From positions 744,001-808,000 of the forward strand of contig NZ_VCNH01000008.1 in the NCBI RefSeq assembly GCF_024355225.1: 64,000 bases of DNA, given 5' to 3'. The position numbers and the translations under genes were made by a program. Shown piece after piece: positions 1-64,000 of the stretch. Each line of letters opens with the position of its first letter. The stretch's first letter is position 1. The notes under the pieces were generated by a model, which had not been told where the DNA came from, searched no databases, and saw nothing but the letters and a program-made list of their open reading frames with translations. The stretch comes from Roseovarius sp. M141. GTDB lineage: Bacteria; Pseudomonadota; Alphaproteobacteria; Rhodobacterales; Rhodobacteraceae.

Positions 1-2
1 AG

Positions 3-167
3 GCCGAGCTGCGCGACGGTGTCCTCTGGCGCCCTTTCGCACCGCGCATCGTGCATGAAAGCGTGATGATCGCATCCCGGGATCATGCACCGGGGCAGGG
101 CACGGGCGAAATGCAAGCCAGCATCCGCCGCCATGTCGCGCCATATCTGATTTCGGTCGCTGCCTGA
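3..167 (+). CDS. C-terminal end of a probable LysR-type regulator (partial)
   Basis: An open frame enters from the left edge and stops at TGA 165-167, giving the last 54 residues of a protein whose start lies outside the window. The residues around VHESVMIASRD and the final helix (SIRRHVAPYL) resemble the end of a LysR substrate-binding domain. There is too little sequence to name a target. It is followed by a 199-bp gap and then an ABC importer operon on the same strand. Calling it LysR is inference from a short tail; other families remain possible. Confidence 0.45.
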   Translation, partial: AELRDGVLWRPFAPRIVHESVMIASRDHAPGQGTGEMQASIRRHVAPYLISVAA

Positions 168-216
168 GAATTTTGACCAAAAGTTAAATTTCTGGCGGCC
201 GGCCCGTCGTCCTCTG

Positions 217-245
217 TTGACGGGTGGGCGTAACTTGGGCCTATT
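217..245 (+). promoter_or_regulatory. candidate sigma70-type promoter of the first ABC importer operon
   Basis: TTGACG at 217-222 is followed after 17 bases by CCTATT at 240-245, about 120 bases upstream of the substrate-binding protein start. It lies in the only gene-free stretch before the operon. This is a pattern match only. Confidence 0.3.
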
Positions 246-366
246 GGCGGTGGCACAAATCTGCCCGCCCTGATCATGGGGCAGCATCCGCACGCGTCGG
301 CAAACTGTTACAATCAAAAGATAGGGACGCGGCGTGGTTCACCAGACAAGCCAATGGGAGACAGAC

Positions 367-1434
367 ATGAAAATCATTCTACGCACATTGACCGCGGGCG
401 TCGCAGGCGCGGCCCTGCTGGTCGGCGCCGCGCAGGCCGACACGTTGCGCCTGCTGACATGGGGCGGCTACGCCCCCGAGAACGTGATCGAGAAATTCGA
501 GGCCGAAACCGGCCACACAGTCGAAGTCACGATGTCCAACAACGAGGAAATGATCGCCAAGCTGCGCGCGACAGGCGGCGGCGGGTTTGACCTTGCCCAG
601 CCCAGCCAGGACCGCATCGCCGGCCCGCAGGCCGAATTCGGCATCTACAAGCCCATCGACATGAGCCAGATCAAGACCGAGCAGTTCGTGCCGTCCATGC
701 TGGACGCGACCAAGGGGAACTCGACCGTCGATGGCGAGGTTTACGCCGTCCCGCATATCTGGGGCACCAGCGGGCTGATCGTGAACACCGCCGATGCCGA
801 TACGGTCAAGGACTACACCGACCTGTGCGATCCGTCGCTGGAGGGCAAGGTGTCCTACCGCCTCAAGCGCCCGACGCTGATCGGGTTTGCTTATTCAATG
901 GGTCTGGACCCCTTCGCCGCCTATGGCGACGAGGCCGCCTATACCGAGATCATGAATCAGGTCGAAGCCAAGCTGATCGAGTGCAAGCCGGTCGTCAAAA
1001 CCTACTGGAGCGGCGGTGACGAATTGCTGAACCTCGTGCGCTCGGGCGAAGTCGTCGCCGCGATGGCATGGGACACCGGCGGCTGGAAGCTGAACGCCGA
1101 CAATGCCGACATCAACTTTGTCGCGCCTGCCTCGGGCGCGCTGGGCTGGATCGACACATTCGTTCTGCCCGCCAAGGGCAAGGCTGATCAGGCCGCCTAT
1201 GACTACATCAACTTCGTGATGCAGCCCGAAATCGCGGCGATGATCACCGAATCCGCCGGCAATTTCACCGCCTCCAAGGGCGCGGACGAATTCGCCTCGG
1301 ACGCGCTGAAGGCGCAGTATCAGGGCAGCTTCCCGCCCGAGGCCGTGGACAACATTAAGTGGTATCCGCCGGTCCCCGCCGGCCTGGAAGCCATCGAAGG
1401 CGGCATCCTGGACCGCGTCAAAGCCGCGCAATAA
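367..1434 (+). CDS. polyamine-type ABC transporter substrate-binding protein
   Basis: 355-residue periplasmic binding protein of the spermidine/putrescine (PotD-like) family. The ATG at 367 gives a classical signal peptide (positive n-region, hydrophobic core, cleavage near AAQA-D at about residue 23); a frame-internal start at 334 would put extra residues before it. The mature start DTLRLLTWGGYAPENVIEKF is typical of the family (a strand leading into the first ligand loop). It heads a four-gene operon with an ATPase and two permeases, so it should capture a small organic cation or related solute in the periplasm. The exact ligand cannot be read from the sequence. A GC-rich stem-loop follows the gene, consistent with the binding protein being made in excess. 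Confidence 0.9.
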   Translation: MKIILRTLTAGVAGAALLVGAAQADTLRLLTWGGYAPENVIEKFEAETGHTVEVTMSNNEEMIAKLRATGGGGFDLAQPSQDRIAGPQAEFGIYKPIDMSQIKTEQFVPSMLDATKGNSTVDGEVYAVPHIWGTSGLIVNTADADTVKDYTDLCDPSLEGKVSYRLKRPTLIGFAYSMGLDPFAAYGDEAAYTEIMNQVEAKLIECKPVVKTYWSGGDELLNLVRSGEVVAAMAWDTGGWKLNADNADINFVAPASGALGWIDTFVLPAKGKADQAAYDYINFVMQPEIAAMITESAGNFTASKGADEFASDALKAQYQGSFPPEAVDNIKWYPPVPAGLEAIEGGILDRVKAAQ

Positions 1435-1446
1435 TCTGCAAATGGC

Positions 1447-1469
1447 GGGCGGCCCGGTCCGGGCCGCCC
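1447..1469 (+). other. GC-rich stem-loop between binding protein and ATPase genes
   Basis: Perfect 9-bp arms (GGGCGGCCC at 1447-1455, GGGCCGCCC at 1461-1469) with a 5-base loop and no T-run. It is placed 12 bases after the binding-protein stop. Such elements often act as mRNA 3'-end stabilisers or leaky attenuators in importer operons; that role here is inference. Confidence 0.5.
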
Positions 1470-1494
1470 CCACCCTGTTTAGACGGAAATCCCC

Positions 1495-2592
1495 ATGACC
1501 CCCGATCTGGAATGCACCGCCCTGACGCGCCGCTTTGGCGAAACGCTGGCGGTCGACGACGTCTCTTTCTCGGTGCCTGCCGGGTCGTTTTTCTCGATCC
1601 TCGGCCCATCGGGCTGTGGGAAAACCACGATCATGCGGATGATCGCCGGCTTTCTTGAACCCACCTCCGGCGATATCCAGATCAAAGGCCGCTCCGTTCT
1701 GGACGTGCCGCCGAACAAGCGGCCGGTGAACATGGTGTTCCAGCATCTGGCGCTGTTCCCGATGATGAATATCGAGGCCAACATCGGCTATGGCCTGCGC
1801 CGCGCGGGCATGTCCAAAGGCGAAATCGCCCGCAAGGTCGATGAGGTGCTCGACCGCATCGGCCTGCCCGGCGTGGGCAAACGCAAGGTCGACGAGCTGT
1901 CGGGCGGCCAGCGCCAGCGTATCGCCATCGCCCGCTGCATGGTGCTGGAGCCGGACGTTCTGCTGCTGGACGAACCGCTGGGTGCGCTGGATCTGAAACT
2001 GCGCGAGCGCATGAAGATCGAGCTGAAATCGCTGCAGGCCGAGTTCGACACCACTTTCGTCTACATCACCCACGACCAGTCCGAGGCGCTGGTGATGTCT
2101 GACCGTATCGCGGTGATGAACAAGGGCAAGTTCGAACAGGTCGGCAGCGGTCAGGATCTCTATTACCGGCCCGAAACCTCCTTTGTCGCCAGCTTTGTCG
2201 GGGACAGCAACCGCTGGCGCGGCACGATTGACCGAGTTGAGGGCGATACCGTGCAGCTGCGCACCGACACCGGCCTGACCATGCGCGCCGCCGCCAAGGG
2301 GCAGGCGGCCAAGGGCGCCGCCGTCGACATATTCGTGCGCCCCGAGGCGATCCGCCTTGCGCGCAGCGCCGCCGATCTGGCGCAGTTCGACAACCATATT
2401 TCCGGCACTGTCGGCAGCCTGCTGTTCAACGGCGCGGCCAGCCGCATCCTTGTGCAAAGCGACGAGACCGGCGGCGAGGTCGAAGTGACCCTGCCGCAAT
2501 CGGGCGAATTTGCCGATCTCAAACGCGGCGCTCCTGTCCACATCGCCTGGTCCGCGGCGCAGGCGAGCTGCTTTGCCGCGAGCGAGGGTTAG
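1495..2592 (+). CDS. ABC transporter ATP-binding protein (PotA-like)
   Basis: 365-residue ATPase that powers the importer on the cytoplasmic face. Walker A is GPSGCGKTT near residue 40, the Q-loop follows (NMVFQHLALFP), the signature is LSGGQRQR near 137, Walker B is LLLDEPLGALD near 160, and the switch His is in THDQSEA. The C-terminal part from about residue 240 is a TOBE-like domain, as in PotA and other CUT1/MOI-type ATPases (usual length 350-380). It lies 60 bp after the binding protein gene and 3 bp before the first permease. Confidence 0.93.
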   Translation: MTPDLECTALTRRFGETLAVDDVSFSVPAGSFFSILGPSGCGKTTIMRMIAGFLEPTSGDIQIKGRSVLDVPPNKRPVNMVFQHLALFPMMNIEANIGYGLRRAGMSKGEIARKVDEVLDRIGLPGVGKRKVDELSGGQRQRIAIARCMVLEPDVLLLDEPLGALDLKLRERMKIELKSLQAEFDTTFVYITHDQSEALVMSDRIAVMNKGKFEQVGSGQDLYYRPETSFVASFVGDSNRWRGTIDRVEGDTVQLRTDTGLTMRAAAKGQAAKGAAVDIFVRPEAIRLARSAADLAQFDNHISGTVGSLLFNGAASRILVQSDETGGEVEVTLPQSGEFADLKRGAPVHIAWSAAQASCFAASEG

Positions 2593-2595
2593 GGC

Positions 2596-3453
2596 ATGGC
2601 CGCCAGCGCCCGCCTTGGATTTATCCTGCTGCTGATGCCGCTGCTGCTGTGGCTGACGCTGCTGATCATCATTCCGCATGTCGACATGCTGATGCTGTCC
2701 CTGCGCGAGCGGATCGGCGTGGGCGAATACCAGACCAGCATCGCCAATTACGCCACCGTCCTGACCGAGCCGCTCTATATGCGGACCTTCATGCGCACCG
2801 CCGTCATGTCGATCATAGCGACGCTCATCACGCTGCTGATCGCGTTCCCGGTGTCTTACTACATCGCGAAAATGGTGCGCGGGCGCGCGCGGTCGGTGCT
2901 GTTCCTGCTCTGCCTCATCCCGTTCTGGGTGTCCGAACTGGTGCGTACCTTTGGCTGGATGATCCTGCTACGCGAAACCGGCGTGATCTCGCAATTCCTG
3001 CAATGGTCGGGGGCGGTCTCCGGCCCGGTCGAGATGCTGTATAACGACGCGGCCATAATGACCGGCCTTGTCTATACGTCGATGCTGTTCATGGTCGTCC
3101 CGTTGGTCACGACGCTGGACAGTCTGGATGATGCGGTGATCGAGGCGGGCTATGATCTGGGCGGATCGGGCTGGTCGGTCATGCGCGAGATCGTCATCCC
3201 CCACGCGGTGCCGGGCATCGTGTCGGGCTGTATCGTGGTGTTCATGCTGAGCCTTGGCAATTACCTGACCCCCACCATGCTGGGGGGCAAGGACAGCCTG
3301 TGGTTCACCGAAATGATCTATTCGCAGTTCATCGTCAGGTTCAACTGGGAGCTGGGCGCGGCGTTCGGCTTCATGCTGCTGTTCCTGTCCTCCTTCATCA
3401 TCTGGGCCATGCTGCGCCTGACGGGCCAGACGCTGGAAAGGACGATGGGCTGA
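2596..3453 (+). CDS. ABC transporter permease (PotB-like)
   Basis: 285-residue inner-membrane permease with about six hydrophobic segments, the first at residues 8-30. The binding-protein-dependent transport loop (EAA-type, around DAVIEAGYDLGGSGWSV) lies near residue 180 and contacts the ATPase. It follows the ATPase gene after 3 bp, and its TGA overlaps the ATG of the next permease, so the two permeases are translationally coupled. Confidence 0.92.
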   Translation: MAASARLGFILLLMPLLLWLTLLIIIPHVDMLMLSLRERIGVGEYQTSIANYATVLTEPLYMRTFMRTAVMSIIATLITLLIAFPVSYYIAKMVRGRARSVLFLLCLIPFWVSELVRTFGWMILLRETGVISQFLQWSGAVSGPVEMLYNDAAIMTGLVYTSMLFMVVPLVTTLDSLDDAVIEAGYDLGGSGWSVMREIVIPHAVPGIVSGCIVVFMLSLGNYLTPTMLGGKDSLWFTEMIYSQFIVRFNWELGAAFGFMLLFLSSFIIWAMLRLTGQTLERTMG

Positions 3454-4304
3454 TGATACCCACCATCCCCACCCCCCGCGCTCTGACGGTCATCTGGACC
3501 AGCTATGTCGCGCTGTTTTTCGTCTACCTGACGCTGCCCTTGGCGGTTGTCGCGGTGTTCGCCTTCAACGACAGCCAGTTTCCGTCCCTGCCGTGGAAGG
3601 GGTTCACGCTGGATTGGTTTTTCGGCAGCACCGCGCCCAAGATCGGTGTGTTTCACGAGCGTGCCATCCTCGGCGCCATCGGCACCTCGGCCCTTGTCGG
3701 GGCGTGCGTGGCGATCCTGTCGGTCGCGGTCGGCACGTCGAACGCGTTCCTGTTCAACCGCTACAAATTCCGCGGGCGTGGCCTGCTTTATGTGCTGATG
3801 CTGCTGCCTCTGGTGGTGCCGGGGATCGTGCTGGGCATATCCATTCTGGTGTTTTCCTCCAACGTCGCCAACGTGATGTGGGACACCGCGAAGGTGGACG
3901 CCGAATTCCTGCGCCCCGGTCTGGTGCTGGTCGTGCTGGGGCAGTTTTCCTTCATCACCACCATCGCGACGCTGGTCATCTCGGCCCGCTTGCAGAAATT
4001 CGACACCACGCTGGAGGAGGCCGCACTGAACCTTGGCGCCAGCCGCCTGACTGCGGTGCGCACCATCACGGTGCCGTTCCTGATGCCCGCCATCGTCGGG
4101 GCGGGCGTGGTGGCGTTCCTGATGAGTTTCGAGAATTTCAACACTACGCTGATGCTGGTCGGTTCGGACGCGCCGCTGACCATCGCGATGTTCGACCGGC
4201 TCAAGGAAGGCTCGACCCCGCTGCTGAACGCGGTGTCGCTGCTCCTGATGCTGGGATCAAGCCTGCTAGCGCTGATCCTGATCGCGTTCCAGAAACGCAG
4301 CTAA
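3453..4304 (+). CDS. ABC transporter permease (PotC-like)
   Basis: 283-residue second permease of the importer. The start at 3453 shares its A with the stop of the preceding permease (TGATG), which is preferred to an upstream in-frame start at 3300 that would lie inside the previous gene. Hydrophobic segments begin near residue 15, and an EAA-type loop (EEAALNLGASRLTAV) occurs about 100 residues from the end. Together with the previous gene it should form the heterodimeric channel. It is convergent with the next gene across a short palindromic spacer. Confidence 0.92.
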   Translation: MIPTIPTPRALTVIWTSYVALFFVYLTLPLAVVAVFAFNDSQFPSLPWKGFTLDWFFGSTAPKIGVFHERAILGAIGTSALVGACVAILSVAVGTSNAFLFNRYKFRGRGLLYVLMLLPLVVPGIVLGISILVFSSNVANVMWDTAKVDAEFLRPGLVLVVLGQFSFITTIATLVISARLQKFDTTLEEAALNLGASRLTAVRTITVPFLMPAIVGAGVVAFLMSFENFNTTLMLVGSDAPLTIAMFDRLKEGSTPLLNAVSLLLMLGSSLLALILIAFQKRS

Positions 4305-4306
4305 TC

Positions 4307-4331
4307 GGCGGCGCCGATCCCCGGCGCCGCC
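4307..4331. terminator. stem-loop between convergent genes
   Basis: Perfect 10-bp arms (GGCGGCGCCG at 4307-4316 and CGGCGCCGCC at 4322-4331) with a 5-base loop, filling the 34-bp gap between the converging permease and L,D-transpeptidase genes. There is no T-run on either side, so it may act as a weak bidirectional terminator. Confidence 0.5.
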
Positions 4332-4338
4332 TGCACAT

Positions 4339-4908
4339 TCAGATCAAACGCACCTGCGTGCCCACGGGGCAGAGCGCGAAAAGCTCTGCGATCTTGGCGT
4401 TATAGAGCCCGATGCACCCGTCCGACGACTTGCGCCCGATCTTGCGCGTATCATGCGTGCCGTGGATCAGGTAGGCGGGCCAGCTCAGATACATCGCATG
4501 CGTGCCCAGCGGGTTATCCGGGCCCGGCGGCATGTATTTATACTCGGGAAACCGCTCCATCATCGAGGCGGTGGGCGTCCAGTCGGGGCCGACCTTCTTG
4601 CGCACGATCTTGGTGTAACCGCGCTTGGTCAGATCCTCGCTGATCGGGACGGAGGTGGGGTAGACGCGGTAATCCTTGCCGTCGCCGCTCCAGAAATGCA
4701 GGGCGCGGGACTGCGTGTCGGACACAATTGTCGCCACGCCCAGATCGTCGAAATGGTCCTGCCAGTTCTGCACGGCAAAGCTGGAGGCGTTGCGCCGGGT
4801 GAATTCCTCGGCCCGCAGCACCGACGGCATTGCCAGTCCCCCGCTCAACCCTCCGGCCATCGCCAGACCCGACATCAGCGCATCGCGGCGCGTCATGCGA
4901 TTCGTCAT
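4339..4908 (-). CDS. L,D-transpeptidase family protein (YkuD domain)
   Basis: 189-residue exported enzyme expected to cross-link or anchor peptidoglycan in the periplasm. The N-terminus carries twin Arg (MTRRDALMSG) followed by a hydrophobic stretch ending near SVLRAEE, i.e. a Tat-like signal. The YkuD signature is present: HGTHD near residue 150 and the catalytic Cys in SSDGCIGLYN near 165. The usual HGC is replaced by DGC, a common variant. It is transcribed against the flanking ABC operon and shows no obvious functional link to it. Confidence 0.9.
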   Translation of the reverse strand: MTNRMTRRDALMSGLAMAGGLSGGLAMPSVLRAEEFTRRNASSFAVQNWQDHFDDLGVATIVSDTQSRALHFWSGDGKDYRVYPTSVPISEDLTKRGYTKIVRKKVGPDWTPTASMMERFPEYKYMPPGPDNPLGTHAMYLSWPAYLIHGTHDTRKIGRKSSDGCIGLYNAKIAELFALCPVGTQVRLI

Positions 4909-4995
4909 GATTTTTCCTTTCTGCTCTGTCTTTGCAGGAAGGTGGATCGCATCAGGCTTAAGGCCAGCTTAAGGCGCGTGGGGTCGGCGTCGCGC

Positions 4996-5616
4996 CTATG
5001 GCCGCCCTTCTATCAGCTTGGCCAGCGCGCCGGTCTGACACGCGACGCGGGCCTTGAGCGTATCAAGCGTCATGGCGTCATCCTTGATGAATTCGATGAA
5101 CATCGCGTTGAGATTGTTGAATATAACTTCGCCCAGGCTCTGTACGTCCAGCCCCGCTGCCACCTCGCCGCGCTGCTGCAACCGCGTGATCAGCGCGACG
5201 ACCTGCGCGGCCAGCGCGCCGTCCAGCTCGGAGTATCGCGCGCCGTTCTGTGTATGGGGCGCCTCGATCGACAGGGCCATCGCGCTGCGCCACATTTCCT
5301 TGCTCAGATAGTCAAGCGAATGGTCGTAATAGCCATTGATCAGGGTCGAAACAGCCTGCTGCACGCCCTTGGGCGGGTCCGCGACGATGGCCGCGCCCGC
5401 GCTCAGCACCTCTTCGACCTCCAACGCGACGGTGGCGATCAGGATGTCCCCCTTGGACCCGTAATAGTTATAGACCGTGCCCGGCGACACCTCGGCCATT
5501 CCGGCCAGATCCTCGATCCTTGCGGCGCGGTATCCGTCGCGGCGAAACAGCGTGACCGCTGCGTTCAGGATGCGGGCGTGGCGATCCGCCTTATGTTTGG
5601 CGCGCAGTCCGGCCAT
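4996..5616 (-). CDS. TetR/AcrR family transcriptional regulator
   Basis: 206-residue repressor-type protein. The helix-turn-helix lies at about residues 14-60 (RHARILNAAVTLFRRDGY, then IEDLAGMAEVSPGTVYNYYG), and the rest is a helical ligand-binding domain. The ATG at 5616 is preferred because it has an AAAGGGA ribosome site upstream and places the HTH normally; a start at 5712 would add 32 residues with no family match. It is divergent from the second importer operon, with a palindrome in between, so it probably controls that operon and itself. Confidence 0.88.
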   Translation of the reverse strand: MAGLRAKHKADRHARILNAAVTLFRRDGYRAARIEDLAGMAEVSPGTVYNYYGSKGDILIATVALEVEEVLSAGAAIVADPPKGVQQAVSTLINGYYDHSLDYLSKEMWRSAMALSIEAPHTQNGARYSELDGALAAQVVALITRLQQRGEVAAGLDVQSLGEVIFNNLNAMFIEFIKDDAMTLDTLKARVACQTGALAKLIEGRP

Positions 5617-5653
5617 ATTCTGTCCCTTTCGCAGTCTCGACTTGTTTTTACAG

Positions 5654-5674
5654 TTGACTTCAAAATTGAAGCAA
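5654..5674. promoter_or_regulatory. palindromic operator candidate for the TetR regulator
   Basis: In the 116-bp divergent promoter region, CTTCAA (5658-5663) and TTGAAG (5666-5671) flank a 2-base centre, with TTG (5654-5656) and CAA (5672-5674) outside. The left TTGACT could also serve as a -35 box, so a bound repressor would block it. The site lies 38 bp from the TetR start and about 58 bp from the binding-protein start. Confidence 0.5.
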
Positions 5675-5732
5675 CTCATTTTTTCACCCAAGAGGCGCGC
5701 CAGCCGCCCCATCCCAACAAGGAGAGACCGAC

Positions 5733-6794
5733 ATGACCCATTCCCCCCTGCGCCGCGCTTTGATGAGCAGCATCGCGATACTGGCGCTGCCCGCGGCCGC
5801 TATGGCCGCCGAAGACCTCAATGCGCTGGTCTGGTGCGATCACACCGACCCCGCCCTGATCAAGCCGTTCGAGCAGCAGCACGGCATCCGCGTCAACCTG
5901 CGCGAATACGAAGGCACCGCCACCGCGCTGGCCCTGCTGGAGCAGTCCCGCCCCGGCGACTGGGACGTTCTGGTGATCGACGCCATCGACGTGCCCCGCG
6001 CCGTCGATGCCGGGCTGATGGCCGAACTGCCTGCCGGTGACCTGCCGACAGCCGATTTCTGGCCCGGCGTCGCGATGGAGGCGCAGACTCAAGTGGACGG
6101 CAAGACCTACGCCGTGACCGAGAAATTCGGCTACAACACCATTTCCTTCAACGCGGACAAGGTCGATGCCGCCGACATGCAGGATCTGGCGACTGTCTGG
6201 AGCGACAAGTACAAGGACCGCATCGCCGTCTATGACTATTACCTGCCGGTCATGGGGCTTGCCGCGATTGCGAGCGGTCTGGAAACTGCAAATCTGACCG
6301 CCGATGACCTGCCCAGCATCAAAGAGACCCTGTTCACCATGAAGGAAAACGCGCGTTCGGTGGGCGAGGTCGTCGCCAGCCAGACCGCGCTGGCCACCGG
6401 CGAGGTCGATATCGTCATCGGCGGCGGCGAATGGCTGACCGCCGTTCTGGCCGAGGAACAGCCCGAGCTGACATGGACCATCCCCGATCAGGGCGCGGTG
6501 CGCTGGGCACAGTCCATCGGCGTGCTGGAAACCAGCGAGAGCAAGGATATGGCCGTCGAATTCGTCAAATACATCACCGGCCCCGAGGGGCAGGCGCGGC
6601 TGGCGACCTCGTCGTGCTACTGGGGGATGCCCGCGAACCAAAAGGCGGGCGAGCATCTGAGCGACGCGCAAAAGGACGTGCTGCGCTGGGACGACCAGCC
6701 CGACTACCTGAAGCGCGCGCAGCTCTACCCGTCGCCTGACGCCGGACTGGACGGCCAGATGCAGGATGTCTGGCTGGAAATGCTCCAGCACTGA
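5733..6794 (+). CDS. polyamine-type ABC transporter substrate-binding protein (second system)
   Basis: 353-residue periplasmic binding protein. It has a signal peptide of about 25 residues with cleavage near AMAAE, followed by the family-type first strand DLNALVWCDHTDPALIKPFE. It is only distantly similar to the binding protein at 367, so the two systems probably bind different ligands. An AAGGAGA ribosome site precedes the ATG. It begins an operon of binding protein, two permeases, ATPase and MBL hydrolase, with 1-4 bp overlaps throughout, probably controlled by the divergent TetR. Confidence 0.88.
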   Translation: MTHSPLRRALMSSIAILALPAAAMAAEDLNALVWCDHTDPALIKPFEQQHGIRVNLREYEGTATALALLEQSRPGDWDVLVIDAIDVPRAVDAGLMAELPAGDLPTADFWPGVAMEAQTQVDGKTYAVTEKFGYNTISFNADKVDAADMQDLATVWSDKYKDRIAVYDYYLPVMGLAAIASGLETANLTADDLPSIKETLFTMKENARSVGEVVASQTALATGEVDIVIGGGEWLTAVLAEEQPELTWTIPDQGAVRWAQSIGVLETSESKDMAVEFVKYITGPEGQARLATSSCYWGMPANQKAGEHLSDAQKDVLRWDDQPDYLKRAQLYPSPDAGLDGQMQDVWLEMLQH

Positions 6795-7642
6795 TGGCAA
6801 AGCCCGAGACGATACGCGGCTGGGGCTTCGTTGCCCCGGCCCTGCTCTGGACGCTGGCGTTCTTCGTCGTGCCGTTCGCCATCATGGCCGCGATGAGCCT
6901 TGCCACCCTCGACGGGCGCGAATTGATCTGGGGATTTTCGCTTGAAAACTACACGCGTCTTTTCGGGCAGAGCTACCTTCTGCGCGCCATCGTGGTATCG
7001 CTGGAAATCACTCTGACCGTCACGATCGTGTCGATTGTCCTCGCCTACCCGCTGGCCTGGATCATCGCCTATCGCGTGCCCGCGCGCTGGCAGAGACTAG
7101 CCCTCTTGCTGGCGATCCTGCCGTTCTGGACGTCCTATGTGGTGCGCTCCTACGCGTGGCTGCTGGTGCTTTCGCGCGAGGGGGTCATCAACCAGGCGCT
7201 GATCGGGTTGGGCGTGATATCCGAGCCGCTGACGCTGGCCTCGACCCGGTTCGCCACCGTCACCGGGTTCGTGCATTTCTTCGTCATGCTGCTGACGCTG
7301 ACGATCTACGCCAACCTTATCCAACTGCCCGCGAACTACCGCCGTGCGGCAGTCGATCTGGGCGCCAGCAGTTGGCAGGCGTTCCGCCATGTCGTGCTGC
7401 CCCTGACGATGCCCGGCATTGCCACCGGCGCCTTTCTGACGTTTGTGCTGTGCATCGGCGACTACATCACGCCGCAGATCCTGGGCGGCAATAACGAGCT
7501 GACCGGCCCGCAGATCATCATGGTCCAGCTAGGGCGCGGCGCCAATTTTCCGCTGGCCGCCGCCATGTCGATCGTGCTGATGGCGCTGGTGACGCTGGCC
7601 TATCTGGCCGCCTCTCGCTGGCTGCGTCTGGCCCGGTTATGA
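6794..7642 (+). CDS. ABC transporter permease (PotB-like, second system)
   Basis: 282-residue inner-membrane permease. Hydrophobic segments begin at about residues 12-34, and the EAA-type loop (RAAVDLGASSWQAF) is near residue 190. The ATG at 6794 shares its A with the TGA of the binding protein gene, and the downstream permease begins 4 bp before this gene's stop. It pairs with the next gene to form the channel. Confidence 0.92.
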   Translation: MAKPETIRGWGFVAPALLWTLAFFVVPFAIMAAMSLATLDGRELIWGFSLENYTRLFGQSYLLRAIVVSLEITLTVTIVSIVLAYPLAWIIAYRVPARWQRLALLLAILPFWTSYVVRSYAWLLVLSREGVINQALIGLGVISEPLTLASTRFATVTGFVHFFVMLLTLTIYANLIQLPANYRRAAVDLGASSWQAFRHVVLPLTMPGIATGAFLTFVLCIGDYITPQILGGNNELTGPQIIMVQLGRGANFPLAAAMSIVLMALVTLAYLAASRWLRLARL

Positions 7643-8412
7643 GGCGCGCGCTCCCATGGATCTACATGGCGCTGGCCTACGCGTTCATCTTCCTGCCGGT
7701 GGTGACGCTGGTGCTGTTTTCCTTTCAGGACGGCCGCCTGCCGGTGCCACCCTTCAACGGGCCGACCCTGAAATGGTATGCCGACGTGCTCGGCGATTCC
7801 CGCCTGATGTCGGCGCTGCTCAATTCGCTGCTGGTCGGCGCAGGCTCTGCCGCGCTGTCCTGTGCCTTGGGGTTCCTTGCCGCCTACGGTCTTGCGCGGC
7901 ACGTCCTGCCCGGCACGCTGTTCCTGCGGGGCCTGCTGATCGCGCCGATGACGGTCAGCTACCTGATCATCGGCCTTGGCCTTCTGATCGTATTCAACAA
8001 TTACGGCCCCGGCCCGTCGCTCTGGGCCGCCGGCGTCGGCCATGTGGTGATCAACCTGCCGCTGGCCTTTGCCATCATCTACGCCTCGATGGGGGCGCAG
8101 CAGGAGAACGCCGAGCGCGCGGCGCGTGATCTTGGCGCCAGCGAGTGGCGCGTGCTGGCGCTGGTGACGATCCCGATGCTGGCGCCCGCGATCCTTGCCG
8201 CATTTTTCCTGTGCCTCACGCTCAGCTGGGACGAATTCATCATCGCGTTCCTGATGACCCGCTTCGACGTGACCCTCCCGGTCGAGATCTGGAGCCTGCT
8301 GCGCTCGGGTCTGTCGCCGCGCACGAACGCCATCGGGAGCCTCGTCTTTCTGATCTCGGTCGCGCTCGTGATCGGGCTGGAACTGTTTATCTTCGGAAGG
8401 AAACGCCGTTGA
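7639..8412 (+). CDS. ABC transporter permease (PotC-like, second system)
   Basis: 257-residue permease with the first hydrophobic segment near residues 5-27 and an EAA-type loop (RAARDLGASEWRVL) near residue 158. The 4-bp ATGA overlaps with its neighbours show tight translational coupling within the operon. It is the second half of the channel of the importer beginning at 5733. Confidence 0.92.
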   Translation: MRRALPWIYMALAYAFIFLPVVTLVLFSFQDGRLPVPPFNGPTLKWYADVLGDSRLMSALLNSLLVGAGSAALSCALGFLAAYGLARHVLPGTLFLRGLLIAPMTVSYLIIGLGLLIVFNNYGPGPSLWAAGVGHVVINLPLAFAIIYASMGAQQENAERAARDLGASEWRVLALVTIPMLAPAILAAFFLCLTLSWDEFIIAFLMTRFDVTLPVEIWSLLRSGLSPRTNAIGSLVFLISVALVIGLELFIFGRKRR

Positions 8413-9452
8413 CCGCCCCCATTTCCCTGTCCGGCATCAGCCACGATTTCGGCGATTTTCGTGCCTTGGACGATATCAACCTTGAAATCGAGGCGGGCGA
8501 ATACATCGTCCTCCTTGGCCCCTCGGGCTGTGGCAAGACGACCCTGCTGTCGGTCCTTGGCGGGTTCATCAAGCCGGGGCACGGCACTGTTGTGATCGGC
8601 GGGCACGATATGACCGGCGTGGCCCCGGCCAAGCGGCCCACGACCACGATGTTTCAGGATTACGCGCTGTTTCCGCATATGAATCTGCGTGACAATGTGG
8701 GTTTCGGCCCCCGCATGGCGGGCGTCGGCAAGGCGGCGCGTAACGCCAAGGCGGATGAACTGCTGGATCTCGTCGGCCTGCGCGATGCCGCCCTCAAACG
8801 CCCCTATGCCCTGTCGGGTGGGCAACGCCAGCGCGTCGCGCTGGCCCGCAGCCTTGCCGTCGATCCTGACGTTTTGCTGCTGGACGAACCGCTGGGCGCG
8901 CTGGACCTGAAACTGCGTCACTCCATGCAGGACGAGCTGAAGCAGATCCAGCGCAAGATTGGCACGACCTTCGTGCATGTCACCCACGACCAGGAGGAGG
9001 CGATGGCCATCGCCGACCGCATCGTCGTGATGAACGGCGGGCGGATCGAGGATTGCGGCCCGCCGGATCGGGTGTACCGGCGGCCCGGATCGCTGTTCGC
9101 CGCCGGTTTCATGGGCGAGATGAACCGCATACCGGCCAGCCGCCAAGGTGCGTTGATAGAGACTGATCTGGGCGCCTTGCCCGCGCCGGACGGCACGCCG
9201 ACAGGCGCGCTCACCCTCTGCCTGCGGCCCGAACAGATCGGCATGGGCAAGGGCGGCTGGGATATGGGGCGCGCGCGCATCACCGACGCCGCCTTCTTTG
9301 GCACGCATTTCCGCTGCCACCTGCGCCCCGAGGCCGCGCCGGACCTTGCCCTGATCGCGCATCTGCCGCCCGATGCCCGGCCAGAGATCGGCAGCAGTGT
9401 CACCCTTTCGGCCGATCCCGCCGACCTGTCGATTTTCGAGGCCCGGACATGA
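8409..9452 (+). CDS. ABC transporter ATP-binding protein (PotA-like, second system)
   Basis: 347-residue ATPase: Walker A GPSGCGKTT near residue 39, signature LSGGQRQR near 138, Walker B LLLDEPLGALD, switch His in VTHDQEEA. The start is a TTG at 8409 overlapping the permease stop (TTGA), with a GGAAGG ribosome site 8 bases before it. The open frame extends upstream to 8145, but that part lies inside the permease and has no family match. The C-terminal TOBE-type region follows from about residue 235. Confidence 0.9.
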   Translation: MTAPISLSGISHDFGDFRALDDINLEIEAGEYIVLLGPSGCGKTTLLSVLGGFIKPGHGTVVIGGHDMTGVAPAKRPTTTMFQDYALFPHMNLRDNVGFGPRMAGVGKAARNAKADELLDLVGLRDAALKRPYALSGGQRQRVALARSLAVDPDVLLLDEPLGALDLKLRHSMQDELKQIQRKIGTTFVHVTHDQEEAMAIADRIVVMNGGRIEDCGPPDRVYRRPGSLFAAGFMGEMNRIPASRQGALIETDLGALPAPDGTPTGALTLCLRPEQIGMGKGGWDMGRARITDAAFFGTHFRCHLRPEAAPDLALIAHLPPDARPEIGSSVTLSADPADLSIFEART

Positions 9453-10180
9453 AACGCGCAAAGCCTCAGGATTGGTATCGCACCGACAGGCGCGCCGATG
9501 ATGTCACCTATATATGCGAGCCGCATATCGAGGAATTCTACCGCTGCAACATGTGGCACGTCCGGGGCCGCGACCGCGATATGCTGGTCGATAGCGGGAT
9601 GGGCGTGGTGTCCTTGCGCGAATGGGTGCCGCTCGTGACCGAGCGCGCCCTGACGGCAGTGGCCAGCCACACCCATTTCGACCACATCGGTTGTCATCAC
9701 GAATTCGACGACCGCTGCGTGCATGAGGCCGAGGCGCACATATTGGCGGACCCCACCAATGCCGCGACCTTGGCCGATCCCTACGTCACCGACGAGATTT
9801 TCACGCAACTGCCGCCGCTGCCCTATGGCTCTGCCGATTACAGGCTCAAATCCGCCCCGGCGACCCGTATTCTAAGCGATGGCGATATGATCGATCTGGG
9901 CGACCGCGCGTTCGAGGTGATCCACACACCCGGCCATTCCCCCGGCGGCATTGCCCTGTGGGAAACGCGGACCGGGATCCTGTTTTCCGGCGATATCGTC
10001 TATGACGGGCCGCTGATTGAGGACACGTATCATGCCGATGCTGCTGATTATCACCGCTCGATGGTGCGGCTGTATGATCTGCCGGTGCAGGTCGTGCATG
10101 GCGGCCATTTTCCCAGCTATGGCGCGGACCGCCATCGCCAGATCATCAAGGATTGGTTGCAAGCGCATGAGCGGCTGTAG
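9449..10180 (+). CDS. MBL-fold metallo-hydrolase
   Basis: 243-residue metallo-beta-lactamase fold protein. The metal-binding motif THFDHIG lies near residue 74, further ligands are the His in HTPGHSPG near 157 and the Asp in FSGDIVYDG near 178, and a C-terminal GGHFPS carries the last His. The ATG overlaps the ATPase stop (ATGA), so it belongs to the importer operon and may hydrolyse or detoxify the imported compound or a breakdown product. There is no signal peptide, so it acts in the cytoplasm. The substrate is unknown. Confidence 0.88.
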   Translation: MKRAKPQDWYRTDRRADDVTYICEPHIEEFYRCNMWHVRGRDRDMLVDSGMGVVSLREWVPLVTERALTAVASHTHFDHIGCHHEFDDRCVHEAEAHILADPTNAATLADPYVTDEIFTQLPPLPYGSADYRLKSAPATRILSDGDMIDLGDRAFEVIHTPGHSPGGIALWETRTGILFSGDIVYDGPLIEDTYHADAADYHRSMVRLYDLPVQVVHGGHFPSYGADRHRQIIKDWLQAHERL

Positions 10181-10404
10181 CGGTGCCGTTTTCAGGCGGG
10201 TTTGAGGGGGCGCGCGCCTGCCGCCATCCTGCGATTCGCCGACCACCGCCGTCAAATTACGGAAGTGAAAGGAAACGTTAGGTTAATTATTTCTGATAAA
10301 ATCAGGATCTTATCCATATTTTGATCACATTTCCGTCCGCGCCCGTCGCTACCCGCACCAAGCCAGCTTGCGGTTGCCGCAAACACCCGCGACAATACAG
10401 GCGG

Positions 10405-11046
10405 ATGAACCAGACGCACGCACCACAAGACGGCCTGACACACGATGAGCTTGACCAGCTTATCGCCTGTCCGCATTGCGACCTGGTGTATTCCACGCCG
10501 CATGTGGCGCAGGACGAACGCGCCTATTGCCACAGATGTCATTCTGTCCTGATCGCGCCGCGCCGCAAGGCCGGCAAACGGCTGATCGCGCTGGCCAGCA
10601 GTATTTTGATCCTGATTACCGGGGCGATGTTCTTTCCCTTTCTGTCGATCGGGGCGGGGGGGCTGCATCACGGCACGTCGATCGTGCAGACCAGCCTTGC
10701 CTTTACCGGCATGCTGGCGGTGCTGACGCCGGCCATTCTGGCCTTTATCGTCATCATCCCGATGGCGCGCCTGTTCCTGCTGATCTACGTGCTGGTGCCG
10801 GTCATACAGGACAAACCGCCGGCGCGGCTGGCACGGCCGGCCTTTCGTCTGGCCGAGGATCTGACGCCATGGTCCATGGCCGAGATTTTCGCCATCGGTT
10901 GCGCCGTCGCATTGGTCAAGCTCAGCGATCTGGCCGAGGTCAGCCTGGGCCCCGCCGCATGGATGTTTGCGGTGCTGATGATCATCTTCGTGATGACCGA
11001 CAGCCTGATGTGCCGCTATTCGATCTGGAAATCGCTGGAGCCATGA
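10405..11046 (+). CDS. paraquat-inducible protein A, first half (PqiA/LetA family)
   Basis: 213-residue membrane protein. It starts with a zinc-ribbon-like pair of CxxC motifs (CPHCDLVY, CHRCHSVL) and then has four hydrophobic segments. E. coli PqiA (about 417 residues) carries two such units in one chain; here they are separate, overlapping genes. The ATG at 10405 is preferred to 10321 because the zinc ribbon then lies close to the N-terminus. PqiA-type proteins work with PqiB in moving lipids between the inner and outer membranes. The 224 bp before it are AT-rich and probably hold the promoter. Confidence 0.87.
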   Translation: MNQTHAPQDGLTHDELDQLIACPHCDLVYSTPHVAQDERAYCHRCHSVLIAPRRKAGKRLIALASSILILITGAMFFPFLSIGAGGLHHGTSIVQTSLAFTGMLAVLTPAILAFIVIIPMARLFLLIYVLVPVIQDKPPARLARPAFRLAEDLTPWSMAEIFAIGCAVALVKLSDLAEVSLGPAAWMFAVLMIIFVMTDSLMCRYSIWKSLEP

Positions 11047-11693
11047 GAACAGCGCGTGAAATGGGCCTGATCGGCTGCCAGCGCTGCACGCGCGTGTCCC
11101 CTGCGGGCACCGAAATCTGCGCGCGCTGTGGGGGCAAGGTCCAGTCGCGCGACCCGATGTCGCTGCAAAAGGTGATGGCGTGGTGGGCGCTGGGCGTGGC
11201 CTGCTATATCCCCGGCAACCTCTATCCGATGCTTGAGACGAAAACGCTGGTCAACTCGCAGAGCAGCACGATCATCGGCGGCGCGGTGGAACTGGCCCAT
11301 CATGGTGCCTGGGGCGTCGCGATCATCATCCTGCTTGCCAGTGCCGTCATTCCGATGGCCAAGTTCATTATCATCCTTGGGCTTGTCATCGGCGTGCGGC
11401 GCGGGCCGCAGGTTTCTGAGGGGCGGCGCCAAAAGCTGTACGAGGTTGTCGAATATATCGGCCGCTGGTCGATGGTCGACGTGTTTGTCGTCGCGGTCCT
11501 GTCGTCCCTGGTGCAGTTGCAAACTCTGGTAAATATATCACCCGGACCGGCGAGTATCTTTTTCGCTTTGTCCGTCATCTTCACCATGATATCCGCACAA
11601 AGCTTCGACAGTCGGCTGATCTGGGATACGGGCAAGTCGCCCAAGCCTGAATTACCGCCCGAACCTACGGCTCATAAGGAACGCTCGGCGTGA
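11043..11693 (+). CDS. paraquat-inducible protein A, second half (PqiA/LetA family)
   Basis: 216-residue partner of the preceding gene, overlapping it by 4 bp. It has its own CxxC pair (CQRCTRV and CARCGG) near residues 12 and 26, followed by about four membrane segments. With the preceding protein it reconstitutes the two-unit architecture of PqiA. The next gene, pqiB, begins on a GTG that overlaps this stop codon. Confidence 0.87.
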   Translation: MRTAREMGLIGCQRCTRVSPAGTEICARCGGKVQSRDPMSLQKVMAWWALGVACYIPGNLYPMLETKTLVNSQSSTIIGGAVELAHHGAWGVAIIILLASAVIPMAKFIIILGLVIGVRRGPQVSEGRRQKLYEVVEYIGRWSMVDVFVVAVLSSLVQLQTLVNISPGPASIFFALSVIFTMISAQSFDSRLIWDTGKSPKPELPPEPTAHKERSA

Positions 11694-13783
11694 CACAAGG
11701 CAATCAGACACCGCCCCTCCCGCCGGTCAAACCCGCAGGCCAAAGCCCGTTCAGGCGCCTGTCGATGGTTTGGATCATCCCGGCCATTGCGTTGTTCGCA
11801 GTGGTTGGCGTGGCGGTCAAAACGTATCTCGACCGCGGTCCGGTGATCGAAATCGCGTTTGAGAATGCCTCGGGCATATCGGCGGGGGCGACGGAATTGC
11901 GGTATCGCGATGTGACCGTCGGCATGGTCGAGAAGATCGGTTTCACCGACGGGCTGGACCGGGTGATGGTGTCGGTGCGCCTGAACAAGGAGGTTACCGA
12001 TTACGTCGATGCCGACGCCCAGTTCTGGGTGGTGCGTCCGGAGGTGACAGCCCAAGGGGTCTCGGGGCTGGCTACGGTGTTGTCTGGCGTCTACATCGAA
12101 GGGCTGTGGGACAGTGAGCCTAGCGGAGCGCGTCGCAAATTCGACGGCCTCAGCGATGCCCCGCTGGAGCGGTTGAACCAGAAGGGCCTGCTGCTGACGC
12201 TGCGCGCTGCCGGAAAGGCGTCCCTGACCGAGGGCGCGCCGGTGATTTATCAGGGCATAACCGTGGGCAAGATCGGCAGGACGTCGATCAGCGATGACGG
12301 CAGCACCGCCGAGGCGCAGGCGATCATATTCGAGCCACATGACCGGCTGATCGACAGCGCGACCCGGTTCTGGGATACGTCGGGTTTCTCCTTTACGCTG
12401 GGGCCGGGTGGTGCGGCGCTGGATTTCTCGTCCATCGCGTCGCTGATTTCGGGCGGCGTGACCTTTGCCACGATGGTATCGGGCGGTGTCCCGCTGGAGC
12501 AAGGGGCAGTCATGTCGATCTATGCCGATGAGGCATCGGCGCGCGCTGCCGTCTTCTCGAGAGACGAAGGCAAGACGTTGACTCTGTCGGCGGTGTTCGA
12601 GGACAACATTGCCGGGCTTGCCGTCGACGCCCCCGTCGACATGGCCGGGCTGAATATCGGGCGCGTTTCAGCGCTGAACGGTCTGGTGGATCCCGAAACC
12701 TTTGGTGACAATCGCGTGCGTCTGGTCGCAACCCTGACGATCCAGCCCGGGCGGCTGGGGCTTGAGGGCAAAAAGGATGATACGACGGCGATGGAGTTTC
12801 TCAGCACGCGGGTAAAGGGCGGGCTGCGCGCGCGGCTGGCAACCGCGTCGATCCTGACAGGCGGCCTGAAGGTCGAGCTGACCGAGGTGCCGGATGCGCC
12901 CCCCGCCGAAATTGTTGCCCTGCCCGAGGGCGGCGCGCGTATCCCCACCACCGCAAGCGACATATCGGATGTCGCCGCCACCGCCGAGGGCGTGTTCAAT
13001 CGCATCAACAACCTGCCCGTCGAAGAGATCATGAATCAGGTGCTCAGTCTTTTGGGCAACGCCAACGCGCTGATCACCAGCGAGGGCGTGCGCAACGCAC
13101 CAGAGACGCTGAACAGCCTTCTGGTCGACGCCCGCGATGTCATCACATCGGACGATATCAAGGCGCTGCCCGGTCAGCTGAGCGGCGTGATCGACAGGCT
13201 TGCGACGCTGATCGATGGCTTCAACAGTCAGGAATTGTCCAACCGTCTGGGCAAGGCGCTGGATGACGCCGCCGAGGCGGCAAGCGGGGTGAATGCGGCG
13301 GTCGAGGGCGTGCCGGACCTGGTCGCGCGCATCAATGCGGTTGCCGCCAATGTCGAAAAGGTCGCCATCGACAAGATGGCAGACCAGATGACCGAACTGC
13401 TGACCACCGTCGACAGCTACCTGAACCAGACCAGCACAAGGGAGCTGCCCGCCAGCCTCAACATGTCGCTGACCGAGCTGAGCGCAGTCCTGACCCAGCT
13501 GCGCGAGGCCGGCGTCGTCGAGACGGCCAAGAATACGCTGAACTCGGCCAGCAATGCCGCCGACAGGATTGCGGATGCCAGCGCCGATCTGCCCAAGCTG
13601 ATCGAACAGGCGCGCCGGGTTCTGGCGCAGGCGGGCACGACCATCGAGGGCTATCAGGCCAATACCGGCCTTGGCCGGGATGCCCGCGATGCGCTGCGCG
13701 AGGTGCAGCGCGCCGCGCAGGCCGTTTCGTCGCTGGCCCGCGCGATCGAACGCAATCCAAATTCCCTTCTGACAGGAAAATGA
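11690..13783 (+). CDS. pqiB: PqiB-type MCE-domain protein
   Basis: 697-residue inner-membrane-anchored periplasmic protein, probably forming a hexameric lipid channel. A single N-terminal membrane segment (about residues 22-43, WIIPAIALFAVVGVAV) is followed by three MCE repeats (about 50-140, 165-260 and 290-400). A long helical C-terminus up to 697 follows, as in PqiB, where it builds the needle; LetB has seven MCE repeats, so this is PqiB-like. The start is a GTG overlapping the upstream stop. It is longer than E. coli PqiB (about 546), mainly in the helical tail. Confidence 0.9.
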   Translation: MTQGNQTPPLPPVKPAGQSPFRRLSMVWIIPAIALFAVVGVAVKTYLDRGPVIEIAFENASGISAGATELRYRDVTVGMVEKIGFTDGLDRVMVSVRLNKEVTDYVDADAQFWVVRPEVTAQGVSGLATVLSGVYIEGLWDSEPSGARRKFDGLSDAPLERLNQKGLLLTLRAAGKASLTEGAPVIYQGITVGKIGRTSISDDGSTAEAQAIIFEPHDRLIDSATRFWDTSGFSFTLGPGGAALDFSSIASLISGGVTFATMVSGGVPLEQGAVMSIYADEASARAAVFSRDEGKTLTLSAVFEDNIAGLAVDAPVDMAGLNIGRVSALNGLVDPETFGDNRVRLVATLTIQPGRLGLEGKKDDTTAMEFLSTRVKGGLRARLATASILTGGLKVELTEVPDAPPAEIVALPEGGARIPTTASDISDVAATAEGVFNRINNLPVEEIMNQVLSLLGNANALITSEGVRNAPETLNSLLVDARDVITSDDIKALPGQLSGVIDRLATLIDGFNSQELSNRLGKALDDAAEAASGVNAAVEGVPDLVARINAVAANVEKVAIDKMADQMTELLTTVDSYLNQTSTRELPASLNMSLTELSAVLTQLREAGVVETAKNTLNSASNAADRIADASADLPKLIEQARRVLAQAGTTIEGYQANTGLGRDARDALREVQRAAQAVSSLARAIERNPNSLLTGK

Positions 13784-13787
13784 TGCC

Positions 13788-14354
13788 ATGTTGAAAACAG
13801 GAACACTCGCCATGCTCGGCGCTGCCGCTACGCTCGCGGCCTGCGGCGGCACTCCGGACGAGCGCGTCGCGGTCCCCCGCACCGATCCGGTCCAAAGCCA
13901 GCGCATTTCCTACAGTACGGTCGCCCTGCGCGAGGTGTCGCTGCCGACCTATGCCGCGTCCGAGGAGATATACGTCTCCGGCCCCGGTGGCGTCATCAGC
14001 CCTGACGAGGGTCTGCTATGGGCCGATGAGCCGGGCCGCGCGATCACGCTGGAACTGACGCGCTATCTGGCGCAGATCACCGGCGCGCGCGTCGCGTCCG
14101 AGCCGTGGCCGTTCGTCGACCGCGCTCAGGTCGAACTGGAGCTGCGGGTCGAGGAAATGCTGGCCCATGTCGACGGCACCTTCCGCCTGTCCGGCCAGTA
14201 TTTCGTCGCGCCCGAGAATGGCCGTGACCGGGCGAACCTGTTTGCGGTGGTCGTGCCGATTGGCGGCACATTCAGCGCGCAGGACATCGCCGCCGCGCGC
14301 GGCTCTGCCGTGCGACAGCTGGCGGGCGAGATCGCAGCCAAGGGCCTGCGCTGA
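13788..14354 (+). CDS. PqiC-type lipoprotein (ABC-type transport auxiliary family)
   Basis: 188-residue lipoprotein: a signal peptide with lipobox LAAC (Cys near residue 19) and then a fold with a central YSTVALREVSLPTYA segment, as in PqiC/YmbA-type proteins that cap the PqiB needle at the outer membrane. It lies 4 bp after pqiB and is the last gene of the Pqi operon. Confidence 0.85.
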   Translation: MLKTGTLAMLGAAATLAACGGTPDERVAVPRTDPVQSQRISYSTVALREVSLPTYAASEEIYVSGPGGVISPDEGLLWADEPGRAITLELTRYLAQITGARVASEPWPFVDRAQVELELRVEEMLAHVDGTFRLSGQYFVAPENGRDRANLFAVVVPIGGTFSAQDIAAARGSAVRQLAGEIAAKGLR

Positions 14355-14381
14355 CCGGGTGCAGACCTTTGGGGCGGGTGA

Positions 14382-14401
14382 CGATTTTTCGCGAAAAATC
14401 G
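14382..14401. repeat. 20-bp perfect palindrome in the gap after pqiC
   Basis: CGATTTTTCG joined directly to its reverse complement CGAAAAATCG, with no loop. It sits in the 166-bp gap between the Pqi and RND operons. The lack of a loop and of a T-run makes it an atypical terminator; a protein-binding site or dispersed repeat is as likely. Confidence 0.6.
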
Positions 14402-14520
14402 GGCGCTTGGCCATGGGCGCGTCCTGCACCGTTCCTCAAAGTTGTCTTTTCACGTAATGGTGCGCCGCCGCCCCTTGCCGCAGATGCCATATTGACTATT
14501 GTCCGCGGGGTTGGACACGC

Positions 14521-15780
14521 ATGCCTATTTATCTGGACTCTGTACATATGACCCATTTCCTTTCTGTCGCGCGCCGTGTGGCGTTGCTGATCGCCCCGCT
14601 TGTTTTGGCTGTCCCGGCGCTTGCGCAGCAAGGGGACAGGCCGCCCCCCGCCGTGACCGTGGTGACGGTCGAGGCGCAGGATGTCGATCTGACCACCACT
14701 TTGCCGGGCCGCGTCGTCGCTTCGGCTGAGGCGGAGGTGAGACCGCAGGTGGCGGGCATCATCACCGAGCGCCTGTTTCACGAGGGCGGGCGCGTTGAGG
14801 AAGGCGATATCCTGTACAAGATAGATCCGGCCAGCTACGACGCCGCCGTCGCACAGGCCAAGGCCGCCGTCGCGCAGGCGCAGGCGCAGGTCAAGGCCAG
14901 CCGCCGCGAGGCCGAGCGGCTCGAGACACTTTCGCAGCGCAACGTGATCAGCGAACAGGCACTGGATTCCGCCATCGCCGACCGCGACGGCGCTATTGCC
15001 AGCCTTCAGGCCGCGCAGGCGCAGCTGCAATCCGCCGAAATCGAGAAGGACCGCACCATGATCCGCGCGCGCCTGTCAGGCGAAATTGGCCGCTCGATGG
15101 TCAGCCCCGGCGCGCTTGTGACGGCCAGTCAGCAGTCCCCGCTGGCAACCGTCCGCAACATCGATCCCGTCTATGTAGACGTGACGCAATCGGCGGCGGA
15201 AATGCTGGACTTTCGCCGTGGCAACCGCGGCGACCAGACCAAGAGCCAATCGCAAGAGGTCAAGCTGACGCTGGCCGATGGTACGGTGTTCAAGCAATCG
15301 GGCCATTTGACGGCGGCAGAGCCTGTGGTCAATCCGCTGACCGGGGTCGTTGTGTTGCGCATTACCTTTGATAATCCGGACCAGCTGTTGCTGCCGGGCA
15401 TGTATGTACAGGCTGAAATGCCCAGCGGACAAGCCGAGGGCGCGTTTTTGGTGCCCCAAGAGGGCGTCTCGCGCAACCGCCGTGGCCAGCCAACCGCGCT
15501 GGTCGTCGGGCAGGACGGCACGGTCGAGCAACGCGTGCTGACGGTGCAGCAGGATCTGGATCGTTACTGGGTCGTCACGGACGGACTGAAGGGTGGCGAC
15601 CGCATCATCGTCGATGGTCTGCAAAAGGCATCTCCGGGCGCCGTGGTGACACCGCAGGAACGCGAGAGCGCCGAAGCCGCCACGGCGGCACCCGACATGG
15701 CCGCCCCCGAACAGGCCGCGCCAGAGCCGGAAGCAGAGCCAGAAGGCGATCCCGCCGCCCCCGAAAAGCCCGCCGAATAA
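14521..15780 (+). CDS. RND efflux periplasmic adaptor subunit (AcrA/MexA-like)
   Basis: Up to 419 residues. Two starts are possible: 14521, and 14548, which gives a shorter 410-residue form with a cleaner signal peptide ending VPALAQ. The order is lipoyl-like domain (AEVRPQVAGIITERLFHEGG), helical hairpin (about 95-165), the second lipoyl half, beta-barrel and membrane-proximal domain. There is no lipobox Cys, so it is not a lipoprotein. The tail from about residue 385 is rich in Pro, Ala and Glu. It bridges the pump encoded next to an outer-membrane channel that is not in this window. Confidence 0.92.
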   Translation: MPIYLDSVHMTHFLSVARRVALLIAPLVLAVPALAQQGDRPPPAVTVVTVEAQDVDLTTTLPGRVVASAEAEVRPQVAGIITERLFHEGGRVEEGDILYKIDPASYDAAVAQAKAAVAQAQAQVKASRREAERLETLSQRNVISEQALDSAIADRDGAIASLQAAQAQLQSAEIEKDRTMIRARLSGEIGRSMVSPGALVTASQQSPLATVRNIDPVYVDVTQSAAEMLDFRRGNRGDQTKSQSQEVKLTLADGTVFKQSGHLTAAEPVVNPLTGVVVLRITFDNPDQLLLPGMYVQAEMPSGQAEGAFLVPQEGVSRNRRGQPTALVVGQDGTVEQRVLTVQQDLDRYWVVTDGLKGGDRIIVDGLQKASPGAVVTPQERESAEAATAAPDMAAPEQAAPEPEAEPEGDPAAPEKPAE

Positions 15781-15844
15781 CCTTCCGATTTTGCACCAGT
15801 CCCCTGTTGCATATCTGATCCCGATCTGACCGGAGCGCCCCAGC

Positions 15845-18800
15845 ATGGCACGTTTTTTCATTGACCGACCGATCTTTGCCTGGGTCATTTCGATCTTCAT
15901 CATGGGCGTCGGCATTCTGTCCATCGTGACCCTTCCGGTTGCGCAATACCCCGAAATCGCGCCGCCGACGGTGTCGGTCAACGCCTCGTATCCCGGTGCC
16001 AGCGCCGAAACGGTGGCCAATACCGTCACGCAGGTGATCGAACAGCAGATGACCGGTCTGGACGGGCTGCGCTATATTTCCTCCAGTTCGACCAGTGCGG
16101 GTGGCGCCAGTATCACGCTGACGTTCGAGACCGGGACAGACGCCGACATCGCACAGGTGCAGGTCCAGAATAAGCTGGCGCAAGCCTCCGCGCTGCTGCC
16201 CGAGCCGGTGCAGCGGCAGGGTGTGACGGTGCAAAAATCGTCCTCGGGCTTCCTGATGGTGATCGCGCTGATTGCCGAGAACGGCGATTATGACGCGACC
16301 GATCTGGGCGACTACCTGAGCAGCAACATGTTGAACGAGCTGAGCCGCGTCGATGGCGTCGGCAACGTCCAGGTGTTTGGCGCGCAATATGCAATGCGGA
16401 TCTGGCTGGACCCGTCCAAGCTGGCCGCGTTCGAGCTGACACCGGCGGATGTGGTCAATGCCGTGCGTGCGCAGAACGCGCAGATCTCGGCGGGTGAGTT
16501 CGGCTCGCGGCCCGCGGTTGACGGGCAGGTTCTGAACGCCACGATCACGGCGCAATCGCTGCTGACCACGCCCGAGGATTTCCGCCAGATCGTGATCCGC
16601 GCCGAAACCGACGGCGGTCTGGTGCTGGTCAACGACGTCGCGCGGGTCGAACTGGGCGCGGAAAACTACGGCACGATTTCGCGCTTTAACCAGCAGGCGG
16701 CGTCGGGCTTGGCGATCAGTCTGGCGTCCGGCGCCAACGCGCTGGACACCGCCCGGGCGGTCGAGGCGCGGGTGGAGGAACTGGCTGAGTTCTTCCCCGA
16801 GGGGGTCGAATATGTGATCCCTTACGACACCACGCCGTTCGTCGAGATTTCCATCGAAGAGGTGGTCAAGACACTGATCGAGGCCATCATCCTCGTCTTC
16901 CTCGTGATGTATCTATTCCTGCAAAACCTGCGCGCGACACTGATTCCGACGCTGGCGGTTCCGGTCGTGCTGCTGGGTACGTTCGGGATACTGTCGCTGC
17001 TGGGCTATTCGATCAATACGTTGACGATGCTGGCCATGGTCCTGTCCATCGGCCTGTTGGTCGATGACGCCATCGTCGTGGTCGAAAACGTCGAACGGAT
17101 CATGGAGCAGGAGGGGCTGAGCCCCAAGGAAGCCACGCGCAAGTCGATGGGCGAGATCACCGGCGCGCTGATCGGCATTGCCGTCGTCCTGTCGGCGGTG
17201 TTCGTTCCGATGGCCTTCTTTCCCGGCTCCACCGGGGTGATTTACAAACAATTCTCGGTCACGATCATCTCGGCCATGTTTTTGTCGGTCATCGTGGCGC
17301 TGACGCTGACGCCGGCCCTGTGCGCGACGCTGCTGCAAGCCAAGCATACCGGCGCAACGCAGCGCGGCCCGTTTGGCCTGTTCAACCGCGGCTTCGAGAG
17401 GCTGCTGGGCGGCTATGCAGGCACGGTGGGCTGGATGGTCAGTCGGCCGGTGCGGATGGGCATCGTCTACCTGGCCATCGTCGCGGTGATGGTGGGCCTG
17501 TTCCTGCGCACGCCCGAAGGGTTTCTGCCCGAAGAGGATCAGGGCATCATGTTCACCCTGATCCAGGGCCCGACCGGCACCACGGCCGAGCAGACGATGG
17601 ACGTATTGAAGCAAGTCGAAAACTACTACCTGACGCAGGAATCGGACATGGTGGAATCCGTGTTCGGCGTTGTCGGGTTCAGCTTTGCCGGGCAGGGTCA
17701 GAACCTGGGGCTCGCCTTCGTGCGGCTCAAGGATTGGAGCGAACGCGAAGAGGCGGCACTAAGCGTTCAGGCGCTGGCGGGCCGTGCCTTTGGCGCGTTC
17801 AGTCAGATCAAGGGGGCGATGGTGTTCCCCATCGTGCCGCCGTCGGTGATCGAACTGGGCAACGTGTCGGGTTTTGATTTCTACGTGCAGGCGCGTGGCG
17901 GACAGACGCATGAGCAGCTGCTTCAGGCGCGCAATCAGATGCTGGGAATGGCTGCCGAAAGCCAACTGATCGCCAGCGCCCGGCCCAGCGGGTTGGAGGA
18001 TGCGGCGCAGTTCAATCTGGATATCGACTGGCGCCGTGCGGGCGCGATGGGCGTGTCTGCCACGGATGTCGGCACCTTGCTCAGCACCGCGTGGGCGGGC
18101 ACCTATGTCAACGATTTCGTCGACGAGGGTCGGATCAAGCGGGTCTATGTGCAGGGCCAGGCGGACGCGCGCAGTGCCCCGTCGGACATTGAAAAATGGC
18201 GCGTGCGCAACGCCAATGGCGGGCTGGTGCCGTTTTCGAACTTCGTCACCGAGGGATGGGCGCAGGGTCCGCAGGGCGTGAACCGCTATAACGGCGTGCC
18301 GTCGATGCAGATCCAGGGCTCGCCCGCGCCGGGTGTGTCCACTGGTGAGGCGATTGCCGAAATCCATCGTCTGGCCGAGCAACTTCCGCCCGGTTTCCAG
18401 ATTTCGCTGACCGGTCTTTCCCTGGAAGAACAGGAATCGGGCAGTAAGGCGCCGTTGCTCTATGCGCTGTCGCTGGCCGCGATCTTTCTTGCGCTGGCGG
18501 CGCTGTACGAATCCTGGTCGATCCCCTTTGCGGTGATGCTGGCCATGCCTATCGGCGTGTTGGGCGCGCTGGCCGGGGCATATTTCGGCGGGTTCGAAAA
18601 CGGTGTCTTTTTCCAGGTGGGCCTGCTGACGGTGATCGGTCTGACCGGCAAGAACGCGATCCTGATCGTAGAGTTCGCGCGTGACAAACGCGAGGCGGGC
18701 GAGACGATATTTGAGGCAGCGGTCGATGCCGCGCGGCAGCGGTTTCGGCCCATCATCATGACATCGATGGCGTTTTCGCTGGGTGTCCTTCCGCTGGTGC

Positions 18801-18946
18801 TCAGCTCTGGCGCGGGGTCCGGCGGGCGTACCGCGATCGGTACCGGTGTTCTGTCGGGGACCATTTCTGCGACCGTTCTGGGCGTCCTGTTCGTGCCGCT
18901 GTTCTTTGCCGTGATCGCGCGCATGAGCCGTCGCAAGGATGGTTAA
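15845..18946 (+). CDS. RND multidrug efflux permease (AcrB/MexB-like, HAE1 family)
   Basis: 1033 residues, the standard length for the hydrophobe/amphiphile efflux family. MARFFIDRPIFAWVISIFIM is the typical first segment, and large periplasmic loops follow TM1 and TM7. The proton-relay Asp pair is in SIGLLVDDAIVVVENVER near residue 403. It is the proton-driven inner-membrane pump working with the adaptor 64 bp upstream. No TetR or MarR regulator lies next to the pair, and it is followed by a strong terminator. Confidence 0.95.
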   Translation: MARFFIDRPIFAWVISIFIMGVGILSIVTLPVAQYPEIAPPTVSVNASYPGASAETVANTVTQVIEQQMTGLDGLRYISSSSTSAGGASITLTFETGTDADIAQVQVQNKLAQASALLPEPVQRQGVTVQKSSSGFLMVIALIAENGDYDATDLGDYLSSNMLNELSRVDGVGNVQVFGAQYAMRIWLDPSKLAAFELTPADVVNAVRAQNAQISAGEFGSRPAVDGQVLNATITAQSLLTTPEDFRQIVIRAETDGGLVLVNDVARVELGAENYGTISRFNQQAASGLAISLASGANALDTARAVEARVEELAEFFPEGVEYVIPYDTTPFVEISIEEVVKTLIEAIILVFLVMYLFLQNLRATLIPTLAVPVVLLGTFGILSLLGYSINTLTMLAMVLSIGLLVDDAIVVVENVERIMEQEGLSPKEATRKSMGEITGALIGIAVVLSAVFVPMAFFPGSTGVIYKQFSVTIISAMFLSVIVALTLTPALCATLLQAKHTGATQRGPFGLFNRGFERLLGGYAGTVGWMVSRPVRMGIVYLAIVAVMVGLFLRTPEGFLPEEDQGIMFTLIQGPTGTTAEQTMDVLKQVENYYLTQESDMVESVFGVVGFSFAGQGQNLGLAFVRLKDWSEREEAALSVQALAGRAFGAFSQIKGAMVFPIVPPSVIELGNVSGFDFYVQARGGQTHEQLLQARNQMLGMAAESQLIASARPSGLEDAAQFNLDIDWRRAGAMGVSATDVGTLLSTAWAGTYVNDFVDEGRIKRVYVQGQADARSAPSDIEKWRVRNANGGLVPFSNFVTEGWAQGPQGVNRYNGVPSMQIQGSPAPGVSTGEAIAEIHRLAEQLPPGFQISLTGLSLEEQESGSKAPLLYALSLAAIFLALAALYESWSIPFAVMLAMPIGVLGALAGAYFGGFENGVFFQVGLLTVIGLTGKNAILIVEFARDKREAGETIFEAAVDAARQRFRPIIMTSMAFSLGVLPLVLSSGAGSGGRTAIGTGVLSGTISATVLGVLFVPLFFAVIARMSRRKDG

Positions 18947-18992
18947 AGCGGGGGCAGCGTGCCCATGATATATCGGGGTAGTGCCGATTTGA

Positions 18993-19034
18993 TGAGACAG
19001 CCGCCGATGCGATCATCGGCGGCTGTCTCATTTT
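18993..19034 (+). terminator. strong Rho-independent terminator of the RND operon
   Basis: Perfect 17-bp arms (18993-19009 and 19014-19030) with loop CGAT, followed by TTTT at 19031-19034. It begins 46 bp after the pump stop codon. On the other strand it also lies just beyond the end of the sugar operon, so it may serve both. Confidence 0.9.
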
Positions 19035-19089
19035 CTGGGGCAAGGCGGCGCGAAACGCGGCCTTGGAATTTGGGCCTCAAATGCCGGTA

Positions 19090-20256
19090 TCAGAACGCGG
19101 CGAGCTGCGTGATCGCTTCGTCTATGGGGTAGTGGTGGTTGCCGACGAACAGGCCGCGCGTATCCAGGTAATCGGCATTGGGCAGATCGCCGTGGATGTC
19201 GAAATTGAAATGCTTGACGATTTCCTTGCGGGCGAAATTGCCCGCGACGATGGGCCTGCATTCAAAGCCAAGCGCCTCAAGCCCGCGCACCACATCGGCG
19301 CGGCTGCCCGGCAGGTCGGGGCGCAGCATCAGGCTGAAGCCGAACCAGCTGCTGTGGCCGATTTCGCGCTGGATGGTGAATTTCGGATGGTCCTGCATCG
19401 CCGCTGTGAAGGCTGCGCCATTGGCGCGCCGCCCGGCGATCAGCCCGTCCAGCTTGGCCAGTTGCGCGATCCCCAGCGCGCCAGACATTTCCAGCGGGCG
19501 CAAGTTGTAGCCGGGCAGCACGAAGCGAAAGCTCTCCTCGAACGCGTCGTCGCTTTTGCTGCCGGTGACGTGGTTTTCCGCGGGCAGGTTGCGCGTCCAG
19601 CCATGGGCGCGCAAGGATAGCATGACATGGTACAGTTCTTCGTCGTCGGTCACGACAACGCCGCCCTCCATGGTCGAGATATGGTGGGAAAAGAAAGTCG
19701 AGAAGGTGCCCATGACGCCGAACGTGCCGCATTGGCGGCCGCCGAAGCGTGCGCCCATGGATTCGCAATTATCCTCGATCATGACGATATTGCGCCCGCC
19801 CGTAATCTGCGCGACGGCATCAAAATCATTGGGGTTGCCCAGCAGGTTGACCACCATCAGCGCGCGGGTGCGGTCCGTCACGGCGTCCTTGAGCGCGTCC
19901 AGATCGTAGTTCAACGTATCGAGGTCGATATCGACGAATTTCAGCTTCAGCCCGTATTGGTGCAGCGGGTAGTAAGTGGTGGACCACGACACCGCGGGCA
20001 CGATCACCTCGTCGCCGGGCGACAGTTTCAGATCGGGGTTTGACGTGTAGGCCAGCGCCGCCACCATCAGCAGGTTGGCCGACGATCCCGAATTGACCAT
20101 GACCGCGAATTTACTGCCGAAATGGGCGGCAAAGCGACGCTCGAACTCGGCGACCTCGGCGCCCATGGTGAAGCGGTCAGACGCGATGACGCGTTGCAGC
20201 GCGTCCTGTTCGGCGTGATCCCAGGACGATGTGGCAAGGGGGAAACGGGCGCTCAT
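19090..20256 (-). CDS. DegT-fold PLP enzyme, probable GDP-4-keto-6-deoxymannose 3-dehydratase (ColD-like)
   Basis: 388 residues. The fold is that of DegT/DnrJ/EryC1/StrS aminotransferases, but the residue that should be the Schiff-base Lys is His in FFSHHISTMEGG (His191/192). This is the hallmark of the 3-dehydratases ColD and RfbH, which remove the C3 hydroxyl instead of transaminating. The N-terminal PLATSSWD and C-terminal ECRPIVAGNF and GLFVGNH also fit ColD. The ATG at 20256 overlaps the stop of the epimerase gene (ATGA); the frame is open to 20358 but lies within that gene. With Gmd and an epimerase/reductase in the same operon, GDP-L-colitose is the expected product, for surface polysaccharide. 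An ordinary aminotransferase role is unlikely without the Lys. Confidence 0.85.
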   Translation of the reverse strand: MSARFPLATSSWDHAEQDALQRVIASDRFTMGAEVAEFERRFAAHFGSKFAVMVNSGSSANLLMVAALAYTSNPDLKLSPGDEVIVPAVSWSTTYYPLHQYGLKLKFVDIDLDTLNYDLDALKDAVTDRTRALMVVNLLGNPNDFDAVAQITGGRNIVMIEDNCESMGARFGGRQCGTFGVMGTFSTFFSHHISTMEGGVVVTDDEELYHVMLSLRAHGWTRNLPAENHVTGSKSDDAFEESFRFVLPGYNLRPLEMSGALGIAQLAKLDGLIAGRRANGAAFTAAMQDHPKFTIQREIGHSSWFGFSLMLRPDLPGSRADVVRGLEALGFECRPIVAGNFARKEIVKHFNFDIHGDLPNADYLDTRGLFVGNHHYPIDEAITQLAAF

Positions 20257-21188
20257 GAGGACTGCCTTTCGAGGAAGAATTGATAGGTGGCGGCCATGCC
20301 GGCGCGCAGGTCCGTCTGCGGTGCCCAGCCCCAGGCCTGCTGGCGCGACGTATCGCACAGCTTTTGCTTCATGCCGGTGGGTTTGGACAGGTCATGGGCG
20401 AATGTGCCCTGCCAGTCGACCACTTCGGCGGCGGCGCGGTAATAGTCGGTGACCGAATGGTCATGGCCCACGCCGACATTCATCAGATCGGGCAGGGCGT
20501 CCATATCGGCGGCGGCGCGCAGGACGGCATCCGCCAGATCGCCCGCATACATGAACTCGCGCCGCGCAGTGCCGTCGCCCCAGATGTCGACGGTGTCGTG
20601 GCCTGTCATCTGCGCCTCGTGCAGCTTGGCGATGACGGCGGGCACCATATGCGAGGTGGCGGCGTCGAAGCTGTCGTGCCGCCCGTAAAGGTTGCAGGGG
20701 ATCAGCGTTTTATACAGCAGATCGGGCGTTTCCGTGCGGATGTATTGGCAAAGGCGCAGCGCCATGATCTTGGCCAGCGCGTAGCCTTCGTTCGTCGGCT
20801 CCAGCGGACCGGTCAGAACGGCCTCTTCGGCCAGCGGACCCGGCGCGGCGCGCGGATAGATGCAGGTAGAGGCGAGGTTGATCAGATGCGGGACGTTTGC
20901 GGCGCGGGCCCCCATGATGACATTGCGCCCGATAGTGGTGTTGATGTCCAGAAAATCGACAGGATTTGCCATGTTGGCCTGGATGCCGCCGACCTTGCCC
21001 GCCGCATGGATGACGATATCGGGCTTCTCTGCCTGTAGATATGCGGCTGTCGCGGTGGCATCGGTCAGGTCCAAGTCGCGGCTGGAGGGCGCCAGAATGG
21101 TCCAGTCGGCGGCGCGCGGATGCTCGCGGATGTTGCTACCGACCATGCCGTTTCCACCGGTCAGCAACAGGGTGCCGCGGCGGCTCAT
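20253..21188 (-). CDS. GDP-sugar C5-epimerase/C4-reductase (ColC or GDP-L-fucose synthase type)
   Basis: 311-residue extended short-chain dehydrogenase. The Rossmann motif is [11 protein letters not shown] near residue 10, the Ser is in STCIYP near 105, and the catalytic Tyr-Lys pair is in YALAK near 135. GDP-L-fucose synthase and GDP-colitose synthase (ColC) belong to one family and cannot be separated by motif alone. The adjacent ColD-like dehydratase argues for the colitose variant. It overlaps gmd upstream and the dehydratase downstream by 4 bp each. Confidence 0.88.
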
Positions 21189-22300
21189 GCGTCGTGCCCG
21201 GGCGCGCTGTCATAGCCATGCGCGCTCAGCAGCGCCTGCCGGCGCGCGGCGCGCAGATCCTCGGCCACCATTTCGGCGCACATCTCGCGCGCGGTGATCT
21301 CTGGCTGCCAGCCCAGCTTGGCCTTGGCCTTGGACGGATCGCCCAGCAGCGTTTCCACCTCGGCGGGGCGGAAATAGCGCGGATCGATGCGCATCACCAC
21401 TTGGCCGGGTTTGAGGCCGGGCGCGTTGTCCCCGTCGATCTGCCGCACGATGGCGATCTCGTCCAGACCGGTCCCCTCAAACCCCAGCGTGACGCCCAGA
21501 TCGGCGGCTGCCCAGGTGATGAAATCGCGCACCGAATGTTGCACCCCGGTGGCGATCACGAAATCCTCGGGGGTGTCCTGTTGCAGCATCATCCACTGCA
21601 TGCGCACGTAATCCTTGGCATGGCCCCAGTCGCGCAAGGAATCGATATTGCCCATGTACAGCATATCCTCCAGCCCCTGCGCGATATTGGCCAGCCCGCG
21701 GGTGATCTTGCGGGTGACGAACGTCTCGCCCCGGCGCGGGCTTTCGTGGTTGAACAGAATGCCGTTGCAGGCATACATCCCGTAAGCCTCGCGGTAATTG
21801 ACGGCGATCCAGTAGGCGTAAAGTTTGGCCACGCCGTAGGGCGAGCGCGGGTGGAACGGCGTGGTTTCGGTCTGCGGCGTCTCCTGCACCAGTCCGTACA
21901 GCTCGGAGGTGGAGGCCTGATAGAACCGGCAGGTCTTTTCCATCCCCAGAAAGCGCATCGCCTCAAGCAGGCGCAGGGTGCCGATGGCATCGACATCGGC
22001 CGTATATTCCGGCGCCTCGAAGCTGACGGCGACATGGCTCTGCGCGCCCAGATTATAGATCTCGTCGGGCTGGATCTCGGACAGCAGGCGCGTCAGGTTC
22101 GATGTGTCGGTCAGATCGCCGTAATGCAGGCGGAAGCGCGGCTCTTCGTGAATATCGCGGAACAGATGATCAACCCGCTGGGTGTTGAAGGACGACGCGC
22201 GACGTTTCAGCCCGTGCACCTCATAGCCCTTGTCCAGCAGCAGCTCGACCAGATAAGAGCCATCCTGACCCGTGGTGCCGGTAACGAAAGCTGTCTTCAT
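21185..22300 (-). CDS. gmd: GDP-mannose 4,6-dehydratase
   Basis: 371-residue SDR enzyme converting GDP-D-mannose to GDP-4-keto-6-deoxy-D-mannose with bound NADP. Its motifs are [16 protein letters not shown] at the N-terminus, STSELYG near 130, and YGVAK (Tyr-Lys pair) near 155. Two ATG codons stand side by side (22303 and 22300); the second has the better spacing from GGAG. It is the first gene of the GDP-sugar operon. Confidence 0.95.
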
Positions 22301-22439
22301 CATCGTCTCCGTTCAATATCCCGTTGGCCGACACGCAGATATACCGCGATGCCCCTTGCCGGGATAGGCCACCGGACAGGCCCATGCAAGGTGACAGGGC
22401 GGCGGGGTTGTCGCGCCGCAGGGAAGGTGATCCGGCACA

Positions 22440-23447
22440 TCAGACGCCGTAATAGTCCCGATACCAGTCGACGAAGCGCTGCACGCCGACCTGCACGGGC
22501 GTGCGCGGCAGCGGCCCGGTCAGCGCCTCCAACAGGCGGGCGTCGGCCCAGGTGGCAGGCACGTCGCCCGGCTGCATATCCATGAAGTGTTTTTCGGCTT
22601 TGCGCCCGGTCGCGGCCTCGATAGCGGCGACAAATTCCATCAACGGAACGGACATGCCGTTGCCGATATTCACCACACGCCATGGTGCGACGGGGGACAG
22701 GCTGTCATGGGCCACGGCCTGCGCGGGCGCGCGCGTCGGCGCGGCGTCGATCAGGCGGGTGATGCCGATAATCAGATCGTCGATATAGGTGAAATCGCGG
22801 CGCATGTCGCCGTGGTTGTAGATGTCGATGGGTGTGCCGCTCAGAATGGCCTTGGTAAATTTGAACAGCGCCATATCGGGGCGCCCCCACGGCCCATAGA
22901 CGGTGAAAAAGCGGAACATCGTCGTCGGCACGTCGTAGAGATGCGCATAGGAATGGGCCATCGCCTCGGTCGCCTTCTTGGTCGCGGCATAGAACGACAT
23001 CTGATGATCGGCCTTGTGCGTCTCGGCGTAGGGCATTTCCGTATTGGCGCCGAACACCGACGAGGTCGAGGCGATCAACAAATGCGCAGGCGGGGTGTTG
23101 CGCGCGGCCTCCAGCACGTCGAACGTGCCGATCAGGTTGGCCTCGACATAGCTGCGCGGCGCGTCGATCGAGTGGCGCACACCGGCCTGCGCGGCCAGGT
23201 GGATGATCGCGTCAAACTGTTCCTTGGCGACCAACGCGCTCATCAGGCCCGGCTCCTCCACGCGGGCCTCGATGGCGGTGAAATGCGGCGATTGCGCCAG
23301 CATCGCATGGCGGCGCTGTTTCAGGGTGACGTCATAGTAATCCGTCATCGCGTCCAGCCCGACCACCTGCCAGCCGTCTGCCAGCAGCCGCTGCGCCAGA
23401 TGGTAGCCGATAAAGCCTGCCGATCCCGTCACCAATGCCTTGCGCAT
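22440..23447 (-). CDS. UDP-glucuronate 4-epimerase-like NAD-dependent epimerase
   Basis: 335-residue SDR enzyme. TGSAGFIGYHLAQRLL is near the N-terminus, SSVFGAN near 120, and YAATKKATE carries the catalytic Tyr-Lys. The segments FRFFTVYGPWGRPDMA and RRDFTYIDD are typical of the bacterial UDP-GlcA epimerases that make UDP-galacturonate. The ATG at 23447 has AGGG 9 bases upstream; the open frame to 23510 overlaps the next gene's end and lacks family residues. It lies 139 bp upstream of gmd in the same direction, so they may or may not share a transcript. Confidence 0.88.
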   Translation of the reverse strand: MRKALVTGSAGFIGYHLAQRLLADGWQVVGLDAMTDYYDVTLKQRRHAMLAQSPHFTAIEARVEEPGLMSALVAKEQFDAIIHLAAQAGVRHSIDAPRSYVEANLIGTFDVLEAARNTPPAHLLIASTSSVFGANTEMPYAETHKADHQMSFYAATKKATEAMAHSYAHLYDVPTTMFRFFTVYGPWGRPDMALFKFTKAILSGTPIDIYNHGDMRRDFTYIDDLIIGITRLIDAAPTRAPAQAVAHDSLSPVAPWRVVNIGNGMSVPLMEFVAAIEAATGRKAEKHFMDMQPGDVPATWADARLLEALTGPLPRTPVQVGVQRFVDWYRDYYGV

Positions 23448-23506
23448 ACTGCCCATCCCTGCTGTTTGCCGCGTCGCACTGTCCTGTCCTGCCAAGGACC
23501 CTGAGG

Positions 23507-25354
23507 TCAAGCGCGATGTGCCGCCGAGCGCCGCAATGCGCCGCGCAGGGCGCGTGCCGCCAGCGGTTCCAGCAAGTGCGGATCGGTGGCAAAGCCCATA
23601 CGCGCCATCGCCTGCGTCTCCTGCGGGTGAGGCTGCGCGAGAATCGAGGCGATCAGCAGGCGGGCCATCTGCCCCTTGCTGACGGCCGCTGTTTTCAGCC
23701 GGTCCAGCGCGGGCAGAAGGGCGCGTTCGGTATGGTCGAAATCGGTTCCCAGCGGAAAATCAGGCAAAATGTTACCGCGCCAAGGCGCCAGCCATGCGGC
23801 CACGCGGTCTGGCGTATTATGGCGATGCGCGTGGGGCAGCCGCCAGTCGCGGTTCAGCTTGCCCGCCTTTTGCGCTTCGGCAATCAGTTGATTTTGGAAC
23901 CTGCTGTCGGCGATGGCGATCATGCGTTTGATCACCTCTTCATCGGTCTGGCCGCGCAGATCGGCGGTGCCGTATTCGGTCACGACGATATCGCGCATGT
24001 GGCGCGGCACGGTCACGACCGGCGTTGTCCATGCGATGTTCGACGTTACCTTGCCCGCGGCGCTGCGCGTTGCCGACAGGGTGACGATGGCGCGCGCGCC
24101 CTCCAGCGCAAAGGCCTGCTGAAAGAAATCGAACTGCCCGCCGACGCCGCTGACCACCTGTCCGGGCCTGGCGGAATCCGACATGATGTCGCCCAGCACG
24201 CTGGCCTGCATCGCCCCGTTGACGAACCGGGCATGCACGCGCGCGGCCCGCTTGGCTGCCTCATCGCCGTAGAGCGCGTTGGTATAGCTGACCGGCATCA
24301 TCGCGATCTTCGCGCGCTGCGCCGGTGGCATGTCACGCAGGCGCTGATACATATCCCGCGTTTCGACGAAAAAACCGGCGTGGATGACGGCGCCCTCCAC
24401 CTCGCGGCGCAGGATGCCCGCCTCGAACAGGGCGATCAGCCCGCCGACCAGCATTTCGGTGACCGCATACAGCCCGACCTTGAATGGGCCGACTTCGTTG
24501 CCGTCCAGCGAAAAGGGCGATGCGTGCCAAACCTCGTCCAGTTTGCCCGCCTCGCGCAGCAGAAGCGCGTTCGCCACCGCATCGCCTATCGCCCCGATCC
24601 CGATTTGAAGCGTCCCGCCATCCCGGATCAACCGCGAGACATGCAACCCGATGGCGTGCTGCACCTCCGATACGGGCCGACGCACGGCGGAAAAGAGGCC
24701 GTAGGGCGCTTTGGGCCGCAGCTTCATCGCCAGTTCGTCCATCTCCATCTCCAGCACCGCCGCGCCCAGCATGAACGGCATCTCGTCCGACACCTCGCCC
24801 ACGGCGATGAAATCCATCCGGCCCGCTGTGCGAAAGGCGAACAGATCAGCGGAAATGTCCGTATTGCATGCCATGCTCAGCCGACCGCCCTCTTCGGCGA
24901 ACAGCTGCGCCACCACGTTGGGGCGCTGCGCGATCAGCACGTCACGCGCATGGGTGTAGTTGGCCGAGATATAGCGGCGCTGCGCATAGTCATTGCCCAG
25001 CCAGTCACCGGCTTGAAAGAAGAACTCCGACACGGTGATGTTACCGGGCAGCGTGCCATCCCGGATCAGCTCCGCATAATGCAGGCCGGGATAGGCGCCG
25101 AACAGACGGTCCAGCGCAGGCTCCAGAAACCGCCGCTGCATGTCACCCTCAGGACGCGGACGGCTGAGCGTGAGGGCGGTGAAGATCGACAGACGCAGCG
25201 ACGGGTCCGCCGCCGCGGCGCGGGTCAGCGCGTTGACGATGCTGATCGGCTTGCCCAGCCCCAAGGGCAGCGCCAGCCGGACCTCGCCCCCGGTCGCCGC
25301 AAAGATGGCCTGCGCCATGTCATCGGCACAGGCGTAGACCTCGGGCCTAGCCAA
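23507..25354 (-). CDS. acetyl-CoA hydrolase/transferase family protein
   Basis: About 615 residues of the acetyl-CoA hydrolase / CoA-transferase family. N-terminal and C-terminal CoA-transferase halves are recognisable, e.g. GGTLQIGIGAIGDAVANALL in the middle and VVSGVGGQFDFFQQAF followed by VVTEYGTADLRGQT in the C-terminal half. No ATG is well placed. The best start is TTG 25354, just inside the stop of the fadJ-like gene, with GGGATGG upstream; an earlier in-frame start at 25405 would overlap fadJ by 59 bp. It is the last gene of the beta-oxidation operon and may recycle CoA from acyl-CoA products. It is longer than the 500-residue enzymes of acetate metabolism. Confidence 0.83.
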   Translation of the reverse strand: MARPEVYACADDMAQAIFAATGGEVRLALPLGLGKPISIVNALTRAAAADPSLRLSIFTALTLSRPRPEGDMQRRFLEPALDRLFGAYPGLHYAELIRDGTLPGNITVSEFFFQAGDWLGNDYAQRRYISANYTHARDVLIAQRPNVVAQLFAEEGGRLSMACNTDISADLFAFRTAGRMDFIAVGEVSDEMPFMLGAAVLEMEMDELAMKLRPKAPYGLFSAVRRPVSEVQHAIGLHVSRLIRDGGTLQIGIGAIGDAVANALLLREAGKLDEVWHASPFSLDGNEVGPFKVGLYAVTEMLVGGLIALFEAGILRREVEGAVIHAGFFVETRDMYQRLRDMPPAQRAKIAMMPVSYTNALYGDEAAKRAARVHARFVNGAMQASVLGDIMSDSARPGQVVSGVGGQFDFFQQAFALEGARAIVTLSATRSAAGKVTSNIAWTTPVVTVPRHMRDIVVTEYGTADLRGQTDEEVIKRMIAIADSRFQNQLIAEAQKAGKLNRDWRLPHAHRHNTPDRVAAWLAPWRGNILPDFPLGTDFDHTERALLPALDRLKTAAVSKGQMARLLIASILAQPHPQETQAMARMGFATDPHLLEPLAARALRGALRRSAAHRA

Positions 25355-27416
25355 GCGTCTGCCATCCCGGATCGGGCGCAAACCGCGGCCCGTGCGCCTG
25401 CTCAAGCTCTTTCAACCGGCGCACAACCTCATCGATACCGCGCGCGCGCGCATACTGCATCGGCCCGCCCCGGAACGGCGCCCAGCCGGTGGCGAAAATC
25501 ATCGCCGCGTCGATATCGTCCTCGGCCGCGACCACGCCCCGGCGCAATACCTCGACGCAGGCGTCCAGCATCGGCAGGATCAGCCGGTCGGTCAGATCGT
25601 CGGGGCCATTTTCCTCGCTATGGGGGTGAGGGGTGCCGTCTGACCAGTCGTAGAACCCGCGACCCGCCTTTTTGCCCGTCTCGCCGGCGGCAACCTTGTC
25701 GCGCAGGGTCTGCGATATCGGCGCCATCGGTTTGTCCAGACCCTCAGCAAGGCTTTCGGCGACATGCAGGCCGATATCCAGCCCTACCTGATCGGCCAGC
25801 GTGACAGGCCCCATCGGCATGCCGAACCGCAATGCGGCGCTGTCGATCGCTTCCTTGGGCACGCCTTCGTCCATCAGCGCCATCGCCTCCATCAGGTAGG
25901 GCGTCAGCGCGCGGTTGACGAGGAAGCCGGGGTAGTCGTCCACATGCACCGGCAGTTTCCTGATCGCGCCGCAGAAGGCGGCGAGGCGACTGGCGGTGTT
26001 TTGGGACGTGTCCGGGCCTTTCACCACCTCGACAAGGTCGATTTTCGAGACCGGGTTGAAAAAGTGCAGCCCGGCGAATTGTGCCGCATCGGGTGCGTGC
26101 GTGCTCAGCTCGTCAACCGACAGGCTGGACGTGTTGCTGGCCAGTATCGCGCCCTCTTTCATGCGCGAACACAGCGCCTCAAAGATCTTCTGCTTGATCT
26201 CCACCGTCTCCGGACCGGCCTCGATGATCAGATCGGCGGCGGGGATGCCATACCCCTCGGGGTCGGGCATCAGCCGGTCCAGCGCGTCACGCTTTTCGAT
26301 ACTGCCGAGGTGTTTGGAGTCGCATATCTCGCCCGCCAGCTTGATCGCCCGCCCCAGAGCCTGAGCCGAGGTGTCGCCCAGCGTCACCCGCTTGCCCCGG
26401 ATCGCGGCCATGGCCGCGATCTCGGCGCCCATGGCGCCTGCGCCGATGACATGGACATGGGCGATACCATCCTCGCCCTTGGCATTGCCGCGCAGCCGCT
26501 GGCGCAGGAAGAACGCGCGTTGCAGGTTCTTTGACGTGTCGGTCTGAAGCAGCTGGCCGAACGACGCGATTTCGGCCTTTTGCATCGCGGCTGGGTCGTC
26601 GCCATGCTCCTCCCACAGATCGATCAGGGCATGGGGGGCCGGATAATGCACCTTCGGCGCCTTCTTCTCGGTCTGGCTGCGCATCTGCCGCGCCGCATAG
26701 CTGCGCGCGGTGCCAAGCGAAAATGCCCGCGCCTTCAGCCCTTGTTCATGCTCCTCCAGATCGCCGTTCGCGGCGGCCTGCACGGCGGCGGCGACGTGGC
26801 GCTCCTCGACCACGGTATCCAGCAGGCCGAGTGCCTTGGCTTTTTTGGTATGCGCGGACTTGCCGGTCAGCATCAGGGTCATCGCCTCGACCGGGTCGAT
26901 CAAAGCCACCGAGCGGAACGTACCGCCCAGCCCCGGATGCAGGCCCAGCTGCACCTCGGGAAAGGCAAAGGACGCGCCGCGCACCCCGATGCGCATGTCG
27001 CAGGCCAGTGCCAATTCGAACCCGCCACCCAACGCCGCGCCATGCACGACGCAGATCGTGGGGCAGGCCAGCGCAGCAAGCCGGTCAAGCACCGCGTGCC
27101 CCTCGCGCAGCAGGGTTTCGGGATCGCTGGCGACGTCCTTGAATTCAGAGATATCGGCGCCTGCGGCAAACCCGGACTCCTTGGCCGAGCGGATCACCAG
27201 CGCCTTGGGCAGGTCCGCCTCGGCGGCGGCCAGATGCTGGTTCAGTTCTTCCAGCACCTTGCGGGAAATGACGTTCGTGCCGCTGTCCTCGCAATCCATT
27301 GCCAGCCACAGGATGCCGACCGCGTCCCGCCCGATGCGCCAGTTGCCGACCCGGTCGCCCGCGCCGCCCATTTCGCGCAGTTCGGCGCCCAGAAAATCCA
27401 TCACGACACCGCTCAT
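25347..27416 (-). CDS. fadJ: bifunctional enoyl-CoA hydratase / 3-hydroxyacyl-CoA dehydrogenase (FadJ/FadB-like)
   Basis: 689 residues. The N-terminal crotonase domain (about 20-200) has AAGADISEF and GAALGGGFELALACD, which form the oxyanion hole. The central NAD-binding domain (about 300-480) has HVIGAGAMGAEIA. Two C-terminal 3-hydroxyacyl-CoA dehydrogenase domains follow, with FFNPVSKIDLVEVV and YPGFLVNRAL. It performs steps two and three of fatty-acid beta-oxidation. The ATG at 27416 overlaps the thiolase stop by 4 bp. Confidence 0.93.
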   Translation of the reverse strand: MSGVVMDFLGAELREMGGAGDRVGNWRIGRDAVGILWLAMDCEDSGTNVISRKVLEELNQHLAAAEADLPKALVIRSAKESGFAAGADISEFKDVASDPETLLREGHAVLDRLAALACPTICVVHGAALGGGFELALACDMRIGVRGASFAFPEVQLGLHPGLGGTFRSVALIDPVEAMTLMLTGKSAHTKKAKALGLLDTVVEERHVAAAVQAAANGDLEEHEQGLKARAFSLGTARSYAARQMRSQTEKKAPKVHYPAPHALIDLWEEHGDDPAAMQKAEIASFGQLLQTDTSKNLQRAFFLRQRLRGNAKGEDGIAHVHVIGAGAMGAEIAAMAAIRGKRVTLGDTSAQALGRAIKLAGEICDSKHLGSIEKRDALDRLMPDPEGYGIPAADLIIEAGPETVEIKQKIFEALCSRMKEGAILASNTSSLSVDELSTHAPDAAQFAGLHFFNPVSKIDLVEVVKGPDTSQNTASRLAAFCGAIRKLPVHVDDYPGFLVNRALTPYLMEAMALMDEGVPKEAIDSAALRFGMPMGPVTLADQVGLDIGLHVAESLAEGLDKPMAPISQTLRDKVAAGETGKKAGRGFYDWSDGTPHPHSEENGPDDLTDRLILPMLDACVEVLRRGVVAAEDDIDAAMIFATGWAPFRGGPMQYARARGIDEVVRRLKELEQAHGPRFAPDPGWQTLG

Positions 27417-28711
27417 TGCACAGCCTCCAACAGCATGGCGCCGCCCAGACCGCCGCCGATACACTCGGTTGCGATGCCGCGCTTTGCCCCGCGTTTCTTC
27501 ATGGCGTTCGCCAGATGCAGCACGATCCGGTTGCCGCTGGTGCCCACCGGATGGCCCAGCGCAATCGCGCCGCCGTCGACGTTCAGACGGTCCCGGTCGA
27601 TCCGGCCAAAGGCGGCATCATATCCCAGAACCTCGCTGCAAAACGCATCGTCGTTCCACGCGGCCAAACATGCCAGAACCTGCGCCGCGAACGCCTCGTT
27701 CAGTTCCCACAGATCGATGTCATCCACGCCAAACCCGTGCCGCTGCGCGATGGGGGTTGCGGCCATGACCGGGCCAAGCCCCATGACGGCGGGATCAAGC
27801 CCGGCCCACTCGCTGTCGGTGATCTCGGCCAATGGCTCCAGCCCGTGCAGGTCCACGGCCTTTTGCGAGGCGACGATGACCCAGCTGGCGCCATCGGTGA
27901 TCTGGCTGGAATTGCCTGCCGTGACCTTGCCGTAAGGTTTCTCGAACACCGGCTTGGGTTTGGCCAGCCCCTCCATATCGCTATCGGGGCGCACCCCGTC
28001 GTCATGGTCGTAAACAGTCCCGTCGGGGCCGAAGGCAGGCGTCACCTCGCCGTCCAGCGTGCCGTCCTTCTGCGCCTGCGTCAGACGGTGATGGCTTTGC
28101 ATTGCGTAGGCATCCGCCGTCTGCCGGTCGATGCCAAAGCGGTGCGCCAGTATTTCGGCGGTCTGGCCCATGCCCAGATGGGTGATCGGGTCTGTCAGGC
28201 CGCGCTCCAGCCCGATGACCGGCTTGAAGAACTCGGGCCTGAGGCCCGCCATCGCGCGCACCTTGTCCACCGGGCTGCGCGCGGCGCTGAATTCACCCAG
28301 CCATTCGGCAGCCGACTGGCGCAGCGTCAGCGGCGCGTGGCTGAGGGATTCGGCCCCGCCGGCAAGGATCATGTCATGACTGCCCGACCGGATATAGCGA
28401 TAGGCGGTGTCGATGCTCTGCATGCCGGACCCGCAGTTGATCTGCGTGGTAAAGGCCACCGTCCGCTCGCTCAGGCCCAGACGCAGGGCGGCGACGCGGG
28501 CGGGGTTCATTTCGTCCGCGATGACATTGACGCAGCCGAGGATGACCAGATCGAACGCGTTCCGCTCGAATGGCTGGCGCGCCAGCAGGGGGCGCCCGCA
28601 TTGCACCGCCAGATCGACGGGGGTGAAGGGGCCGGGCGCGCCGCGCGCCTTCAGAAACGGTGTGCGCGCGCCATCGACGAGATAGACACGCTGGCCATGG
28701 GGTTGCGTCAC
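27413..28711 (-). CDS. acetyl-CoA C-acyltransferase (thiolase, FadA/FadI-like)
   Basis: 432-residue thiolase. The acyl-accepting Cys is in INCGSGMQS near residue 95, the active-site His in ALGHPVGTSG near 370, and the second Cys in TECIGGGLGG near 405. It cleaves 3-ketoacyl-CoA in the last step of beta-oxidation, forming a complex with the FadJ-like protein encoded next. It overlaps both neighbours by 4 bp. Confidence 0.93.
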   Translation of the reverse strand: MTQPHGQRVYLVDGARTPFLKARGAPGPFTPVDLAVQCGRPLLARQPFERNAFDLVILGCVNVIADEMNPARVAALRLGLSERTVAFTTQINCGSGMQSIDTAYRYIRSGSHDMILAGGAESLSHAPLTLRQSAAEWLGEFSAARSPVDKVRAMAGLRPEFFKPVIGLERGLTDPITHLGMGQTAEILAHRFGIDRQTADAYAMQSHHRLTQAQKDGTLDGEVTPAFGPDGTVYDHDDGVRPDSDMEGLAKPKPVFEKPYGKVTAGNSSQITDGASWVIVASQKAVDLHGLEPLAEITDSEWAGLDPAVMGLGPVMAATPIAQRHGFGVDDIDLWELNEAFAAQVLACLAAWNDDAFCSEVLGYDAAFGRIDRDRLNVDGGAIALGHPVGTSGNRIVLHLANAMKKRGAKRGIATECIGGGLGGAMLLEAVQ

Positions 28712-30987
28712 TGCGCGGCCTCCTTCGGGTTGAATTCGCCGCGCCCGCCATCATAGCGGTTCTGCGCGTTCTGGCTGTAATCGTTGAAATAGCGGGGCAG
28801 TTCGTCCGGTGTGAAATCATCCACCGCGATCACGCGCGCGACCAGATCGTTCATGGCGGTGATCTGCTGCATTTCCGCGTCGCTGACGATACCGGCCTCC
28901 AGCCCCTGCTGCGGGGACTTGCGCGCGTCGCGCAGGCGCTTCATCACCGGGGCCATGGCGTTGACCTGTGCGTAGCAGTCATTCAACAGCGACACGCCCG
29001 GATGCAGGCAGCCGCCACCGACGCCGCCGGTAATGCGGTCACGGGTGGGCGAGGGGGCATAGATCAGATCGCTGCAGGCCTCGACCAGCCTGTCGCTCGG
29101 TCCTTTTTCGCGGCGGCCCGGCCAGGTGACACCGCGCAGCAGCCACGCGGCCCAGCGGGCGGGCAGGTTGACGATGACATCGTCCAGTGCGCTTTGGATG
29201 CGCTGAAATCCGGCCTCGGCGGCGTAGGTCAACACTGGCAGATCGGCCTGCTGCCGCCCCTCGTCGTCCCAGCGTTTCAGCGCGGCGGAAATGATATACA
29301 TCTCTGACAGGATATCGCCCATGCGGGAGGAGATCATCTCCTTGCGCTTCAGCGCGCCGCCCAGCGTCAGAAAACAAATATCGGCGGTCAGCGCATAGGC
29401 CGCCGACCAGCGCCCCAGTCGGCGATAGATATGCGTGGCGCCCGCCGCATCGGGCGCGGGGGCGAAACGTCCCCCGGTCAGCGCCCGGCCCCACGCCCGA
29501 AACAGCGTGCGGGTGGTATGCCCGATATGCGCCCAGATGGATTTATCGAACGCCTCCAGCGATTTTTGGGGGTCCGGCTCCTGCAAGGCCATCATGTTGT
29601 CCAGCATATGGGGATGCGCCCGGATCGATCCCTGACCAAAGATGATCAGGCTGCGCGTCACGATATTGGCGCCCTCTACCGTGATGCCGATGGGCACCGC
29701 GCGGTAGAACGCCAGAAGATAGTTCGATGGTCCGTCGATCACCGCCTTGCCCGAATGCACATCCATCGCGTCATTCAGCGCATCGCGCATGCGATAGGTG
29801 GCGTGCGCCTTCATGATGGCGGAAATCACCGACAGGGATTTGCCCGCGTCCAGCCCGGCGCAGGTCAGATGCCGCGCGGCGTCCATCGCATAGGCATCCG
29901 CCGCCAGTTTGCCCATGCAGATCTGCACGCCGCCGAATTTGCCGATCGGCAGGCGGAATTGCTCGCGGATGCGCGCGTAGGCGCCGGTGGTGTGTGCGCT
30001 GAACGCGATGGCGGCGCAGCCCATCGAGGGCAGCGAAATGCCGCGTCCGGCGGCAAGTGCGTTCATCAGCATCATCCAGCCGCGTCCGGCGTAATCGGGG
30101 CCGCCGATGATGTATTCCAGCGGGATGAAGACATCCTTGCCGGTGGTCGGCCCGTTCATGAACATGGTCGAGGACGGGATATGCCGCCGCCCGGTTTCGA
30201 CGCCCTCCAGATCGGTCGGAACCAGCGCGCAGGTGATGCCTATCTCCTGCGTGTTGCCCATCAACCCATCGGGATCGCGCAGCTTGAACGCCAGCCCCAG
30301 CACGGTGCAGACCGGCGACAGGGTGATATACCGCTTGGCCCAGTTCAGACGGATGCCCAGCACCTCCTGCCCGTCCCATTTTCCCATGCAGACGACGCCA
30401 TTATCCACCATCGCGCCTGCGTCTGACCCGGCTTCGGCGCTGGTCAGACCAAAGGCGGGCAACTCGCGGCCATCGGCAAGGCGGGGCAACCAGTAATCCT
30501 GCTGCGCCTTTGTGCCAAACCGGTGCAACAGCTCGCCCGGCCCCAGCGAGTTGGGGACCATCACGGTCACCGCCACCGCGACCGACCGGGTCGAGATGAA
30601 GCGTACCACTTCGCTATGGGCGAAGGCCGAAAATTCGAGGCCGCCGTGCGATTTGGGGATGATCATGCCGAAAAACCCGGCGTCGCGCAGGAATTTCCAG
30701 ACATGGGGCGGCAGGTCGGCGGTTTCATGGTTGATCGTCCAGTCGTCGATCATCGCGCAGAGTTCATGGCACGGACCGTCAATAAAGGCCTGCTCTTCGT
30801 CCGTCAGGCGCGGCGCTTTTACGGCGTGCAGAAAGTCCCAGTTCGGGTTGCCGGAAAACAGCTCGGCCTCCCACCAGACGTCACCGGCATTCAGCGCCTC
30901 GCGTTCGGTATCCGACAGGGCGGGAAGGGCCTTCTTGGCCCAGCGGTGGATGGGGCGGGTGATGTAGGTCGCACGGAAGGAGGGCAT
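28708..30987 (-). CDS. fadE: long acyl-CoA dehydrogenase (FadE-like)
   Basis: 759 residues, matching the long FadE class (750-815) rather than the 380-residue dehydrogenases. The N-terminal extension begins MPSFRATYITRPIHRWAKKA, the FAD-binding core has FGLTSAEAGSDAG near 170, and a long C-terminal domain is followed by VMKRLRDARKSP. The ATG at 30987 has a GGAG site; the frame is open further upstream but without family residues. It is the first gene of a tightly coupled operon with thiolase, FadJ and a CoA hydrolase. The 230 bp upstream probably hold the promoter. Confidence 0.92.
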   Translation of the reverse strand: MPSFRATYITRPIHRWAKKALPALSDTEREALNAGDVWWEAELFSGNPNWDFLHAVKAPRLTDEEQAFIDGPCHELCAMIDDWTINHETADLPPHVWKFLRDAGFFGMIIPKSHGGLEFSAFAHSEVVRFISTRSVAVAVTVMVPNSLGPGELLHRFGTKAQQDYWLPRLADGRELPAFGLTSAEAGSDAGAMVDNGVVCMGKWDGQEVLGIRLNWAKRYITLSPVCTVLGLAFKLRDPDGLMGNTQEIGITCALVPTDLEGVETGRRHIPSSTMFMNGPTTGKDVFIPLEYIIGGPDYAGRGWMMLMNALAAGRGISLPSMGCAAIAFSAHTTGAYARIREQFRLPIGKFGGVQICMGKLAADAYAMDAARHLTCAGLDAGKSLSVISAIMKAHATYRMRDALNDAMDVHSGKAVIDGPSNYLLAFYRAVPIGITVEGANIVTRSLIIFGQGSIRAHPHMLDNMMALQEPDPQKSLEAFDKSIWAHIGHTTRTLFRAWGRALTGGRFAPAPDAAGATHIYRRLGRWSAAYALTADICFLTLGGALKRKEMISSRMGDILSEMYIISAALKRWDDEGRQQADLPVLTYAAEAGFQRIQSALDDVIVNLPARWAAWLLRGVTWPGRREKGPSDRLVEACSDLIYAPSPTRDRITGGVGGGCLHPGVSLLNDCYAQVNAMAPVMKRLRDARKSPQQGLEAGIVSDAEMQQITAMNDLVARVIAVDDFTPDELPRYFNDYSQNAQNRYDGGRGEFNPKEAAQ

Positions 30988-31168
30988 AGAGATCTCCGAA
31001 TTACCGAAGCCAACGCGCCAAGGGGCGATTGCGTTCCGGGCCGGGCGGCAGCAGCGCCGCCCATCGCCATCTTCGACCCTACCGGCCCGCAATGTCCAGT
31101 CTGCCGTCACGCGCACACGAAAAAGACCCCTGCTACCGCTGCCCCGATGTTCACCACGGCCCGGAACG

Positions 31169-31197
31169 AAAAAGGGGCGCGCCGTCGGCACGCCCCC
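31169..31197 (-). terminator. Rho-independent terminator of the minus-strand catabolic operon
   Basis: On the minus strand GGGGCGTGCC, a 3-base loop and GGCGCGCCCC form a stem with one G-U pair, followed by TTTTT. It begins about 22 bp after the stop of the last small membrane protein gene. Confidence 0.75.
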
Positions 31198-31218
31198 AAA
31201 ATCATGTATTGCAGCGCC

Positions 31219-31695
31219 TTACAGGAACAGATCCGCAATGAACGCCGATCCGATATAGGTGCCCGTCATCACCAGCACCGCGACGATGAAGATCTTCCAT
31301 CCCGATGTCTTGGCGATGTCAATTTCCTGCTTGGCAATGGCGATGCCCGCATAGGCCAGGCACGGTGTTGCCAGCGTCAGGAAGTTGACGTTCTTGGCCT
31401 GCGCGATCACCCATTCGCTGCCCGGTGTCCAAGGCAGCGTCACCACAATGCCGATCAGCGAAATCCACGCGACCGACGGCAGCTTGACCGGGACCACTTC
31501 GGTCAGCACCAGACCGACCATCGAAATCACGTAGAGCACGATCAGTCCGACAAACCCGTCGGCGATGGGAATGTCCGTCGCCACCGTGTTGCCGACCAGA
31601 CCGATGGCGCAGATGATGACCAGCACCAGCGCATGGGCCGATAGGCTCAGCTTGCGCTCTGCGATGAGGTCCAATTCAGTTTCGCTCGTGTTCAT
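31219..31695 (-). CDS. small integral membrane protein, partner of the DUF3100-like protein
   Basis: 158 residues with about four hydrophobic segments starting near residue 20 (ALVLVIICAIGLVGNTVA). The ATG at 31695 is preferred over GTG 31701 because GGAG lies at proper spacing. The gene overlaps the stop of the preceding DUF3100-like gene, so the two probably form one membrane complex. I do not recognise a named family with certainty. The context (amidohydrolase, aldehyde dehydrogenases) suggests transport of a carboxylic or acylamino substrate; that is inference. Confidence 0.75.
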   Translation of the reverse strand: MNTSETELDLIAERKLSLSAHALVLVIICAIGLVGNTVATDIPIADGFVGLIVLYVISMVGLVLTEVVPVKLPSVAWISLIGIVVTLPWTPGSEWVIAQAKNVNFLTLATPCLAYAGIAIAKQEIDIAKTSGWKIFIVAVLVMTGTYIGSAFIADLFL

Positions 31696-31697
31696 GG

Positions 31698-32519
31698 TCA
31701 CTCTCCCGCCTTGATGGTTGCGTCCTTACGACCCAGAAGGTCGTAAAGTTTTTCTGTCAGCGGCAGGGCGACGAAGACGCCCAGATAGATGCCGGTTGCA
31801 TAGGTCAGCACGTTGGACGCGCCGGCAAGCGCAAGGATCTGTTCCTTCATCTCCGGCACCGCACTGGCCAGCGCCCCGGTGCAGGCCGCCATCATCGAGC
31901 CTGACCCGATGCCGCAGGCCATCGCCAGCGCCTCGACAGAAAAGATGCCTGCCGTTGACAGGATCGACGCCAGGATGGCGAAGATGAACGTGCCGAACAG
32001 CGTGCCGATCACGTAGACCCCCATCACGCCGGTGCCCTCCTGGCTTTTCAGGCCGTATTTGTCGGCGATGATCGCGATGTTCGGCTCGCGCGCGACGGAA
32101 AAGCACGCCCCGATCGATTCGCGCCCCATCCGCAGCACCAGAACGGCAATCGGGAAGGCGATGACGATGGTGCCAAGGTTGCCCAGCTCCTGCAACAGCA
32201 GGGCAGGGCCGGCGTCGATGATCTGCTCCATCTGCGGCCCGATGATCGTGCCGAACTTGGCGATAAAGGGCATGATCGCGATAACGATCAAAGGCGACGC
32301 GGCGCTGACGTCACTGTCCTTGATCCAGACGCCTGCGCGCTTGATCACTTTGGGGTTGATGAGCATCCCCAGAATGAATGCATACAGCAGCGGCAGCAGC
32401 AGGATCGATCCGATGCCGATAGGCACGATGATCACGCCGATCAATTCGCTGATGACGGTGATGATCAGCACGCTGACATGCAGCCGCCAATCCAGCACTA
32501 TCTCCATGGTTCGTTGCAT
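31698..32519 (-). CDS. DUF3100-like multi-pass membrane protein
   Basis: 273 residues with seven or eight hydrophobic segments. The opening region LIITVISELIGVIIVPIGIG and the glycine-rich ACGIGSGSMMAACTGALAS near residue 195 recall DUF3100-type proteins, which are thought to be transporters. The ATG at 32519 has an excellent GGGAGGGA ribosome site; the upstream part of the open frame (to 32600) has no hydrophobic or family character. It follows the aldehyde dehydrogenase after 90 bp and overlaps its small partner. The family assignment is from memory and uncertain; the membrane nature is clear. Confidence 0.7.
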   Translation of the reverse strand: MQRTMEIVLDWRLHVSVLIITVISELIGVIIVPIGIGSILLLPLLYAFILGMLINPKVIKRAGVWIKDSDVSAASPLIVIAIMPFIAKFGTIIGPQMEQIIDAGPALLLQELGNLGTIVIAFPIAVLVLRMGRESIGACFSVAREPNIAIIADKYGLKSQEGTGVMGVYVIGTLFGTFIFAILASILSTAGIFSVEALAMACGIGSGSMMAACTGALASAVPEMKEQILALAGASNVLTYATGIYLGVFVALPLTEKLYDLLGRKDATIKAGE

Positions 32520-32609
32520 TTCGTCCCTCCCTCTTTTTCGCGCCGTTCTGGCGCTTGTGTCGTCTTGTGTCAGTTGATCTTTTCCAACGCCGCTTGGCAA
32601 CCTTGTGGA

Positions 32610-34133
32610 TCAGCCCGGCGCATAGCCAAATCCGGTAACCGGGTTTTCTGCCGTCTCCACCCAGACCGATTTGGTCTGCGTGTAGGCCGCCAGCGCCTCG
32701 CGCCCGGAGGACCGGCCATAGCCCGACCGCCCGAAGCCGCCAAACGGCGACATGACGTTGATCGTCTTGTAGCTGTTGACCCAGAACGTCCCGGCGCGCA
32801 CGCGTGCTGCCGTCCGGTGCGCGCGGCCGACATCCTGCGTCCAGACCGCCCCGGCCAGCCCGTAGGGCGTGTCGTTGGCCAGCGCGACGGCCTCTTCTTC
32901 CGTCTCGAAGGTCAGGACGGACAGGACCGGTCCGAACACCTCTTCGCGGGCGATGTCCATATCGGGCGTCACACCGGTCAGCACCGTGGGCGCGTAGAAA
33001 TATCCGCCGCTGTCTGCCAATGCGTCGGGCTTGGCGCCCCCGGTGGCGAGGTGGGCACCGTTTGAGGCTGCAGCGCGTACCATCGCGTCGATCTTCTGCC
33101 ATTGCGCGGCGTTGTTGACCGGGCCGATCTGCGTTGCGGGATCGGTGGGCAGGCCCACCGGGATACGCGCGCTGGCGGTTGTCAGTTTTTCGACCACCTC
33201 GTCATGGATTGACCGCTGCACCAACAGGCGCGAACCGGCGACGCAGCTTTGACCGCAACTGGCGAATATGGCGGCCTGCGCACCGATCACGGCGCGGTCG
33301 ATATCGGCATCGGCAAAGACGATATTGGCCGATTTTCCGCCCAGTTCCAGCACCGCCCCCATGGGTTTTAACGCAGCGCGCGCGGCAATCGCGCTGCCCG
33401 CCTGCGCCGAGCCGACGAATACGGCCAGCCCTGTCGCCGGATGGTCGATCATTGCCTGCCCACTGCTCGGCCCGGCGCCTGCGATTACATTGACCAGACC
33501 GCGCGGCACGCCCGCCTTTTCGCACAGCACGCCGATGACGAGGCTGCTGAGCGGCGTCAGTTCGGATGGTTTCAGCACCACGCCATTGCCCGCGCAGATC
33601 GCCGGGGCGACCTGCCAGCAGCAGGTGAACAGCGGCGCGTTCCACGGGGTGATCTGCGCGACGACGCCGATGGGTTCGTGGCGGGTGTAGTTCAGATGCG
33701 TGCTGGGCACCGGGATCACGTCGCCGGTGATCTTGTCGCACCAGCCGGCGTAGTATTCGAACATCTCCGCCATGCGCCCCGGCTCGCCGCCGGTGTCGCG
33801 GATGGGGCGCCCGGTCGAGATGCATTCAAGCTCGGACAGGGGCGCGGCATGGGCGCGGATCTGGCGCCCGATCTCGAACATGATGCGCCCCCGCTCGGAT
33901 GCGGTCTTGGCCCACCACTCACGCTGCGCCGCCTCGGCGGCATCCGCCGCCTGCGCCACCACATCGGCGCCCGCGTCGCGATAAGTGGCAAAGACGGTTC
34001 CGGTGGCCGGATCGGTCAGCGCCAGATCATCGCCCGTGCCGGGCAGGAAGGCGCCCGCGACGTAGCTTTGCACATCTGGCGTACCCAGCAACTGTTGCAG
34101 AAGGTCGCGCACGCGGTTGGAAATATCGCTCAT
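32610..34133 (-). CDS. NAD(P)-dependent aldehyde dehydrogenase
   Basis: 507 residues. NAD-binding and catalytic motifs include QITPWNAPLFT near 165, LELGGKSANIVF near 270 (general-base Glu) and FASCGQSCVAGSR near 300 (catalytic Cys). It oxidises an aldehyde to its acid; the substrate is unknown. It starts within the last codons of the preceding beta-hydroxyacid dehydrogenase gene (4-bp overlap), so the two enzymes may act on consecutive intermediates. Confidence 0.92.
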   Translation of the reverse strand: MSDISNRVRDLLQQLLGTPDVQSYVAGAFLPGTGDDLALTDPATGTVFATYRDAGADVVAQAADAAEAAQREWWAKTASERGRIMFEIGRQIRAHAAPLSELECISTGRPIRDTGGEPGRMAEMFEYYAGWCDKITGDVIPVPSTHLNYTRHEPIGVVAQITPWNAPLFTCCWQVAPAICAGNGVVLKPSELTPLSSLVIGVLCEKAGVPRGLVNVIAGAGPSSGQAMIDHPATGLAVFVGSAQAGSAIAARAALKPMGAVLELGGKSANIVFADADIDRAVIGAQAAIFASCGQSCVAGSRLLVQRSIHDEVVEKLTTASARIPVGLPTDPATQIGPVNNAAQWQKIDAMVRAAASNGAHLATGGAKPDALADSGGYFYAPTVLTGVTPDMDIAREEVFGPVLSVLTFETEEEAVALANDTPYGLAGAVWTQDVGRAHRTAARVRAGTFWVNSYKTINVMSPFGGFGRSGYGRSSGREALAAYTQTKSVWVETAENPVTGFGYAPG

Positions 34134-35038
34134 TCTTTGTCTCCTTCAAAACGATCCGCCTTCGGATCGCCCATCAGCATGAAATCGTCACTGTCGCTCA
34201 GCCCCGAGCGTTCCTGGCTCCACAGGTCGGCCACCAGATCGGCCAGCGGCATGGCGCAGCCCGCCTTGGCCGCCATGTCGCGGGCCAGCCGCACATCCTT
34301 GCGCATCAGCCCGGTCGAGAACCCGCTGTCAAAGCTGCGCGGCAGCACCCAGTTGGGGTAGTGGATCTCGCTGATCGCGCTGCGCCCGGTGGCCGAATTG
34401 ACCACCCGCAGCGCATCCTCGGTGCTGACGCCCGACGCCTCGGCCAGCTTCACGGCCTCCAGCGTTGTCACCATATGGCTGGCGACCAGCATGTTGTTGA
34501 CCAGTTTGGCCACATTGCCTGCGCCGCTGGGGCCGACATGGATGATCTTCTGCCCCAGCGCCTCCAGCACGGGCATGGCGCGGGCGACATCGGCGTCATC
34601 GCCGCCCAGCATCATCGCCAACGTGCCAGCGGCAGCGCCTGCCGGTCCGCCGCTGACCGGGGCATCGACAAAGCCATGTCCGGCCGCGTCCAGCGCGGCG
34701 GCCAGATTACGGCTGATCTCGGCCTCGGAGGTCGACGTGTCGACCACGATGCGGGGCGCGGCGTCTGGTGCCAGATGCCCGGCACTGACGGCATCGGCGA
34801 TCACCGCCTTGACATGGTGCGCGGCGGGCAGGGACAGCACGATGATATCGGCAGCGCCGAACACGTCTGCCGCGCTGGGCATCGGCGCGGCGCCGGCCTC
34901 GGCAGCGCGGGTCAGTGCGGCATCGGACAGATCAAAGGCCGCCACGGCGAACCCCTTGGCGGCCAAACTCTGCGCCATGCCAATACCCATGGCGCCAAGG
35001 CCGATGATCCCGGTGCGTATCTGCTGTGTTTCGGGCAT
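34130..35038 (-). CDS. NAD(P)-dependent beta-hydroxyacid dehydrogenase (3-hydroxyisobutyrate dehydrogenase family)
   Basis: 302 residues. The Rossmann motif is GIIGLGAMGIGMAQSL at the N-terminus, the substrate loop is DAPVSGGPAGAAAGTL near 120, and the catalytic Lys is in GNVAKLVNNML near 170. The ATG at 35038 has GGAGGG at good spacing; 35101 would add 21 unmatched residues. The family covers 3-hydroxyisobutyrate, tartronate semialdehyde and related substrates. Being followed by an aldehyde dehydrogenase, it may convert a beta-hydroxy acid to the semialdehyde. Confidence 0.9.
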   Translation of the reverse strand: MPETQQIRTGIIGLGAMGIGMAQSLAAKGFAVAAFDLSDAALTRAAEAGAAPMPSAADVFGAADIIVLSLPAAHHVKAVIADAVSAGHLAPDAAPRIVVDTSTSEAEISRNLAAALDAAGHGFVDAPVSGGPAGAAAGTLAMMLGGDDADVARAMPVLEALGQKIIHVGPSGAGNVAKLVNNMLVASHMVTTLEAVKLAEASGVSTEDALRVVNSATGRSAISEIHYPNWVLPRSFDSGFSTGLMRKDVRLARDMAAKAGCAMPLADLVADLWSQERSGLSDSDDFMLMGDPKADRFEGDKE

Positions 35039-35149
35039 CCTGCCCTCCCTGCTGGCGTGATTGCAATTTCGCCAGACTATCCAGAGCGCGGGCGCACACA
35101 AATAGAGCGTAAAGCAGGTACAGTGCGTTGCGCTGGGCGCAACACACCT

Positions 35150-36058
35150 TCAGTCGTGGAAGGCCACCATACGGTCGGCCAGAAACTCTGCCGCCAGTTC
35201 CACCGACTTTGGCAGACGGCGGCGCGCGCGTACCATCAGATGCGCGCTGACCTGTTGCAGCGATGCCTCCTCGACCGGAACGATGGCCAGTTCGCCGCGG
35301 TCTGCCTGTATCGATGCGGAAAAGCGCGGCAGGAATGTCACGCCCATCCCGGCGCAGACATAGCGGATCAGCAGCGTGATCGAGCTGGTCTCGATCTGCG
35401 GGTGCAGCGCCAGCCCCTGATCGCCCGCCGCGCGGCCCACCAGCGCACGGATCGCGTGGCGCCGGTCCAGCAGGCCGATGGGGTGCTGCAACAGCTCGGC
35501 CAGCCGCACCGACGCGCGCCCGGCCAGCGCAGATCCGGTGGGCACGATGGCGCACAGCGGCTGGCGCCCCACGGCGAGCGACCGGATCGCCTCGGACAGC
35601 GCCGGGTTGTAGGCGATGCCGATATCCGCCTCGCCCAGCGCGACACGATCCTGTAGCGCGTCCGTGCCGGCCTGATCGATGCGAAACCGCAGATCGGGAT
35701 GCGTGGCGGCCAGCGCAGACAGGCCGTTCTGCATCAGATCGGCGGTGAACCCTTCGCCCACGGCGATGCGCACCTTCTGGCCCTCGCCCTTGCCGAAGCG
35801 GCCCAGCTGATCCAGCAAAAAGGCCTGCTCGTCCTGCTGGTGCAGGGCATGTTCGCGCAGCAGACGGCCCGCATCCGTCAGGTGTACGCCCTGCGCGCTG
35901 CGCTCCAGCAGGGGCACGGCCAGCCGCGCTTCGATATCGGTGATCTTGCGGCTGATCGCCGAGGGCGCCACGTTCAGCCGCGCCGACGCGCGCCGGATCG
36001 ACCCCTCCTGCGCGACGCAGAGGAATTCGCGCAGGAACCGCGGGTCAAGGGCGTCCAT
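35150..36058 (-). CDS. LysR family transcriptional regulator
   Basis: 302 residues with the N-terminal winged HTH (FLREFLCVAQEGSIRRASAR, then VAPSAISRKITDIEARL) and a C-terminal substrate-binding domain. Its ATG overlaps the stop of the M20 amidohydrolase gene, so it sits inside the catabolic operon rather than divergent from it. It probably controls the amidohydrolase/VOC or the dehydrogenase genes in response to a pathway intermediate. Confidence 0.9.
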   Translation of the reverse strand: MDALDPRFLREFLCVAQEGSIRRASARLNVAPSAISRKITDIEARLAVPLLERSAQGVHLTDAGRLLREHALHQQDEQAFLLDQLGRFGKGEGQKVRIAVGEGFTADLMQNGLSALAATHPDLRFRIDQAGTDALQDRVALGEADIGIAYNPALSEAIRSLAVGRQPLCAIVPTGSALAGRASVRLAELLQHPIGLLDRRHAIRALVGRAAGDQGLALHPQIETSSITLLIRYVCAGMGVTFLPRFSASIQADRGELAIVPVEEASLQQVSAHLMVRARRRLPKSVELAAEFLADRMVAFHD

Positions 36059-37200
36059 CAGCCGCGCGTCGCGCGCCGGGCCAGCCGCACCCAGAATTCG
36101 GCGCCGGTGGGCAGGATCGCATCGTTGAAATCATAGCTGGTCGCATGCAGGCCCGGGTTGGCGCCCTCGCGCGCGCCGCCCAGCCACAGATAGGCGCCGG
36201 GCACCTTTTCCAGCATGAAGGCGAAATCCTCGGACGCCATGCTGGGATCTGCGGTGGTGGTCTCCAGTCCCATGGCCTCGCCGATGTCGCGCGCAATGGC
36301 GGCCTCGGCGGGAGTGTTGATCGTGGCGGGATAGCGGCGCTGATAGTCGATCCGCGCGGTGCAGCCCTGCGCGGCGGCGATGCCGTGCGCCACTTCGCTC
36401 AATCGCCGCTCCAGCGTATCGCCTGCGTCTGCGTCGAACCAGCGGGCCGTGCCTGCCAGCGCGGCAGTATCGGGACAAATGTTGTAGGCCGATCCCGAAT
36501 GGATCTGGGTGATCGACAGGACACCGGGCGTCAGTGGCGACAGGCTGCGCGCCGGGATTTCCTGCGCGGCGGCGGCGATGCGGGCGGCGGCGGCGATGAC
36601 CCCGTCGCTCTGCTCGGGCATGGCGCCGTGACCACCCTTGCCGGTGATGGTGATGTCAAAGACCGCGAAGGCCGCCATCATGGCATCATCCCGCGCCACC
36701 ATCCGGCCCGGCGCCAGCCCCGGCCAGTTGTGGATGCCATAGACTGAATCGCAGGGGAACAGGTCAAGCAGCCCGTCCTCGATCATCACGCGCGCGCCGG
36801 CTTCGGATTCTTCGGCCGGCTGAAAGATCAGGTGAACGGTGCCGCCGGTCACGCCTTCGGCGGCGATCCGGCGCGCGGCCAGCAGCAGCATGGCGGTGTG
36901 CCCGTCATGGCCGCAGGCATGCATCATGCCGGGGATGGTCGACGCATGCGCCAGCCCCGTCACCTCGTGAATCGGCAGCGCGTCGATATCGGCGCGCAGG
37001 CCGATGCGCGGGCCGTTGCCACCCCCCAACGTGGCGACAACGCCGGTGGTCGCCAGACCGCGATGCACCTGCCAGCCCCAGCCATCCAGCAGCCGTGCAA
37101 TCATGTCGGATGTACGGGTTTCCTGATACGCGATCTCGGGGTGGCGGTGCAGGTCGTGGCGCCATGCCACCGCCTCGTCGATATGGGAGCTGTCGAACAT
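36058..37200 (-). CDS. M20D-family amidohydrolase (hippurate hydrolase-like)
   Basis: 380 residues. Metal ligands are visible in MHACGHDGHTAML near residue 100 and in PAEESEAGARVMI near 135 (the catalytic Glu pair), with the late His/Glu in SEDFAFMLEKVPGAY near 325. It removes an acyl group from an N-acyl amino acid or similar amide in the cytoplasm. It lies 15 bp after the VOC gene and overlaps the LysR gene. Confidence 0.93.
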   Translation of the reverse strand: MFDSSHIDEAVAWRHDLHRHPEIAYQETRTSDMIARLLDGWGWQVHRGLATTGVVATLGGGNGPRIGLRADIDALPIHEVTGLAHASTIPGMMHACGHDGHTAMLLLAARRIAAEGVTGGTVHLIFQPAEESEAGARVMIEDGLLDLFPCDSVYGIHNWPGLAPGRMVARDDAMMAAFAVFDITITGKGGHGAMPEQSDGVIAAAARIAAAAQEIPARSLSPLTPGVLSITQIHSGSAYNICPDTAALAGTARWFDADAGDTLERRLSEVAHGIAAAQGCTARIDYQRRYPATINTPAEAAIARDIGEAMGLETTTADPSMASEDFAFMLEKVPGAYLWLGGAREGANPGLHATSYDFNDAILPTGAEFWVRLARRATRG

Positions 37201-37215
37201 GGAGTTGCCTTTCTC

Positions 37216-38100
37216 TTAGTGCGCTCGGCAAAAGGTCAGGAGGATCCCGCCCAGCCGATCGACTTCTGTCAAAACGAGTGTATCGCCAATCTGGTGATGG
37301 GTGAAATCCCCTGTCGCAAGATAGGATTTCAGCAACGCCATATCGCGCGTCTTGATGTCCAGCGACACGACCGACGGCGCACCATCCGGCGCCAGCCCCT
37401 CGGGCACGGGGCCGAACAACGCAGCAGCGCCCGCGCGATCCGTCACGCGCCACAGCCCACTGCCCGTATCGACGGCAAAGCCCCGATCGGTGTCATATAC
37501 CGCGTCCGCGCCATGCAGCACCGCCAGCCAGTCGCGCACGCCGGGCTGATCGCGCCTTGCGGCAAGAATGGTGGCCGAGGCAAATCCCATCGCGCCGTTC
37601 GGGTGGTCCATCCATTCGGGAAATTCGATCAGATCGCGGCGGTGTTGCTGGCAGGCGAGTATCCCCAACCGCTCCAGCCCCGGCCGTGTGAAGATCTGCA
37701 ATGTCGTCGCCGTGCGATCCGGCGTGCCATCGGCGCGCACCACGTCGCGGCCGAAGTCGATACGGCCCTCGCAATGAGCCCCGCGCGCGATCAGCGCAGC
37801 GGCATCGCGATCCGTGTCCTCGCTGCACAGCGCGGTTAACGGCACGCCCTCGCGCTGGGCCAGATGCGTCTGAACATGACGGCCAAAGCGGAAATTTCCG
37901 GCCGGGTAACCGTCCAGCAGGGAGGCATCGCCGATGCCGACCAGTTCCAGCAACTGACGCCGGAAAATCACCAGCGCGGTCGAGGTGCCCCACGGGTGCA
38001 TTCCGGGTGGTTTCATCGCGAAACCCAGCGATTGATAGGTGGCGCGCGCAGCGTCCAGATCGCGCACGCAGACCAGCGGATGATCAAGCCCCAGTGTCAT
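37216..38100 (-). CDS. VOC/glyoxalase-like domain protein
   Basis: 294 residues starting with GLDHPLVCVRDLDAARATYQSLGF, the typical first VOC module (metal His near residue 6). A second, less regular module covers about residues 150-290. The ATG at 38100 has a strong GGAGGGG site; the open frame runs back to 38280 without family character. It resembles the one-chain glyoxalase-like proteins (PF13468 type) of unknown reaction and precedes the M20 amidohydrolase by 15 bp. Confidence 0.82.
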   Translation of the reverse strand: MTLGLDHPLVCVRDLDAARATYQSLGFAMKPPGMHPWGTSTALVIFRRQLLELVGIGDASLLDGYPAGNFRFGRHVQTHLAQREGVPLTALCSEDTDRDAAALIARGAHCEGRIDFGRDVVRADGTPDRTATTLQIFTRPGLERLGILACQQHRRDLIEFPEWMDHPNGAMGFASATILAARRDQPGVRDWLAVLHGADAVYDTDRGFAVDTGSGLWRVTDRAGAAALFGPVPEGLAPDGAPSVVSLDIKTRDMALLKSYLATGDFTHHQIGDTLVLTEVDRLGGILLTFCRAH

Positions 38101-38340
38101 TACCGCCCCTCCGGTGCAGGGCGCAGGAAGGCTAGCAGTTCGGCAGAAAGCGCCGCGCGAAGGTGGCGTGGAAAGGGCGAGGCGGTCATGCAGCGTATCC
38201 TCGTGGCGGGAGGTCCGGCGTCCCTGCGCGACTTCAACGAAGCGTTCAACCGCTTGGCCGCCGGTGACACGATCCACCATATCACGAAGTCGACCAGAGC
38301 AAAATTTGGCCCGGCCCCAGATGGCGCCGGGCAGGCCGGA

Positions 38341-38946
38341 TCAATCGACCCCGGCGGGGTTTTCCACATCGCGCCCCATGGCGGCCAGATCAGCATAGCG
38401 ATCCCCGATCCGGTGATGCGGCCGCCCGCCCATCGCCGCGCCCAAGGCGACGACCAGCTCGTCCACCGCCGGGGCGTCGGGGATCGAGAATTGCACCGTC
38501 AGGTAATGGGACCGCCGCCCGGTGTCATGCTTGTCCATCAGCGGGATCTGGATCTGCGTGTTCGCCGGGCCGCGCGTGTTGGTGAAGCCCAGATAGCTTT
38601 TGGCGCCCACGGCCTCGCGGTAGAAATTGCCGAATTGCAGGGTGTGGATCAGCGCCGAGGCATGCTCCAGCTCGCAATTCGTGCCGGCAAGGCACGCCTT
38701 GCCATAGGCCTCGATCGCATCCCCGGACCCGGCCAACGCGATCAGGCGGTCCGTCAGCATCCGGCCCAGCGGCGGTGCCATGCGGCGGATTTCGGGGGCC
38801 AGATCCTCGACATAGCCTTGGCCGGCCCATGGGTTCGCCACCACGGCGGCGACGCCGATCATGCGCAGCGGCGGATCGGCGGGGCGCTGCCCCTCGCGAT
38901 GGATGGTTTCGTCGAATGTCACGACTTTGCGAAGCTCTGCAAGCAT
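38341..38946 (-). CDS. AA_synth-family protein ('amino acid synthesis', PF06684 type)
   Basis: 201 residues. The pattern RKVVTFDETIHREG at the N-terminus, VAAVVANPWAGQGYVEDL near 35, AYGKACLAGTNCELEHASAL near 80 and GGRPHHRIGDR near the C-terminus matches the AA_synth family, whose biochemical role is not established. It lies between the flavin reductase gene (15 bp) and a 240-bp gap, so it is probably the last gene of the hydrolase / flavin reductase operon. Members often occur beside LLM monooxygenases, as here. Confidence 0.8.
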   Translation of the reverse strand: MLAELRKVVTFDETIHREGQRPADPPLRMIGVAAVVANPWAGQGYVEDLAPEIRRMAPPLGRMLTDRLIALAGSGDAIEAYGKACLAGTNCELEHASALIHTLQFGNFYREAVGAKSYLGFTNTRGPANTQIQIPLMDKHDTGRRSHYLTVQFSIPDAPAVDELVVALGAAMGGRPHHRIGDRYADLAAMGRDVENPAGVD

Positions 38947-38961
38947 GGGGTTTTCCTGTCC

Positions 38962-39885
38962 TCAGTTGGTAAAAGCGGGCCCGGCGGCGATCCTGTGGAC
39001 CGTCCCGGCAATCTGGTCGCCTTGGTAGATGCCAAAGCTGCCATGGCGGAATTCGTCGCGATAGCGCGTCAGCATGCTGCGCTCGGTCGGCGATGTGACG
39101 GCGTCCCATGCAATGTCGTCCAGCGCATGAAACCGCATGCCGGCGGGCGGCGCGCCCGATACGCTGCCGTGATAGTAGATCGATTGCCGCCCGGTCTGGT
39201 TATCGTGAAACACGGCGTAAAGATGCCCCAGCGCGGGGGTCAGTCCCGCGCGCGTCAACCCTGCGATCAGGTCGCTCAGGCTGTCGGCCTTGGGGATGCT
39301 GAGCGCGCCGTCCGGCGCCGTATTCAGCAGCACCTTGCCGTCCTGGGCCATGACAGCGCCGATGGCGACATTGCCCGCCTCGGCAGCGGCCCGCACCAGC
39401 GTATCCTCAAGCCCGATTGAAAAATAGCCGCCGCGAAAATAGCCCAAAGGCTGCCTTTGCGCCGCCTCGAACGATATCACGCGCCCGATCAGCACCAGAT
39501 GATCGCCCGCATCGACCAAGTTATGCCGCGCGCAGGCAAAGCTGGACAGCACACCGTCCAGCAGCGGCACGTCCTGCGGGCCGGCATGCCATGCGGATTG
39601 GTCAAACTTGTCCGCCGCGCGCGAGGCAAACAGGCCCGACACCGCCTTTTGATCCTCGGCCAGGATGTTCACGGCAAAATGGTCTGCTGCGGCAAAGATA
39701 TCGCAGCTAAGCGCCGTTTTCGCGATGCAGACCAGCAACAGGGGCGGGTCCAGCGATACCGACGCAAAGGAATTGGCCGTAAAACCGCGCGGCGTGCCAT
39801 CGGCCTGCCGGGTGGTGACGACTGTCACGCCGGTGGCAAAGCTGCCGAACGCGTCGCGCAGGGCGCGCTTGTCCTCGTCTGTCAT
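38962..39885 (-). CDS. flavin reductase-domain protein with C-terminal extension
   Basis: 307 residues. The first 165 are a flavin reductase-like FMN domain (FGSFATGVTVVTT, GFTANSFASVSLDPPLLLVC, and FAVNILAEDQ). The remaining 140 (from about GNVAIGAVMAQDGKVLLNT) form a separate domain that I cannot name. Flavin reductases of this type supply FMNH2 to two-component monooxygenases, and an LLM monooxygenase lies across the divergent promoter at 42436. The ATG overlaps the stop of the alpha/beta hydrolase gene. Confidence 0.85.
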   Translation of the reverse strand: MTDEDKRALRDAFGSFATGVTVVTTRQADGTPRGFTANSFASVSLDPPLLLVCIAKTALSCDIFAAADHFAVNILAEDQKAVSGLFASRAADKFDQSAWHAGPQDVPLLDGVLSSFACARHNLVDAGDHLVLIGRVISFEAAQRQPLGYFRGGYFSIGLEDTLVRAAAEAGNVAIGAVMAQDGKVLLNTAPDGALSIPKADSLSDLIAGLTRAGLTPALGHLYAVFHDNQTGRQSIYYHGSVSGAPPAGMRFHALDDIAWDAVTSPTERSMLTRYRDEFRHGSFGIYQGDQIAGTVHRIAAGPAFTN

Positions 39886-40701
39886 GTCTGGTCCCCCGGG
39901 TTCGGCTGTGTCACGCGGTCCAGAAACCGGCGCAGCGGGATGTTCACCGCGCCCGGATCCTCGGCCAGCGCCATGTGGCGCAGATTTTGCAGAATGTGCA
40001 GCTCGGCCCCGTCAATCTCGGACGCGATGGCGCGGGCCATTTGCGGGCCGTTGCCGAAATCCTCGTCCCCGGTAAGGACAAACGCGGGGCAGGCGATGGG
40101 TGGATCGGGCTGGACGATGTCGTCAATCCCAGTCGCAAAAACGCTATAGATCGTGTGATAGACGCTGATGTCATTGGCCATGACCCAGCCGCGCACCAGA
40201 TCCATCACCGCTGGATGATCCGCTCGAAAGCTATCCGTGAACCAGCGCTCCAGCGCGTCCTCGACCGTGGCGGCGGGGCCGTTGGTGCGCGCCTGCGCGA
40301 CACGCTGCAGAATGGCGGCCTGCGCGTCCGGCGCGCGCCTGTGCGGCGAATTCAGGATACCCAGCGCAGCGATCCGGCCCGGCATGGTCTGTGCTGCGTG
40401 CCGCGCGATCATCCCGCCCAGCGAAAAACCGACCAAGGCCCCGCTGCGCAGACCGGCGTGATCCATCACCCCCTGTATTTGCGCTGAAAACAGCGCCAGC
40501 GATGGCGGGCCGGGCGGCACCGGCGACTGGCCGTGCCCGTAAAGGTCATAGGCCAGCACGCGGTAGCGATCCGTCAGTGCGGGCTGCGTCCACTGCCAGC
40601 AGGCCCGGTTCAGCCCCAGCCCGTGGATCAGGATAACCGCTGGCGCATCAGACGGCCCGGCCTGTTCATAGGCGGTGCCGTCAGTGGCGAAAAACCGTCA
40701 T
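39882..40701 (-). CDS. alpha/beta hydrolase (RutD-like), apparent frameshift at the 5' end
   Basis: About 271 residues if read through a shift. The hydrolase frame is open from 40697 to the stop at 39882 and contains the oxyanion loop ILIHGLGLNR, the nucleophile elbow GFSLGGM, the acid in LTGDEDF and the final His in LRHMAL. The only well-placed start is ATG 40701, with GAGGGG upstream, but from there translation hits TGA after six codons. Removing or adding one base in the first three codons restores the frame. The first in-frame start otherwise is GTG 40559, which would delete the oxyanion loop. It is either a frameshifted gene or a sequence error. Confidence 0.75.
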
Positions 40702-40833
40702 TCAGCGCCCCTCGTCGGCGGCGATGATTGCGTCCTGATGTCATCTGCCATCTTCAATGCCTTCTGATCCCCGGACACCTGCGGCGTCCTCTTGCGGTTA
40801 CCTTAAACGTGGATCGCGGTGCCATTCTGCGTA

Positions 40834-40859
40834 TTTTTCGACATTGGATGGCGAAAAAA
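40834..40859. promoter_or_regulatory. inverted repeat in the divergent promoter region
   Basis: TTTTTCG (40834-40840) and CGAAAAA (40852-40858) are separated by 11 bases in the 222-bp region between the divergent hydrolase and aldehyde dehydrogenase genes. It could be an operator for the LysR or GlxA-type regulator nearby. This is a pattern only. Confidence 0.3.
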
Positions 40860-40923
40860 CACGGTCGCGGCGGGCGGAACGGTAAATAGTGGTCACCGCA
40901 CTACAGGATATGAGGCGACGGCA

Positions 40924-42408
40924 ATGACAGATGTTCAGACCTACCAAATGCTGATTGACGGTGACTGGGTAGAGGCGTCGAATGGCGGCACTTTCGACAG
41001 CGTCAATCCGGCGACCGGCGCCGTCTGGGCACGCTTCGCCGAGGCGACCGAGGAAGACGTGGACCGCGCCGTGCGCGCCGCCCACCGCGCCGGGGTCGGG
41101 GGGGAATGGGCGCGCATGACCGCGTCCCAGCGGGGCAAATGCCTGCGCCGTCTGGGCGATCTGCTGGCGGATCAATCCGAGGCGCTGGGGTGCACGGAAA
41201 CCATCGACACCGGCAAGATGCTGACCGAAACGCGCTGGCAGGCAAGCTATATCGCCGAGTTCCTGCACTTTTACGCCGGCTGCGCCGACAAGATCGCGGG
41301 CGACACCCTGCCCATCGACAAGCCCGACATGTTCGTCTTTACCCGGCGCGAGCCGCTGGGCGTGATCGCCGCCGTGGTGCCGTGGAACAGCCAGCTGTTC
41401 CTGACCGCGGTCAAGATCGGCCCGGCGCTGGCGGCCGGCAATACTGTGGTGCTGAAGACCTCCGAACACGCGCCGGCCGCCATTCTGGAATTTGGCAGGC
41501 TGTTCGCCGAGGCCGGGTTTCCCCCCGGCGTGGTCAACATTGTCACCGGCCATGGCGAACCGTGCGGCCGCGCGCTGACGGCGCATCCGCTGGTGGCGCG
41601 CATTTCCTTTACCGGCGGGCCGGGCGCGGCGCGCCATGTGCTGGAAAATTCCAAGTCGAATTTTGCCGAAGTGTCGCTGGAGCTGGGCGGCAAATCGCCC
41701 TTTATCGTGTTCGACGATGCCGATCTGGACAGCGCGGTGAATGCCTCCATCGCCGGTATCTTTGGCGCGACGGGTCAAAGCTGCGTGGCGGGATCGCGGT
41801 TGTATCTGCACGAAGATATCGCGGACGCGTTTCTGGCGCAGATGATCGCGCAGGCCCGCGCCATCCGCATCGGTGATCCGCTGGACGAGACGACGCAGAT
41901 GGGCCCGCTGTGCACCCAGGGGCAGCTGAACCATATCGAGGCTGAAATCGCCCATGCCATCACCGAAGGGGGCACGGTCCTGACAGGTGGCGCCCGTCCC
42001 GAGGGGATGGACCGGGGCCTCTATTTCCAGCCCACAATCATCGACTGCCCCCGCCAGGACCTGCGTATCGTCGATACCGAGCTGTTCGGCCCGGTCCTGT
42101 GCATCCAGCGGTTCCGCACCGAGGACGAGGCCATCGCGCTGGCCAATGACACGCAGCATGGGCTGGCCGCCGGGATCTTTACCCGCAATGGCGCGCGGTC
42201 CCTGCGCGTTGCGAATGCCGTGCGCGCCGGGATCGTCTGGGTGAACACCTATCGCGCGATATCGCCCATCGCCGAATTCGGCGGGGTCAAGGGATCGGGC
42301 CACGGCCGCGAAAGCGGGTTTCAGGCGATGTACGATTACACCCGCCCCAAGACGGTGTGGATCAACACTTCGGACGAACCGATGGCCAACCCTTTTGTGA
42401 TGCGCTGA
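40924..42408 (+). CDS. NAD(P)-dependent aldehyde dehydrogenase
   Basis: 494 residues. VVPWNSQLFL is near 150, the general-base Glu is in LELGGKSPFIVF near 255, and the catalytic Cys is in GATGQSCVAGSR near 287. The ATG at 40924 gives the usual N-terminus (YQMLIDGDWVEASNGGTFD); the open frame to 40819 has no family residues. It is paired with the LLM monooxygenase 27 bp downstream, and may oxidise an aldehyde released after ring or chain cleavage. Confidence 0.92.
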   Translation: MTDVQTYQMLIDGDWVEASNGGTFDSVNPATGAVWARFAEATEEDVDRAVRAAHRAGVGGEWARMTASQRGKCLRRLGDLLADQSEALGCTETIDTGKMLTETRWQASYIAEFLHFYAGCADKIAGDTLPIDKPDMFVFTRREPLGVIAAVVPWNSQLFLTAVKIGPALAAGNTVVLKTSEHAPAAILEFGRLFAEAGFPPGVVNIVTGHGEPCGRALTAHPLVARISFTGGPGAARHVLENSKSNFAEVSLELGGKSPFIVFDDADLDSAVNASIAGIFGATGQSCVAGSRLYLHEDIADAFLAQMIAQARAIRIGDPLDETTQMGPLCTQGQLNHIEAEIAHAITEGGTVLTGGARPEGMDRGLYFQPTIIDCPRQDLRIVDTELFGPVLCIQRFRTEDEAIALANDTQHGLAAGIFTRNGARSLRVANAVRAGIVWVNTYRAISPIAEFGGVKGSGHGRESGFQAMYDYTRPKTVWINTSDEPMANPFVMR

Positions 42409-42435
42409 ACCAACCAGAACCAGGAGTCTACCCAC

Positions 42436-43470
42436 ATGAAATTTCACCTTGCGATCAATCTGGAGCGTCTGGATAACAGTCTCGATATGAATGATGTCGC
42501 GCGCCACACCATCGAGATGGTGCAGATGGCCGAGGAGGGCGGCTTTGACATTGTCTGGTCGGCCGAACATCACGCGCTGGAGATGACCATCGCGCCGAAC
42601 CCGCTGCAGCTGCTGACATGGTGGGCGGGCGAAACCGACCGGATCCGGCTGGGCACTGCGGTGGCCACGGCGGCCTATTGGCACCCGATCAATCTGGCTG
42701 GTGAGGCCGCGTTGCTGGATCTGCTCAGCGGCGGGCGTCTGGAATTCGGCATCGGATCGGGCGCCTATCAGCGCGAGTTTGACCGGATGAAGCCGGGGCT
42801 GAAGCAATCGGATGCCTACCGCTACATGCAGGAAATGCTGCCTGCCGTGCGTGCGCTGTGGCAGGGCGATTATGCCCATGACGGCGAATACTGGCAGTTC
42901 CCGACCTCGACATCTGTGCCCAAGCCCGTGCAGGATGACGTGCCGGTCTGGGTCGCAGCCAGATCGCCGATCACCTACGATTACGCGGTGCGCAACAAAT
43001 GCCACATCAACTGCTGGCCCCTGACGCGCCCCTTTGCCGAGGCCGAGCTGTACAAGGCGCAGCTGGACGAGGCGATCGCCAAGGCCGATAACGGCTGGAC
43101 CCCGCGCTTTGCGCTGATGCGGCACGCCTGTGTCTATGACGATGCGCAGGGCCGCGAGGCGGCGCTGAACGCCATCCGGACGCTGATGGGCCAGTTCGAA
43201 AACCTGTTTCGCAACGCCGGCGATGTCGTCAACGGCTTTCCCAAGCAGATCCCGCTGGATCAGCTGGCGGGCCGCGAGCAATACGATCCGGCCATGCTGG
43301 AGGAAAACCTGATGTTCGGATCCCCCGATGAGTGCATCGCCAAGCTGAAACGCTACGAGGCGCTGGGTGTGAATGAATTCATCTACTACGCGTCGATGGG
43401 ACTGGGCCACGAGGCGCAGAAACGGTCGCTGAGAATGTTCTGCGACGAGGTGGCGCCGGCGCTGCGCTAG
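42436..43470 (+). CDS. LLM-class flavin-dependent monooxygenase
   Basis: 344-residue bacterial luciferase-like protein. The N-terminal MKFHLAINLERLDNS, the strand EEGGFDIVWSAEHHALEM, RIRLGTAVATAAYWHPI and the insertion GGRLEFGIGSGAYQREFDR are typical. Such enzymes use FMNH2 and O2, supplied by a reductase such as the one encoded at 38962, to oxygenate small molecules. The RutA branch opens uracil. The closing part EECIAKLKRYEALGVNEF fits the barrel's last strands. It is convergent with the GlxA-type regulator. Confidence 0.9.
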   Translation: MKFHLAINLERLDNSLDMNDVARHTIEMVQMAEEGGFDIVWSAEHHALEMTIAPNPLQLLTWWAGETDRIRLGTAVATAAYWHPINLAGEAALLDLLSGGRLEFGIGSGAYQREFDRMKPGLKQSDAYRYMQEMLPAVRALWQGDYAHDGEYWQFPTSTSVPKPVQDDVPVWVAARSPITYDYAVRNKCHINCWPLTRPFAEAELYKAQLDEAIAKADNGWTPRFALMRHACVYDDAQGREAALNAIRTLMGQFENLFRNAGDVVNGFPKQIPLDQLAGREQYDPAMLEENLMFGSPDECIAKLKRYEALGVNEFIYYASMGLGHEAQKRSLRMFCDEVAPALR

Positions 43471-43489
43471 ATTGCCGGGCAGCGCGCAG

Positions 43490-44554
43490 TCAACTGCCTT
43501 TCTGCCGGTTCTTCTTTTGCAGGTCTGACAGGAATTCCGACAGGGTGCCGGGCCATGTCGGGGTTGCCTGATCCCTGGGCCAGCCCTCGCGATAGTCCGA
43601 GGGTCGGCGGCCAAAGCATTTGCGGAACGCAAAGGCGAAATGCGACAGGGTGTTGAAGCCTGACGCGGTCGCCACGTCGCGCACGCTGAGCGGGGTCGAG
43701 ATCAGCAGCACGCGTGCGTGCTGCAATCGCAGCAACAGGCCGAACTGCACGACCGAGCAGCCGATATGCGTCTTGAACTTGCGCTCCAGCTGGCGCTGCG
43801 ACAGGCCCAGCGTCCGGGCGATGTCCGGCACGCTGGGCGGTTCGGTCATGCTGCGCTCGATCAGCTCGATGGTGCGGCGCACGACGGGCGCCATGGCATC
43901 GGTGCTGCGACCCGCCAGATGGCGTTGCGGTGCGCTATCGGCGCGGATCGGATGATGCATCATCTGATCGGCCACCTCGCCTGCCAGACCGGCGCCGTGC
44001 GATTCCTCGATCAGGCGCAGCATCAGATCGACGCCCGCCAGACCGCCCGCGCAGGTCAGCACGCGTTGATCCATGGTGTACAGTTGCTCGACCACGTCGG
44101 TATCTGGAAAGCGTTCCTCAAAACCCGACAGCCACGACCAATGCGTTGTGGCGGTTCGCCCCTGCAACAGCCCCGCGCGCGCGACGATATAGCACCCCAG
44201 TTCGACCGCGCAGATGCGCGCGCCCAGCCGCGCGCGCTTGCGCAGCCAGCCAATCAGCGCGCGGTTGTCGTAATGCTCGGCCCCCCAACTGCCGAGAACG
44301 CAGATCAGATCACCGGTCGCAATGCTGCCTGTATCCGCGTTGGTCGTGACCGCCATGCCGTTGCTGGCGGTGATACGGGGGCCGTCAAACGACGCGACCT
44401 CCCAGGAATAGGCGCGCGCAGGCAGCAGGTAATTGGCGATGCGCATGGCTTCGATCATGGTGATCAGCGTGGTCAGGTTGAACCTGGGCACGATGACGAA
44501 AATGACATGGCCCTGCGCGTTCGGCGCCGCCTCGCCCCCTGGATCCAGCTGCAT
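43490..44554 (-). CDS. GlxA-type transcriptional regulator (DJ-1/PfpI + AraC HTH)
   Basis: 354 residues. The N-terminal half (about 15-200) is a class I glutamine amidotransferase-like / PfpI domain with AVELGCYIVARAGLL around the position of the usual nucleophile Cys. The C-terminal 110 residues are an AraC HTH with ARTLGLSQRQLERKFKTHIG and ATASGFNTLSHFAFAFRKCFG. The GAGGGGG site precedes ATG 44554. Related regulators sense amines or amino-acid derivatives. It probably controls the adjacent monooxygenase cluster. Confidence 0.9.
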   Translation of the reverse strand: MQLDPGGEAAPNAQGHVIFVIVPRFNLTTLITMIEAMRIANYLLPARAYSWEVASFDGPRITASNGMAVTTNADTGSIATGDLICVLGSWGAEHYDNRALIGWLRKRARLGARICAVELGCYIVARAGLLQGRTATTHWSWLSGFEERFPDTDVVEQLYTMDQRVLTCAGGLAGVDLMLRLIEESHGAGLAGEVADQMMHHPIRADSAPQRHLAGRSTDAMAPVVRRTIELIERSMTEPPSVPDIARTLGLSQRQLERKFKTHIGCSVVQFGLLLRLQHARVLLISTPLSVRDVATASGFNTLSHFAFAFRKCFGRRPSDYREGWPRDQATPTWPGTLSEFLSDLQKKNRQKGS

Positions 44555-44942
44555 ATGGCCCCCTCGTCACCCGCCTGTCCTGTGCTATTAGCGGTAATTC
44601 GACGTGGGATCTGTCGAGAAATCGACAGCTTTGCGGGTGGAGCCGTCAAAAATGTAAGCAGCTGTGCCCACCTTCCTGATGACAGCTGCCCGTTCCCAAA
44701 TTTTGAACGGGGCGGCGTGGTCGGATATATAGAGCACCATATTGAGGATATTGCCCCCAAAAAAAACACCGTGAAAACGGTGCGGAGGGATGTAAGCAGA
44801 ATAGTGAAAACGAGCCTGATGCGTCCGCTCATTCACAAGGTGGCTCTGCCGGACAGCTTGATCGCCGGAAACGCGACCGCAACGAGGGCCGTCACAGCGG
44901 CTTTAACAGCCTTGATCAAAGGCGCATTGCGCGACATCCAAG
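44555..44942. other. gene-free left shoulder of the island
   Basis: 388 bp of lower GC between the GlxA regulator and the agmatine deiminase remnant. It holds a minus-strand terminator (44759-44782). A tiny minus-strand open frame (44833-44937, 34 residues, MSRNAPLIKAVKAAVTALVA start, one hydrophobic stretch) follows the deiminase stop directly and may be a start fragment of a lost gene. Other open frames here run through the terminator and look non-coding. Confidence 0.5.
44759..44782 (-). terminator. Rho-independent terminator downstream of the agmatine deiminase remnant
   Basis: On the minus strand CACCGT, a 4-base loop and ACGGTG are followed by eight T. It is placed 160 bp after the deiminase stop and probably ended the original deiminase transcript. 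Confidence 0.8.
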
Positions 44943-45566
44943 TCATACGGCTGGCATCTGCTGCGTGGCACAATGGATGCCGCCGCCCATCTCGCCCAGA
45001 GGGTCCACGTTCAACGTGACAATTTCGCGGCCCGGATAGTGACGCGCCAAAGCCTCACTTGCGATCTGATCGGTCTCGGAATCTCCAAACTGCGCGGCGA
45101 TGACACCGCCGTTGCAGACGTAGTCATTGACATAGGACGCCACGAAATCGATGCTCCGCACGCGTCGGCGATGGGGTTCTGGGATGACGTCTACCTCCAG
45201 CCCTTCTGCCATCAGCCGATCATGGGTGTCGAGGGCCGCTTCATGGAACGGATCATCCATGTCCGGCGCGTCAGGCAGGTTGATCAGGATGCGGCCCGGT
45301 CCGGTGAAACGCGCCAGACTGTCGATGTGGCAGTCCGTAATGTCTTCGCCCCAAACGCCGTCCGACCAGATCAAACGATCTGCCCCGTATGCCTTTAGTA
45401 GACGTGGTTCGACCTCGCCGCGCGACAAGCCGGGATTGCGGTTCTCGTTTACCCAGCTGCTTTCATGGGCAAGCAACAGACCGTGGCCGTCCTGCTCGAC
45501 CCCTCCGGCCTCACCAACCAAACCTGTCGGTAACAGCTGCAATCCAAGCCGATCCGCAACACGGCC
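44943..45566 (-). pseudogene. agmatine deiminase (peptidylarginine deiminase fold), 5'-truncated remnant
   Basis: The last ~205 residues of an agmatine deiminase, which is normally about 340-370 long. Recognisable are VGEAGGVEQDGHGLLLAHES with NENRNPG, the catalytic-region ITDCHIDSLARF near the middle and the Cys in GGGIHCATQQMP at the end. The frame upstream of the only usable starts (TTG 45542) continues for a few more family-like residues (RVADRLG) and then stops resembling the family near 45570, 50 bp from the recombinase gene. The N-terminal half is not elsewhere in the window. The gene was probably cut by insertion or deletion at the island edge. Confidence 0.8.
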
Positions 45567-45623
45567 TGTAATCTGCGAGTCGCGTCGGTTCCCTTGTGTG
45601 GCAGACCGTGGAGCACTTTCCGA

Positions 45624-47036
45624 ATGGCTTTATCAAACTGCGTGGACAGCGTCGAGCGTCGTGGCAACGTCTATTATCTGCGCTGGCGTGTCCCGGTCAA
45701 GTTTCGTGAAGTCGAGACCAAAGCCGAGATCAACCAATCGCTGAAGACACGAGATCCGGTCGGGGCACGGGGCCGCGCCGTTCTCAAGAAGAAGGCGTTT
45801 CAGAAGGTCTGGCAAGCGAAACTGCTGAACCAGAATTGGGGGCCATCCCCTGAGGCCTTCTCTGCGTCGATCGCATTGCTAGAGGATTTGCATCTGCCAT
45901 ACGTACCCTTCGAGGGGCTGGTGTCAGGACCGCTTGAAGAGCTTGTCTCCCGCATCGAGAAGATCACGCAGATTCCGGCGGACTCCCCAGTAGTGTCTGC
46001 GGCGTTGGGTGTGTGCGACGTACCCCACATCCGGATACTTGAAATGCCGAAGATCCTGGAGACGCGGTGGGATCACAAGATTCGTAGCAAGAACGCCGAC
46101 CAGAAGCGGCAATGGCGAAATCGTTACAAGCACGCCGCCCGGATTTTTTTGGAGGTCATCTCGAACAAGCATGTTCATGAGATTACCGAAGACGACTCGC
46201 GGCGTTATCACAAGCATTGGCAAGACCGCGTGAATTCCGGCAGTATCTCTGATGACCAGGGGGAAACGGGTGCGATATCTGCGGCAGATGATCGATGAGT
46301 ATCACGAGCTTGCAGGGACTCTCCCAAGCCAGCGATTCAATTCCATTGCCGGGTTCAAAGTCAAAGCGCTGCCGAAGAAGAAGTCGTCAAACGAGGGCGG
46401 TAAACTTGCTTTACCGAAGCCTTGGGTCCAGCGCTTCGTGCTTGGTGAGCTTGCTGACGGTATTGAAATCGATGAGCGAGTCGATGCAGGGATCATCATC
46501 GCCGAAACGGGCTGCCGTCAGACAGAAATCGTTCATATACCACCTGAGGACATCATCCTGGACCATCCGATTCCGCACCGTCGGATCAGATATGTCGAAG
46601 AGGGCGAGCATGTTCGCGACATTAAGAACCAGGCCTCGATAAGGATGGTGCCTTTTCTTGGGGCCGCCCTCGACGCAATGCGCCGTAATCCGGGTGGGTT
46701 TCCCCGGTACCGATCAAAGGGCAGTTTTTCCGGCGATATGAATAGTTTTTTGCGCCAGTATAATCTCTTTCCAGAACCGCCTGAGGGAAACAGGAGCTAC
46801 AAACACGTCACACTTGGGAAGAACGTGGGCGTGCTGCGCGAATGTCGAACGAGGAGCGCGCGTTCCTATTGGGACACTCCATTGGCAAGCTGCGTGGACG
46901 CCCAGTATATGGCGATGGGCCAGAACTGAAGCTCCGCTCTCTCTATGTGGAACTGGTCGCCTTCCCCACAAACACATGGCAACCGCGGCCCAAAGAGGAA
47001 GTTTGGGCGCTCATCAAGGAAGGGCTGGCTGAGTAG
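45624..47036 (+). pseudogene. tyrosine recombinase / phage-type integrase, two frameshifts
   Basis: Three overlapping reading frames give one integrase of about 470 residues. The first frame (45624-46250) holds a DUF6538-like N-terminus (VERRGNVYYLRWRVPVKFR) and the core-binding region. The second (to about 46810) holds the first catalytic Arg in ETGCRQTEIVHI. The third (to 47036) gives RHTWEERGRAAR, LLGHSIGK and the Tyr in GRPVYGDGP. The shifts fall in a run of five G near 46260 and in AAAC near 46803, so each could be one lost or gained base. It lies next to the truncated deiminase, as expected of an island integrase. Confidence 0.85.
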
Positions 47037-47072
47037 GACTACCACATTGCCTGAGCGGTTTCCGTCATTTCA

Positions 47073-47116
47073 GAAACGATCCGACCTCCCTTCCAGAAAA
47101 GAGGAGGGATCGTTTC
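47073..47116 (+). promoter_or_regulatory. hairpin enclosing the ribosome site of the 47117 gene
   Basis: GAAACGATCC (47073-47082) is the exact reverse complement of GGATCGTTTC (47107-47116), which abuts the ATG at 47117. The ribosome site GAGGAGGG (47101-47108) lies at the base of the hairpin and can also pair with CCTCCC (47085-47090), so the leader could hide it. Confidence 0.55.
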
Positions 47117-47491
47117 ATGACCCCAGAAGGACTCAAAGCCGCATACCACCACATCCTGGAGCTTCTGAAGACACGAGAGTATGGACGCAAGCTCGTCCCG
47201 ATCGCGAAGCATCTTGAGCGCGAGCTTCACGTGTTACGGAGCGACGAGGACGACTTTAAGCGATATCTGCGCATCGCTAAAATTGACGGCTCAAAAGCCT
47301 GCCGAGTCTGCGTGTTCCGGGCGTCAATCTCCCCTCTGACGCTGGCGCTGATGGTCCGTTCTGACAACTTTAATCGGTTCGGACAACTGGTCGCTGTGGC
47401 GTGCGGCCAGTGCCTTGTTCTTCGCCTTGGACGGATCATGCCCGCCCGTGTCGAGATCAAAACCACGCAGTTCGGCGACCGCCTCGATTGA
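47117..47491 (+). CDS. hypothetical protein, N-terminal ~60 residues look genuine
   Basis: 124-residue open frame. The first part (MTPEGLKAAYHHILELLKTR, then GRKLVPIAKHLERELHVLR) is a plausible helical protein behind a strong ribosome site. From about residue 60 the frame overlaps the 3' end of a minus-strand gene and loses protein-like character (Cys/Arg/Ser mix). The original gene was probably cut near 47295 and fused to unrelated DNA. I do not recognise a family. Confidence 0.45.
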   Translation: MTPEGLKAAYHHILELLKTREYGRKLVPIAKHLERELHVLRSDEDDFKRYLRIAKIDGSKACRVCVFRASISPLTLALMVRSDNFNRFGQLVAVACGQCLVLRLGRIMPARVEIKTTQFGDRLD

Positions 47492-47914
47492 CCTTTGTCC
47501 ACGGATGAAATCACCAGCCTGTTCCGGGTGCTCCTGACAAATCAGGACCTCACCACATGTCGCGCGATAGGCGTTCAACATTTCGAGGTTCGTGGTTTTT
47601 TCGAACTTCTCGGTGAGCTTCTTTGGATCGCTGTTAAGCGAGACGAACCAAGCACCTAGGAAGGCATCCTGGCTGAAATCCAGGGGGCGACCTTGGGCGA
47701 TGGCCGCAACGTCAACACCGACGGCCCTTCCGGCCGCTGCCTCTGTTCTCGCGATGATGCGAGCTTTACGTCGGATCTCCGCTTCCTCAAGACGGCTTGC
47801 CTCGGCAGCGTCGGCCTCACTTTGCGCAAGATCAGCTTCCTTCTGGCGAAGCCCGAAGGTTTTCTTGGCGAACTTGACCAAGAAGTCGTAAGCGGGTCGG
47901 ATGAGCGAGATCAA
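47324..47914 (-). CDS. hypothetical coiled-coil protein, probably the 3' part of a larger broken gene
   Basis: 196 residues from a TTG at 47914. It contains a charged helix at about 22-66 (RQKEADLAQSEADAAEASRL) and a mixed region after residue 70 (DFSQDAFLGAWFVSLNSD). The same frame is open upstream past the TTG with plausible residues (LNYGPNAPKDEDERTALIS), which connects to the neighbouring frame at 47959-48078. Together with the fragment at 48068-48400 it may be one protein of about 350 residues. No family recognised. Confidence 0.5.
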   Translation of the reverse strand: MISLIRPAYDFLVKFAKKTFGLRQKEADLAQSEADAAEASRLEEAEIRRKARIIARTEAAAGRAVGVDVAAIAQGRPLDFSQDAFLGAWFVSLNSDPKKLTEKFEKTTNLEMLNAYRATCGEVLICQEHPEQAGDFIRGQRSIEAVAELRGFDLDTGGHDPSKAKNKALAARHSDQLSEPIKVVRTDHQRQRQRGD

Positions 47915-47958
47915 CGCCGTTCTCTCATCTTCGTCTTTTGGCGCGTTCGGCCCATAAT

Positions 47959-48078
47959 TCAGGCCTTCCGGCCTTCCGGCCTTTTTGGCTTTGGCGGCCG
48001 ATAGTCGATCTGACGATGTTCAATGGCATCGACGCCGACTTCAATGGCTTTCATCTTCGCCTCGGCATCATGCGACAT
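47959..48078 (-). CDS. short reading frame linking two parts of a broken coiled-coil gene
   Basis: 39 residues (MSHDAEAKMKAIEVGVDAIE start) from an ATG inside the end of the 48068-48400 frame. It ends in PPKPKRPEGRKA within a GGCCTTCC repeat. Either it is a tiny coupled gene or, more likely, the middle of one protein split by two frameshifts. Confidence 0.4.
   Translation of the reverse strand: MSHDAEAKMKAIEVGVDAIEHRQIDYRPPKPKRPEGRKA
47962..47981. repeat. 2.5-copy GGCCTTCC tandem repeat at a frame junction
   Basis: GGCCTTCC occurs twice head to tail and is followed by GGCC. The repeat lies where the reading frame of the broken coiled-coil gene changes. Loss or gain of one 8-bp unit would shift the frame by two. 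Confidence 0.7.
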
Positions 48079-48400
48079 CTGACGACCGCGCGTGAATCTC
48101 TTGTTTGGCCCGCACTGCCTTGCTGTCGGCATCGCCTTCGCGGACCAGCAGATCGATTTTTTGCCTCGTGACCCCGTTTGAAGCCTTGGCGCTCTCTTGA
48201 AGGGAACTGTCGGCTTGTCTGACGATGTTTGCGAGGGCACCTTCGTAGGTAGCCCGCGCCGCCTTCGCAGCTTCAGCCAGCTCACGGTCTTTCTTCTCCT
48301 GTGCCTTTGATGCCTTGGCCGCATCCGACGGTGGCTGATTATGCACCACAAATACGGGGACCGGTGTGCTCATTGGGCGGCCCAGATCAGCCGTCCGCAT
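48068..48400 (-). CDS. hypothetical coiled-coil protein, probable 5' part of a broken gene
   Basis: 110 residues from ATG 48400, which has a textbook AGGAGG site 4 bases before it. After MRTADLGRPMSTPVPVFVVH comes an Ala/Lys/Glu-rich helix (KAQEKKDRELAEAAKAARAT) typical of a coiled coil. The frame ends in SSDVA, but a neighbouring frame continues with MSHDAEAKMKAI in the same style, so the stop is probably due to a frameshift. I cannot assign a function. Confidence 0.55.
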   Translation of the reverse strand: MRTADLGRPMSTPVPVFVVHNQPPSDAAKASKAQEKKDRELAEAAKAARATYEGALANIVRQADSSLQESAKASNGVTRQKIDLLVREGDADSKAVRAKQEIHARSSDVA

Positions 48401-48537
48401 CGCTCCTCCTGGTCGGCTCCGCAATAATGCGGACCTGACCAAACTGCCGGGATTTCTCCTGCCCCGGCGGTCTTGACGACATCGATGAAATCGAAACGCG
48501 CGGATTGCACGTCGTCCGTCTGCGCCAGGAGATCCCC

Positions 48538-48741
48538 ATGAACGTTCACTATCTGAACAACGAAGCCCGTGAAGATATTCTGGAAGATGCCATCGAAGAT
48601 GCGCGAAAGTTCTTCGCACGCGAGTGCACCACGCTCAGGGAGGTCTGCGACTGTCTCGACGATGCCGTAGCGCGGGACGCGGTCGAAGAGCTGGTTGGGC
48701 TGTTCGATCACTTAAATCCGGCCCGGAGAAGATCGTCGTGA
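48538..48741 (+). CDS. small acidic hypothetical protein
   Basis: 67 residues from ATG 48538 behind CAGGAG. It starts MNVHYLNNEAREDILEDAIE and is mostly helical and acidic, ending in LFDHLNPARRRSS. The last codons may be foreign, since the IS66 remnant begins 150 bp later. No family recognised; small proteins of this kind are common on mobile elements. Confidence 0.5.
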   Translation: MNVHYLNNEAREDILEDAIEDARKFFARECTTLREVCDCLDDAVARDAVEELVGLFDHLNPARRRSS

Positions 48742-48891
48742 TGCTGGGCCGGATCGTTGGTTGCTTGATGTCGGTGCCTTTCGCGTTCGTCGATCTTCTC
48801 GATCAAGAAACAAGGCTCAACGGTACCATGAGCAACGCGCTTAATTTCTACGGACCACGACTTACGGTAACCGCGCCATTGAGACCGCAGC

Positions 48892-50245
48892 TTATGCGGC
48901 TTGACTGTCGGTTGTGGATGCCAGCGGCGCCCAATTCCACGGTAATAATTCATCGAGCCTGTTGATCTTGTGATCGTGGATGCGGTCGAGGATGTCGGCG
49001 AGATAGGCCTGCGGGTCGAGACCGTTGAGCTTGGCGGTTTCGATGATGGTCATAGCGCGAGCGAGGGTTTCCGCACCGGTATCGGCCCCTGCAAATAGCC
49101 AATTTTCCTTCCAATGCCAATTGGACGCAAGGCGCGCTCGGCGGGATTGTTGTCGATAGCGACGCGGCCATCGGTCAGGAACAGGCTGAAGGCCTCCTGT
49201 CGACTGAGGCCATAGCGGAATGCCTTGGCCAGATCGCTTTTGCCCGGAATGCGCAGGAGTTGTTGCTCTGACCAAGCAAAGAAGGCCGTGACCTTTGGTT
49301 GGCTCAACTGTTGACGCGCGGCATGGCGGACACCAGCGGGTTGACCGTTAATGTCGCGCTCGATGTCGTAAAGCTTGCCGATCCGGTCGAGCGCCTCGCG
49401 GGCAATCTCGGATTTTGTCGAGGTCCAAAAATCATGGAAGTCACGCCGCAGATGGGCCTAACAGGCTGCCTCTCGCAAACGCCGCCCACTATTGGATTCA
49501 GGCTCGTAAAGCTTGGCATAGCCCTTGTAGCCGTCCGCCTGCAGGATGCCGCGGGCATTGGCCAGATGGCTGAGGACGTGCTCTTCCTTCCAGTTCGGTG
49601 CGAACCGATAGACCGCACCGGGTGGCGCGGCACCCGCCCATGGGCGCTGATCGCGCACATAGGCCCAGATCCGGCCTTGCTTCACACCTTTGCCAAGCCC
49701 TTTGTATTTCTTGGAGCGGTCCAACACCCGGATCGGCGTATCATCTGCGTGCAGCAAATCGCTGCCCATGATGTCAGCCTCAATGCGCTCGATCAGCGGC
49801 GACAGGGTCTTCATGGCGCGGCCACCCGGGGCTCCGCCCGTTCACACCTCAGACTGTCCACTGGACAGTCTGTCGCTTCGCGAACCGGTGTTCACCCAGC
49901 CGACCAGCGTGCTTTCGGGGATGTCTGCCCCCATGCGTTCGAAGATCTCGTGCTGGCGATATAACGGAAGGTGGTCGTCGAACTTCGAGACCAGCACATG
50001 CGCCAGCAGGTTCGGGCCTGCCATACTGCCCGGGATCGGACGGCTTGGCGCGGGTTCCTGCACGATCCGCTCGCAGCGGCGGCAGGACTTCTTGATCCGG
50101 GCGATCTGGATCACCTTCATCTGCGCGGCGATCATGTCGAGGAGTTCGCTGACATCCTCCCCCACCACGCGAAGATCGCCGCCACAGTCAGGGCAGCAGG
50201 TGCCGGGGTCCAGTTCACGCCGCTCGCGTGGGGTCGTATCCTCGA
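48892..50245 (-). pseudogene. IS66-family transposase (TnpC), degraded
   Basis: Reading from 50245 down, successive frames give CCPDCGGDLRVVGEDVSELL (zinc-finger-like part), FDDHLPLYRQHEIFERMGAD, the catalytic core start LLHADDTPIRVLDRS, KSEIAREALDRIGKLYDIE, NNPAERALRPIGIGRKI with the last catalytic Glu, and the end LDELLPWNWAPL. At least three frameshifts break it. A 60-bp insertion with a 23-bp palindrome interrupts it at about 49825-49885, and the N-terminus is lost at the junction with the 50.2-kb gene. No TnpA or TnpB genes remain. Confidence 0.9.
49850..49872. repeat. 23-bp perfect palindrome inside the IS66 remnant
   Basis: CAGACTGTCCA (49850-49860), a single C, and TGGACAGTCTG (49862-49872). 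It lies in a ~60-bp stretch that does not belong to the transposase reading frame (which resumes on either side), so it marks a nested insertion. Confidence 0.75.
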
Positions 50246-51025
50246 AAAAAAGTTTATGGGCTAACCATCACAGCCCGCTGCGATTTTGCCCAGAGTAAAT
50301 ACCCAGTGTTAAACTATCTCCCAATAGTTACACTTCATGACTGGTTCAGGCGTGATGGGTTGGAAATTTTGATGGAGGCCGAGTTAAGCGAGCAGGAGGG
50401 AAATATCAGGAAGATGCTAAGGGATGCATCCATACCTGAAAGCATGCCTAAATCAGTACCGCTGACGACCATCGCTTCTACTCATTTTCCTCTGGATGCG
50501 GGTACAAGAAAAGAGAAAGACAAATCAAAGAGGTTTCACGATTTAGTGGATGCTTACTGTGATTTTCAAGGCGTACAAAACGGGTGTTCGGATGATGTTT
50601 ACGCTTGGTTCGCCCGGCATAGGTCAAGAAAAATTACAGATCTGATAAGGCGATTAAGCAAGCATGCTGTCGCAGGGCATTATTTGCTTGAATATATATC
50701 AGAAGACGAAGAAATGGCTTCGGGCTATGTGTGCTTGTTAAGAGAGGTGAGCACCATCCCTCGCGTGATTGCTGAAAAAATTTCGGTAGGCCTCGATGCG
50801 CAAACCCATTCCGATCTGTCTGGTGGCGGATGCATCAATGTAAGCGCCTTGGAGATTGATCACGGTGATATGGCTATGCCGGTTTCCGAAATAGCCTCGC
50901 CAGCAATAGAACACATACTGCAAGCCTTCTCTCTGCTTTATGGAAGGATTGGCATAGCTGATCCACATATGCCAACGATAGAATTGCTGGAGAGGGCGTG
51001 CCTCGAAGCGTCAGATGGAGCTTAG
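50228..51025 (+). CDS. unrecognised protein, first gene of a helicase-linked module (5' end lost)
   Basis: Up to 265 residues. The first ~10 codons derive from IS66 DNA, so the native start is gone and the GTG at 50228 is accidental. Genuine protein begins around VYGLTITARCDFAQSKYPVL, with LPIVTLHDWFRRDG next. It is soluble and has no transmembrane segment, signal or motif that I can name; Cys in ARCDF and a central DDVYAWFARHRSRKITDL segment stand out. Codon use is AT-rich, unlike the chromosome around it. It ends 1 bp before the helicase start, so the two form an operon. A nuclease, regulator or sensor role in a defence system is possible but unproven. Confidence 0.65.
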   Translation: MGSYPRKKVYGLTITARCDFAQSKYPVLNYLPIVTLHDWFRRDGLEILMEAELSEQEGNIRKMLRDASIPESMPKSVPLTTIASTHFPLDAGTRKEKDKSKRFHDLVDAYCDFQGVQNGCSDDVYAWFARHRSRKITDLIRRLSKHAVAGHYLLEYISEDEEMASGYVCLLREVSTIPRVIAEKISVGLDAQTHSDLSGGGCINVSALEIDHGDMAMPVSEIASPAIEHILQAFSLLYGRIGIADPHMPTIELLERACLEASDGA

Positions 51026-51026
51026 A

Positions 51027-53078
51027 ATGAGATATATTTGTATAGATGATGGCGCTGTCGCAGAGCTAATTTCGGGACGAGAATTCCAGTCTGTCGACTT
51101 TGAAGAAGGCGATGAATTGATCAGGTCTTTGTCTGGTATTGGCGCCTTTATGATCAGAGATCGTGTAATAACACACTTTCAGGATGCAGATGGCGTATTT
51201 TTGACGACAGGTGGCTCCTGGAAAAATAAAAAATATCTGGTTATTGATTGCGATCAATCCAAATTATTCACCCAGCTCCCAAAGTCAGATTCTCTCACTT
51301 CCTTTCAAAAGTTACTCCGATTCTGTTCCAAGATATGGAGTAATGGGCTGTACAATAAGTCGGAAAAGATTATCACCGGAACCACGAAAGCAATTGTGTT
51401 TCCCTTGAATTACGCCGCGAATTCGCGATTCAGGATCGCAATAGAGCGGGATCCGAGCAATGACCGACTGACCAAAAGAGACATGCAAGGTCGTTTTCTT
51501 TTAGTGTATAAGTCTGGTTCCGCCGGTGCGGACTCGGCTACCGAAGTCGCGGACGAGAGTAACTTTCGGAAAGTGTTTGAAAGGCTTCCTGAGGTTTACC
51601 GTAATGTTCACAAGCTTTTGGACGAAAAACGAACTGAAAAGGCTCAGGATGGACAAATGGTCTCCACGGCGCTTGATTATGCGCCAAGTGTCAGACGTTC
51701 TGCATTCTTGCCTTATGGGGAATGGATGCCACTTCTGACTTCTCAACAGCGCAGCTTCATTCGGTCGCCGTTTTCAACTCCTCACCGACTTCAAGGTCCG
51801 GCCGGAACAGGGAAGACCTTAGCACTGATGCTCCGGACCATCGAATGTCTGAACAAGGCAGAAAATAAGCAAACGCAGTGCAACGCATTGATGGTGACGC
51901 ACAGCGAAGCGACGCGGCAATCTATTAAAACGTCTTTGGCCGCGATCGACGAGAACAAATTTCAAGATCGAGAGCGTAAAGTCGAACTGGCAACCTTGTC
52001 TGTTGAGACCTTGGCATCTCTTTGTGCAAGATTCCTGAGTCAGTCCATTAGCGAGAGTGAGTTTATAGATCGAGATGCCCAAGACTCAAAAATTCTTCAA
52101 CGGTTCTATATTGAGGAAGCGATTGGCCGAGCCCGCGAACATGATTACGCTGCATACAAACCGCATCTGAGCCCGCAATTTAGGGATTTTCTTGAAGGGT
52201 CCGATGTGGAAAATTTAGCACCGCTTTTTCAGCATGAAATTAGCATACTAATAAAAGGAAGGGCAGGCGACTCGTTCAATACCTATCAGAACTGCCCGCC
52301 CATTTCGTTTGGCCTTCCAATTGAAAACAATGCTGATAAGGGTTTTGCATTTTCGGTTTTTGAGCGTTACCAGGGACAACTTGCTCAAAATAGTCAGTTT
52401 GATACGGATGATGTCGTAATATCGGCCATAGGGCAGCTCGATACACCAATCTGGAGAAGGCGTCGTGCGCGTGAGGGCTTTGACTTTATCGCAATTGATG
52501 AAACTCATCTATTCAACATAAATGAGTTGCACGTGTTCCATCATTTTACGAGAGGAAGCGATCAACTTCCAATTTCATTCACGGTCGATCAAGCTCAGGC
52601 CGTTGGAGATCGCGGATGGGGGAGTGTCGAAGCCTTTTTTGAAGGAATGTCAGAGCCATCTGGCAAACACGTGCAAAAAACGGTGCTGTCAGCGGTTTTC
52701 AGAAGTTCACCGGCGATACGTGATTTTTGCCACTCGATACTTGCTTCGGGCGCGACGCTTTTTTCGAACTTTACTGACACACTGAATCAGACTCAAAGTG
52801 CCTTCACAGTTGAAGATGAGCGACGATCTCAACCTATCAGCTACTCCGAGTATGCGGATGATGCTACTTTGATTTCATCCGCCTTTGAAACGGCAGAGGC
52901 ACTAATGTCCAAAACTGACTCCAGTAAATCGCAGGTCTTAATTACTTCTCTGGATGACAGCTTGATCGAAAAGATGCAGGAATATGCAAGAGGAAAAATA
53001 AACCAATTACATATCTTGATCGACGAGGCGATTACACGACAATCCAAAAAGCGGAAAATTCTGGGCATTTTGTTTTAG
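51027..53078 (+). CDS. UvrD/Rep-like superfamily 1 helicase with novel N-terminal region
   Basis: 683 residues in this frame; the natural protein is longer and continues in another frame to 53332. Residues 1-230 are an N-terminal region that I do not recognise (RYICIDDGAVAELIS onwards). The helicase core then shows the Q-type element LTSQQRSFIRSP, Walker A QGPAGTGKTLALML near 255, Walker B FDFIAIDETHLFN near 490, motif III SFTVDQAQAVGD and motif IV AVFRSSPAIRDFCH. ATG 51027 has GGAG six bases upstream and follows the partner gene's stop by one base. AT-rich like its partner. It probably unwinds or translocates on DNA within a two-gene defence-like module. Confidence 0.8.
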   Translation: MRYICIDDGAVAELISGREFQSVDFEEGDELIRSLSGIGAFMIRDRVITHFQDADGVFLTTGGSWKNKKYLVIDCDQSKLFTQLPKSDSLTSFQKLLRFCSKIWSNGLYNKSEKIITGTTKAIVFPLNYAANSRFRIAIERDPSNDRLTKRDMQGRFLLVYKSGSAGADSATEVADESNFRKVFERLPEVYRNVHKLLDEKRTEKAQDGQMVSTALDYAPSVRRSAFLPYGEWMPLLTSQQRSFIRSPFSTPHRLQGPAGTGKTLALMLRTIECLNKAENKQTQCNALMVTHSEATRQSIKTSLAAIDENKFQDRERKVELATLSVETLASLCARFLSQSISESEFIDRDAQDSKILQRFYIEEAIGRAREHDYAAYKPHLSPQFRDFLEGSDVENLAPLFQHEISILIKGRAGDSFNTYQNCPPISFGLPIENNADKGFAFSVFERYQGQLAQNSQFDTDDVVISAIGQLDTPIWRRRRAREGFDFIAIDETHLFNINELHVFHHFTRGSDQLPISFTVDQAQAVGDRGWGSVEAFFEGMSEPSGKHVQKTVLSAVFRSSPAIRDFCHSILASGATLFSNFTDTLNQTQSAFTVEDERRSQPISYSEYADDATLISSAFETAEALMSKTDSSKSQVLITSLDDSLIEKMQEYARGKINQLHILIDEAITRQSKKRKILGILF

Positions 53079-53332
53079 GTCACGCGGATTTTGTTGGCGG
53101 CCTTGAATTCAACGTTGTAGTGGTCGTCGGCGTCGATAAAGGGCGAGTTCCCAAGGAAGGTGAGTCGACTGACTCGAACTCAAGAAATTTCTCGTCTTAT
53201 GTTGCTCACAATCGTCTTTATGTGGCCGCCTCTCGGGCAAGATACGCTCTTCATCTATGTGGAGTAAGATCAAGAGGTCCAAGTCAACTTCTTGAAGTTG
53301 CATTTTCGAATGGCATCATTAGCAAAGACTGA
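53079..53332 (+). pseudogene. C-terminal end of the helicase in a shifted frame
   Basis: The frame holding this segment contains TTIQKAENSGHFVLGHADFV (starting near 53043), GGLEFNVVVVVGVD and the motif VI-like NRLYVAASRARYALHL, exactly the end expected of a UvrD-type helicase. It joins the 51027 frame after a single-base shift around 53020-53040. Without it the protein lacks motifs V and VI and should be inactive, unless the shift is a sequence error or is bypassed by ribosomal frameshifting. Confidence 0.8.
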
Positions 53333-53514
53333 CTGTGTACCAACGCTGGTTCGCAAACGTGCACGGACTTGGAAAGCAGATTTAGCACGAGGGCGTTTTC
53401 CCCGCACCGCATCAGGTGCGCGTGCCTTTGTGACGCACCTGACGCGGGACGGCTGCGCCGGATGAACGGGTTTCGTCGTGTCGGTTTTCTCACCGACAAT
53501 GGGAGAGTATTATG

Positions 53515-53640
53515 TTCGACCTTTCCTATCCCACCTGGACCGAGCCGCCGACCGACGGCGAGATCGTCTGTTCCGTTTTCCCGTATACGAGGAACCCAAC
53601 GAGCCTCGTGTCAAGGTGCGTCAATGTCTTGCTGTGGATC
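53515..53640 (+). pseudogene. short 5' remnant, possibly of a PemK/MazF-like gene
   Basis: ATG 53515 follows GGGAGAG. The first frame gives MFDLSYPTWTEPPTDGEIVC, and the next frame continues FRFPVYEEPNEPRVKVRQCL. The combination resembles the start of PemK/MazF-like toxins (DGEIV, FPxxE, KVRxxL). The gene is then cut by an IS3-type fragment. The assignment is tentative. Confidence 0.3.
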
Positions 53641-53822
53641 GGCGCGATATTAAATTTATGGTCGCTATCCGTTGTGACCTTGTGCTTGCGCGTTCGCACG
53701 ACCGATATGCCGTTCTGACGCATCAAACGGCCTACGCGGCGATGCCCAACGTCCAAGCCAATCTCCTTCAGCTCCTCCGTCATCCGTGGATAGTGAGGTC
53801 GAGGCACATTGCATCGTTCCAT
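53617..53822 (-). pseudogene. IS3-family transposase OrfB fragment
   Basis: A piece of about 60 residues containing YPRMTEELKEIGLDVGHRRV, GRLMRQNGISVVRTRKHKV and HKFNIAP, the HTH_21 part of IS3-type OrfB just before the catalytic domain. Both ends are missing; the DDE core does not follow. It overlaps the upstream edge of the exonuclease gene's promoter area. Confidence 0.8.
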
Positions 53823-53875
53823 ATCTCGGTGGCCAATCCTTCACTAACAGCGGTATCCACAAGGTGAGACACGGT

Positions 53876-54391
53876 ATGAAAAAGTGCGCAAACATCGAAG
53901 CCTTTGCCGCCTTGGATTTCGAAGCCTCGAGTCTCGCGCCGGATAGCTGGCCTATCGAAGTTGGCCTTTCTTGGCTGGAAAGCGGGAATGTGCAGACGTG
54001 GAGTTCGCTGATCCAGCCCGCGCCGAGTTGGAGCCTTTCCGCATGGTCCGTACAGAGTGCCGCCGTTCATGGCATTGCCCTTGAAGTATTGCAGGACGCT
54101 CCCTCCGCGTCCGCGGTTGTAGATGATTTATTCGAGCGGTTGGAGGAAAAAGTGCTCGTGTCCGATGCGCCCGAATTCGAGGCACGTTGGCTATCACGGT
54201 TGCTGCACGCCGGTGAATACTTCCCAGTGCCGGAGATCCAAGATTATCATCATGTTTCTTTCGCGCAGTTTTCCGGCTTGGCGCTTGATATGCTGTACGA
54301 AACCCTTGAACGGCATCCGCCACCCCACCGCGCAGGACCGGATAGCGCCCGTCTTGTCCAAGCCTGGCTAAAAGCCCAGCAAAATAGTTGA
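53876..54391 (+). CDS. DEDDh-type 3'-5' exonuclease
   Basis: 171 residues. The first acidic pair is in ALDFEASSL (Asp14, Glu16), an EFEARWL segment with the middle Asp lies near 105, and the final HRAGPDSARL gives the His and Asp of the DEDDh class near 155. It resembles RNase T / DnaQ-like exonucleases. ATG 53876 with AGGTGAG upstream is preferred over 53786. It is intact within the island and convergent with the truncated helicase-nuclease. Its role could be DNA or RNA trimming; no partner is obvious. Confidence 0.8.
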   Translation: MKKCANIEAFAALDFEASSLAPDSWPIEVGLSWLESGNVQTWSSLIQPAPSWSLSAWSVQSAAVHGIALEVLQDAPSASAVVDDLFERLEEKVLVSDAPEFEARWLSRLLHAGEYFPVPEIQDYHHVSFAQFSGLALDMLYETLERHPPPHRAGPDSARLVQAWLKAQQNS

Positions 54392-54426
54392 TTGGTGAGG
54401 GCCACATCCTGCTGCGTCGGGCTTGC

Positions 54427-56127
54427 TCAGTGGAAAGATTTGTCACTGCCGGCCACTGCATTTCTCATCTGATCGGCCATTTCCACCCCGTGGGCGACCT
54501 TCCTCACCATGAGGAACACGCCCCCCGTAGTGCGGGCCCAAATCTTGCCGATGGCATCCTTCTCGCGAGCCTCAGGTGCGCCGATCAGATGCTCACCCTT
54601 GTATTCCACGACGAAGATGCGGCCATCACGAAGCTTCGCGACGAAGTCCGGGAAAAACCTTCGGCCGACCCGGGGCAAGGAGAAGGAGTCCGGGTGGCGA
54701 GCCACATTGCGCACCCAGACTTCAACCTCCTCAAGGCTGTCAAGGCTCCAGGCACACTGGAATTCCTCGCCGTTGAGGTCCCCGTCGATGAGAGGGGCCC
54801 TGTCGGCGCCGAGGAGGTGCCGGTTGAACCGGAAAGCGCCGGTCGCCTGCGTCGGCACATTCTGATAAATTGTGTCATCGAACCGGATCACGCGGTTTTC
54901 GGACCAGGTCGGCTTTGCCTGACGGTCAAACAAAGCCATCTGGTGTGCACGGGTCTTCTCCTCGTCGCGGATCGCCTGGATTTTCCACCGGATGCGGGCC
55001 GCGATTTGATGCTGCCAGTCGATCAGGGTCCGAATGTTTACCTCCCTGTTCGTGACCAGATCGGCAACCACCGCTGCAATCCATGGCAGCATCTCGGCCT
55101 GCGAGATATCCGCAACCCGGCATTCGCGCTCCAGCCACTGCACGAGTGATGCCTCAAGGTCCGCATCAGATGGAGTATGCAGGCCCGACAGGATCGGCTG
55201 ATCCTCAGTCGTCCGGCTGTAGACCAGCTTCTCGCCCTCCAGGTCGATCTCAATGACATCCTGCGACCGGTGGAAGCTCAACTCTTGCTCGGACAATCGT
55301 GCCGAATGGCGATCCAGAGACCAGTCGACGCGCTCCATGATCGCGTCGGTCTCAGCGAGAAAGGTCTCGCCCTCCATCTCCACCAGAAGCTGGGGAATCT
55401 CGATGGCATGGCCCTTCTGGGCCAACGTGCGGCTGGCCTTTACCGTCGCCCGGTGTTTTTCGAGCTGAGCATCGAAATGGGCGTAGTCTTCCTCGCGCGT
55501 AATTTCGCGGACGCCTTGTGCGACCTCGTCAGTCACTTCGCCCTTCATACCAACGACCAAGGTACCGTCGTCGCGGTGGATGTAATCGACACCGGCGTCC
55601 TGCATATTGTTCAGACGCGCACGGGCATCCTCGCTGTCAGGCACTGTAACTTGGAGAACCGGCTTCGGCCGGACAGGATCCGGGTCGAATAACTCTCCCT
55701 GGTCGTTCTGCTCCACCCCACGCGGCTTCAGCGATTCACGGACTTCCTCATCGGTGAAGCCCATGTCGATTAGCTTGTCGGTCAGGGCCTGGGCCGCTTC
55801 GCGGAACGAGGGTTCCGAAACATGGGCATAGGCACTGTTCAGGGCGGCGTCCTTGCGGCGGGCAGCATAGGGCATCCGCAGGACACGCCCCAGGAGCTGC
55901 TCGACCGCCCCACGGCTCTGGAGCCGCTGGGTGGCGCAGAGAACATAGGCCGAGGGGCAATCCCACCCCTCCTTCAGCGCGTCTACGGTGATCACGTGGC
56001 GGGTCTGCTCGGCGGGATCGCGCAGGTTCACGCCGTCAAGTTCCCGCTGCTCGCCCGTGGCAATCTTGATCCGATCCTCGGGGATCAGCTTTTCCTCGAC
56101 CAGATAGGTCTTCAGCTCCGCCACCGT
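54427..56127 (-). pseudogene. type III restriction Res-like helicase-nuclease, N-terminal part missing
   Basis: About 565 residues of protein-like sequence that begin abruptly near TVAELKTYLVEEKLIPEDRI. The helicase C-terminal lobe is present (ITVDALKEGWDCPSAYVLCA; motif VI QSRGAVEQLLGRVLRMPYA). The C-terminus carries a PD-(D/E)XK-type nuclease (FFPDFVAKL followed by FVVEYKGEHL). Walker A and B are absent because the N-terminal lobe was lost; upstream codons to 56310 are unrelated. Originally it was a Res-type subunit or related phage-defence helicase-nuclease. No methyltransferase gene is near. Confidence 0.85.
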
Positions 56128-56266
56128 CGGGTGACGCAGGCACGCCGGATGGCGTGTGGGGAGCAGGCTCGGCGGCGGCCATGCGACGCTATCAGACCGC
56201 GGAAGAATTGCCGGACACCGGCGCACCGGATCGGGCGACATTGAAGCATATGGGACTGGAGTTTTG
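56128..56266 (+). pseudogene. C-terminal fragment of an unidentified plus-strand gene
   Basis: A 45-codon open tail ending RRYQTAEELPDTGAPDRATL and a few residues more at TGA 56264-56266. It begins exactly where the helicase-nuclease homology ends, so it is probably the stump of another gene joined there. No family recognised. Confidence 0.3.
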
Positions 56267-56351
56267 ATGCCGCGAAGCGTTGCGTGATCAGCGGCCGATG
56301 CTTGGCACATGACGTGTGGCGAAGGAAAATCGGGGGACGTATTCGAGGTTT

Positions 56352-56618
56352 CTACGGTGTCTCGTCGGAATCAAGTCCCAAGAACTGGCGATCTTTCTTG
56401 TTGGTGATCCGCTTGCGAACAGCGGCATAGGCCTTCTCTGTGTTTTCAGGTGACAGCGCGTTTGCGTATGCCAAGAATGCTGCACCGTAGATGATCTTTT
56501 TCCGTGTGTCATCGCGCCTTCTTTCCTCCTTTACCTTCTGCGCAAGGTCCGAGAGCAGGGCGTTCTTTTGCTCGATCTCTTTCGTCAGCGCGGCAATTTT
56601 CTTCTCTGTTCGGGACAT
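56352..56618 (-). CDS. MobC/TraD-like mobilisation accessory protein
   Basis: 88 residues, largely a charged coiled coil at the start (MSRTEKKIAALTKEIEQKNA) followed by DDTRKKIIYGAAFLAYANAL. That layout is seen in small TraD/TraC-type proteins of Ti-like plasmids and in MobC-type accessories. It is divergent from a relaxase remnant across a 214-bp region with an oriT-like site, matching the traCD-oriT-traA order of such plasmids. It is intact. The assignment rests on size, style and context. Confidence 0.65.
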   Translation of the reverse strand: MSRTEKKIAALTKEIEQKNALLSDLAQKVKEERRRDDTRKKIIYGAAFLAYANALSPENTEKAYAAVRKRITNKKDRQFLGLDSDETP

Positions 56619-56737
56619 CCTCGATCTCCTGTTGGCTGGGCTCCGAGAAGGATGTCGTTCCCTTGGTGGCGCGCCGCTCCATTTATTTTGCGAGTGGGAT
56701 CGATCGGTTGGGTTTCAAAACCTGACGAACCAAGAGT

Positions 56738-56770
56738 TCGGAAGGCGCAATTACGCAAACTCCGTTTGCA
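56738..56770. other. oriT-like nick region
   Basis: Read on the minus strand, 56742-56755 is CGTAATTGCGCCTT, close to the nick-site consensus of MOBQ relaxases (TAA-x-TGCGCCCT type, as in Ti plasmids and RSF1010). An inverted repeat, GCAAAC (56755-56760) and GTTTGC (56764-56769), lies right beside it, as expected for an oriT. It sits between the mobilisation gene and the relaxase remnant. Confidence 0.6.
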
Positions 56771-56832
56771 GCGCGCCTGCCGCGGGCCTTTTTCAGTAGC
56801 GAGATCCTGGCCGGGGCCTGATCTCCCTGAGC

Positions 56833-56988
56833 ATGAGACATGCTGCATGCCACTTTTCAGTCACCACCCTGTCGCGCGGCAAGACCGCGGGGGCCGTCGC
56901 CCGGGCCGCCTACATCGGGCGCTGCCGCTTCCATGATGAGCGGACCGGGCAGACGTTCTCCTACCGCGCTCACGGCGGGCTGCTTGGG
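56833..56988 (+). pseudogene. TraA/MobA-type (MOBQ) relaxase, N-terminal remnant
   Basis: 52 residues: MRHAACHFSVTTLSRGKTAG, then VARAAYIGRCRFHDERTGQT and FSYRAHGGLLG. This is the start of a MobA/MobL-type relaxase, including the Tyr of the AAY motif used for nicking. The gene is cut at about 56988 by an IS3-type transposase; the rest is absent. Confidence 0.8.
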
Positions 56989-57736
56989 GAACCTTGCGCT
57001 GATGCGGTTGATCGACGTGCAGTTCCTCGACACGCCGTTCTTCGGCGTTCGACAGATGACGTGGCACCTGCGCAACGATGGCCATGCCGTGAACGAGAAG
57101 CGCATCCGTCGGCTCATGCGGCTGATGGGCCTTATGCCGATCTACCAGAAACCCAACACCAGCAAGCCGACGAAAGGGCACAAGACTTACCCCTATCTGC
57201 TGCGCGGGCTGCGTGTGGACAGACCAAACCAGGTCTGGTGCGTGGACATCACCTATCTACCGATGCGTCGCGGGTTCCTCTATCTGGTGGCGATCATGGA
57301 CTGGCATACCCGGATGGTTCTGTCGTGGCGCATCTCGAACACGCTGGAGGCCGACTTCTGCGTCGAAGCGCTGAACGAGGCTATCTATCGGTTCGGTCCG
57401 CCCGACATCATGAACAGTGATCAGGGATCGCAGTTCACATCCTTCGCCTGGACAGACCGTCTGCGCCGGTCCGGCATCCGCATCTCGATGGACGGCAAGG
57501 GTCGCTACTTAGATAATATCTTCATCGAACGCCTGTGGCGCACCCTGAAATACGAATGCGTCTATCTGCATGCATGGGAGACCGGGTCGCAGGCACGCGC
57601 CGGTGTCCGCAACTGGATGGAGTTCTACAATAACCGCCGCCCGCACAAAGCACTTGGCGGCCGACCACCGGCAGTGGTCTACTCACGGCAAATCGAAGTC
57701 ACGCAACCCGATCAGCAGGAGCAAAGAAGAGCTTAA
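56989..57736 (+). pseudogene. IS3-family transposase OrfB, 5'-truncated
   Basis: About 248 residues starting at NLALMRLIDVQFLDTPFFGV. The integrase core is complete: DDE residues in WCVDITYLPM, MNSDQGSQFTS and FIERLWRTLKYE, and the end is YNNRRPHKALGGRPP. Roughly 35 N-terminal residues (HTH part), OrfA and the left IS end are missing. It is fused to the relaxase stump in another frame. It is not the same element as the 53.6-kb fragment, whose retained part is different. Confidence 0.88.
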
Positions 57737-57767
57737 AAAGCGCCAGATCCTGTCCAACAAATGGGGA

Positions 57768-58032
57768 GTAGCTCAGCCAGTTCGGCGCAGGCTTCGTGGA
57801 TCCAGCGGTTATCCTTCGCTTTTTCCGGGCCGACGGCCGCTGCGAAAACGCTCGTTCGAGCACTATGTTCGCCAGGGAACCGCGCGGGCACGAGCGCCAT
57901 CTTGCCTCGGACAGCGTTGTCCAGCGCATAAAGAAGGCCATGGACAAGTCGCAGAGCAAGAAAGCTCCGCTGGCCGTCGCAGAGAAACCGGACGACGTGA
58001 TCCGGGATTACATAGGTGTCATCGATGGGCAT
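57768..58032 (-). pseudogene. unidentified gene truncated by the IS3 right end
   Basis: ATG 58032 has a strong AGGAG six bases before it. The frame gives about 88 residues (MPIDDTYVIPDHVVRFLCDG to EACAELAELLP) and then runs into IS3 end DNA. Several hydrophobic residues occur (LALRLVHGLLYALDNAV). No family recognised. Confidence 0.4.
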
Positions 58033-58646
58033 GTGAGCTCCTGTGCTGATTGTTGCACAGAGCAATTGGTCCCCACGGAACCCCGTTCAAAATGCGGATT
58101 GATCCGTTTTGATGCCAAGTCACCCCGCGCAGAGGCGCTTGTTGTCCCGGGCAAATACTCAGGGGACGCCGGGGGCGGGATCCCGAACACTGAACGCCTG
58201 ACAGCAGGTTAGCACATTTCGCAATACGTGATCCCGTGCTGACGACCTGACGTGGGTTCCAAGCTTCTGATATCGCTATCGTTATCATGAATTGAGTTCT
58301 AAGAACCATTAGAATTAAGAAAGCTTTGGTATCTTGAGCGGCAGTGCTGCAATCAAAAAAGCGCCCGCCACTTTCAACGCCGCTACTATGTGAGCGGCGT
58401 TGAAAGTGGCGGGCGTACTGAAAATAAAAAATATTGCTTGGGGTGGTCTTGCGGAATTCGGAAACCGCCGAGGCGCTGTCAGTGTTTCGACATGTTTGAT
58501 CACACACCAGGAGGTCGGCGCGATCTGCACCTGCGCTACTGTCGCGAATGGCCTTTTTTGCGAGACCATTCTCGAGAGCAGCGCAGCAGAGATAAAGAGC
58601 AGATACCAGAATTTGGCATGCCATCGACGGACCGGAACATCCGGGC
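58033..58646. other. 614 bp without a recognisable gene
   Basis: Open frames on both strands here are Arg/Ser/Cys-rich and share no consistent frame or ribosome site. The stretch contains a 23-bp perfect inverted repeat at 58362-58415 and an AT-rich segment (58260-58360). It is most likely leftover IS or intergenic DNA at the right edge of the island. Confidence 0.5.
58362..58415. repeat. 23-bp perfect inverted repeat with 8-bp spacer
   Basis: Arms at 58362-58384 and 58393-58415 match perfectly; the spacer is ACTATGTG. Six A (58355-58360) precede the left arm, so on the minus strand the hairpin is followed by six T and could terminate transcription. Alternatively the arms are two IS ends brought together. 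Confidence 0.8.
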
Positions 58647-58757
58647 ATGTCGGAGTGGGTCGGCGACGACGTCCCTGCGTCCCTGATCCAAGCCGCCGCG
58701 ACCTCCTTCGCGGCGGTTCTTGACACGATGGTCGGCGGATTTTCCGAGGCGGCATAA
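58647..58757 (+). CDS. short hypothetical protein or C-terminal remnant
   Basis: 36 residues, MSEWVGDDVPASLIQAAATS, then FAAVLDTMVGGFSEAA and stop. The composition is much more protein-like than other frames here. The frame is open for some codons upstream (RIWHAIDGPEHPG), so it may be the tail of a larger lost gene. It lies 32 bp before the next gene and could share its transcript. Confidence 0.35.
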   Translation: MSEWVGDDVPASLIQAAATSFAAVLDTMVGGFSEAA

Positions 58758-58789
58758 TGCCGCCGGTCCCCGGCAATAGGAGGACCCAA

Positions 58790-59152
58790 ATGGGTAAACT
58801 ACAGACAATCAACATCAACCCCGCCACCGGCGTTCCGCAAAACACCGCGATCAGGCTGACACAGGATTTCCTGGACCGGCACGCCAGCGGTCTCGACGAC
58901 CTGCTCAGGCGTTTCCCGGGCCTACATGGCCCGTCCTTCCGCCGGGCCATCGAAGCCTGCTTCGCGCCATCGGAAACGGCACCCGAACTCGCCATGGCGC
59001 TCGAAGAAGCCGTCGACACGCTGCTCTCACTGCAAGGCGAAGACTGCCACCCGCTTCCCGTTGATAGCGGACGGCGCCTGTATGTCGACGCCGGCATTCG
59101 GTGGTATGCTGCAAGACTTTACGACCTCTCGCGCGCCGCGCGAACGACGTGA
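58790..59152 (+). CDS. hypothetical protein
   Basis: 120 residues from ATG 58790 with an excellent AGGAGG site. It starts MGKLQTININPATGVPQNTA and is predicted mostly helical (FLDRHASGLDDLLRRFPGLH, then MALEEAVDTLLSLQG). A 17-bp palindrome (58748-58764) lies just upstream. Codon use is high-GC, like the core. I do not recognise a family. Confidence 0.65.
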   Translation: MGKLQTININPATGVPQNTAIRLTQDFLDRHASGLDDLLRRFPGLHGPSFRRAIEACFAPSETAPELAMALEEAVDTLLSLQGEDCHPLPVDSGRRLYVDAGIRWYAARLYDLSRAARTT

Positions 59153-59217
59153 ACCATCCGGCTGCCAAACAGCGCCGTGTGTTGCACATTGTGGGGCAGA
59201 TTTTGAGGTGATCCTGT

Positions 59218-59259
59218 CGAAAACCCCTGAAAATCAAGCATACTTGGATTTTAGGGGTT
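59218..59259 (-). terminator. terminator of tRNA-Leu
   Basis: Arms at 59222-59238 and 59243-59259 (17 bases each, two one-base bulges), followed on the minus strand by TTTT. It starts 6 bp after the tRNA 3' end. Confidence 0.75.
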
Positions 59260-59264
59260 GATTT

Positions 59265-59350
59265 TGGTGCCCAGGAGAGGACTCGAACCTCCACACCGTT
59301 GCCAGTACTAGCACCTGAAGCTAGCGCGTCTACCATTCCGCCACCTGGGC
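59265..59350 (-). tRNA. tRNA-Leu (anticodon CAG)
   Basis: 86 nt including an encoded CCA. The acceptor arms GCCCAGG and CCTGGGC pair perfectly. The anticodon stem is CTAGC/GCTAG around loop TTCAGGT, giving anticodon CAG. A long variable arm (type II) and the T-loop GGTTCGAGTCC are present. It lies just outside the island, at its core-genome side. Confidence 0.95.
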
Positions 59351-59532
59351 AGGTCACGTGAGGGGCCGTTTAGACGTAGGCAGAGGGCGTGTCAACGGGC
59401 TTTTTGCGGCACCGGCGACGGTGACCTGACGCGGCATCGTGGCATACTGGGGCATAGCGCCTTGCCGACGGGGTGTTGCAGGGGTAGGAGTAAGTCAATA
59501 TACGTAAAAGCGGGCGTGACGGGGGTATCCAC

Positions 59533-60516
59533 ATGTCGAAATTGGTCACAATCTTTGGCGGATCGGGCTTTGTCGGGCGTTATATCGCGGATCGCATGGC
59601 GCAGGCCGGATGGCGTGTGCGCGTTGCCGTGCGCCGCCCCGAGCAGGCCGGGTTCGTGCGCCCCTACGGCGAGGTCGGTCAGGTCGAACCCGTAATGTGC
59701 AACATTCGCGACGATGCCAGCGTGCGCAGCGTCACGCGCGGGGCGGATGCGGTGATCAACTGCGTCGGCACGTTCGACCGCAAGGGCAAGAACAACTTTG
59801 GCGCCGTGCAGGACGAGGGCGCGACGCGCATCGCCCGCATCGCCGCCGAAGAAGGTGTGCAGCGCATGGTGCATATCTCGGCCATCGGCGCGGATGCGGA
59901 TGGCGCCAGCCTTTATGCCCGCAGCAAGGGCCGGGGCGAGGTCGGTGTGCTGAAGCATTTCCCGACTGCCGTCATCCTGCGCCCGTCCGTCGTGTTCGGC
60001 CCCGAGGATCAGTTTTTCAATCGCTTTGCCGGTATGACACGGTTTGGCCCGGTCCTGCCTGTCGTCGGTGCCGATACGCTGTTTCAGCCGGTCTATGCCG
60101 ATGACGTTGCGCAGGCGGCGGAGATGGGCGCGCTGGGGACTGCCGCACCGGGCGTTTACGAACTGGGCGGGCCGGATGTGCATAGCTTCCGCGAGTTGAT
60201 GCAGCTGATGCTCGACACCATTCGCAAGCGTCGTCTTGTCGTGAACATACCCTTCTTTGCCGCCAGCATCATGGGCGCCGGGATGGAGCTGGTTCAGACG
60301 CTGTCCCTGGGCCTTATCAAGGCGCAGATCACGCGCGATCAGGTGACGTCGCTGAAATCGGACAATGTGGTGCAGGACGGTGCGCAGGGCTTTGATGCCC
60401 TTGGGATCGTGCCGGATTCGATGGCGGCGGTGCTGCCGGACTATTTGTGGCGCTTCCGCAGTTCGGGGCAGTACGCCGCGATCAAGGAATCAGCAGGCAA
60501 CCTGCGCGAAGGCTGA
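59533..60516 (+). CDS. complex I NDUFA9-type NAD(P)-binding protein
   Basis: 327 residues of the atypical SDR class. The N-terminal nucleotide site is [18 protein letters not shown], with INCVGTFD near 80 and [12 protein letters not shown] near 115; no classical Tyr-Lys pair is obvious. In alphaproteobacteria and mitochondria this family (NDUFA9) binds NADPH as an accessory subunit of respiratory complex I. It lies directly upstream of uppP (30 bp), a common pairing in Rhodobacterales. Confidence 0.88.
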
Positions 60517-60546
60517 TGCCCGGCGCCAATCGAATCGGATCCATCC

Positions 60547-61350
60547 ATGTCTGACACGACCCTCGTCGCGGCGGCCCTCGGGCTGATTGAGGGCCTGACT
60601 GAATTCATCCCCGTATCTTCTACCGGGCATCTGCTGCTGGTTGGCCATTTTCTGGGCTTCCAAAGCGCCGGCCGCAGTTTCGAGGTGGTCATTCAGTTGG
60701 GTGCGGTGCTGGCAATCCTGTCAGTGTATTTCACGCGTCTTGCGCAGGTTTTGATGGACGCGCCGCACAGCCCCGGTGCGCGGCGGTTTCTGGCATCTGT
60801 GATTATCGCGTTTCTGCCGGCGCTGGTGGTCGGCGTGCTGGCGCATGGCTTTATCAAGCATGTGTTGTTTGAAACGCCGATGTTGATTGCCGTGATGCTG
60901 ATCCTCGGGGGGGGCGTGCTGATCTTTGTCGATCGCTGTGCGCCGACGCCGCGCTACCACGATGCCGCGCATCTGCCGATCTGGGTGACGCTGCGGATTG
61001 GCCTGTTTCAATGCCTTGCCATGATCCCCGGCACCAGCCGGTCGGGCGCGACCATTGTCGGCGCCCTCCTGATGGGGGTGGATAAACGCGCGGCCGCGGA
61101 ATTTTCGTTCTTTCTGTCGATACCGACCATGGCGGGGGCGGTGGCCTATGACCTTTACCAGAATCGCGACGTGCTGGATCTCAGCGCGATGGGCGATATT
61201 GCTGTGGGCTTTGCCATGGCCTTTGTCAGCGGTCTGCTCGTGGTCAAATGGCTGCTGAACTTTGTCAGCCGCAACGGATACGCGCTGTTCGGGTGGTGGC
61301 GAATCATTGTCGGGTCGCTCGCCATGGGGTTTCTGCTGGCTGGTTTTTGA
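60547..61350 (+). CDS. uppP: undecaprenyl-diphosphatase
   Basis: 267-residue membrane phosphatase (BacA family) recycling undecaprenyl pyrophosphate for cell-wall synthesis and giving bacitracin tolerance. The two signature motifs are present: [19 protein letters not shown] near residue 14 and [17 protein letters not shown] near 160. There are about seven hydrophobic segments. The family's usual length is 265-275. Confidence 0.95.
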
Positions 61351-61503
61351 GTAAAGGTAAGCAGTAGTGTCATAATGGAGATACGATACTGCCACTATTT
61401 TTCATCTGACCGCAAAAATAACTATATATAGGGCAGTGTTGCTGTCTTTTCAGATAGTCCGCGTCTGTCTATTCATGTCTGGTTGATTAGGAATAGGTGC
61501 GCG
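61351..61503 (+). promoter_or_regulatory. AT-rich promoter region of gltD-gltB
   Basis: 153 bp between uppP and gltD, markedly AT-rich in the middle (AAAAATAACTATATATAGGG near 61414-61433), the only such stretch around. It probably contains the promoter of the glutamate synthase genes. TATATA could be a -10 element; no activator site is identified. Confidence 0.45.
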
Positions 61504-62940
61504 ATGGCTGACAATCCCATGCTGAAATTCACAACCGTCCAGCGCGATATGCCGCAAAAGCGTGCGCCGGATCTGAGGGGGCGCGACTTTCGCGAAATCT
61601 ATGCTGAATACGCCGGCGATAAGGCCCGCGAGCAATCCAGCAGATGCAGCCAATGCGGCGTCCCCTACTGCCAAAGCCATTGCCCCCTGCACAATAACAT
61701 CCCCGACTGGCTGCGCCTGACCGCCGAGGGCCGCCTGCGCGAGGCCTATGAACTCAGCCAGGCCACCAACACATTCCCGGAAATTTGTGGCCGCATCTGC
61801 CCCCAGGACCGCCTGTGCGAGGGCAATTGCGTGATCGAAACGGCGGGCCATGGCACCGTCACCATCGGCGCGGTCGAAAAATACATCACCGATACCGCGT
61901 GGGAAGAAGGCTGGGTCACGCCCGCCAAGCCCACGCAGGAGCGCGCGCAAAGCGCTGCGATCATCGGCGCCGGGCCGGGTGGCCTTGCGGCGGCGGACGT
62001 ACTGCGCCGCGCTGGAATTCAGGTCACGGTCTATGACCGATATGACCGGGGTGGCGGGCTGCTGACCTATGGCATCCCTGGTTTCAAGCTGGAAAAGGAC
62101 GTCGTGATGCGCCGTATGCAGCAGTTGGAGGAGGGCGGCGTCACCTTCCGGCTGAATTGCACCATCGGGCAGGACGTCAGCTTTGCCGATCTTCGGCGCG
62201 ACCATGACGCTGTCATCATCGCCACCGGCGTCTACAAATCCCGCGATCTGGCCGGGCCGGGGTCGGGCGCCAAGGGGATCGTGCGCGCCATCGACTACCT
62301 GACTGCCAGCAACCGGCGGTCCTTTGGCGATGACGTGCCCGATTTCGACAGCGGCGAACTGAATGCCAGCGGCAAGCGGGTCGTCGTGATCGGCGGCGGC
62401 GATACGGCGATGGATTGCGTGCGTACCGCCATCCGGCAGGGTGCCACATCGGTCAAATGCCTCTATCGCCGCGACCGCGCCAACATGCCGGGCAGCCTGC
62501 GCGAGGTCGCCAACGCCGAGGAAGAAGGCGTGATCTTTGACTGGCTCAGCCTGCCCAAGGGGTTCGGCGGCGATCCGGTCAGTTCCGTGCGGGTACAGCA
62601 AATGCGGCTTGGTGCGGCCGACGTCACCGGGCGGCGTGCCCCCGAGGAAATCGACGGCGCCGTCCATGATGAGCCCGCCGATCTGGTGATCAAGGCGCTG
62701 GGCTTCGAGGCCGAGGCGCTGCCGACACTCTGGGATCAGCCCGAACTGGAAGTGACCCGCTGGGGCACGATCAAGGCCGAATTTACGACAGGGCGCACGT
62801 CGCTGCCTGGCGTTTATGCGGTGGGCGATATCGTGCGGGGCGCCAGCCTCGTGGTCTGGGCCATCCGCGACGGGCGCGACTGCGCGGCCGCGCTGCTGGA
62901 TGATCTGACCACCGCCGCACAGCCGGTCGCCGCCGAATGA
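61504..62940 (+). CDS. gltD: glutamate synthase small subunit
   Basis: 478 residues. The N-terminal Fe-S cluster Cys motifs are SSRCSQCGVPYCQSHCPLHN near 43 and ICPQDRLCEGNC near 100. The FAD-binding GAGPGGLAAADVLRRAG is near 160 and the NADPH-binding VIGGGDTAMDCVRT near 298. It passes electrons from NADPH to the large subunit, which makes glutamate from 2-oxoglutarate and glutamine. ATG 61504 is preferred to TTG 61483. Here gltD precedes gltB by 43 bp. Confidence 0.95.
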   Translation: MADNPMLKFTTVQRDMPQKRAPDLRGRDFREIYAEYAGDKAREQSSRCSQCGVPYCQSHCPLHNNIPDWLRLTAEGRLREAYELSQATNTFPEICGRICPQDRLCEGNCVIETAGHGTVTIGAVEKYITDTAWEEGWVTPAKPTQERAQSAAIIGAGPGGLAAADVLRRAGIQVTVYDRYDRGGGLLTYGIPGFKLEKDVVMRRMQQLEEGGVTFRLNCTIGQDVSFADLRRDHDAVIIATGVYKSRDLAGPGSGAKGIVRAIDYLTASNRRSFGDDVPDFDSGELNASGKRVVVIGGGDTAMDCVRTAIRQGATSVKCLYRRDRANMPGSLREVANAEEEGVIFDWLSLPKGFGGDPVSSVRVQQMRLGAADVTGRRAPEEIDGAVHDEPADLVIKALGFEAEALPTLWDQPELEVTRWGTIKAEFTTGRTSLPGVYAVGDIVRGASLVVWAIRDGRDCAAALLDDLTTAAQPVAAE

Positions 62941-62983
62941 AAACAGCCCGGCACCATAGCTGCCAAGCCAAGGGGATTTCCGA

Positions 62984-64000
62984 ATGACACAGTATGATGA
63001 TGCATGGGCCGCCGCCGAAGCAGCCAAGCGCGACTGGATGGCCGACAACGGCATGTATGCCCACGCGGAGGAACATTCCTCCTGCGGGGTCGGCCTTGTC
63101 GTCGCGGTCAATGGCAAACGCTCGCGCCGGGTGGTGCAGGCGGGCATCGACGCGCTCAAGGCGATCTGGCATCGCGGCGCGGTAGATGCCGATGGCAAGA
63201 CCGGCGATGGCGCCGGCATCCATGTGCAGATCCCGGTCAGCTTTATCTACGACCAGATCCGCCGCACCGGCCACGAGCCGCGTCAGGATCAGCTGGTCGC
63301 GGTCGGTCAGGTGTTCCTGCCGCGCACCGATTTCGGCGCCCAAGAGGCCTGCCGCACGATTGTCGAAACCGAAGTGCTGCGCATGGGCCACACGATCTAT
63401 GGCTGGCGGCATGTGCCGGTGAACGTCTCCTGCCTGGGGGAAAAGGCGAACGCGACCCGCCCCGAGATCGAGCAGATCCTGATCTCGAACGCCAAAGGCA
63501 TCGACGAGGAGGATTTCGAGCGCGAACTGTACGTGATTCGCCGTCGCATCGAAAAGGCGGTGATCGCCGCCGGAATCAATCATTTCTACATCGCGTCGCT
63601 GTCGTGCCGCAGCATCATCTACAAGGGCATGATGCTGGCCGAGGAGGTCGCGGTATTCTACCCTGACCTGATGGACGAGCGGTTCAAATCCGCCTTTGCC
63701 ATCTATCACCAGCGCTATTCGACCAACACGTTCCCGCAATGGTGGCTGGCGCAGCCCTTCCGCATGCTGGCCCATAACGGTGAGGTCAACACGCTCAAGG
63801 GCAACGTCAACTGGATGAAAAGCCACGAGATTCGCATGGCTTCCTCGGCTTTTGGCGATCTGGCCGAGGATATCAAACCCATCGTGCCGGCCGGGGCGTC
63901 CGATAGCGCCGCGCTGGATTCGGTGTTCGAGGTGCTGGTGCGCGCGGGCCGCTCTGCCCCGATGGCGAAAACCATGCTGATACCGGAATCATGGTCCAAT
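62984..64000 (+). CDS. gltB: glutamate synthase large subunit (partial, runs off the window)
   Basis: The first 339 residues of a protein that is normally about 1500 long. The glutaminase nucleophile Cys34 is in HSSCGVGLVVAV after a 33-residue propeptide, followed by AIWHRGAVDADGKTGDGAGI and later YHQRYSTNTFPQW and RMLAHNGEVNTLKGN, typical of GOGAT class II amidotransferase domains. It follows gltD in the same operon. Confidence 0.95.
   Translation, partial: MTQYDDAWAAAEAAKRDWMADNGMYAHAEEHSSCGVGLVVAVNGKRSRRVVQAGIDALKAIWHRGAVDADGKTGDGAGIHVQIPVSFIYDQIRRTGHEPRQDQLVAVGQVFLPRTDFGAQEACRTIVETEVLRMGHTIYGWRHVPVNVSCLGEKANATRPEIEQILISNAKGIDEEDFERELYVIRRRIEKAVIAAGINHFYIASLSCRSIIYKGMMLAEEVAVFYPDLMDERFKSAFAIYHQRYSTNTFPQWWLAQPFRMLAHNGEVNTLKGNVNWMKSHEIRMASSAFGDLAEDIKPIVPAGASDSAALDSVFEVLVRAGRSAPMAKTMLIPESWSN

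Follow-up and report, generated by a model that had tools for sequence, protein, structure and literature searches.

Two adjacent genes of a Roseovarius sp. M141 contig, the first (ORF1) encoding a protein of obscure kind and the second (ORF2) a UvrD-like helicase, lie among insertion-sequence debris in a 64,000-nucleotide stretch, hereafter the window. The question raised by this locus is whether the two genes form a unit and, if so, whether that unit belongs among the helicase-containing defence systems. The evidence below leads us, with roughly even confidence, to regard the locus as a two-gene mobile module in decayed form, which most likely served in defence and would consist of a DNA-sensing helicase and a toxin-fold effector acting, we propose, as a complex.

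The window copy is flanked by insertion-sequence remnants

Both genes are on the + strand, and the end of ORF1 (51025) is separated by one base from the family-like ATG of ORF2 (51027), in agreement with an earlier sequence-only reading of this DNA. As listed, the frames span 50228-51025 and 51015-53078; alignment of ORF2 homologues places their start at the ATG. The same reading had described a composition unlike that of the host, and this was confirmed: the four 1-kb bins from 50 to 54 kb have a GC content of 0.45-0.53, against 0.60-0.69 in the bins from 1 to 45 kb, with 0.55-0.60 in the 1-kb bins of the IS-rich 45-50 kb region. Pfam searches also recovered the insertion-sequence debris on both sides, IS66 on the left and IS3-type (HTH_21) on the right (Table 1); judged by eye, the IS66-like reading extends to about 50243.

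Table 1. Coordinates of the features identified around the two genes, in window positions.
Feature	Position	Strand	Evidence
ORF1 remnant	50222..51025	+	tblastn of P0002 (75%, residues 26-292), alignment, structure of homologue P0002
ORF2 main piece	51027..53078	+	Pfam PF00580 3.1e-14; 79% to P0058 residues 1-678; alignment
ORF2 C-terminal piece (motifs V and VI), other frame	52985..53332	+	tblastn P0058 residues 654-768, 83%; translation
Walker A (GPAGTGKT) of helicase	51795..51818	+	sequence, alignment
IS66 transposase remnants, adjoining ORF1 and truncating it	49053..50243, right edge approximate	-	PF03050; ORF1 homology start at 50222
PF03050 matches inside IS66 remnants	49053-49307 and 49461-49814		Pfam
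IS3-type transposase remnant (HTH_21), downstream of ORF2	53529..53822	-	PF13276 1e-9

A fragment of DUF6538, which we take to be an integrase N-terminal domain, was observed at 45594-46295 (+ strand) on one side of the IS-rich low-GC stretch, and tRNA-Gly/tRNA-Leu genes at 58935-59350 on the other. Because these features bracket it, the stretch is likely a genomic island. At 54430-56310 (- strand) lies what, judged by eye, is a type III restriction (Res)-like protein reduced to its C-terminal part, with the helicase end and a nuclease-like 'VVEYKGE' motif; this fragment had no Pfam match at 1e-3.

Homology of ORF1 to P0002, a 292-residue protein from Marinovum algicola (75%), begins at residue 26 of the latter, at position 50222. 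The first ~25 residues are replaced by IS66-like sequence and the protein is kept from residue ~26 to its end; the listed start therefore sits in IS66-like DNA and the natural N-terminus is gone. The Q19-G20 pair, invariant in 64/64 relatives, is absent from the window protein. ORF2 is 79% identical to P0058, a 768-residue helicase from M. algicola, over residues 1-678. The span first given for the pair runs to 53332, but ORF2 is not a single frame: it stops at 53078, before motif V, and motifs V-VI are found in another frame, in a piece (52985-53332) that overlaps the region of the frame change. This frame change may be a mutation or a sequencing error. Taken together, the truncation of ORF1 and the frame change of ORF2 indicate a window copy that is probably dead, a relic. 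A working module in the window is not supported, both genes being broken here, and no second helicase copy was found in the host genome. Many genomes carry intact copies of both genes. Another ORF1 relative, P0056, passes into IS66 sequence (PF03050) partway along the gene, an interruption of this gene family by IS66 that arose independently.

ORF1 and the helicase form a strictly paired unit

A pattern scan derived from the helicase alignment yielded 40 loci in species genomes and 5 in IMG/VR. Four of them (L018, L026, L042 and L043) start at the helicase with no DNA upstream and were left out of the pairing count. In all the others (41/41), the next same-strand gene upstream of the helicase was an ORF1 relative, shown by tblastn in L003 and only partial in L023, where the contig starts. 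When each locus in turn was withheld from the ORF1 profile, the upstream gene was the best match in 41/41 loci, with E values, given for a nominal 100,000 sequences, from 5e-98 to 2.8e-12; a single-sequence tblastn with P0002 missed L041, the most diverged locus. With distances taken to where the helicase match begins, the two genes overlap by 4 bases in 20/40 loci and are spaced by -1 to +16 in the rest. Pairwise distances of the two proteins were correlated (r = 0.916 over 39 loci, L023 with its partial ORF1 and L041 being left out; best of 5,000 permutations, 0.26), a value inflated by shared species history, and the nearest neighbour was identical for both proteins in only 20/39 loci.

The same association was obtained starting from ORF1, which was detected in 2 of the 292 genomes searched in the order and in 3 of the 398 searched in the phylum; both counts include the genome of the window. 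The helicase follows it at all three other genome places (G285, G662 and G770), G770 representing a distant family member whose gene layout is unchanged. It also follows ORF1 in four of five viral loci, three of them contigs already in the helicase-based count; the fifth ends at the contig edge. Single-sequence and profile searches returned 56 and 132 ORF1 relatives, respectively, and at least 605 relatives of ORF2 were recovered (7,999 candidates scored). The loci include some from what we take to be Alpha-, Beta- and Gammaproteobacteria, a myxobacterium, Bacteroidota, a Clostridiales genome and Pedosphaera.

The search for intact homologous pairs suggested with the sequence-only reading thus found them, strictly paired wherever there was room upstream. 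ORF1 and the helicase are a real, conserved, operon-like two-gene unit, and the family, which spans several bacterial phyla, has no model of its own in PADLOC 2.0 or Pfam. A shared downstream accessory gene was considered and discarded, the 538-residue ORFs of L021 and L024 being unrelated (best BLASTP E 1.9).

Predicted folds of the two proteins

Sequence and alignment confirmed the Walker A and UvrD motifs that had been placed behind about 230 residues of the second protein. The family consists of SF1A UvrD/Rep-like helicases with their own N-terminal domain of ~205 residues, and the rows matching the UvrD-family fold cover mainly residues 220-768. The helix-then-strands order of the N-terminal domain had raised the idea of a RelE/ParE-like domain, unsupported by hhalign: two versions of the domain and one sub-piece, compared with 19 ParE-type sequences, gave a probability under 1% and 8 aligned columns at best.

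The ORF1 family comprises proteins of ~263-305 residues, of which the window member had been described as devoid of any recognisable domain. Structure prediction of the homologue P0002 gave instead a MazF/CcdB-like fold, with the SH3-like barrel topology common to the MazF/PemK and CcdB toxins. The model differs from these toxins by a ~110-residue helical insertion, by its conserved residues and by its partner, a helicase rather than an antitoxin. The residues invariant in an alignment of 64 relatives are Q19, G20, G38, C45, D46, R199, Q259 and G269; the catalytic residues of MazF are Arg and Thr. Of the two motifs singled out earlier, 'ARCDF' proved to be a family signature, with C45-D46 in 64/64 relatives, but 'HDWFRRDG' did not, only its W exceeding 90% (61/64).

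No sequence similarity to these toxins was found. P0002 had no Pfam match at E<=1, a Pfam domain was absent from all 120 ORF1 relatives listed of the 132 found by profile, and PF02452 (MazF/PemK) was not among the 25 listed of 38 Pfam families for 58 ORF1 members. An hhalign comparison with 10 PemK sequences gave a probability under 1%, and profile comparisons with the whole family, the core without the insertion, and the N and C parts established no link to MazF. Against PDB sequences, the ORF1 profile gave one chance match (E 3.5). According to the predicted model, ORF1 has a MazF/CcdB fold and lies outside the MazF/PemK sequence family.

This predicted fold, together with the frequent carriage on conjugative plasmids described below, would suit a toxin-antitoxin-like pair, in which ORF1 is the poison (an RNase or a gyrase binder) and the large helicase the antitoxin, serving plasmid maintenance and secondarily phage defence. 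We consider this unlikely. No small MazE-type antitoxin gene is constant, the genes further upstream varying in size and strand among loci; the constant neighbour of ORF1 is the helicase, and we know of no UvrD helicase that acts as an antitoxin. Among six E. coli records, selected for their odd-looking annotation, ORF1 is split in four, the helicase in two and both in one; in another, the two genes are whole but separated by an insertion sequence. The splits of ORF1 in plasmids L134-L137 fall at two sites, and L137 has a split helicase as well. ORF1 is therefore broken beside a whole helicase in 3/6 records, as a toxic ORF1 would predict; in L138, however, the helicase is split and ORF1 whole, which a simple antitoxin role would forbid. 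A further broken ORF1 is that of G662 (L130 1496-2340, - strand), interrupted by a short tandem repeat with further stops in the insertion region, next to a helicase open as far as the locus edge. A regular loss of ORF1 with the helicase kept, the sign expected of toxicity, was not retained given the mixed pattern across the six records, which argues only weakly for a toxin-antitoxin-like pair.

Mobile carriage and defence-gene neighbourhoods

A search of PLSDB returned 89 plasmid records at E<=1e-40, 83 of them predicted conjugative, from Escherichia (79), Klebsiella (4), Shigella (2), and Leisingera, Azoarcus, Paraburkholderia and Rhizobium (one each). In E. coli, the plasmid variant was detected in 113/5,426 complete genomes (about 2%), always on a plasmid, with at least 80% of the query covered in 109 of the 113 matches. 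In one Klebsiella P2-like phage (two records), the pair is flanked on one side by the portal gene and on the other by that of a 683-residue protein, gp36, which lies where gpA should be (by position only). The region between gpA and gpQ, home of old and tin in P2, is described in a passage of PMC9122126 as a hotspot of anti-phage systems, and the Klebsiella pair sits at the place of this hotspot.

Neighbouring genes were compared with a control set. The predicted genes of 170-1000 residues lying no more than 3 kb from the pair numbered 126; a draw of 115, from 36 loci, became a test set of 114 when the ORF1 of L041 was dropped, together with one control gene to match. The 114 controls came from the 191 genes of 20 hand-picked stretches of 15 kb, spread over 11 genomes of the same class as the window. 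At E<=1e-15, neighbours matched 82 PADLOC models and controls 5, the models being redundant, with at least 25 of the 82 contributed by a single GajA protein. Among the neighbour matches listed (25 of 82) were GajA, type I REase, DarT, DarG, LmuA, LmuB, PtuB, AbiU and AbiLi, as well as mad3 (5 members, also 1 control), SspA/DndA and RtcR, which may be housekeeping relatives. Ten neighbours searched singly gave one GajA (3e-270), one LmuA (1.4e-84), one RtcR-type regulator and seven without a match at 1e-6. As judged from these sequence matches, the neighbours of homologous pairs are richer in defence-gene models than the control set, in line with the earlier expectation, and a defence-gene enrichment near the pair is likely.

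Individual neighbourhoods varied. A Gabija GajA gene (L029 6210-8222) and a Lamassu LmuA gene (L032 12381-13463) were observed close to intact pairs, and plasmid pJJ1887-5 has a SMODS nucleotidyltransferase and an S-4TM effector ~8 kb from the pair; other neighbourhoods, such as that of Azoarcus, are plain. UmuC-like, imuA/polymerase Y or broken umuC genes lie near 3 of the 7 plasmid or phage copies inspected with wide flanks. Such DNA-repair or translesion polymerase genes, like the UvrD-family fold and the carriage by plasmids and a phage, could point to a DNA-maintenance aid, with the helicase and its partner helping a plasmid or phage to replicate, recombine or resist host nucleases and playing no part in defence. 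The excess of defence models over control genes and the position of the P2-like phage copy at an accessory exclusion hotspot argue against this explanation, which appears quite improbable to us.

Comparison with known helicase-containing systems

The sequence-only reading had excluded Gabija and Hachiman, and for the partner protein both exclusions hold in a PADLOC scan of ORF1 proteins. Gabija, too, is a two-gene defence operon with a UvrD-like SF1 helicase, and the similarity to GajB is detectable: all 58 helicases scanned match the GajB models PDLC00132 and PDLC00117, weakly and in part (best E 1.3e-15). A diverged Gabija branch, in which another effector had replaced the OLD nuclease GajA, would explain these matches, but we hold it very improbable. 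In P0058, the best stretches fall on the helicase motifs and never on the extra ~205-residue N-terminal domain; the partner is toxin-folded instead of an OLD nuclease. GajA, an OLD-family ATPase-TOPRIM nuclease, had no model match in 58 ORF1 proteins at E<=0.1, and the upstream partner belongs to the ORF1 family in 41/41 loci. It is on the partner that Gabija membership was rejected.

In Hachiman, the nuclease is HamA (DUF1837) and the helicase, HamB, belongs to superfamily 2; HamA models are included in PADLOC. The 5 PADLOC families matched by the 58 ORF1 proteins at E<=0.1 did not include HamA. Membership in Hachiman was likewise rejected: the pair has neither a HamA partner nor a HamB-type helicase, its own being a SF1A UvrD-type helicase and a MazF/CcdB-like protein. 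The resemblance is one of organisation, since Hachiman (HamAB) also combines a helicase with a small partner first read as unknown, in a sensor-helicase/effector logic; according to PMC12278908, its helicase restrains the nuclease and activates it on damaged DNA.

Helicase+DUF2290, the PA1371/PA1372 pair according to part of PMC11637435, similarly joins a helicase to a small unknown protein in prophage and satellite hotspots (part of PMC9122126). DUF2290 lies downstream of its helicase in one locus (L103), whereas ORF1 lies upstream. The one DUF2290 protein found with PF10053 gave a BLASTP E of 4.1 against ORF1, helicase pieces of the two families were similar only at E 0.003, and no DUF2290 appeared among the PADLOC matches of ORF1 proteins; membership was therefore rejected.

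Overall, PADLOC 2.0 has no model matching ORF1, and the helicase has weak partial GajB-type matches only. Searches of the open literature returned no description of the pair, for which a recent name may exist in subscription papers, supplements or newer defence databases. The words 'helicase', 'UvrD' and 'MazF' occur 0 times in the main text of DefensePredictor (PMC13092281), and in part of PMC9519451 the one passage with 'helicase' is unrelated to the pair.

A proposed mechanism

The view of the pair as an uncharacterised helicase-plus-unknown module of defence kind drew support from the intact strict pairs, the defence-rich neighbours and the copy at the P2 hotspot, though the copy in the window is probably dead. 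A motor with a small partner, strict pairing, mobility, patchy distribution and nearby defence genes recall helicase-effector systems; by this analogy, the module is probably a defence or anti-mobile-element system, anti-phage or anti-plasmid. For Gabija, the proposed target is linear DNA devoid of RecBCD (part of PMC12407980), and mutations compensating plasmid cost fall in genes now predicted as Helicase+DUF2290 and Gabija (part of PMC11637435), which makes plasmid entry a sensible second target beside phage.

Beyond the pairing and the predicted folds, each step of the following scheme is drawn by analogy with Hachiman and Gabija. ORF1 and the helicase would form a complex, perhaps via the helicase N-terminal domain or the helical insertion of ORF1. 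The helicase would move on DNA and sense an aberrant state caused by a phage or an incoming plasmid, such as free ends, single-stranded DNA or stalled replication, and its ATP-driven movement would release or activate ORF1, the toxin-fold effector. The conserved Q-G, G, C-D, R, Q and G residues of ORF1 may form a new active or binding site, through which it could act on nucleic acid or on a nucleic-acid enzyme and stop the invader or the cell. Such a logic would be Hachiman-like, with a helicase sensor and a separate effector, without relatedness. In its most specific form, advanced here tentatively, ORF1 would be a helicase-gated toxin, a MazF/CcdB fold in which one loop holds a helical insertion and the conserved site (Q-G, C-D, R, Q) has been re-invented. 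A dedicated SF1 helicase, not an antitoxin, would control it and license it on meeting invading DNA.

The module would add to prokaryotic immunity a clearly delimited and testable helicase-plus-effector family, and the presence of the plasmid variant in E. coli allows direct testing in laboratory strains of this species. If true, the proposed mechanism would link helicase-sensor systems such as Hachiman and Gabija to the toxin fold that is best known among those of toxin-antitoxin modules, and would bear on the sensing of DNA state as a substitute for an antitoxin.
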